From a bacterium (GTDB taxonomy: Bacteria > Elusimicrobiota > Elusimicrobia > Elusimicrobiales > UBA9959), in assembly GCA_021812825.1 (NCBI GenBank), contig JAKAMO010000027.1, positions 1 to 26,824 of the forward strand: a stretch of DNA of 26,824 nucleotides, in the 5' to 3' direction. A model generated the notes under the pieces. That model saw only the letters and a list, made by a program, of their open reading frames with translations, made no database searches and was not told where the DNA came from. Shown here in pieces: positions 1-26,824 of the stretch; position 1 is the first letter of the stretch; each line of letters opens with the position of its first letter. Position numbers and translations under genes: made by a program.

Positions 1-885
1 GAGCCCAACTTCTCCCCGTCGGCCTCCACCGGCTTCCACTTCGTGCCGAAGCTGGTCGACCTGCTGAAGGGGGAGATGCTGGCAGGGGTGAAGGACTTCA
101 CGCTGGCCGCGGACCCGTACCTGGCCGACCACTCCATAAACGGCACCCCGTACGTGCCGGGCGTGATGGGTCTCGAGACCTTCGCCGAGGCCGCGGCCCT
201 GGTGACCGGCAAGCCTCCGAAGGCCCTCACCGGAGTGCGCTTCGCGGTGCCGATAAAGCTGCTGCGCAACCGCGACGCCGAGGTCCGGATAAAGGCGGAG
301 GCCTCGGGCGGGGCAGTGGACATGCGCCTAGAGTCAGACTTCATCAGCCCCAAGGGACAGAGGCTCGGACAGACCCGCACCCACTTCAAGGCAGTTTCAG
401 CGGAGGATGCCCCTTCGGCCTGGAACACCGGCATGCGCCCGCGCCTGCCCAAGTCCGCCAAGTACAAGACGGAAGCGCCGGTGATCTACAAGACCTACTT
501 CCACGGTCCCAGTTTCCAGGTCCTCGACGGGATACTGTCGCTGGACAAGGGCTCGGTGCTGGCCGTCTTCAAGCGTCCGCAGGCGCCGCTCTGGAAGCAG
601 GGCGCCCAGAAACTGGTCTTCCATCCGCTGGTGTTCGAGGCGCTCTTCCAGGCCTGCGGCTGGAGGGACATACAGTTCGACAGGACCATGGCCCTGCCGG
701 ACGCTATAGGCGCCGCCATCGCCTACGACCACGAGCCGCTGGACCCCGAGACGCTGTTCCTCTACGGCGTGTTCAAGGGCAGGACGGAGGACAACAGGAG
801 CCTCTACGACGCGTGGGCTTTCGACGGCGACTACAACCTGTTCGCCGAGCTGAGGGACTACGCGATGATCCCGACGCCCATCTGA
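1..885 (+). CDS. Type I polyketide/lipid synthase, C-terminal dehydratase domain (5' partial)
   Basis: The reading frame is open from base 1, so this is the tail (294 codons visible) of a larger upstream gene and not a gene starting at the internal GTG at 43. The visible part is a double hot-dog PKS dehydratase, which removes water from beta-hydroxyacyl intermediates on a carrier protein. The first half carries the HxxxGxxxxP motif (His44, Gly48, Pro53, counted from base 1). The second half has HGPSFQVL (168-175) and HPLVFEALFQ (208-217), where the usual Asp of the DxxxQ motif is Glu213. The stop overlaps the start of a phosphopantetheinyl transferase, an arrangement like the KR-DH-PPT end of PksE/Pfa-type iterative synthases. 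Upstream KS, AT, ACP and KR domains are expected but lie outside the window. The domain call is firm; the product made is unknown. Confidence 0.85.
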   Translation, partial: EPNFSPSASTGFHFVPKLVDLLKGEMLAGVKDFTLAADPYLADHSINGTPYVPGVMGLETFAEAAALVTGKPPKALTGVRFAVPIKLLRNRDAEVRIKAEASGGAVDMRLESDFISPKGQRLGQTRTHFKAVSAEDAPSAWNTGMRPRLPKSAKYKTEAPVIYKTYFHGPSFQVLDGILSLDKGSVLAVFKRPQAPLWKQGAQKLVFHPLVFEALFQACGWRDIQFDRTMALPDAIGAAIAYDHEPLDPETLFLYGVFKGRTEDNRSLYDAWAFDGDYNLFAELRDYAMIPTPI

Positions 886-1514
886 TGACGGCGGCGATGC
901 GCGAGCTCCGGGAGGTCTGGCCTGGCACGGGCGCCAGCGTTATTTACCTGCCCGTGGAGGGCCAGGTGCCCGGCGGCTTCCTCTCGGCACGGGAAAACGC
1001 TGTCTACTCTGCGTTCCAACTGGAGAAGCGGCGCCGCGAATGGCTGGCCGGCCGGCTGGCGGCAAAAACGCTTCTCTCCGCCGGGGGTCTCGCCCCATCC
1101 GCCTGCGAGATAGGCATGGACAAGTTCGGCCGCCCCTGCTGCGGGCAGTCGCTGGTATCCATATCCCATTCCAACGGTTGGGCCATGGCGGCCATAAAAC
1201 CTGGCTCCACCTTCCTCGGCGCCGACCTGGAGAGGATAGAGGAGCGCCACCCGGCCTGGTACAGCGACTATTTCCATCCGGCGGAACTCGCCTCCCGCGA
1301 CCCTTCCGAAGCCACCAGGATCTGGACCATGAAAGAAGCCCTGCTCAAGGCGCTGGGACTGGGTTTGATGGCCGACCCGCTGGACATCAGGACCGGGGAG
1401 AGGATAATGCTTTCCGGGAAAGCGCTGGAACGCCACCGCGAGATGGGCGGCCCCCATTATTCCGTTGAGACAAGGAGCTATCCAGAAGGTTTCTGGGCCG
1501 CGGTAGCCGCATAA
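885..1514 (+). CDS. 4'-phosphopantetheinyl transferase (Sfp type)
   Basis: This enzyme transfers phosphopantetheine from CoA to the serine of carrier proteins, turning apo-ACP into holo-ACP. The 209-residue product is close to Sfp length (about 224). Visible motifs are RREWLAGRLAAK (50-61), SISHSN (92-97), the Mg-binding GADLERIE (112-119, Asp114 and Glu116) and WTMKEALLK (147-155, Glu151), which are the standard Sfp-family signatures in the right order. The ATG at 885 shares one base with the synthase stop (TGATG), so translation is coupled; a second ATG at 897 is possible, and the frame is open further upstream inside the synthase gene. The overlap strongly suggests that its partner is the upstream polyketide/lipid synthase. 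It may also serve the fatty-acid ACP; no AcpS is visible here. Confidence 0.9.
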   Translation: MTAAMRELREVWPGTGASVIYLPVEGQVPGGFLSARENAVYSAFQLEKRRREWLAGRLAAKTLLSAGGLAPSACEIGMDKFGRPCCGQSLVSISHSNGWAMAAIKPGSTFLGADLERIEERHPAWYSDYFHPAELASRDPSEATRIWTMKEALLKALGLGLMADPLDIRTGERIMLSGKALERHREMGGPHYSVETRSYPEGFWAAVAA

Positions 1515-1551
1515 TCCAGCGGTAGAAAATCTCGGTCCAGGCGCCTCTTAT

Positions 1552-1602
1552 TATAAGGTTCGGACCCCCATCTAAAAAGGTAAAATATCAGTTAAAGAGA
1601 GG
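1552..1602 (+). promoter_or_regulatory. Leader region of the carboxyltransferase gene: candidate -10 boxes and Shine-Dalgarno
   Basis: The 99-nt gap after the PPTase is AT-rich compared with its surroundings. It holds two -10-like hexamers, TATAAG at 1552-1557 and TAAAAT at 1581-1586, and a Shine-Dalgarno-like AGAGAGG at 1596-1602, 11 nt before the ATG at 1614. No convincing -35 box is visible. This unit therefore seems to have a normal leader, in contrast to several others in the window. Confidence 0.35.
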
Positions 1603-1613
1603 TTACCCCGCCC

Positions 1614-3245
1614 ATGTCAGATCTAATGGAAGATCCCATAGCCGGAGCGTCCCAGCAGGGCGCCAAGAAGCCCCATCCCAAGAAGGTAAGGGTGGTCCCG
1701 GAATCGCTGAAACGCTTCCGCGAGATACACGCGGCGGCCGAGGCGGGAGGGCCGCCGGACAAGGTGGAGGCCCAGCGGAAGAAGGGCAAGCTGACGGCCA
1801 GGGAGCGCATCGCCTACCTGGTGGACGAGGATTCCTTCCAGGAATTCGGGCTGCTGATGGAGTCCCGCTGCACCGATTTCGGCATCAAGGACAAGCACAT
1901 AAAGGGCGACGGCGTCATAACCGGCTTCGGCAAGGTCAACGGCCGCCTGGCCGCCATCTTCTCGGAGGATTTCACTCAGCTGGGCGGCTCGCTCGGCCGC
2001 ACGCACGCCGACAAGATCGCCAAGCTGATGGACATGGCCGCTGACGCCAGGATACCCGTGATAGGCATCCTGGACTCCGGCGGCGCCCGCATCCAGGAGG
2101 GCGTGGACTCGCTGGACGGCTACGGCGAGATCTTCTACCGCAACACCAAGTATTCCGGGGTGGTCCCGCAGATCTCCATCATAGTCGGGCCCTGCGCCGG
2201 CGGCGCGGTCTATTCCCCGGCGTTGACCGACTTCGTCTTCATGGTCAAGGGCATGAGCAACATGTTCGTGACCGGCCCCGAGGTGGTGAAGGCGGCCACC
2301 GGAGAGACCGTGGACTTCGAGACCCTCGGCGGCGCCTCCACGCACGCCTCCAAGTCGGGCGTCTGCCATTTCGTGGCCAACTCCGAACCGGACTGCTACC
2401 GCCAGGTGAAGGAGCTGATGAGCTTCCTGCCGCAGAACCGGTTCGAGGCGCCCCCGTCGCACGAGACCAAGGACCCGTCAGACCGCCGCGTGTCCCTTAT
2501 GGAGAAGCTCTGCGAGGTGGACCCCCGCAAGCCCTACCGCGTCAACCACATAGTCTGGTGGCTGGCAGACGACCACAAGTTCCTCGAAGTGCACCACGAC
2601 TACGCCAAGAACATCGTGATCGGCTTCATACGCCTGGGCGGACAGGTGGTGGGCGTGATAGCCAACAACCCGGCCCACATGGCCGGCGCGCTGGACATCA
2701 ACGCCTCCGACAAGGCGGCGCGCTTCATCCGCTTCCTCAACAACTTCAACATCCCGATACTGACGCTGGTGGACGTGCCCGGCTACTGGCCCGGCGTGGC
2801 GCAGGAGCACGGCGGCATCATCCGCCACGGCGCCAAGCTGCTGTACGCCTACTCGGAGGCCAGCGTGCCGAAGATAACGCTGGTGCTGCGCAAAGCTTAC
2901 GGCGGGGCCTACATCGCGATGAGCTCCAAGCTGATGGGCGGCGACATCAACTTCTCCCTGCCGTCCGCGGAAATCGCCGTGATGGGCCCGCGCGGAGCCA
3001 TAGAGATCCTCTACTCGCGCCAGATCAAGGAGGCCAAGGAAGAGGAAAGGGAGGCTCTGAGGGCGAAGCTCGCCAAGGAGTACTCGGATAAGTTCGCCTC
3101 GCCTTACCAGACCGCTTCCACCGGCTCCATCGACGAAGTGATAGAGCCCGTACAGGCCCGCGCCAGGCTGATCTCCGCCTTCCGCCTGCTCGCGGATAAG
3201 CGCAAACCGGGGGAGAACGAACGCACGGGCAACATACCGCTGTAG
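1614..3245 (+). CDS. Acyl-CoA carboxylase carboxyltransferase subunit (PccB/MmdA family)
   Basis: This is the biotin-dependent carboxyltransferase subunit that moves carboxyl groups between carboxybiotin and acetyl-/propionyl-CoA, or a methylmalonyl-CoA decarboxylase alpha subunit. The 543 residues form two crotonase-like halves. The N-half has GKLTARERI (58-66), DSGGARIQEGV (154-164) and GPCAGGAVYSPALTDFV (192-208); the C-half has DVPGYWPGVAQEHGG (387-401) and RKAYGGAYIAM (426-436), the oxyanion-hole glycines of this family. An N-terminal extension of roughly 30 residues makes it longer than the usual 510-520. The start is supported by AGAGAGG 11 nt upstream. No biotin carboxylase or biotin carrier gene is adjacent, so the partner subunits are elsewhere. 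Extender supply to the neighbouring synthase is possible but inferred. Substrate cannot be fixed from sequence. Confidence 0.9.
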   Translation: MSDLMEDPIAGASQQGAKKPHPKKVRVVPESLKRFREIHAAAEAGGPPDKVEAQRKKGKLTARERIAYLVDEDSFQEFGLLMESRCTDFGIKDKHIKGDGVITGFGKVNGRLAAIFSEDFTQLGGSLGRTHADKIAKLMDMAADARIPVIGILDSGGARIQEGVDSLDGYGEIFYRNTKYSGVVPQISIIVGPCAGGAVYSPALTDFVFMVKGMSNMFVTGPEVVKAATGETVDFETLGGASTHASKSGVCHFVANSEPDCYRQVKELMSFLPQNRFEAPPSHETKDPSDRRVSLMEKLCEVDPRKPYRVNHIVWWLADDHKFLEVHHDYAKNIVIGFIRLGGQVVGVIANNPAHMAGALDINASDKAARFIRFLNNFNIPILTLVDVPGYWPGVAQEHGGIIRHGAKLLYAYSEASVPKITLVLRKAYGGAYIAMSSKLMGGDINFSLPSAEIAVMGPRGAIEILYSRQIKEAKEEEREALRAKLAKEYSDKFASPYQTASTGSIDEVIEPVQARARLISAFRLLADKRKPGENERTGNIPL

Positions 3246-3252
3246 CTCCGGG

Positions 3253-3285
3253 AAGGGCCGGCCGCGAGGCCGGCCCTCTTCTTCC
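3253..3285 (+). terminator. Rho-independent terminator after the carboxyltransferase gene
   Basis: GGGCCGGCC (3255-3263) pairs perfectly with GGCCGGCCC (3268-3276) across a GCGA tetraloop of GNRA type, followed by TCTTCTTCC. The hairpin starts 9 nt after the stop codon at 3245. The T-tract is interrupted by cytosines, so termination may be incomplete. Confidence 0.65.
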
Positions 3286-3323
3286 GGGGCAGGCGCCCGT
3301 TCCTAACAGCGCAGAAAATCTTT

Positions 3324-3329
3324 TATAAT
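3324..3329 (+). promoter_or_regulatory. TATAAT -10 box 7 nt before the mscS-family start
   Basis: A consensus TATAAT at 3324-3329 is followed by 7 nt and then ATG at 3337. Transcription would begin at or next to that ATG, predicting a leaderless mRNA. An in-frame ATG at 3328 overlaps the box itself and would then lie upstream of the transcript. No clear -35 hexamer is visible. Confidence 0.5.
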
Positions 3330-3336
3330 GGGACTT

Positions 3337-4401
3337 ATGGACAGGATAAGAACTTGGTTCGATTACGGACTGGTCATGGGCAACACGCCGGTGGCCTATC
3401 TCTATGCGGCCGCAGCCTTCGCCGCGGCCCTGGCGCTGCTGTACCTGGTCAAGAACGTCGTGGTGGCCCGCCTGAGGGCGATGGCCGAGAAGACCGCCAC
3501 GGACCTGGACGACCTGGCCGTGGACCTGCTGGACAAGTTCAAGTGGCCGGATTACCAACTGCTGGCCTTTTACATAGCGACCCGCTACCTGGAGCGCAGC
3601 GCGGCCTTCGACAAGGCCCTTCTGGTGGTGCTGCTGCTCGTGTTCACCTATCGGGCCATAACGATGGCCCAGGCGCTGATAACATACTGGCTGCACAAGA
3701 TAGCGGCCCAGCGCCAGCTTTCCGACGCGGCCAAGGCCTCCGTCGTCAACAGCACGCAGGTCATCATGCGCACGCTGGTCTGGGTGGCCGCGGCGCTCTT
3801 CGTGCTGGACAACATGGGGGTAAACATCTCCTCCGTCCTGGCCGGCTTGGGCATCGGCGGCGTAGCCGTGGCCCTGGCTTCGCAGGCCATCCTCGGCGAT
3901 CTGTTCAACTTCTTCGTCATCCTGCTGGACAAGCCTTTCACGGTGGGGGACTTCATAATAACGGACACCGCCGTCTGCGGCACGGTGGAGAAGCTGGGCC
4001 TGAAATCCGTCCACATACGCAATCTTTCCGGGGAAATACTGGTGGTATCGAATTCCAAGCTGCTAGCGATGGAGGTGAAGAACTACCAGCACATGCAGCG
4101 GCGCAGGGTGGTGATAAAGACCTCGGTGGTCTATCGGACGCCGCTGGAAAAGCTGAAGCGCGTCCCGGCCATGATAAAAGAGGCCGTGGAGGCGATCGGC
4201 GACACGACCTTCGACCGCTGCAACCTCTCCGCTCTTGGCAGTTTCTCCGTGGACTTCGAGACCGTCTACTACCTGGAGAAGCCGGACTACGCCCTGCATA
4301 TGGCGGTCCAGGAGAAGCTCCTGCAGTCCGTGATAGAACGCTTCGGCCGGGAGGGCATCGAATTCGCCTACCCGACCCAGACGCTTTACGTTCAGAAATG
4401 A
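3337..4401 (+). CDS. Mechanosensitive ion channel, MscS family
   Basis: This inner-membrane channel opens under membrane tension and releases solutes during hypo-osmotic shock. The 354-residue protein has N-terminal membrane helices near residues 15-40, 90-120 and 135-155, then the pore-lining TM3 of the MscS family with its Gly/Ala-rich pattern (SSVLAGLGIGGVAVALASQA, about 165-185). The conserved LGDLFNFFVILLDKPFTVGDFI region and the soluble beta and alpha/beta vestibule domain follow, with VRNLSGE-like IRNLSGE and the N-S-K-L segment typical of the family. I chose ATG 3337 over ATG 3328 because the latter overlaps a TATAAT box. The gene is followed after 17 nt by a periplasmic isomerase, probably in one operon. 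Isoleucine is coded by ATA 12 times, ATC 7 and ATT 0. Confidence 0.88.
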   Translation: MDRIRTWFDYGLVMGNTPVAYLYAAAAFAAALALLYLVKNVVVARLRAMAEKTATDLDDLAVDLLDKFKWPDYQLLAFYIATRYLERSAAFDKALLVVLLLVFTYRAITMAQALITYWLHKIAAQRQLSDAAKASVVNSTQVIMRTLVWVAAALFVLDNMGVNISSVLAGLGIGGVAVALASQAILGDLFNFFVILLDKPFTVGDFIITDTAVCGTVEKLGLKSVHIRNLSGEILVVSNSKLLAMEVKNYQHMQRRRVVIKTSVVYRTPLEKLKRVPAMIKEAVEAIGDTTFDRCNLSALGSFSVDFETVYYLEKPDYALHMAVQEKLLQSVIERFGREGIEFAYPTQTLYVQK

Positions 4402-4418
4402 ACAGGAGGAGAACGGAT

Positions 4419-5282
4419 ATGAAGAAGCAGCTTATTGCCGCCCTGGCCCTGGTCGCCGTGTTCGCCGGCGGGGCACAGGCGGCGCAGAAGAACGTGGCGA
4501 CAGTGAACGGAGAGAAGATCACTGCGGACGACCTGACCAAGAAGCTCTGGTGGCAGCACGCCGCCAAGGACCTCTCGGACCTTATAGACGAGCGCCTGCT
4601 GCTCGAGGAGGGTGCCAGGCTGGGCGTGAAAGCGGACAAGACGGAAGTGGATTCCCGCTTCGCGGCGCTGCAGGCCAACTACCCCGACAAAGCCGCCTTC
4701 GACAAGAACCTGAAGTCGGTGGGCTGGTCGGAAAAGGACCTGCGCAACCTGATCGCCGACCAGCTGGTAATGCGCGGCACCGTCGTAGCCGCCAAGAATA
4801 TCGCCTTCACCGATGACGACGTCAAGGCCTTCTTCGACGCCAACAAGGACAAGCTCGGCAGCCCCGAGGCCGTGAAGCTGAGCCAGATATTCGTTCCCTC
4901 CAAGGCGGAAGCTGATGACGCATACGAACTGCTCTCCACCGTGGGCGCGGATTTCGCCAAGCTCTCGAGCCTCAAATCGTCCGACGCCGCCCTCCGCAAG
5001 AACGCCGGCGCCCTGGGCTTCATAGCCCGCGGCATGCTGCAGCCAGACCTGGAGAAGGAGATCTTCGCGTTGAAGCCGGGGGAATACACAAAGCCGATAC
5101 AGACCGGCGCCGGCTATAGCATCTTCAAGGCCGAGGAGATAAGGCCCCGCCAGGAGGCCTCCTTCGACTCCGTCAAGGCGGACCTCAAGGCGGCCATGAT
5201 CAACCAGGCCATCAGCCAGCAGTTGCCGGTCCTCGTCTCCGAGCTGCGCAAGAAGGCCAAGATAGAGATAAGCCAGCAGTAG
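4419..5282 (+). CDS. Periplasmic peptidyl-prolyl isomerase, PpiC/SurA type
   Basis: This is a folding helper of the cell envelope that binds unfolded secreted or outer-membrane proteins and may catalyse proline cis/trans isomerisation. A Sec signal peptide covers residues 1-21 (cleavage after AQA). A SurA_N-like helical chaperone region follows, with the typical NVATVNGEKITADDL opening at about 25-40. A single parvulin (PpiC) domain lies at about 145-245, recognised by KLSQIFV, GALGFIARGMLQPDLEKEIFALKPGEYTKPI-like order and GYSIFKAEE; a C-terminal helix closes the chaperone part. The 287-residue length fits one-parvulin SurA/PrsA-like proteins. The start ATG at 4419 has an AGGAGG-type Shine-Dalgarno about 9 nt upstream, unlike the leaderless-looking first gene of this operon. 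Confidence 0.85.
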   Translation: MKKQLIAALALVAVFAGGAQAAQKNVATVNGEKITADDLTKKLWWQHAAKDLSDLIDERLLLEEGARLGVKADKTEVDSRFAALQANYPDKAAFDKNLKSVGWSEKDLRNLIADQLVMRGTVVAAKNIAFTDDDVKAFFDANKDKLGSPEAVKLSQIFVPSKAEADDAYELLSTVGADFAKLSSLKSSDAALRKNAGALGFIARGMLQPDLEKEIFALKPGEYTKPIQTGAGYSIFKAEEIRPRQEASFDSVKADLKAAMINQAISQQLPVLVSELRKKAKIEISQQ

Positions 5283-5300
5283 CCAGCGCGGTTGAAGGAA

Positions 5301-5341
5301 AAAGAAGAAGGGCCCGGTATTCAGCCGGGCCCTTCTTCTTT
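5301..5341. terminator. Strong bidirectional terminator between convergent operons
   Basis: AAAGAAGAAGGGCCCGG (5301-5317) and CCGGGCCCTTCTTCTTT (5325-5341) form a perfect 17-bp stem with a 7-nt loop. The outer A/T-rich arms supply a pyrimidine tail in either direction. It separates the + strand isomerase gene (stop 5282) from the - strand membrane cluster (stop at 5358), so it can serve both. Confidence 0.92.
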
Positions 5342-5357
5342 GTGGACGCAGAGAAGC

Positions 5358-6089
5358 CTAGTGCGCTTCCTCCGCGGAGGGCTTCTTCCCGATCATGCCG
5401 TGCACCAGGAAGTAGAGCACCATCGCGGCCAGTATTATCTGCGTGGCGTAGAAGTTATGCGCGCTGGCCGCGGCGTTCAGCTCGTCGAAGCGGCCGTACA
5501 GCAGCGAGAAGCGGGCCATCACGGTGTTGCCGAAGGCGGCGCCGAAGTAGACCATCAGGAAGTAGATACCGAAGTTGGAGACCTTCTTTACCGCGCCCTT
5601 GTGCTCCACCGAGAAGAAGAAATAGAAGAGCACGCTGATGACGCCGACCGCTATCAGCAGCGCGTTAAAGATGCTGAAGGCCGACATGGAGCCCAGCGCG
5701 GAGAACGGCTTTATCGTGCCGACTATCTGGCTCATGAAGTCGGTGGCCAGGCTGGCGGGCACCACCAGGCCGGCGCCGTAACCCATCAGGAACGTGAAGC
5801 CGTACCTGGAGACCCAGGAGATCTTGGGGATGAACTGCGTCACCAGGGAGAGCCCGAGCACCGCCGGGATCAGGACGCCCCAGTCATGCGGCGCGTGCGC
5901 GAGCGGGTCCCAGACCTTGGGGATCCAGATGTTGTACAGGTAGACCTGGAACCACCAGCCCATTCCGGCGCCGAGGTAGAGGTGCTCGGCTATCTTGAAG
6001 AACGGGTTGTCCTTATAGAGGAAGCTGAAGAGGAATATAGTAAGCCCGGCCGCTATCCAGACGCCGGCGATCATCCATGTTTCTGACAT
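5358..6089 (-). CDS. Uncharacterised polytopic membrane protein (gene 4 of DUF6754-like cluster)
   Basis: I recognise no characterised family. The 243-residue product has about seven hydrophobic helices (near residues 4-23, 37-55, 68-87, 94-113, 129-158, 171-188 and 211-230) and few large loops. The second helix is rich in aromatic residues (GAGMGWWFQVYLYNIW), and polar turns such as HAPHDWG and SLLYGRFDEL separate the others. The start is taken at ATG 6089, which has AGAGGTG just upstream; a GTG two codons earlier is possible. It lies 9 nt after the previous gene of the same operon and is the last gene before the terminator. The packing suggests a subunit of one membrane complex with the three genes ahead of it; no enzyme motif or pore signature was found. 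Confidence 0.75.
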   Translation of the reverse strand: MSETWMIAGVWIAAGLTIFLFSFLYKDNPFFKIAEHLYLGAGMGWWFQVYLYNIWIPKVWDPLAHAPHDWGVLIPAVLGLSLVTQFIPKISWVSRYGFTFLMGYGAGLVVPASLATDFMSQIVGTIKPFSALGSMSAFSIFNALLIAVGVISVLFYFFFSVEHKGAVKKVSNFGIYFLMVYFGAAFGNTVMARFSLLYGRFDELNAAASAHNFYATQIILAAMVLYFLVHGMIGKKPSAEEAH

Positions 6090-6098
6090 AGTCACCTC

Positions 6099-6920
6099 TT
6101 AGAGATACCTGATAACGAGAAGTATGATATTCGACGTCAATATCAGGGCCAGCACCAGCAGGTGGCCGAGGTTAAGCGAGTCTATGCCGGAAGTGCCCTT
6201 GCCCGGCTCTTGTATCAGCGACTCGTACTCCGCCGCGCCCTTCATGCCGCCGATCAGCCCCTTGAGTTGGCCGGTCTGCAGGTAGGGACCGTAACCGGGC
6301 TGGCTGATGGCGGTCACTCCGGCCACCAGCGGCACGTTGTATTTGTCTCCCACCAGCGCCACCCAGCTGTCCAGGATGCTGGTGCCGGTGATGTTGACGA
6401 CCATCGCCATGTCCTTATAGCTCTTGATACCCTTCATTACCGGCAGCGAGCGGGCGTCCTTGCCGTCCTGGTCCTTGTCGTAGATGCCGTAGAAGTCGGA
6501 AGCCATCTGCGTCATCACGGCGGTAGGATTGGCCATGTAGGGGAAGATCGCGTAGTCGGTGCCGTTCACCTTCTTGAACTCTCCGGGCACCTTCTCGAAG
6601 ATCTGCTGTATCAGGCCGGTGGAGCCTGCTATATAGGTCACCACGCCTACGCGCAGGTCCCTGCGGAAAGCGTGCCGGATGACGGCCGTCGCCTGGGGCT
6701 GCAGTTCCGGACGGGTGGACGGGTCGTAGTCGAGAGAGAACAGCACGAACGAGCCCTTAGGCAGCTTGTCCAGCGCCTCGTAGGCGTTGCGCGTGTCCCT
6801 GGCTATCGTCTTGTTCGGCAGCCCTATCGGCCTGATGATAGGAGTAAAAAGCACTATAGCCAGCAACAGGAAGATCCAGCGGCGGTCTATCTTGAAGAAT
6901 TTCTGAAGTATTTCCTTCAT
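6099..6920 (-). CDS. Uncharacterised membrane-anchored protein with a large soluble domain (cluster gene 3)
   Basis: The 273-residue product has one transmembrane helix at each end: WIFLLLAIVLFTPII (about 15-30) and the last 24 residues (about 249-272). Between them is a soluble domain of about 215 residues, presumably periplasmic given the basic N-terminus. The domain shows alternating strand and helix patterns (FVLFSLDYDPST, LRVGVVTYIAGST, GTDYAIFPYMANP, MAMVVNITGTSILDSWVAL), reminiscent of a Rossmann-like or periplasmic-binding alpha/beta fold. A DKDQDGKDA stretch (about 150-158) looks like a calcium-loop sequence, but this is not proven. The gene starts 4 nt after the previous one with AAGGA upstream, so they are co-transcribed. 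It is not a known binding protein by any motif I can see; function unknown. Confidence 0.75.
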   Translation of the reverse strand: MKEILQKFFKIDRRWIFLLLAIVLFTPIIRPIGLPNKTIARDTRNAYEALDKLPKGSFVLFSLDYDPSTRPELQPQATAVIRHAFRRDLRVGVVTYIAGSTGLIQQIFEKVPGEFKKVNGTDYAIFPYMANPTAVMTQMASDFYGIYDKDQDGKDARSLPVMKGIKSYKDMAMVVNITGTSILDSWVALVGDKYNVPLVAGVTAISQPGYGPYLQTGQLKGLIGGMKGAAEYESLIQEPGKGTSGIDSLNLGHLLVLALILTSNIILLVIRYL

Positions 6921-6924
6921 GAAC

Positions 6925-7593
6925 TCAATCCTTACCCATGTACTGTCTTTCGATGCCGAAGATGATCTTCAGCGAGGTGACCACGGTGCCTATAGAGATG
7001 CCTATCATGATGCCCCGCTTGCCGGCCACCGCGGGCACGCTCATGATCCACTCTATGACCTGGTCCACGCCGTAGTGGGTCCAGCCCAGCGCCTTGTCCC
7101 AGACGATCTGGCCCAGCGGCACCTTGCCGAGTATCAGGATGAAGGCCGCCACGAAAAGGACCAGGGCCTGGCCCGACTTGATCCTGAAAGAGCGGTAAGC
7201 GGTGGAGACGATGTAGAACGCGAGCACCGCGAACATCGTGGCGCTGAGGGGGTTGTAGATGGAGCGGAAGGCCCAGCCGAGGGAAGTGACCTGACCCGCC
7301 TCCATCTGCTTGCCGTGCATGAGCACCGCCGGGACCACCATCGCCGCGAAGCCGATGAAGACGAACAGGCTGTATCCCCAGCCGTCGGTCCGGCGGCTGA
7401 TCTTGCTGAAGTGGGAGTAGAACAGGCTTATCAGGCCCAGCAGGAAGGCGAAGGCCGACACGATGTTCTCCCACTTGTTTATCATCTCCAGATAATCGAC
7501 CGAGGTCTTGTTAGGTATATAGTAGGAGGCGACGGTGAACAGGCCCGTCACCACCACTATAGCCAGGGGAATATGTTTTTTGATCAGTTTCAT
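6925..7593 (-). CDS. Uncharacterised six-helix membrane protein (cluster gene 2)
   Basis: The 222-residue product has about six predicted transmembrane helices (near 8-26, 44-62, 74-92, 112-135, 143-159 and 194-214) joined by short charged loops such as FSKISRRTDGWG and YRSFRIKSGQ. No signal peptide, catalytic motif or nucleotide-binding motif is visible and I do not recognise the family. The ATG at 7593 sits 1 nt after the stop of the DUF6754-like gene, so translation is almost certainly coupled. With the two genes after it, it forms an operon of four membrane proteins that share one promoter. A structural or scaffolding membrane subunit is the most that can be said. Confidence 0.75.
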   Translation of the reverse strand: MKLIKKHIPLAIVVVTGLFTVASYYIPNKTSVDYLEMINKWENIVSAFAFLLGLISLFYSHFSKISRRTDGWGYSLFVFIGFAAMVVPAVLMHGKQMEAGQVTSLGWAFRSIYNPLSATMFAVLAFYIVSTAYRSFRIKSGQALVLFVAAFILILGKVPLGQIVWDKALGWTHYGVDQVIEWIMSVPAVAGKRGIMIGISIGTVVTSLKIIFGIERQYMGKD

Positions 7594-7594
7594 A

Positions 7595-8848
7595 TCAGTA
7601 GGCCTTGAAGAGGTTGAGGATGACCTGCACGAAGGAATCCCAGTGCAGCCAGGTGCCGGCGGCCAGCACGATGGCGCCGAAGAACACTGCGAGCATCACC
7701 ACCAGCTTGCCGAAGTCCTGCACCTTGAGGGCGCTCATCAGCATCGGCTCCTTCGACAGGTAGGCGCCGGCGGCGTAAAGCTCCTCTCCGATCAGCGTGT
7801 AGTCGCAGGCGGTGAAGAAGAACGGCAGCTGGTGCTCGATGTCCGTGCCGGCTATCTGGATGGCGCCGGTGGTGGCGCCGACCTCGGCCAGCAGCAGGGA
7901 CTCGGCCATGAAGTAGCCCATGAAGAAGCAGGCCGCGGGTTTCTCACGGGAGATCATGCCGTCCACGGAGGCGGCATAGGAGAACTGGTCGGCGCTGACG
8001 AAGTAGTTCAGGTCCTCGCGGTAGGAGTCCGGCCGGCCGGCTTCGAGGTAGGACTGCTTGACCACCTCTTTGCAGACGGTCATCACGATGGGGTCGTAAT
8101 GCGGCACCTTGATGTAGCTGTCGTACTGCGCCACCTTCTTGGAGACCTCGCCCAGGATGAACGTGGAGGCGATGGTGGAGATGGTGCTCATAGTGCCTAT
8201 GCCGGGGCAGTAATAGATGGGTTTGCCCATCTCGGTGGCGCGGCCTATGGCCTCGTCGATGGCGTCGAGGCCGGCGATGCGGCGGATGAACAGGCCCTTG
8301 CGCTTGGCGTGCGAAACGGCCATGAAGAACACCACAACAATGACGATGAGCAGCAGCAGGTTGTTGAGACGGTCCAGGCGGAACCAGTTGCCGCGCGGCG
8401 AAGCTTTGAGCGGCTCGGACTCCGCGTACTGCTTGCCTTTCCTGAGAGCGGCCACTTTCAACCCGAAGACGGTCCCGGGCTTGAATTCCCCGAAGAAATC
8501 GGCCAGCTCCACCTTGACGGCGTGCTCGGCGGCGCCGCCGTTCCAGGCCCAGAAGGGCAGATCGATATCCTTGCCCTTATTAGCGGAAGCCGCGAAATCC
8601 GCGGCCTTGATCCAGCCGCCGTTCTCCTGCGAGGAGACGAACACCTGGTAGGAAGCGTCGGCGTCGTCGGCGGGATTGACGGGCCAGCGCAGCAGCAGCG
8701 CGTTGCCTACGTCGTACGGCATATCAGCGGCGGTAACGCCCAGCAGCGGCGCGTCCGGAGCTTTCGGAGCGGCCGGCTTGGCCGCGTTCAGCGGGGCCGC
8801 CGCCAGCAGCAGCGGCAGCAGCATGAAGATGGATCGGTTATATTTCAT
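7595..8848 (-). CDS. DUF6754-like membrane protein with FN3-like ectodomain (cluster gene 1)
   Basis: The 417-residue product has a signal peptide (residues 1-22), a fibronectin-III-like ectodomain (about 32-150), a transmembrane helix (about 161-180), a conserved soluble domain (about 186-375) and a second hydrophobic helix (about 381-398). The soluble domain contains FIRRIAGLDAIDEAIGRATEMG (187-208, split by my count), GAIQIAGTDIEHQLPFF (328-344) and CDYTLIGEELYAAGAYLS (348-365). From memory this matches proteins annotated DUF6754 in Armatimonadota, Chloroflexota and similar phyla; I could not confirm it by search. It leads a four-gene operon whose later genes are polytopic or anchored membrane proteins. 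The function is unknown; the order outside-domain, membrane, inside-domain suggests a sensor or the core of an envelope complex. Confidence 0.75.
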   Translation of the reverse strand: MKYNRSIFMLLPLLLAAAPLNAAKPAAPKAPDAPLLGVTAADMPYDVGNALLLRWPVNPADDADASYQVFVSSQENGGWIKAADFAASANKGKDIDLPFWAWNGGAAEHAVKVELADFFGEFKPGTVFGLKVAALRKGKQYAESEPLKASPRGNWFRLDRLNNLLLLIVIVVVFFMAVSHAKRKGLFIRRIAGLDAIDEAIGRATEMGKPIYYCPGIGTMSTISTIASTFILGEVSKKVAQYDSYIKVPHYDPIVMTVCKEVVKQSYLEAGRPDSYREDLNYFVSADQFSYAASVDGMISREKPAACFFMGYFMAESLLLAEVGATTGAIQIAGTDIEHQLPFFFTACDYTLIGEELYAAGAYLSKEPMLMSALKVQDFGKLVVMLAVFFGAIVLAAGTWLHWDSFVQVILNLFKAY

Positions 8849-8856
8849 AGACTGCC

Positions 8857-8865
8857 CTTATAATA
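8857..8865 (-). promoter_or_regulatory. -10 region of the DUF6754-like operon
   Basis: On the minus strand TATTATAAG (8865-8857) lies 8 nt before the ATG at 8848. TATTAT (8865-8860) gives 11 nt and TATAAG (8862-8857) gives 8 nt, so the leader would be absent or only a few bases. The GGG after the box could alternatively act as a weak ribosome site. Confidence 0.45.
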
Positions 8866-8890
8866 TAAATTAACTATAAGCGCAGGCAAG

Positions 8891-8913
8891 GAAAATCGCC
8901 GCTCTTTACGGCG
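8891..8913 (-). terminator. Weak terminator after the peptide-importer operon
   Basis: Read on the minus strand, CGCCG (8913-8909) pairs with CGGCG (8901-8897) around a 7-nt loop and is followed by ATTTTCC. It lies about 24 nt after the last importer stop at 8937. The stem is only 5 bp, so this is a tentative call. Confidence 0.4.
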
Positions 8914-8936
8914 GGACAGGGACTTGGCGGGCGGGT

Positions 8937-9938
8937 TTAAACGTAGGGGCAGGCGGCGAAGTGACCCGGGGACTTCTCCTGAAGCTCGGGGACATGGTCC
9001 GCGCATTCCGGGCACGCTATCGGGCAGCGCGTCCTGAAGCCGCAGCCGGAAGGCTTGTTCAGCGGGCTGGGGACATCTCCCTTAAGGATGATGCGCTCGC
9101 CCCTGCGCTTGTACGGATCGGGCTGGGGGGCGGCGGAAAGCAGGGCCTTGGTATACGGATGGACAGGGTTCTTATTTACGTCATGGCTGCTGCCTATCTC
9201 CACCATGTTGCCCAGGTACATTACGGCTATCCGGTCGCTGATATGCTCTACCACGGCCAGGTCGTGCGCCACGAAAAGGTAGGTAAGGCCGAACTCATCC
9301 TGCAGGTCCTGGAGCAGGTTGATGATCTGGGCCTGTATAGAGACGTCGAGGGCGGAAACGGGCTCGTCGGCTATTATGAAGGCCGGGTTTGTGGCCAGCG
9401 CCCGGGCCAGGCCGATACGCTGGCGCTGCCCGCCCGAGAACTCATGGGGATAGCGGGAGGCGTAGGCGGCCTGCAGGCCCACCTTCTCCAGCAGCCAGGC
9501 CACCTTCGCCTTCTTCTCCCTGCGCTTCATCTCCGGCTTGTGGATATCTAGAGGCTCCTCTATGATGGCCTCCACGGACATGCGCGGGTTGAGGGAGGAA
9601 TAAGGGTCCTGGAAGACCATCTGCATGCGCGAACGGAACGGGCGCATGGCGGCGCGGCCGAGGTTGGCGATATCGACCATTTTGCCGGCGGCGTCCGGGA
9701 ACATTATGCTGCCGGAGCTTACCGGGGCGAGACTGATGAGGGCTTTGCCCACCGTGGTCTTGCCGCAGCCCGACTCGCCCACCAGGCCCAGCGTCTCGCC
9801 GGTCTTCAGGGAGAAGGAGACGCCGTCCACGGCCTTAACCTCGCCCACCTTCTTCATGAAAAGGCCGCCATGTATAGGGAAATGGACCTTGAGGTCCTTC
9901 ACGTCGAGCAGATCGCCGCCGGACCGGGACTTCGTCAT
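8937..9938 (-). CDS. Oligopeptide ABC transporter ATP-binding protein (OppF/DppF type)
   Basis: This is the second ATPase of the peptide importer and powers uptake across the inner membrane. The 333 residues carry Walker A GESGCGKT (54-61), the signature FSGGQRQR (about 167-174), Walker B FIIADEP with the following SALD, and the H-loop VAHDL. The C-terminal oligo_HPY region follows, with NPVHPYTKALLSAAP and a cysteine cluster (CGFRTRCPIACPEC, about 298-311) typical of OppD/OppF proteins. Its ATG at 9938 overlaps the stop of the first ATPase by 4 nt (ATGA). In E. coli the Yej ATPase halves are fused in YejF; here they are two genes. It is the last gene of the five-gene operon. Substrate preference cannot be read from the ATPase. 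Confidence 0.93.
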   Translation of the reverse strand: MTKSRSGGDLLDVKDLKVHFPIHGGLFMKKVGEVKAVDGVSFSLKTGETLGLVGESGCGKTTVGKALISLAPVSSGSIMFPDAAGKMVDIANLGRAAMRPFRSRMQMVFQDPYSSLNPRMSVEAIIEEPLDIHKPEMKRREKKAKVAWLLEKVGLQAAYASRYPHEFSGGQRQRIGLARALATNPAFIIADEPVSALDVSIQAQIINLLQDLQDEFGLTYLFVAHDLAVVEHISDRIAVMYLGNMVEIGSSHDVNKNPVHPYTKALLSAAPQPDPYKRRGERIILKGDVPSPLNKPSGCGFRTRCPIACPECADHVPELQEKSPGHFAACPYV

Positions 9939-10939
9939 GACCTGTCCTCCCCGCGCGCCTTGCAGAGATGGCAGCGCACCTGCCTTCCGGGGGAGACCTC
10001 TACGAGCTCCGGCTCCTCCTGGCGGCAGATGTTCATGACCTCCGGACAGCGGTTATTGAACTTGCAGCCCCTGGGGAAACTGAAAATGTCCGGTACCATG
10101 CCCTCTATGACAGGCAGGCGCTTGCCTGGTTCGTTCTTGAAGCCGGGCAGCGAGCGCAGCAGGCCCTTGGTATAGGGGTGCAGCGGTTCATCGAAGAGCG
10201 GCTTGACGTCGGAGACCTCCTGGATCTTGCCTCCGTACATCACGGCGACCCGCTGGCAAGTCTCGGCCACTACGGCCATGTCGTGGGTTATAAGCAGTAT
10301 CGCCGCGTCATGAGTCTTCTTCTTTACGTCCAGCATCAGGTCGAGTATCTGGGCCTGTATCGTCACGTCCAGGGCGGTGGTGGGCTCGTCGGCTATCAGC
10401 AGCGCGGGGTCCGAGGCCAGCGCCATGGCGATCATCACTCGCTGGCGCATACCGCCGGAGAACTGGTGCGGGTAATCATTCAGGCGGGCCTTCGGGGAAG
10501 GGATGCCTACCAGCCCCAGCATCTCCACGGCCCGCTCCTCCACCTGCTTCTCGGTCAGGTCCTGGTGGAAGCGGATGGCCTCCTTGAGCTGCCAGCCTAT
10601 CGAGAAGACCGGGTTCAGCGAGGTCATCGGCTCCTGGAAGATCATCGAGATGTCCTTGCCTCTTACCTTGCGCATCTCCGGGTAGGAGAGCTTCAGCAGG
10701 TCCCTGCCGCGGAAGTTTATCTCGCCGTGCGTGATCTCGCCCGGCGGATTAGGGATAAGGCGCAGTATGCTCAGGGCGGTCACGGATTTCCCGCAGCCGG
10801 ACTCCCCGACTAGGCCCAGCACCTCGTTCTCGAATATATGGAAGTCCACGCCGTCCACCGCGCGCGCGGTCCTGTCCTCCACGCGGAAGGCCGTCTTCAG
10901 GCCCTTCACTTCCAGCAGCTTCTTCTTTTCAGCCGTCAT
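9935..10939 (-). CDS. Oligopeptide ABC transporter ATP-binding protein (OppD/DppD type)
   Basis: This is the first ATPase of the peptide importer. In the 334 residues Walker A is GESGCGKS (45-52), the Q-loop is [11 protein letters not shown], the signature is FSGGMRQR (160-167), Walker B is LLIADEP (180-186) with TTALD after it, and the H-loop is ITHDM. The C-terminal oligo_HPY segment ([13 protein letters not shown]) and a cysteine pattern ([14 protein letters not shown], about 295-308) match the OppD family. The ATG at 10939 shares one base with the permease stop (TGATG). It pairs with the following OppF-type gene as a heterodimer under the YejB/YejE-like permeases. Confidence 0.93.
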
Positions 10940-12321
10940 CAGCGCAACCTCGAGAAGACCTTGGGATCGAAAGCCTCGCGCACGGCTTCGCCTATCTGCA
11001 CCACAAGGAACAGCGTGGCGGCCAGCGCTATCGACGGCGTAAGTATAAGATTGGGGTAATACTTCAGGTACTGCATGCCCTGGCTCATCAGCGTGCCCCA
11101 GCTGGGCGTGCCGACCGGCAGGCCGAAGCCGAGGTAGTCCAGCGAGACCAGCGAGCCGATGAAGGCGACTATGGAGAAAGGCGCGAAAGTGACCACCGGC
11201 ACCAGCGAGTTGGGCAGGATATGCTTCATCATCACGGACCAGTCCGTGGCACCCATCGCCTCGGCGGCGTGCACGTAGTCCCTGGCCTTCTCGCGGTAGA
11301 ACTCGCCGCGCATGTAGTAGGTCATGCCCAGCCAGGCCTGCAGCGCCACCAGCAGGGCGGCCAGCATCCAGAAGCCGGGCTGCACTATGGAGGCGATGAT
11401 CATTATCATGAACAGGAACGGGATGGAGCCCCAGATCTCGATGAAGCGCTGTATCAGGATGTCCGTCCAGCCTCCGAAATAGCCCATGACGCCGCCTACG
11501 ATAATGCCAATGACGTATCCGATAAAAGCCACCATCAGCGCGAAGGAGAGGGAGATACGGAACCCGTAGACCAGCTGCGCGAAGACGTCGGCGCCGGAAT
11601 CGTCCACCCCCAGTATGTGCTGGCGGCCGGGGGGATAGGGCGGACTGCCGTCCCGGTCGAGCAGATGCTCGCTCGGCGAATAAGGGTAGAGCGGCATCAA
11701 TATGAACGCCTTGCCGGCGGCGAAAGCCTCCCTGGTCTTATTTACCAGAGCGATGTCGGTCTCTACGGCCGGGACTATCTCCTTCAGGTCGGCATAGTCC
11801 TGCTTCTCGTCCGCCGTGGAGCCTGGCCGGGCGCCGTACCCGGCTACCTGCCTCCTGAAACCGTCCAGCTCCTCGTTGAGCTCAGCTATCCGCCGGTCAA
11901 AAACGGAAGGGTCCTTCAATTCCGCAGCGAAAAGCCGGTAATCCACCTGGCCGTCGCCCACCTGGCCGAAATCGGACTCCACGTCTATATGGCTGAAATC
12001 CCTGAAAGGCAGCATCGTGTTGGCCCAGTCGCGAAAAGCGGGGAAGGCTATATGCCCCTCGTAGCGTATCGCCAGCGGCTTGTTGTTGACCAGGAACTCG
12101 AGGAAGAACGACGTAACGAACAGCGTGGTGATGATAAGGAAGGAATAGTGGCCGCGCTTCATCGTCCTGAAGCGCTTGAAACGCTTCTGCCAGTGCGGGG
12201 AGGGCTTCATGTCGAAGCCCAGCTTCTTCCCGGCCTCAACGAACAGGAAGGGGAGCGCCCTGTGCGTCAACAGGTGGCCGGCGGCGAGGACAAGAGCTGC
12301 GCCCAGAACTTTTAATATCAT
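10939..12321 (-). CDS. yejE: YejE-like peptide ABC transporter permease with enlarged periplasmic loop
   Basis: This inner-membrane permease pairs with YejB to form the peptide channel. HWQKRFKRFRTMKRGHYS (43-60), the first family helix, NNKPLAIRYEGHIAFP (79-94) and ILGVDDSGADVFAQLVYGFR (236-255) follow the E. coli YejE order closely, as do the later EAMGA-loop region and the GEAVREAFDP end. At 460 residues it exceeds YejE (341) and OppC (about 300). It has an extra N-terminal hydrophobic segment (1-28), and the periplasmic segment between TM1 and the core (about 79-245) includes a charged, coiled-coil-like stretch (about 140-205). ATG 12321 overlaps the yejB stop by 4 nt. The frame is open further upstream, but that part lies within yejB and does not resemble the family. 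Confidence 0.88.
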   Translation of the reverse strand: MILKVLGAALVLAAGHLLTHRALPFLFVEAGKKLGFDMKPSPHWQKRFKRFRTMKRGHYSFLIITTLFVTSFFLEFLVNNKPLAIRYEGHIAFPAFRDWANTMLPFRDFSHIDVESDFGQVGDGQVDYRLFAAELKDPSVFDRRIAELNEELDGFRRQVAGYGARPGSTADEKQDYADLKEIVPAVETDIALVNKTREAFAAGKAFILMPLYPYSPSEHLLDRDGSPPYPPGRQHILGVDDSGADVFAQLVYGFRISLSFALMVAFIGYVIGIIVGGVMGYFGGWTDILIQRFIEIWGSIPFLFMIMIIASIVQPGFWMLAALLVALQAWLGMTYYMRGEFYREKARDYVHAAEAMGATDWSVMMKHILPNSLVPVVTFAPFSIVAFIGSLVSLDYLGFGLPVGTPSWGTLMSQGMQYLKYYPNLILTPSIALAATLFLVVQIGEAVREAFDPKVFSRLR

Positions 12322-13364
12322 TTGCCGAACCTTATCCGCGGGTCTATCATCGCCCAGATAACGTCGGAGAAGATATTGCCGGTCAGGCGTATCAGCACCC
12401 CGAAGACCATGATCCCCAGAAGGACGGGGTAATCGCGCTGGATGATGGACATGTAGCCCAGCAGGCCCATGCCGGGGATATTGCAGATCTTCTCGATAAG
12501 GAAGGACCCGGCGAACAGGACGCCCAGCGCCTGGCCTATACCCACGGTAAGAGGTATCAGGGAGTTGCGCATCGCGTGCACGAAGATGACGCGCTTCTCG
12601 GAAAGGCCTTTCGCGAAGGCGGTGCGCACGTAGTCCGCGCCCAGGTTGTCCAGCAGGGAGTTCTTCATCAGTATCGTCATCGACGCGAAGCTGCCTATCA
12701 GATAGCCGATGATGGGAACTATGGTGTGGTGCAACTGGTCCAGCACCTTGCCCGCCAGGCTCAGCTGGGCCCAGTCGGCGGACCTGAAGCCGCCCAGAGG
12801 CACGAGGTTCCAGAAGCTGCCGCCGCCGAACAGCACCAGCAGCAGCAGGCAGGCCACAAAGCCGGGGATGGAATAGCCCATGAACACCAGCACCGACGTA
12901 GCGGTGTCGTAGCCCGTCTTGTGCTTGATCGCCTTGCTTACGCCCAGCGGCACGCAGACCAGCCACGAGGCGAAATAGCCGATGAGACCGAAATAGACGG
13001 AAATGGGGAACTTGGAAATTATCACGTCCAGCACAGGCTCGCCGTGCACGTAGGAGCGGCCGAAGTCCAGGCGCATTATTCCCCAGAGCCAGCCGGCGTA
13101 GCCCACCGGGATGCTCTTGTCCAGGTGGTAATACTCCTTCAGTTCCTTCATGGCCTCCTCGGGGATCTGCTGCTCGGACTCCTCGCTGGCCATGCCCGCC
13201 GCGCCGCCCTCTCCCATCATCTGCATCTTGATCTGCAGCTGGGCCTGTTCGATAGGACCACCGGGAACGACGCGGAACACGGCGTAGACCATGAAGGTTA
13301 TGGCTATGAAAGTCACCGGTATCAGCAGCACCCGGCGGATGAAATAAGTCGTCATTCCGTGCAT
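12318..13364 (-). CDS. yejB: YejB-like peptide ABC transporter permease
   Basis: This is the first permease subunit of the importer, a binding-protein-dependent transport protein of the inner membrane. TM1 (about 11-30) is followed by VVPGGPIEQAQ and a polar insert (about 44-75) that YejB has and OppB lacks. Then come IRFDFG-like MRLDFGRSYVHG, the transmembrane core, the EAA-like loop (TAFAKGLSEKRVIFVHAMRNSL), GLLGYMSIIQRDYPV, and the YejB-type end DVIWAMIDPRIRFGK. The 348 residues fit YejB (364). The gene begins 5 nt after the binding-protein stop; ATG 13364 is used here, but ATG 13355 (three codons later, starting MTTYFIRR) is equally plausible and lines up better with relatives. Confidence 0.9.
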   Translation of the reverse strand: MHGMTTYFIRRVLLIPVTFIAITFMVYAVFRVVPGGPIEQAQLQIKMQMMGEGGAAGMASEESEQQIPEEAMKELKEYYHLDKSIPVGYAGWLWGIMRLDFGRSYVHGEPVLDVIISKFPISVYFGLIGYFASWLVCVPLGVSKAIKHKTGYDTATSVLVFMGYSIPGFVACLLLLVLFGGGSFWNLVPLGGFRSADWAQLSLAGKVLDQLHHTIVPIIGYLIGSFASMTILMKNSLLDNLGADYVRTAFAKGLSEKRVIFVHAMRNSLIPLTVGIGQALGVLFAGSFLIEKICNIPGMGLLGYMSIIQRDYPVLLGIMVFGVLIRLTGNIFSDVIWAMIDPRIRFGK

Positions 13365-13369
13365 AGGTC

Positions 13370-15160
13370 TTATTTACCTTCCGCCCACGGGTCCTGGTCC
13401 GTGACCCCTACCGGCAGCTTGGCGCCTTTCTCCATCGCCTCGTCCAGGGCCTTTTCCTTCCGGGGATCCAGCCACCACATCGTGGTTATATCCGAAGCGT
13501 CCCCTATCTTGGAGAAATACCGCTCCGGGTGGCCGAACCTGTCGTAGTACATCACCCGGCTGAAATTGGAGGTCCAGGCCAGGGCGTAGGGATAGGCCCT
13601 GAAGATCAGACCGTCTATCTTGTGAACGAGCTTTATCTGCGTCTTCCTGTCCGTGGCCAGGTCGTATTCGCTGCAGAGTTCGTCGACCTCCTTGTTCTTG
13701 AAGCCGGGGGTATTGTTGTTGTTCAGGGTATCGGCCAGGTCCGAACCCCAGGAGCTGATCGGGTTGGGGAACAGTATCGCGCCCCAGGGCTGGAACGCTA
13801 TGGTGAAGTTGCGCTCCCCTATCTTCTTCATCAGCGTGGCCGGGTCGATGAGCTTCAGGTTGAACTTTATTCCGGCGCGCTGGTAGTCCTCCTGGATCAC
13901 CTTGAAGATCCGGTCCCAGCTGGGCCAGCCGTACTCCAGCGTGACCTCGAAGATCTCGCCCTTGTCGTTGACCAGCCAGCCGTCCTTGTTGCGCTTCTTC
14001 CAGCCGGCCCTGGCCAGCAGCAGGCGGGCCATGCGCGGGTTATAGCGCACCTTCGGGTTGTCCGGGTTCGCCCAGATGCTGCCGGGGAAATAGCTGTCTA
14101 TCGGAGTGTACTGGTTGAAGAAAAGCTTCTCATTGAGGCGCTTGCGGTTGAGCAGGTAGGCGAAGGCCTTGCGGACGTTGCGGTCGTTGAACGGGGGCTT
14201 GCGCATGTTGAACGCGAAGCCGGTGGCGCCCTGCGGGGCGCCGGTGATTATCTTGCGCTTCTGTATCCAGCCGTCCTTGACCTTGTCGAAGTCGCATTCC
14301 TGCGCCCAGCGCTGCGCCTTGCTTACCACGTAGTAATCCAGCTCGCCCTTCTTGAACTTCTCCCAGGCCAACTCCTCGTCCAGGATCACCTGCCAGGTGA
14401 TCCTGTCGAAATTATAGAGGCCGGTATTGTGACGCTCGCCCCAGCCCCAGTAATCCTTCCTGCGGGTGAGGGTCACGGATTCCTGGTTCTTGATGTCCTC
14501 AGGCTTCAGTTCGTAGGGCCCGGAACCCATCTGCATCTTCCAGTTGTAGTCCGAAAGGTATTTCTCGCCGGTCAGCTTCCCCATTTCCTTTGCCGGATAG
14601 ATGGCCATGCCGCCGAAATAAAGGAAAAGGCGCCAGTGGACCTTCTTCGTGTGCACGGTGACGACACTGGGGCTCACCACCACAGGCTTGTCGTAGCTGC
14701 CGCCCCACATCATCAGGGAATAAGGATCCTTGATGTCCTTGCGGGTACGGAATTCCCACGTAGCCACAACGTCTTCTGCGGTGACAGGACTGCCGTCCGC
14801 CCAGCGCGCCTTCGGGTTTATATGGAAATAGAACGTGCGCTTGTCAGGGGAGATCTTCCAGTAGTCCGCCAGACCCGGCATGTATTCCAGAGTTTCAGGA
14901 TGCAGCCCGACCAGCGCTTCGTAGACAAGACCCTGCATCTGGCTGAGCGTGGAAAGGTTGGAGTTCGGGCCCTCGGTGCGCAGCGTAGGGGGGAAGGAGG
15001 TCCAGAAGAAACGAAGCGTGCCGCCCTTCACGGCTTGGGGTGAACCTATCAGCGGGAAATCCCTGCTGGTCTCCCAGCCGGCGGGGTTGAAGTCATCGGC
15101 CGCGGCGAAAGCGGCACTGAAGAAAAGCAGGGCGGAGAGAATTATCCTGGTTCTCGGCAT
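13370..15160 (-). CDS. yejA: YejA-like oligopeptide-binding protein (SBP family 5)
   Basis: This periplasmic receptor captures peptides and delivers them to the YejB/YejE-type channel. The 596-residue length is close to E. coli YejA (604). A signal peptide spans residues 1-20 (LFFSAAFAAA), and the SBP_bac_5 signature runs through VYEALVGLHPETLEYMPGLA and RWADGSPVTAEDVVATWEF. Later, FAFNMRKPPFNDRNVRKAFAY is the typical family-5 lobe-II motif in its YejA-like form. The start is set at ATG 15160 because the signal peptide begins there; the frame extends 18 codons upstream but that part runs through the promoter region and back into the end of the glycosyltransferase gene. First gene of the five-gene operon. 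YejABEF relatives import peptides, including microcin C in E. coli; the substrate here is unknown. Confidence 0.88.
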   Translation of the reverse strand: MPRTRIILSALLFFSAAFAAADDFNPAGWETSRDFPLIGSPQAVKGGTLRFFWTSFPPTLRTEGPNSNLSTLSQMQGLVYEALVGLHPETLEYMPGLADYWKISPDKRTFYFHINPKARWADGSPVTAEDVVATWEFRTRKDIKDPYSLMMWGGSYDKPVVVSPSVVTVHTKKVHWRLFLYFGGMAIYPAKEMGKLTGEKYLSDYNWKMQMGSGPYELKPEDIKNQESVTLTRRKDYWGWGERHNTGLYNFDRITWQVILDEELAWEKFKKGELDYYVVSKAQRWAQECDFDKVKDGWIQKRKIITGAPQGATGFAFNMRKPPFNDRNVRKAFAYLLNRKRLNEKLFFNQYTPIDSYFPGSIWANPDNPKVRYNPRMARLLLARAGWKKRNKDGWLVNDKGEIFEVTLEYGWPSWDRIFKVIQEDYQRAGIKFNLKLIDPATLMKKIGERNFTIAFQPWGAILFPNPISSWGSDLADTLNNNNTPGFKNKEVDELCSEYDLATDRKTQIKLVHKIDGLIFRAYPYALAWTSNFSRVMYYDRFGHPERYFSKIGDASDITTMWWLDPRKEKALDEAMEKGAKLPVGVTDQDPWAEGK

Positions 15161-15177
15161 TTGTCCCGTATAAAATA
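15161..15177 (-). promoter_or_regulatory. Candidate promoter of the yej-like operon
   Basis: The 37-nt gap between the glycosyltransferase stop and the yejA-like ATG is AT-rich. On the minus strand TATTTT (15177-15172) lies 11 nt before the ATG and the overlapping TTATAC lies 7 nt before it. Either would give a very short or missing leader. Both match TATAAT only partly, so this is tentative. Confidence 0.3.
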
Positions 15178-15197
15178 GCAAATATCCCGGAGGTCTC

Positions 15198-17378
15198 CTA
15201 GGGTCTGGCGTCAATATTCTTCATTATTATCTCCTTCATGACGTCGAAAGCCGGCGCGGTCCCGGGAGGCAGCTTGTCGGCCAGCTCGTACACCTCTATC
15301 CGGTTGAAGACGCGCCCGCCCTCGGTCTCGCTGAAGGAGAAGACGCCGCGCACGTGCCTGGCCCAGAAGTCGGAGAAGACGGCGCGGGCCCTGGCATCCC
15401 AGTAGAACATACGGTAATCGCGGCCCAGCCGGATCGAGTCCGCGGGATTGAGCAGTATGTGGGTCACGCCGTCCCTGCGCAGGCTGGCGTAAAGGTCGTC
15501 GCCGCTTACGGCGGCAGAGGAATACTCCACTATCGCCGTCCGGTCGTAGACGGAACTGACGATGAAGTCGCGCTTCAGGTAAAAGCTCTTCTCATCGCCT
15601 ATCATCAGGACCTTTGAACCGGGCGGCGTATGCTCGTTGATGAACTTTATCCCGGAATAGCAACTGTAAGGATAGGTCGGCTGGCTGTGGGAGAGATAAT
15701 CCTCGGCGGATACCGCCCCGGTCAGCGGCCGCCAGCGGCCCTGAGTGTAGAAGATGTAGGCCGCCCAGTAGAGCGCCGCCAGACAGGAGGCTATGACCGC
15801 CCCTTTGAGCAGGTTTTTCAGCGCCCTATGGCCGCCGGAGAACAAGTAGACGGCCAGCAGCAGACCCGCGGCCGGGTAGGCAGGCATCATGAAGCGCACC
15901 ATAGTGGTGGATACCGACCAACCGGCCCAGACGGTCAGAAAGAAGGTCCAGAGGGAGGCGACGGCCGCGCCGGCAGGAGCGCCCAGCAGGAACAGCAGCG
16001 GCAGGAAGGCCAGAAAGAGGGGGGTAAAGAACTCCGAATTCGGGACCTGACCCATCGTCACTTTCCACGGGGTCAGCAGCCAGCTCGAAGGGGTCAGGTG
16101 CCCCATCTGGGCCGCTTGACTTATGAAATCCTTCAGCTTCTGCGGATCGGCGCTCGACCCGGTGCCGAACAGGCCCGAGCCGAAAGGGAACACCGGGTTG
16201 CCGGTATAGAGCCAGTTCTTGACCAGCCAGGGCCCTGTGAAGACCGTGGCGATAAAAGTGAAGAGCGCCAGGTTGCGGAAAGCCGTACCGGGCCTGGAAC
16301 GGTCGGACCAGGCGTAGGCCAGCATGACTCCTGCGGTCGGGAAAAAACCCGTATATTTGACGCCCATGGCCAGGCCGCAGAACACGGCGGCCAGCCAGAG
16401 CGGCCTGTCGTCACCGGCCGCGCGCAAGAGCGCCGCGTACAGGCCCAGCGTCGAGAACAGCATCAGCAGCGACTCGGTGCCGGACGACCAGGAAGCGAAC
16501 ATCGCGTGGCATACCGTATAGGATATCAGCGCGCCCCAGAGGCCGGCCCGCAGCGACAGGAAGCGGACGCCGAAAGCCAGGGCCGCGGCGGCCGTAAGGA
16601 CGCCGGCGGAATAGTTGACGAACTTCGCGAGCGGCGCGCCCTTCAGCAGCAGGGCCGCGGCATAGATCATGCCGTGCGTGAACGGCAGGTCGGAATAGAA
16701 ATTGTACGGCATCGGCGCGAAGCCGTGCATTATCACGAAGAAGTTTGGGACGGCCAGATGATAGACCAGCGCGTCGTAGAAGATCTCCGGGGCCAGCGCG
16801 CCGGCCAGGTTGAGCAGCATGGCCAGCAGCAGGACTCCCAGCGCCGCGAGGTCCCACGGGCCGAGCTCGCCCGGCGCCGCCTCCACCGGCGGCAGCGGGC
16901 TGCCGCGCAGCTGCCAGGCCCCCAAGGCCAGGGCGGCCAGCATCAGGAGCGCCACAGGCCAGAGATACAGGACCTTGAGCGTCGCCAGGACGAAGACATA
17001 AGCGGCCAGCAGGCCCAACCCGGCCCCGCAGGAGAAAACCGACTCTTCCAGCGCCCCGCGGAAGGAAAGGCCGGCGGCCCTGAGCGCGGCGCGGCCCAGC
17101 GAGAAGCAGGAAAAAAGGAACGCGGCCGCGGCCAGCAGGTTGAGCAGATGCCCGGGCAGTACGGAGACCAGCCCGGCGGTGTACTGCTCCGGCGCCAGCA
17201 TGGCCGACAGCGCGTCCAGCCGGGGCATGAACTTCGAATAGTAGGACTTCAGGACGAAGGCGGCCCAGCCGCCCGCGACAGGCCAGACCAGCCAGGAGGG
17301 GAAACGGGGCTTTTCCTCCGCCGGCCGCGCGGAAGGCTGAGGGACGGGCTGCCGTTCTTTCCTGTGTCTTTTGGCCAT
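15198..17378 (-). CDS. GT-C family glycosyltransferase, polytopic membrane protein
   Basis: The protein probably transfers a sugar from a polyprenyl-phosphate donor to a lipid or protein on the outer face of the inner membrane. The 726 residues have a basic, proline-rich cytosolic N-terminus (1-27), about a dozen hydrophobic helices between 30 and 560, and a soluble C-terminal domain (about 575-726). The segment PEIFYDALVYHLAVP (197-211), after a hydrophobic helix, is the acidic DxxxYHL loop motif seen in ArnT/PMT-like GT-C proteins. The C-terminal domain has repeated strand patterns (KVLMIGDEKSFYL, GVTHILLNPADSI). No acceptor can be named and no other glycan gene is adjacent. A terminator-like hairpin ends just before its ATG, and no Shine-Dalgarno is visible, so its expression is unclear. 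Confidence 0.75.
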   Translation of the reverse strand: MAKRHRKERQPVPQPSARPAEEKPRFPSWLVWPVAGGWAAFVLKSYYSKFMPRLDALSAMLAPEQYTAGLVSVLPGHLLNLLAAAAFLFSCFSLGRAALRAAGLSFRGALEESVFSCGAGLGLLAAYVFVLATLKVLYLWPVALLMLAALALGAWQLRGSPLPPVEAAPGELGPWDLAALGVLLLAMLLNLAGALAPEIFYDALVYHLAVPNFFVIMHGFAPMPYNFYSDLPFTHGMIYAAALLLKGAPLAKFVNYSAGVLTAAAALAFGVRFLSLRAGLWGALISYTVCHAMFASWSSGTESLLMLFSTLGLYAALLRAAGDDRPLWLAAVFCGLAMGVKYTGFFPTAGVMLAYAWSDRSRPGTAFRNLALFTFIATVFTGPWLVKNWLYTGNPVFPFGSGLFGTGSSADPQKLKDFISQAAQMGHLTPSSWLLTPWKVTMGQVPNSEFFTPLFLAFLPLLFLLGAPAGAAVASLWTFFLTVWAGWSVSTTMVRFMMPAYPAAGLLLAVYLFSGGHRALKNLLKGAVIASCLAALYWAAYIFYTQGRWRPLTGAVSAEDYLSHSQPTYPYSCYSGIKFINEHTPPGSKVLMIGDEKSFYLKRDFIVSSVYDRTAIVEYSSAAVSGDDLYASLRRDGVTHILLNPADSIRLGRDYRMFYWDARARAVFSDFWARHVRGVFSFSETEGGRVFNRIEVYELADKLPPGTAPAFDVMKEIIMKNIDARP

Positions 17379-17381
17379 ATC

Positions 17382-17435
17382 AAAAAGATGACCGGCGGGC
17401 CGGCGGAGGTAAGCCCCTCCCGTCCGTCCGCCGGT
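17382..17435 (-). terminator. Hairpin with T-tract between the KOW-like gene and the glycosyltransferase
   Basis: On the minus strand ACCGGCGG (17435-17428) can pair with CCGCCGGT (17398-17391), or CCGGCGGA with TCCGCCGG (17407-17400), with GGAGG/CCTCC nested inside. CATC and five T residues (17386-17382) follow. The hairpin begins about 13 nt after the stop at 17448, as expected for a terminator, but its T-tract ends 3 nt before the next ATG. Confidence 0.5.
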
Positions 17436-17447
17436 CGCCTGGCGTGG

Positions 17448-18572
17448 TTATTTCTCGAGCACCTCTATGTTGGCGCGGGGGACCACTATGACCTCGCCGC
17501 CGTCCAACTTCACCTCGAGCACGCGGGCGTGCGATTCGCTGCCGATGACCGTGAGCTCCGGAGGCAGCGACTTCACGGTGCCGATCACGCCGAAATGCGG
17601 CTCCCGGATGATCCGTATAGGGTCGCCGGGCTCTATCCACCCGCGCCCCTGGTCCCGCTTCACCTCGCTGACGCCTTTCGGCATGCCCGGGACGATGATC
17701 TCGGGGCGCATGACTCCCGCGCGTATCTGCGTGGCGCCGGACACGGAAGCATGCTCGCCGTTGCGGGAGCTGAGCAGCTTGAAGGTGTACTCGGCCATCG
17801 GGATCATGCCGAAGCCCTCTGTCACGACCAGCGTGGTGCCGATCTTCTCGGAGCCCGTGACGGCTACCCCTATATCGTAGCCGAGCAGCTGGCGCAGGTC
17901 GCGGTCGTGTATGCCGCCGACGACTATCGCGTTGACGCCCAGCTCGATGGCCCGCTGTATGGTGGCCAGGCTGGCGTGCTTGCCGCCCACCACGATCTTC
18001 CCGCGGTGGTGCTCCTTGATGGCCTCCGCCTCGAGTTCCTCGTCGGGGCTTTCAACAGCCACGCAGATCTCGCCGTTGGTCTCGCCGCCGATGCCGAAGA
18101 TCCCCTGTATGAAGGTGCCTTCGGCCTCCACAGTCACTCCGAAGCCGGGAGTGATCTCGACGATCTTGCCCTTCACGTAGGCCTTCACAGGCAGGACCTT
18201 CGGTGGCTCGCGCAGCAGGACCTGGCCCGTCACCGGTGAGATGGATTCCACCGTGCCGGCGACCGGCGACTCTATGGAGGTCTTGAACCATTTCAGGAAA
18301 GGCTTGTTCTCGGCGATCACCTCTCCGGCGGCGACCGTATCTCCTTCCCTCTTCAGCATGAAGCCCGGGATCTCCTCGGGCGACACGGCGAGCCGGTTGG
18401 CGACGTTGACCGAGAACACCTTGCCGGGCAGCTCGGTCTGGGCCACCACGTCCAGCGCGTCCACGCAGGCGCCCATCTCGGCCATCACCTTTCCCGGGAT
18501 AGGCAGCAGGCGCTTCTTGTGCAGCATCGTGCTGGGCATTACCTTGAGTCCTGGAGTATACGCATGAGCCAT
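17448..18572 (-). CDS. MutL-associated protein with barrel-sandwich and KOW-like regions
   Basis: I recognise no characterised function. The 374-residue soluble protein has no signal peptide. Residues 70-125 (MLKREGDTVAAGEVIAEN, SPVAGTVESISPVTGQVL) look like a lipoyl/RnfC-type barrel-sandwich hybrid, but without a lysine in the usual biotinyl/lipoyl turn. Residues 190-300 form an alpha/beta stretch (GKIVVGGKHASLATIQRA, GVNAIVVGGI, GVAVTGSEKIGTTLVVTEGFG). Residues 313-340 (IEPGDPIRIIREPHFGVIGTV) read as a KOW motif. The gene starts 29 nt after the MutL-like stop with AGGAG 7 nt before its ATG, so the pair is an operon. A helper or partner of the MutL-like ATPase is the likely role, inferred from position only. 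Confidence 0.75.
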   Translation of the reverse strand: MAHAYTPGLKVMPSTMLHKKRLLPIPGKVMAEMGACVDALDVVAQTELPGKVFSVNVANRLAVSPEEIPGFMLKREGDTVAAGEVIAENKPFLKWFKTSIESPVAGTVESISPVTGQVLLREPPKVLPVKAYVKGKIVEITPGFGVTVEAEGTFIQGIFGIGGETNGEICVAVESPDEELEAEAIKEHHRGKIVVGGKHASLATIQRAIELGVNAIVVGGIHDRDLRQLLGYDIGVAVTGSEKIGTTLVVTEGFGMIPMAEYTFKLLSSRNGEHASVSGATQIRAGVMRPEIIVPGMPKGVSEVKRDQGRGWIEPGDPIRIIREPHFGVIGTVKSLPPELTVIGSESHARVLEVKLDGGEVIVVPRANIEVLEK

Positions 18573-18601
18573 AGTTTATCTCCTAGTAGAAGTTCTGCGC
18601 G

Positions 18602-20395
18602 TCAGACGGGGTACATCCCCATTGCCTTGTACCATTTGGCCAGGTCGGCCCGGCGCTTCGCGGGCTCCTTGGACAGGTTGAACGGCCGGCCGCGGCCGTC
18701 GAGCACCAGGCCCACCACCCCGCCCTCTATCTCCGCCTCCAGCTTGTTGCCGGGGCCGGCGCCCATGTCGAAGCCCTTGGCGGGCCTGGCCACCAGCTTG
18801 GCCTTCGGAGCGGCCAGCGGGACATGCTGCATATCGCCGAAGCGGAGCTGCCCGTTCTCACGGCTGCCGTCGGGACAGGTGATCTCCCACTCCATTATCA
18901 CCTGGCCTTCCTTGGCCAGGCCCTTCGGGGCCAGGCAGGTGCCGAGCCGCACGAGGCAGTCGTGGTAGAACACGTCGAGCGCCGCCTTCTCGCTGATCTG
19001 GGCGAGCACGCCGAGGTGCGGCATCATGAAGATGGAGTCCACGGCCATGCGCGTGACGCCCTCGGGCTGGTAGGCGTCTATCATCAGCATCATAGACTGT
19101 GTGCGGCGGGGGGAATGGGCGAGGATTCCGCCCGAGCCTATCACGTAGTCCAGCCGCATCACGTTGATCAGGCTCTGGCCGGAGGAGGTCTGCTCGAACG
19201 CGTCGGAGATCGAGCGCTCCTGCTGCACGCCCTTCAGGCCCACGGCGAGGGCCTTGTGTTGCTCGAAGGCCAGCCGCAGCGCCTCGCGGGCCGCGGAGTG
19301 CTCAATCTGCAGGTCTTCCACCGTCTGCGGTATCGTGGTGGGTCGGATCATCTTGTTCTTCAGGCGGTCGCGCAGGTCCTGCTCGTCTATATCGAACGGC
19401 AGCCAGCGCAGGATGTTCGGCAGGCCGGCCTCGGCCATCACGTTGGAGATGGAATAGCTCATGCCCAGGTTGGCGCTGACGGTGCGGTTGAACACCTCGT
19501 CGAAGACGCTGAACACGTCGGTGGTCGCGCCGCCGATATCTACGGCCAGCACGTTGAACTTATTGGCCTTCGCGAACTTCTCGGTCATCGTGCCGACGGC
19601 TGCCGGCGTGGGCATGATCGGGGCGCCTACCATTTTCATCAGCCTGGGGTAGCCGGGCGCCTGCTGCATCACGTGCTCGAGGAAGATGTCGTGGATCTTG
19701 TGGCGCGCCGGCATCAGGTTCTCTCGCTCCAGCGTGGGCCGCAGGTTTTCGGTCAGGATCAGAGCGGTGCCCTCGCCCAGGATGTCCTTTATCTGCTGGT
19801 GGGCCTTATTGTTGCCGGCGTAGATGACCGGGAGCTTGTAGGAGGCGCCCAGGCGCGGCTTCGGGTCCGCGGCCTTCAGGAACTGCGCCAGCTCCACCAC
19901 GTGCGTCACGGTGCCGCCGTCGGTGCCGCCTGAAAGCAGCATCATGTCGGGGCGCAGCTGGCGGATGCGTTCGATCTTCTCGTGGTCGGCGCGGCCGTCG
20001 TTGGAGGCCAGCACGTCCATCACTATCGCGCCGGCGCCGAGCGCGCAGCGCTGGGCCGATTCGCCGGTCATAGCCTTCACGGCACCCGCCACCATCATCT
20101 GCAGGCCGCCGCCCGCGGAGGACGTGGAGACGTAGATGTCGGCGCCGGTGAGGCCGACGTTGGGGGTGATTATCTTCTCGCCGTCCAGCAGCTTGCGCCC
20201 GGACAGTTCCTCGACCTCGGTTATCGCGTTGAGGACGCCCTTGGTCACGTCCTCGAACGGAGCTTCCACCGTGGTGGGGGCCTCGCCACGGAAGGTCTGG
20301 CGGTAAGTATCGCCCTTCTTCTCGATCAGGATGGCCTTGGTGGTCGTGCTCCCGCAGTCCGTGGCTATTATGGTTTCAAGGTCTTTCTTTGACAT
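18602..20395 (-). CDS. MutL/GlmL-family ASKHA ATPase (putative B12-mutase reactivase)
   Basis: GlmL/MutL proteins are sugar-kinase/Hsp70-fold ATPases found with adenosylcobalamin-dependent carbon-skeleton or amino mutases, thought to help reactivate them. The 597 residues show phosphate-1 DCGSTTTKAIL (13-23), TSSAGGGLQMMVAG (91-104), LLSGGTDGGTVTHV (153-166), the phosphate-2 motif LAVDIGGATTDVFSV (283-297) and a late VIGSGGILAHSP adenosine motif. The length matches the family (about 460-620). The ATG at 20395 lies inside the end of the preceding small gene (20-nt overlap) with AAGGA 9 nt upstream. No glutamate mutase, aminomutase or B12 gene lies in the window, so its client is either elsewhere or of a new kind. 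Confidence 0.88.
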   Translation of the reverse strand: MSKKDLETIIATDCGSTTTKAILIEKKGDTYRQTFRGEAPTTVEAPFEDVTKGVLNAITEVEELSGRKLLDGEKIITPNVGLTGADIYVSTSSAGGGLQMMVAGAVKAMTGESAQRCALGAGAIVMDVLASNDGRADHEKIERIRQLRPDMMLLSGGTDGGTVTHVVELAQFLKAADPKPRLGASYKLPVIYAGNNKAHQQIKDILGEGTALILTENLRPTLERENLMPARHKIHDIFLEHVMQQAPGYPRLMKMVGAPIMPTPAAVGTMTEKFAKANKFNVLAVDIGGATTDVFSVFDEVFNRTVSANLGMSYSISNVMAEAGLPNILRWLPFDIDEQDLRDRLKNKMIRPTTIPQTVEDLQIEHSAAREALRLAFEQHKALAVGLKGVQQERSISDAFEQTSSGQSLINVMRLDYVIGSGGILAHSPRRTQSMMLMIDAYQPEGVTRMAVDSIFMMPHLGVLAQISEKAALDVFYHDCLVRLGTCLAPKGLAKEGQVIMEWEITCPDGSRENGQLRFGDMQHVPLAAPKAKLVARPAKGFDMGAGPGNKLEAEIEGGVVGLVLDGRGRPFNLSKEPAKRRADLAKWYKAMGMYPV

Positions 20396-20714
20396 TTGGA
20401 TCGTCCTTTTCAGGTGGTTCGGCGCTAAGCCTCTCTACGAAGTAGTCTACTGCCTTCCTGTTCTCGAGGAGGGCCTTGTACTTCTCGACCTCCTCCTTCC
20501 GGAAAACCATCGCGAGCATGGGCTCGAGGAACGTCACTCCCTGCGCCCCGAGACCGTGCATGGGACGGGTGCCTTCCAGAGTAAAGGCCGCCACGTCGCC
20601 CATTCCGCGTTCCCTCACCTTCTTCGCCAGCGCGTCCAGCAGCTTCTTCTCTTCCGGCGTGGGATCGGGAGGCTCGGGGATCTTGAAAGCGTTGTCCCAG
20701 ATACCCATCGGCAT
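20376..20714 (-). CDS. Small soluble protein leading the MutL-like operon
   Basis: The 112-residue protein has no signal peptide or membrane helix and I do not recognise a named domain. It reads as a proline-rich start (PEPPDPTPEEKKLLDALAKK), a central segment TRPMHGLGAQGVTFLEPML, and a charged helical end (EKYKALLENRKAVDYFVERL). I recall similar short proteins of unknown function in other deep-branching phyla, but this needs a search. Its last 20 nt overlap the MutL-like start, a strong sign of shared function or coupled translation. Two starts are possible: ATG 20714 or ATG 20708; the latter lies 8 nt after a TAAAAT box. Confidence 0.7.
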   Translation of the reverse strand: MPMGIWDNAFKIPEPPDPTPEEKKLLDALAKKVRERGMGDVAAFTLEGTRPMHGLGAQGVTFLEPMLAMVFRKEEVEKYKALLENRKAVDYFVERLSAEPPEKDDPNVKERP

Positions 20715-20716
20715 TT

Positions 20717-20722
20717 ATTTTA
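20717..20722 (-). promoter_or_regulatory. -10 box of the MutL-like operon
   Basis: TAAAAT on the minus strand (20722-20717) sits in the AT-rich part of the 98-nt gap between the DUF192 stop and the small gene. It is 2 nt from ATG 20714 and 8 nt from ATG 20708, which favours the second start if the message is leaderless. An alternative box further upstream is TATTAT (about 20737-20732). Confidence 0.35.
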
Positions 20723-20812
20723 ACATAAAAAATAATACGGCATGAACTCGCGCGGGTGAAGGGAACGCGGCGGGCAGCCGGCGGTTTACTCCGGAGCGGC
20801 TGGGACGCGGGG

Positions 20813-21352
20813 CTACTTCTCCCGGCGGCCTTCCGACTTCCGGGAGACCGGCGGCGGCTGTTTTTTGTCCGCGGGAGCTTTTTCGCGCCCGAGGAAAGAG
20901 ACGGCCAGCCGGGAGCCCGGCCGGACCTTGTGGGACCTGGCGGCGCCGGCGGCCAGCTCCAGCACGCACCACGCGGGAGAAGAGGCCCTGGCGATCTCGC
21001 TCTCGGGCTGGTCCTCGTAGGAGCGGGGGACGCGGTGGAAAACGCGCACGACCTTCATCTCCCCGTCCAGGAACACCATGTCGAGGTCGATCAGCGTGTT
21101 CTTCATCCAGAACGTCTTCAGGCTCCCGTCGGAAAAGACGAACAGCATGCCTCGGTCCTCCGCGAGCGCCTTCCGGAACATCAACCCCCGTTCCCTTTCC
21201 CCAGGGGTCAGCGCCAGCTCGGCGGTGACCTTGAAACCGTCCGGCAGCGTGAGCAGCGCCGCCGCCGCGTCCTTGGGGACCCGGAACCCGGGCGCGTCCG
21301 CGGCGCACAACAGCGCGGGGAGCAGGAGCGCTAAGATCCCGTTAATTTTCAT
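20813..21352 (-). CDS. Secreted DUF192 family protein
   Basis: DUF192 proteins are small beta-rich domains of unknown function, often exported. The 179-residue product has a signal peptide (residues 1-18, ending LLCAA). The family core follows: TPGERERGLMFRKAL (about 48-62), GMLFVFSDGSLKTFWMKNTL (about 68-87) and DLDMVFLD, which is the typical GLM-FR then FWMKNT order. The C-terminal tail is rich in Lys, Arg and Pro and probably disordered. The gene starts inside the end of the upstream secreted-protein gene (11-nt overlap), so it is the third gene of that operon and lacks its own Shine-Dalgarno. Domain call firm, role unknown. Confidence 0.85.
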   Translation of the reverse strand: MKINGILALLLPALLCAADAPGFRVPKDAAAALLTLPDGFKVTAELALTPGERERGLMFRKALAEDRGMLFVFSDGSLKTFWMKNTLIDLDMVFLDGEMKVVRVFHRVPRSYEDQPESEIARASSPAWCVLELAAGAARSHKVRPGSRLAVSFLGREKAPADKKQPPPVSRKSEGRREK

Positions 21353-21857
21353 CTTCTGTGCCGGCTGGCGGGGAGGAGGAGACGTTCACCGCCGTGGAAG
21401 TCGAGGTCGGAGGCGGCAGGAACAGCGGCGCCCTCGCGTCCGCGTCGGCTTTCAGCCTGCCGGCCTCCCCGAAGAGGGCCATCGCGTCGGCGCCGTGAGC
21501 CTTGGCCAGCCCGCGCAGGCCGCCGGCCTTCGGCAGCTCGGCCGCCAGCTTCTTGAAAGGGACCTTCGACCGCTCCGAGAGCAGCAGGATGAAAGCCAGC
21601 TCCTGCCTGTAGATGCCGCCGCGCAGGTAGGAGAGCATCTCCCGCTCCGGGGTGGTGGACTCGAAGACGGCGTACAGAGTGGAGCTGCTCACCTCGGCGC
21701 TGAGCGCCCAGGAATAGGCGTCCTCTCCGGAGGTGTCTATCCTTCCCGGTTCGTTCTTCAGGAAGGAGTCGGGGCCGACCTCCGCGCCCAGAAAGACCTG
21801 GGCGGAAGCGGGGACGGCCCCTGCCATAAGGCAGAGAAGCAGCGCCGCGGATCTCAT
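21342..21857 (-). CDS. Secreted protein of unknown function
   Basis: I do not recognise a family. The 171-residue product has a clear signal peptide (MRSAALLLCLMAGAVPASA, cleavage about residue 19). The middle (about 45-130) is mostly helical, and the tail (about 143-171) is low-complexity, rich in Pro, Ser and Thr and likely disordered. It lies 9 nt after the AsnC-type gene and overlaps the DUF192 gene by 11 nt, so all three are probably expressed together. The helical core contains a repeated leucine/alanine pattern around KVPFKKLAAELPKAGGLRGLAKAHG, which may form a small bundle. Confidence 0.65.
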   Translation of the reverse strand: MRSAALLLCLMAGAVPASAQVFLGAEVGPDSFLKNEPGRIDTSGEDAYSWALSAEVSSSTLYAVFESTTPEREMLSYLRGGIYRQELAFILLLSERSKVPFKKLAAELPKAGGLRGLAKAHGADAMALFGEAGRLKADADARAPLFLPPPTSTSTAVNVSSSPPAGTEDEN

Positions 21858-21866
21858 GGCGGGCCT

Positions 21867-22100
21867 TTAAAGAGAGGTGGTCACCAGCGTCTCGGTGGAA
21901 AGGACGCCGGGGATGCCGCGTATCTCCTGGACCACTATGTTGGAGAGCTGCGGCAGGTCGTCGGTCTCCATGTCGAGCACGAGGTCCCAGCGGCCGAAGA
22001 CGGCCGACATATGGACTACGCTCTTAAGGGCCTTGAGCTTGGCCAGGGCCTGCTTCTCCTTACCGGGCATCAGCTTCACTAGTACCAGTCCTGTTACCAT
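21867..22100 (-). CDS. Stand-alone Lrp/AsnC ligand-binding (RAM) domain protein
   Basis: RAM domains bind amino acids or related small molecules and form dimers or octamers; full Lrp/AsnC regulators add a helix-turn-helix in front. This 77-residue protein is the RAM domain only: GLVLVKLMPGKEKQALAKL (4-22), FGRWDLVLDMETDD (35-48) and IRGIPGVLSTETLVT (60-74) give the beta-alpha-beta-beta-alpha-beta order and the final GV-x-T-x-T strand. It has no DNA-binding part, so it may sense a ligand or modulate another protein. ATG 22100 is preceded by AAGGA (22113-22109) with 8-nt spacing and a leader of about 40 nt from the TATAAT at 22155-22150. It leads the operon of two secreted proteins. Confidence 0.88.
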   Translation of the reverse strand: MVTGLVLVKLMPGKEKQALAKLKALKSVVHMSAVFGRWDLVLDMETDDLPQLSNIVVQEIRGIPGVLSTETLVTTSL

Positions 22101-22149
22101 AGGTATGTTCCTTTTTTACGCGCGCGTTATGTACACCCGCCGTATGCCT

Positions 22150-22155
22150 ATTATA
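22150..22155 (-). promoter_or_regulatory. TATAAT -10 box of the AsnC/RAM operon
   Basis: A consensus TATAAT on the minus strand (22155-22150) predicts a transcript starting near 22143, giving a leader of about 43 nt with a Shine-Dalgarno AAGGA. It shares the 113-nt divergent gap with the dtd promoter. This is the clearest leadered unit in the window. Confidence 0.5.
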
Positions 22156-22201
22156 CAACCGCCGCCGCCGCGGTTCAATAGGAGCCGAAGCGTAAATTAA
22201 C

Positions 22202-22207
22202 TATAAT
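22202..22207 (+). promoter_or_regulatory. TATAAT -10 box 6 nt before dtd
   Basis: TATAAT at 22202-22207 is followed by six bases (CAGGAT) and then ATG 22214, which places transcription start at or next to the start codon. The box is preceded by TAAATTAAC. No recognisable -35 hexamer is found at 16-18 nt. Confidence 0.55.
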
Positions 22208-22213
22208 CAGGAT

Positions 22214-22672
22214 ATGAGAGCACTGGTACAGAGGGTCAAGCGCGGCGGGGTCAAGACCGTGGACGTCCACAACTCCATCGGCGCCGGCCTCGTGGTCCTG
22301 CTCGGAGTGGGGAAGGGGGACTCGCCGCAGGAAGCCTCCCTGCTAGCTGAAAAGACGGCCAACCTCCGCATCTTCTCCAACGACGAAGGCAAGTTCGACC
22401 GCTCCCTGCTGGACGTGGGCGGAGAAGCTCTTGTCGTGTCGCAGTTCACGCTTTACGCGGACTCCACCCGGGGGAGGAGGCCTGACTTCACGGCCGCCGC
22501 CAGGCCGGAGGAGGCCGACAGGCTGTACCTGGCTTTCGTCGAGGCCCTCCGCTCGAAAGGAGTACCGGTGAAGACCGGCGTCTTCGCGGCCGACATGGAA
22601 GTGGAGATAATCAACGACGGGCCGGTGACCATCTGGCTGGACACGGCGGGCCTGGCCGGGAAGGGCGGATGA
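22214..22672 (+). CDS. dtd: D-aminoacyl-tRNA deacylase
   Basis: Dtd hydrolyses D-amino acids (and glycine mischarged on tRNA-Ala) from tRNA and so protects translation. The 152-residue protein begins MRALVQRV, then carries [14 protein letters not shown], the catalytic SQFTLYAD (76-83) and NDGPVT (134-139) motifs, which are the two signature elements of the family. Length is typical (about 145-155). The ATG at 22214 sits 6 nt after a TATAAT box, suggesting a leaderless message. Its stop overlaps the start of a lipoprotein gene (ATGA), and RNase R follows, so this is the first gene of a three-gene operon. Confidence 0.96.
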
Positions 22673-23385
22673 CCGCTATGGGACGAAGGACCCTGCTGGC
22701 GCTGCTGCTCTCCGTCTCCGCCCTGGCGGCCGGCTGCGTCAACCCGGAGATGTTCAGGAAAGGCGCTTTCGCGATGGACGACTGGGACTCCTGGACCGGC
22801 TGGAACGACGCGTACGGTCATAACGAGGTCCGCAGGGACGGCCTGTATTACTTCCTCAGCGCGAACCAGGACGACACGCGCGACGAGCCGTCGGACGGCT
22901 ACTATCCGGGCCTGATACTTTCCCGCGATCTTTTCGGGCCGCGGTGGCGCGTGGACCTGGAGGCGAACTACGTCATTCCGCCCGGGCGGGTCAAGCGCTT
23001 CTCCTACGGCATCTGGGTCGGAGGCGATTCCTCCAGGCCGTCCATCGGCAACGCTTCCGCCGTAATGAAGCTGCTGGTGCAGCGCCAGAACGGCCCCGTG
23101 CCGGCCGACGATACCCTTATCGTGATAATGCTGCCCGGCGGAAAGCCGGTGGAGCTCCCCAAGAAGCTGAAAGTGCTGCGCTTCGAGCGGGAGGGGAACT
23201 TTTTTACCGTCTCGTACGCGATGAACCGCAAGACCTTCAAGCCCGTGCTGCGGGTGGACGCCTCCCAGGCGTCGGAGGCGCCGGCCCAGAAGTTCTTCCT
23301 CGGCGGCTTTTCCGGCGGCGACCCCGCCGGCGCCTATATGAGGTTCAAGAGCCTGCAGATCGACGGGCGGGAAACACTGCGCTGA
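22669..23385 (+). CDS. Lipoprotein of unknown function
   Basis: The 238-residue product has a lipoprotein signal with lipobox LAAGC (Cys23), so it should be anchored in the outer or inner membrane. The mature part is beta-rich with many aromatic residues ([53 protein letters not shown]), a pattern that recalls concanavalin/lectin-like or DUF1349-type jelly-roll folds; this is only an impression. ATG 22669 overlaps the dtd stop by 4 nt; ATG 22678 (MGRRTLL) would give a more usual signal-peptide start. The link with Dtd and RNase R is positional and has no obvious functional sense. Confidence 0.7.
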
Positions 23386-23402
23386 CACGCGCGAAGGAAA
23401 AA

Positions 23403-25367
23403 ATGAGAAAACACTGGAAGAAGAAAGAGCGCCGGCCCTCAGCCGGCGGACACGAAGCTTTGCTGGAAGGAGCGATACAGCATCATGGGACGTTCGCGTT
23501 CCTGCTCTCGGAGAAGGAGGGGACCGGGGACGCCTTCCTCAGGGGCCGGAGCCTGGACCTGGCCATGGACGGCGACAGGGTGCTCGCCCGCGTGCGGCCG
23601 GAGAAGAGCGGGCGCCTCGCCGGGGAGATAGTAAAAGTCGTGAAGAGGGCCCGGACCACCATGGTCGGGGTGCTGCGCAGGACCGGCGGCCGCTGGGCGC
23701 TGTTCCCGGAGAAAGGCTCCGCGCCACCGGCGGAAGTGACCGGCTTCGGGCCCGGGCTGACGCCGTCGGAAGGAGACCTGGCCGTTCTGGAAGTCAGCCG
23801 CTGGCCCGAGGCCGGCAGGCCGGCCGCCGGCCCCGTCAACGAGGTGCTTGGCGATCCTTCGGACATGAGAGCGAGGATAGACGCCGTTCTGCGCGCCCGC
23901 GGCATAAACGAGGATTTCCCGAAGGAAGCGGTCGACCAGGCCGCCGCTTTCGGCGTCAGACTGCAGCCCGCCGCCTGGAAAGGCAGGGAGACTCTTTTCG
24001 ACCTCCCTGTCTGCACGATAGACGGCGCGGACGCGAAGGATTTCGACGACGCCGTCTCCCTCGAGCCGCTTCCCGGAGGGCTGCTGCGCCTGGGAGTGCA
24101 TATAGCCGACGTCGCGCATTACGTGAAGCCGGGCACGGCGCTGGACCGCGAGGCCTATTCGCGGGCCACCAGCGTCTATCTGCCGGACCGCGTAGTACCT
24201 ATGCTGCCGCCGTCGCTTTCCGACAACCTCTGCAGCCTGGTGCCGCGGCAGGAACGGCTGACGATGTCCGTCTTCATAGACCTCGACGCCAACGGTTCCG
24301 TGAAGAAGCGCAGGCTGGCCGAGACCGTGATACGCTCCTGGCGCCGCTTCACTTACGAGGAGGTACAGACCATGCTGGAAGGCGGCCGGGTCCCGGACGT
24401 GCCCAGGCGCATCGAGGAAGCGGTGAAGCGCATGGGAGCCCTGACCGACGTGCTTTACCGCCGGAGGGTACAGCGCGGCGCGCTGGACTTCAACCTGCCC
24501 GAGTACAAGGTCAACGCCGACCCGCACGGCAGGCCGCTGGGCGTCTCGCTGCGCCCCAGGCTGAAGAGCCACAGGCTGATAGAGGAGTTCATGCTGCTGG
24601 CCAACGAGGCGGTGGCCACCGAGCTGTTCAGGGCGGGTAAACCGTTCCTGCACCGGCGCCACGACACCCCAGACCCGCTGAAGCTCAAGGCGCTCGCCGA
24701 GTCGCTCGGCAGCCTCGGTCTTTCGGCCGGCCATATACAGGGGCCGCGCGCGGCCAAGGCCCTGCAGGACGTGCTGCGCCAGGCCGCCGGACACCCGCTG
24801 GAGCAGCTGATAAACTCCCTTATGGTGCGAAGCATGAGGCAGGCCGTCTACTCGCCGGTCTCGCAGGGGCATTTCGGCATAGCCGCGCGCTTCTATTCCC
24901 ACTTCACCTCGCCGATACGCCGCTACCCGGACCTGATGACCCACCGGGCGGTGAAGTCGCTGCTCTCCGGCGGAAAGGCCGGCAGCCCCGGTCACCCGCT
25001 GGACAAGGCCGGCGAGCACTGCTCCGAAAGGGAAAGGGCGGCCGGCGACGCCGAGCACAAGGCGGTGGACATCCTGAGGGGGGAGCTCATCAGGGAGATG
25101 ACCGGCTCGGATATGGACGGCATGGTCACCAGCGTCATCGAGAGCGGCGCGTTCATTTCCCTGGGGGACACCGGAGCAGAGGGCCTGCTGCGCCTCTCCG
25201 GGCTCAAGCCCGGGACCAGGCTGAAGGTGAAGATAGTTTCGGTGGACAGCGCCACCGGGAAGATAGACCTCTCGCTGGAAAGCCGGCCCCAGAAAGCCTC
25301 GGGACCTGAACGCTGGAAAATTTCCAGGCAGAAGCGGGGCCCCGGACGCGGACGCGGCAGGCGGTGA
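23403..25367 (+). CDS. rnr: RNase R/RNase II family exoribonuclease
   Basis: This 3'-5' exoribonuclease degrades RNA processively. In the 654 residues the cold-shock-like regions lie at about 20-65 and 85-135. The RNB catalytic domain contains DGADAKDFDDAV (207-218), with the four metal-binding Asp at 207, 213, 215 and 216, then HIADVAHYV (233-241) and, later, FYSHFTSPIRRYPDL. A short C-terminal S1 domain (about 580-635, GMVTSVIESGAFISLGD) is followed by a basic tail. It is shorter than RNase R of E. coli (813) because the N-terminal helix-turn-helix is missing and the S1 domain is compact, so RNase II/R-like is the safest family call. ATG 23403 has AAGGA 4 nt upstream; the frame is open further upstream inside the lipoprotein gene without family similarity. 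Confidence 0.9.
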   Translation: MRKHWKKKERRPSAGGHEALLEGAIQHHGTFAFLLSEKEGTGDAFLRGRSLDLAMDGDRVLARVRPEKSGRLAGEIVKVVKRARTTMVGVLRRTGGRWALFPEKGSAPPAEVTGFGPGLTPSEGDLAVLEVSRWPEAGRPAAGPVNEVLGDPSDMRARIDAVLRARGINEDFPKEAVDQAAAFGVRLQPAAWKGRETLFDLPVCTIDGADAKDFDDAVSLEPLPGGLLRLGVHIADVAHYVKPGTALDREAYSRATSVYLPDRVVPMLPPSLSDNLCSLVPRQERLTMSVFIDLDANGSVKKRRLAETVIRSWRRFTYEEVQTMLEGGRVPDVPRRIEEAVKRMGALTDVLYRRRVQRGALDFNLPEYKVNADPHGRPLGVSLRPRLKSHRLIEEFMLLANEAVATELFRAGKPFLHRRHDTPDPLKLKALAESLGSLGLSAGHIQGPRAAKALQDVLRQAAGHPLEQLINSLMVRSMRQAVYSPVSQGHFGIAARFYSHFTSPIRRYPDLMTHRAVKSLLSGGKAGSPGHPLDKAGEHCSERERAAGDAEHKAVDILRGELIREMTGSDMDGMVTSVIESGAFISLGDTGAEGLLRLSGLKPGTRLKVKIVSVDSATGKIDLSLESRPQKASGPERWKISRQKRGPGRGRGRR

Positions 25368-25372
25368 ACGAA

Positions 25373-25406
25373 AAAGAGCCGGAGGGCAAAAGACCTCCGG
25401 CTCTTT
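25373..25406. terminator. Bidirectional terminator between rnr and the phosphatase gene
   Basis: AAAGAGCCGGAGG (25373-25385) and CCTCCGGCTCTTT (25394-25406) form a perfect 13-bp stem with an 8-nt loop. T residues follow on the + strand, and on the - strand the stem's A-run gives TTTTT at 25375-25371. It lies between the convergent stops at 25367 (+) and 25424 (-). Confidence 0.92.
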
Positions 25407-25423
25407 CTTTGACCGCGGACCGG

Positions 25424-26134
25424 TTATTTCTTCAGCAGGTCCTTCGCCTTCTGCAGGTCGTCCCTGTATTTCTCGGAACGCAGCAGCTGCTCGTGGAACA
25501 GGTCGCCGAACTTCTTGCCGGCTTCCACGTCCGCCGGATAATGGGCCCCGCCCACCACGCGGTCCTGGGCGATCTCGTCGGCCTTGGCGAAGAACTCGTC
25601 GCCGCGCTCCGGCACCAGGTCGGAAAGAACGTCCGCGGTGACGCGGGAAGCCGAGGCATGGCCGCTTGGATAGGAATAGCTGCTCTTCTTCTTCACGCAG
25701 GGCATTGCTTCCTCGTACGTGACGAACGGGCGGGGCCGGCGGAACCTGTCCTTCATGACCTCCAGCGCGGCCTCGAAGTCCTCTGCCAGCCCGGCGAACA
25801 GGTCCTTGAACTCGGCCGGGACCGCGCCGCCGAACGGGCTGGTGCTGCCCCAATAGTCGTAGTACTCCTCGTCGGCGGTGCGCCTGGCCCTGGCGCAGTC
25901 CTCTTCGGTCCGCTTGTTCTGCCAGGCCAGCACGCCGGCTATGTCGGCGGCCTGCTCCATTGAGTCCGGGGCCGGAGGGGGAGGGAAAGCGGCGTCGGCG
26001 AAGTAGGCCGGGGCCACGTAATGCGCGGCCGCGGGGGCGGTCCGGCTCTCCGCGGTCATCATGGCCTTGTGCGCGCATGCTCCCAGCGAGAGCGCGGCGG
26101 CGGCCAGCAGCAGGTTCTTTCGCAGGTTCTCCAT
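25424..26134 (-). CDS. PAP2 / class A-type acid phosphatase lipoprotein
   Basis: Members of this superfamily hydrolyse phosphomonoesters or lipid phosphates in the periplasm. The 236-residue protein has a lipoprotein signal ending LSLGAC (Cys20). The three phosphatase motifs are KDRFRRPRP (KX6RP, Lys128 and Arg135-Pro136), PSGH (156-159) and RVVGGAHYPAD (Arg192, His198, Asp202). The third motif has Asp in place of the usual Ser before Arg192. The overall size and the motif spacing resemble class A non-specific acid phosphatases (PhoN) more than the small membrane PAP2 proteins. The ATG at 26134 lies 6 nt after a TATAAT box. Single-gene unit, closed by the terminator it shares with rnr. Confidence 0.85.
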   Translation of the reverse strand: MENLRKNLLLAAAALSLGACAHKAMMTAESRTAPAAAHYVAPAYFADAAFPPPPAPDSMEQAADIAGVLAWQNKRTEEDCARARRTADEEYYDYWGSTSPFGGAVPAEFKDLFAGLAEDFEAALEVMKDRFRRPRPFVTYEEAMPCVKKKSSYSYPSGHASASRVTADVLSDLVPERGDEFFAKADEIAQDRVVGGAHYPADVEAGKKFGDLFHEQLLRSEKYRDDLQKAKDLLKK

Positions 26135-26140
26135 CGCGAA

Positions 26141-26146
26141 ATTATA
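26141..26146 (-). promoter_or_regulatory. TATAAT -10 box 6 nt before the phosphatase start
   Basis: On the minus strand TATAAT (26146-26141) is followed by TTCGCG and then the ATG at 26134, so the message is predicted to start at the A of the ATG or next to it. It shares a 53-nt divergent gap with the promoter of the peptidase gene. Confidence 0.6.
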
Positions 26147-26175
26147 TAACTATTGTCTAGGGCCTTTAAAATTTA

Positions 26176-26181
26176 AATAAT
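26176..26181 (+). promoter_or_regulatory. AATAAT -10-like box 6 nt before the peptidase start
   Basis: AATAAT (five of six bases match TATAAT) at 26176-26181 is followed by ACTCCA and the ATG at 26188. The spacing equals that of dtd and the phosphatase gene, which again points to a leaderless message. Confidence 0.45.
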
Positions 26182-26187
26182 ACTCCA

Positions 26188-26824
26188 ATGACGCCAGCGA
26201 TAAACGAAAAACGCATGGTCCAGCTCTTCTGCGAGCTCGCCAGGATCTCGTCCCTCTCGGGCAAGGAAGGCGCCGTGGCCCGCCGGCTATCCATACTGCT
26301 GAAGTTCATGGGCGCAGAGGTGACGGTGGACGACGCCGGCAGGAAGATAGGCGGCGAGACAGGCAACCTCGTGGCCAGCTTCCCGGGCACGGTGAACTGC
26401 GAGCCGTTCCTGCTATCGGCCCACATGGACACCGTAGGCCCCGCCGCCAACGTACAGCCTCGCGTCCACCGCGACCGGATAACCTCGGACGGCACCACGG
26501 TGCTGGGTGCTGACTGCAAGGCCGGCATAGCCGTGATCCTGGAAGTCCTCAAGGTACTGGAGGAGAACAAGCTCCCATACCCGCCGATCGAGGCGGTCTT
26601 CACGATAAGCGAGGAGATGGCGCTGATGGGGGCCAAGCACCTCGACTACGCCTCGCTGCGCTCGCGCTACGGCCTCATCTTCGACAACGAGCAAGGCATA
26701 GAGAACGTCATCACCAGCGCCCCCGCGGCCGACAAGATGGAGATCAAGGTCTACGGGGCGGCCGCGCACTCCGGAGTGGCCCCGGAAAAGGGCATCTCCG
26801 CCATCAAGGTCGTCTCCGACGCCA
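26188..26824 (+). CDS. M20-family metallopeptidase, PepT-like (3' partial)
   Basis: M20 enzymes are two-zinc peptidases of the cytosol; the PepT-like group trims small peptides. The first 212 residues are visible and the frame runs off the window. Metal and catalytic residues are in place: SAHMDTV (His79, Asp81), GADCKAG (Asp109), ISEEMALMG (Glu142 as general base, Glu143 as zinc ligand) and LIFDNEQG (Asp166). AAHSG (His194) begins the dimerisation (lid) domain. The spacing and the EEMALMGA segment look more like PepT/PepT-like peptidases than DapE or ArgE. The ATG at 26188 sits 6 nt after AATAAT. Peptides imported by the Yej-like transporter could be substrates; that is inference. Confidence 0.88.
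   Translation, partial: MTPAINEKRMVQLFCELARISSLSGKEGAVARRLSILLKFMGAEVTVDDAGRKIGGETGNLVASFPGTVNCEPFLLSAHMDTVGPAANVQPRVHRDRITSDGTTVLGADCKAGIAVILEVLKVLEENKLPYPPIEAVFTISEEMALMGAKHLDYASLRSRYGLIFDNEQGIENVITSAPAADKMEIKVYGAAAHSGVAPEKGISAIKVVSDA

What the first reader, a model, noticed from the sequence alone, without database searches (positions are those of the whole stretch)
5358..8848. Four-gene operon of uncharacterised membrane proteins headed by a DUF6754-like protein
Four genes are packed with gaps of 1, 4 and 9 nt behind a single promoter and end at a strong terminator. Seen: gene 1 has a signal peptide, FN3-like ectodomain, TM helix, about 190-residue conserved soluble domain and a C-terminal helix; gene 2 has about six helices; gene 3 has a 215-residue soluble domain between two end helices; gene 4 has about seven helices. 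None carries a known catalytic or transport motif. The mix of polytopic subunits, an anchored soluble domain and a two-sided receptor-like protein suggests one envelope complex of new type. DUF6754 membership is from memory.
Basis: partly seen in the sequence, partly recalled or inferred. Interest (0 to 1): 0.75.

Follow-up and report, generated by a model that had tools for sequence, protein, structure and literature searches.

The report
Unrecognised four-protein amino-acid uptake system
Four neighbouring membrane-protein genes of unknown function, kept together in the same order across many bacterial phyla, look like a new kind of uptake machine for amino acids and related small molecules, because some relatives are switched by RNA sensors for tryptophan, tyrosine or lysine.

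Summary
The four genes are real (g1 7595-8848, g2 6925-7593, g3 6099-6920, g4 5358-6095, minus strand). g1 is DUF6754 (E 3e-111); g2-g4 match no Pfam or NCBIfam family above cut-off. The order g1-g2-g3-g4 is complete in 72 of 73 uncut copies of a first survey, in Elusimicrobiota and many other phyla. Ten Bacillota genomes carry 9-27 DUF6754 matches each. Pointers to import: (1) four Bacillota copies sit directly behind T-box leaders, three reading UGG (Trp), one UAC (Tyr), and a fifth behind a lysine riboswitch; in the Tyr copy and one Trp copy only g1-g4 follow. (2) Other copies adjoin amidohydrolase, M20 or creatininase genes and IclR or RpiR regulators. (3) Charges place one Rossmann-like domain on each side of the membrane. 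An 'RnfC-like' protein occurs in 51 of 51 genomes with the system and 4 of 20 without; with a MutL-family protein it adjoins the cluster in several phyla, and both lie upstream in this window. Transport is inferred, not shown; the window member's substrate is unknown.

The parts
7595..8848 (-). g1: signal peptide, FN3-like ectodomain, TM helix, DUF6754 domain, C-terminal TM helix (417 aa)
   Evidence: ORF; PF20539 E 3.2e-111; model pLDDT 88.1
8399..8734 (-). FN3-like ectodomain of g1 (about residues 39-150); no room for it in the Bacillota g1 of 254-267 aa read
7655..8395 (-). DUF6754 match of g1 (residues 152-398): TM helix, Rossmann-like domain, start of the last helix; domain predicted cytoplasmic
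6925..7593 (-). g2: polytopic membrane protein, 222 aa, no known family
   Evidence: follows g1 in the conserved order
6099..6920 (-). g3: TM helix, Rossmann-like domain predicted outside, TM helix (273 aa)
6210..6800 (-). soluble domain of g3 (about residues 41-237), candidate substrate-binding part (inference)
   Evidence: model pLDDT 92.6
5358..6095 (-). g4: polytopic membrane protein, 245 aa, no known family
   Evidence: conserved residues in an alignment of 11
5301..5341 (-). terminator hairpin behind g4, between it and the convergent PpiC gene
17448..18572 (-). RnfC-like protein, 374 aa: weak barrel-sandwich and KOW-like similarity; likely partner
   Evidence: 51 of 51 system-positive against 4 of 20 negative genomes; adjacent in several phyla
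18602..20395 (-). MutL-family protein (PF13941; ASKHA superfamily by recall), 597 aa; possible partner ATPase
   Evidence: E 1.2e-126; both phosphate-type motifs in the window copy

Best explanation
g1-g4 encode one multi-subunit importer of small amino-acid-like solutes. g2 and g4 form the membrane path. g3 holds a Rossmann-like domain outside the membrane, tethered at both ends, that would capture the substrate. g1 holds the strongly conserved DUF6754 Rossmann-like domain inside, which would gate or couple transport. In Bacillota the cluster has multiplied and different copies took different substrates: Trp, Tyr and Lys by their RNA leaders, and amide or peptide compounds by their operon partners. 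Shown: the conserved unit, the leaders, the gene neighbours, the folds as predicted models. Inferred: transport itself, its direction (inward), the part each subunit plays. The window member's own substrate is unknown.
For: Order g1-g2-g3-g4 complete in 72 of 82 g1 copies in loci L001-L079 (9 of the others cut by an end, 1 truly incomplete), 40 of 43 in L080-L119, 21 of 22 in L150-L169; the sets share some genomes. T-boxes directly upstream (72-115 nt) on the same strand of 4 of 183 clusters in 24 genomes, matched by eye; about 0.15 expected, p 2e-5. Specifiers: UGG in L085, L097 and L104 (read from sequence); UAC in L170. Lysine riboswitch (84.8 bits, cut-off 30) and a terminator-like hairpin before g1 in L089; this is 1 of 22 lysine riboswitches in 46 genomes. 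In L097 and L170 no other same-strand gene follows g4 in my gene calls. Amidohydrolases within 2 kb of clusters: 10 against 3.3 expected, p 0.002. Operon-type partners: amidohydrolase-like proteins, M20 peptidases, creatininases, IclR, RpiR. The Trp clusters L085 and L104 of two genomes are sisters with support 1.0 and both have an amidohydrolase-like gene behind g4; the nearest other g1 to L097 is that of L085 (48%).
Against: No transport was measured and no member resembles a known transporter in sequence. Leaders were found on only 5 copies, all in Bacillota, and 3 of these are in one genome (G026: L085, L097, L089); the lysine case alone is weak (p 0.016). L097 (87.3 bits) and L104 (82.1) are below the T-box gathering score of 93. 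Amidohydrolase enrichment is modest (14 against 6.6 within 4 kb, p 0.008) and uses 150 of 258 matches. The TPP riboswitch in L156 and the cobalamin riboswitch in L164 do not precede the cluster. Four further T-boxes lie behind clusters. The window has no Rfam leader. Exceptions to the order: L072, L107, L108, L119, and a fragment in L150.
Confidence: 0.68

Rival explanations
1. A membrane sensor or regulator of amino-acid and peptide catabolism: the outer g3 domain senses the solute and the inner DUF6754 domain passes the signal on.
For: One Rossmann-like domain on each side of the membrane; RCK-type fold match of the inner domain; catabolic neighbours. Some signalling genes are near clusters: 2 of 77 neighbour proteins match Response_reg and 1 EAL, and a histidine kinase lies behind the creatininase in L158.
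Against: Two polytopic subunits are more than a sensor needs. T-box and lysine-riboswitch control of a cluster standing alone fits supply of the amino acid better than sensing it. Response regulators are not enriched: 0 against 2.4 expected within 2 kb, 3 against 4.7 within 4 kb.
Confidence: 0.13
2. An exporter of amino acids or metabolites.
For: The same subunit anatomy would serve; families that include exporters (MFS, MatE) occur among the neighbours.
Against: By established knowledge T-boxes switch genes on when the charged tRNA runs short and lysine riboswitches switch them off in excess lysine; both fit supply, not export.
Confidence: 0.06
3. A membrane-bound enzyme complex (for example for amide or peptide bonds) rather than a transporter.
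For: Strong conservation of the DUF6754 domain; Rossmann folds often bind nucleotides; hydrolase neighbours.
Against: No known catalytic family for g1-g4 by Pfam and NCBIfam; PDB sequence searches with g1 and g3 gave nothing meaningful; nearest structures of g3 are unspecific Rossmann folds.
Confidence: 0.1

Closest known systems
Pfam PF20539 DUF6754
   Same: g1 is a clear member (371 bits)
   Different: the Pfam entry gives no function; the constant partners g2-g4 have no family
Amino-acid transporters under T-box control (MFS, APC, NSS, DAACS, LIVCS, NhaC and ABC families; Wels et al. 2008, PMC2494555, passages seen)
   Same: same logic: the specifier codon predicts the amino acid
   Different: none of g1-g4 matches these families in Pfam above cut-off; this would be a further kind
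ABC and tripartite (TRAP, TTT) importers (architecture recalled)
   Same: separate membrane subunits and an outer domain that could bind substrate; copies with different substrates
   Different: no ABC ATPase and no DctM/DctQ or TctA/TctB match among the four; the outer domain is tethered by a helix at both ends
ECF group II transporters (recalled)
   Same: many substrate units could share one energy module: DUF6754 matches outnumber MutL matches in all ten multi-copy genomes
   Different: no ECF component was matched in g1-g4; the module would be MutL plus RnfC-like, not EcfA and EcfT
MutL of glutamate mutase operons (PF13941; role recalled)
   Same: the partner is a clear family member
   Different: about 600 aa, longer than the 450-position profile, and paired with an RnfC-like protein

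Membership tests
DUF6754 (PF20539) | profile score over the curated cut-off | tested here: met
   371 bits against 27
ABC transporter | ABC ATPase among the four proteins | tested here: not met
   no ABC_tran in g1-g4; the Opp ABC genes upstream in the window are so placed in only 7 of 51 Elusimicrobiota loci
TRAP or TTT transporter | DctM/DctQ or TctA/TctB membrane subunits | tested here: not met
   no such Pfam match in g2 or g4 in a list up to E 10 (HMMER's filters drop most very weak matches)
ECF transporter | EcfA, EcfT or known S-component family | tested here: not met
   none among the matches of g1-g4
RCK/TrkA regulatory domain | RCK fold and sequence profile | tested here: inconclusive
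T-box-regulated amino-acid transporter | T-box leader directly upstream with a readable specifier | tested here: met
   in 4 Bacillota relatives: UGG in three, UAC in one; not seen in the window
T-box-regulated amino-acid transporter | measured amino-acid transport | not testable with these tools
   needs an uptake assay
Anti-phage defence system | match to a PADLOC model | tested here: not met
   no match for g1-g4 or the two partners

The most novel reading that the evidence does not exclude
The full machine is six kinds of protein: the four membrane subunits plus a MutL-family ASKHA ATPase and an RnfC-like adaptor that power it. This would be a primary transporter driven by an actin/hexokinase-type ATPase instead of an ABC cassette, with one or a few such power modules shared by many substrate-specific membrane units in one cell.
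Probability: 0.2. Interest if true: 0.95.

Novelty: categorically new. Interest (0 to 1): 0.82.

Why it matters
If right, a whole class of importers has been overlooked. One query found 7995 homologues of g1 among the 8000 candidates scored. Ten Bacillota genomes of 1.4-3.8 Mb carry 9-27 DUF6754 matches each, so models of what these bacteria take up would miss a main route. The RNA leaders give ready substrate predictions, so the claim can be tested with one labelled amino acid. If MutL turns out to power it, a new way of energising membrane transport would be found.

Tried and rejected
Homology of g1 and g3: the two models show the same order of helices and strands between two membrane helices, but profile comparison does not support common descent (probability 1.3%, 15.3%), so it is not claimed. 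g2 against g4 and the other pairs: nothing.

Thiamine link: L156 has thiD- and thiM-type genes behind the cluster, but the TPP riboswitch lies between g4 and thiD. Cobalamin: the riboswitch in L164 lies downstream. Four T-boxes just behind clusters (G132:C29, G124:C11, G144:C19, G021:C18) were not counted as evidence.

Opp link: Opp genes lie between the partner genes and g1 in the window but are so placed in only 7 of 51 Elusimicrobiota loci, some of which are too short to tell, so they are not used as evidence. MutL alone does not discriminate: 11 of 20 system-negative genomes match PF13941.

What was dropped or not seen; 120 of 126 DUF6754 matches used (6 fragments or partial rows left out); 150 of 258 Amidohydro_1 matches (the tool's table was cut); 101 of 107 Response_reg matches (6 below the cut-off left out); 71 of 89 SBP_bac_5 matches (partial pieces and weak rows left out); 63 of 65 matches used; the T-box table (156 matches) was cut, so some were not seen. 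Neighbour scans took only genes of 180 aa or more within 3 kb, two per side; all 152 were scanned, but only the 25 commonest families are shown. Rfam leaders were sought directly in 43 of the 47 multi-copy loci L080-L106 and L150-L169. Gene calls are my own longest-frame picks, not a gene finder.

Literature: no paper holds DUF6754 or PF20539; none holds three of my five system terms. PMC2494555 and PMC3766115: passages seen. Vitreschak et al. 2008 is not held; nothing of it was seen but its listing in a reference list.
Full report
Observation. The window encodes four tightly packed minus-strand genes ending at a strong hairpin. g1 is a DUF6754 protein; g2, g3 and g4 have no Pfam or NCBIfam family above cut-off. 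The window comes from an Elusimicrobiota genome, judging from the names of its nearest relatives; no whole genome is held for it.

Conservation of the unit. A scan of species genomes with g1 gave 79 loci: 51 are or closely resemble Elusimicrobiota (some are labelled only 'bacterium'); the others are labelled Latescibacterota, Eisenbacteria, TA06, WOR-3, Stahlbacteria, Poribacteria, Zixiibacteriota, Phycisphaerae, Delongbacteria, Caldipriscus, Fimbriimonadia, Bacillota, Symbiobacteriaceae and Clostridiales, and one only 'bacterium'. With profiles grown from the window proteins the order g1-g2-g3-g4 on one strand is complete in 72 of 82 g1 copies; 9 run into a contig end (under 1,500 nt left) and 1 (L072) lacks g3 and g4. 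In multi-copy genomes it is complete in 40 of 43 (L080-L119) and 21 of 22 (L150-L169) copies; the sets overlap in some genomes. The first scan used two short conserved peptides and kept the best 80 of 90 matches, so distant members were missed, and some labels may be misbinned.

Expansion. The 28 genomes taken through the loci hold 1 to 27 DUF6754 matches each (they were chosen for having it). In a sample of 121 genomes of the class of G026 (a genome labelled Bacillota) 46 have it. Ten hold 9 to 27 matches in 1.4-3.8 Mb, fragments included. None of the 14 control genomes has it. A family that multiplies this way while keeping all four genes behaves like a substrate-specific device.

RNA leaders. 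Rfam scans of 43 Bacillota loci showed a lysine riboswitch (L089) and a T-box (L085) directly in front of g1. Genome-wide scans added T-boxes in front of g1 in L097 and L170 and L104. Aligned to the Rfam model, the specifier reads UGG in L085 and L097 and UAC in L170; L104 was read by eye as UGG in the same motif. So three Trp and one Tyr. The reading of the specifier position in the model is my own. L085 and L170 score over the gathering score of 93; L097 (87.3) and L104 (82.1) below. In L097 and L170 no further same-strand gene follows g4 in my gene calls; in L089 a gene, probably MatE by its sequence, starts 124 nt behind g4. Wels et al. 2008 (PMC2494555, passages seen) use this logic to assign substrates to transporters and name seven transporter families under T-box control; they also report 8% of T-boxes before genes of unknown or unrelated function. 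PMC3766115 (passages seen) ranks amino-acid transporters third among T-box targets, after tRNA synthetases and biosynthesis genes, so a T-box alone does not prove transport.

Gene neighbours. Among proteins near Bacillota clusters amidohydrolases are the commonest family: 7 of 77 and 4 of 75 proteins match Amidohydro_1. In ten genomes 10 of 150 listed amidohydrolases lie within 2 kb of a cluster against 3.3 expected (p 0.002), and 14 against 6.6 within 4 kb (p 0.008); controls gave 0 against 2.4 and 3 against 4.7 (Response_reg) and 0 against 1.6 and 1 against 3.3 (SBP_bac_5). Apparent operon partners (same strand, under 200 nt) include amidohydrolase-like proteins (L085, L092, L094, L098, L104), M20 peptidases (L098, L103), creatininases (L158, L168), a beta-lactamase-like hydrolase (L095), an Xaa-Pro dipeptidase-like protein (L075) and IclR and RpiR regulators (L156, L158) (several of these names rest on matches below the NCBIfam cut-off). 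Many other clusters have no such partner. The creatininase-linked clusters L158 and L168 of two genomes fall in a clade of four with L091 and the lysine cluster L089 (support 0.997); the Tyr cluster is not close to the Trp clusters in that tree.

Anatomy. The g1 model (pLDDT 88) shows an FN3 domain, a membrane helix, a Rossmann-like domain and a last helix. The g3 model (pLDDT 92.6) shows helix, Rossmann-like domain, helix. Charges near the helices of the window proteins and of a few relatives put the g1 domain inside and the g3 domain outside. An outer binding domain and an inner gating or coupling domain are inference.

Partners. In Elusimicrobiota the cluster usually follows a MutL-family gene and an RnfC-like gene on the same strand, with other genes between; RnfC-like was found in 30 and MutL in 28 of 51 loci, many of which are short, and in L034 and L046 the pair lies on the other side. 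The pair is also just upstream in L051 (one gene between the two), L063 and L070; in L070 the RnfC-like gene overlaps g1 by 4 nt. In Bacillota with 1-3 copies the order is g1-g2-g3-g4-MutL-RnfC-MutL-RnfC, read directly in five genomes (L175-L179) and seen by coordinates in two more, G060 and G092. In multi-copy genomes the pair can stand alone (L182, L187). RnfC-like occurs in 51 of 51 system-positive and 4 of 20 negative genomes at E 0.001; at E 1e-90 these are 50 of 51 (G010 has only partial matches) and 2 of 20. Fisher p is 7e-10 for the 31 positives of the Bacillota class against 4 of 20; relatedness was not removed. MutL occurs in 50 of 51 positives (G019 none, G013 below the cut-off) but also in 11 of 20 negatives. 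Of 52 MutL-like proteins 42 have the first and 45 the second phosphate-type motif as I wrote them (some are cut). The RnfC-like profile weakly resembles biotin-carrier and KOW domains. DUF6754 matches outnumber MutL matches in all ten multi-copy genomes, so a shared module is possible; RnfC-like matches do not show this in G054 (13 against 9). Whether the pair powers the system is open.

Verdict. The best reading is a new kind of importer for amino acids and related solutes; the window member's substrate remains unknown. Transport has not been shown.

Noticed in passing
window 8937-15214: A full Opp/Dpp-type ABC operon lies directly upstream of g1 on the same strand; 7 of 51 Elusimicrobiota loci have Opp genes there.
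   Followed up: partly
window 15198-17378: 726-aa protein without Pfam match, found beside the cluster only in Elusimicrobiota among the loci searched.
   Followed up: partly
L175 9285, L176 8638, L177 8495, L179 8732: A further short reading frame of 96-172 aa lies between the two MutL-RnfC pairs in Bacillota; could be another component.
   Followed up: no
L051 9436-11450: Two g3-like genes in a row in a Latescibacterota cluster.
   Followed up: no
L029, L079, L081: Two g1 clusters in tandem within one locus; the second of L079 is cut by the contig end.
   Followed up: no
L064, L067, L068 (WOR-3): A gene starts 1-13 nt behind g4; in L064 and L067 it matches TolB_N and PD40 propeller repeats.
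   Followed up: partly
G132:C29, G124:C11, G144:C19, G021:C18: T-box matches just behind clusters, on the same strand; what they control was not read.
   Followed up: no
L097 461-1759: A serpin gene (PF00079, E 1e-112) in a Bacillota genome.
   Followed up: no
L107, L108, L119 (WOR-3): Incomplete clusters: g1 with only one or two partners, or alone.
   Followed up: no
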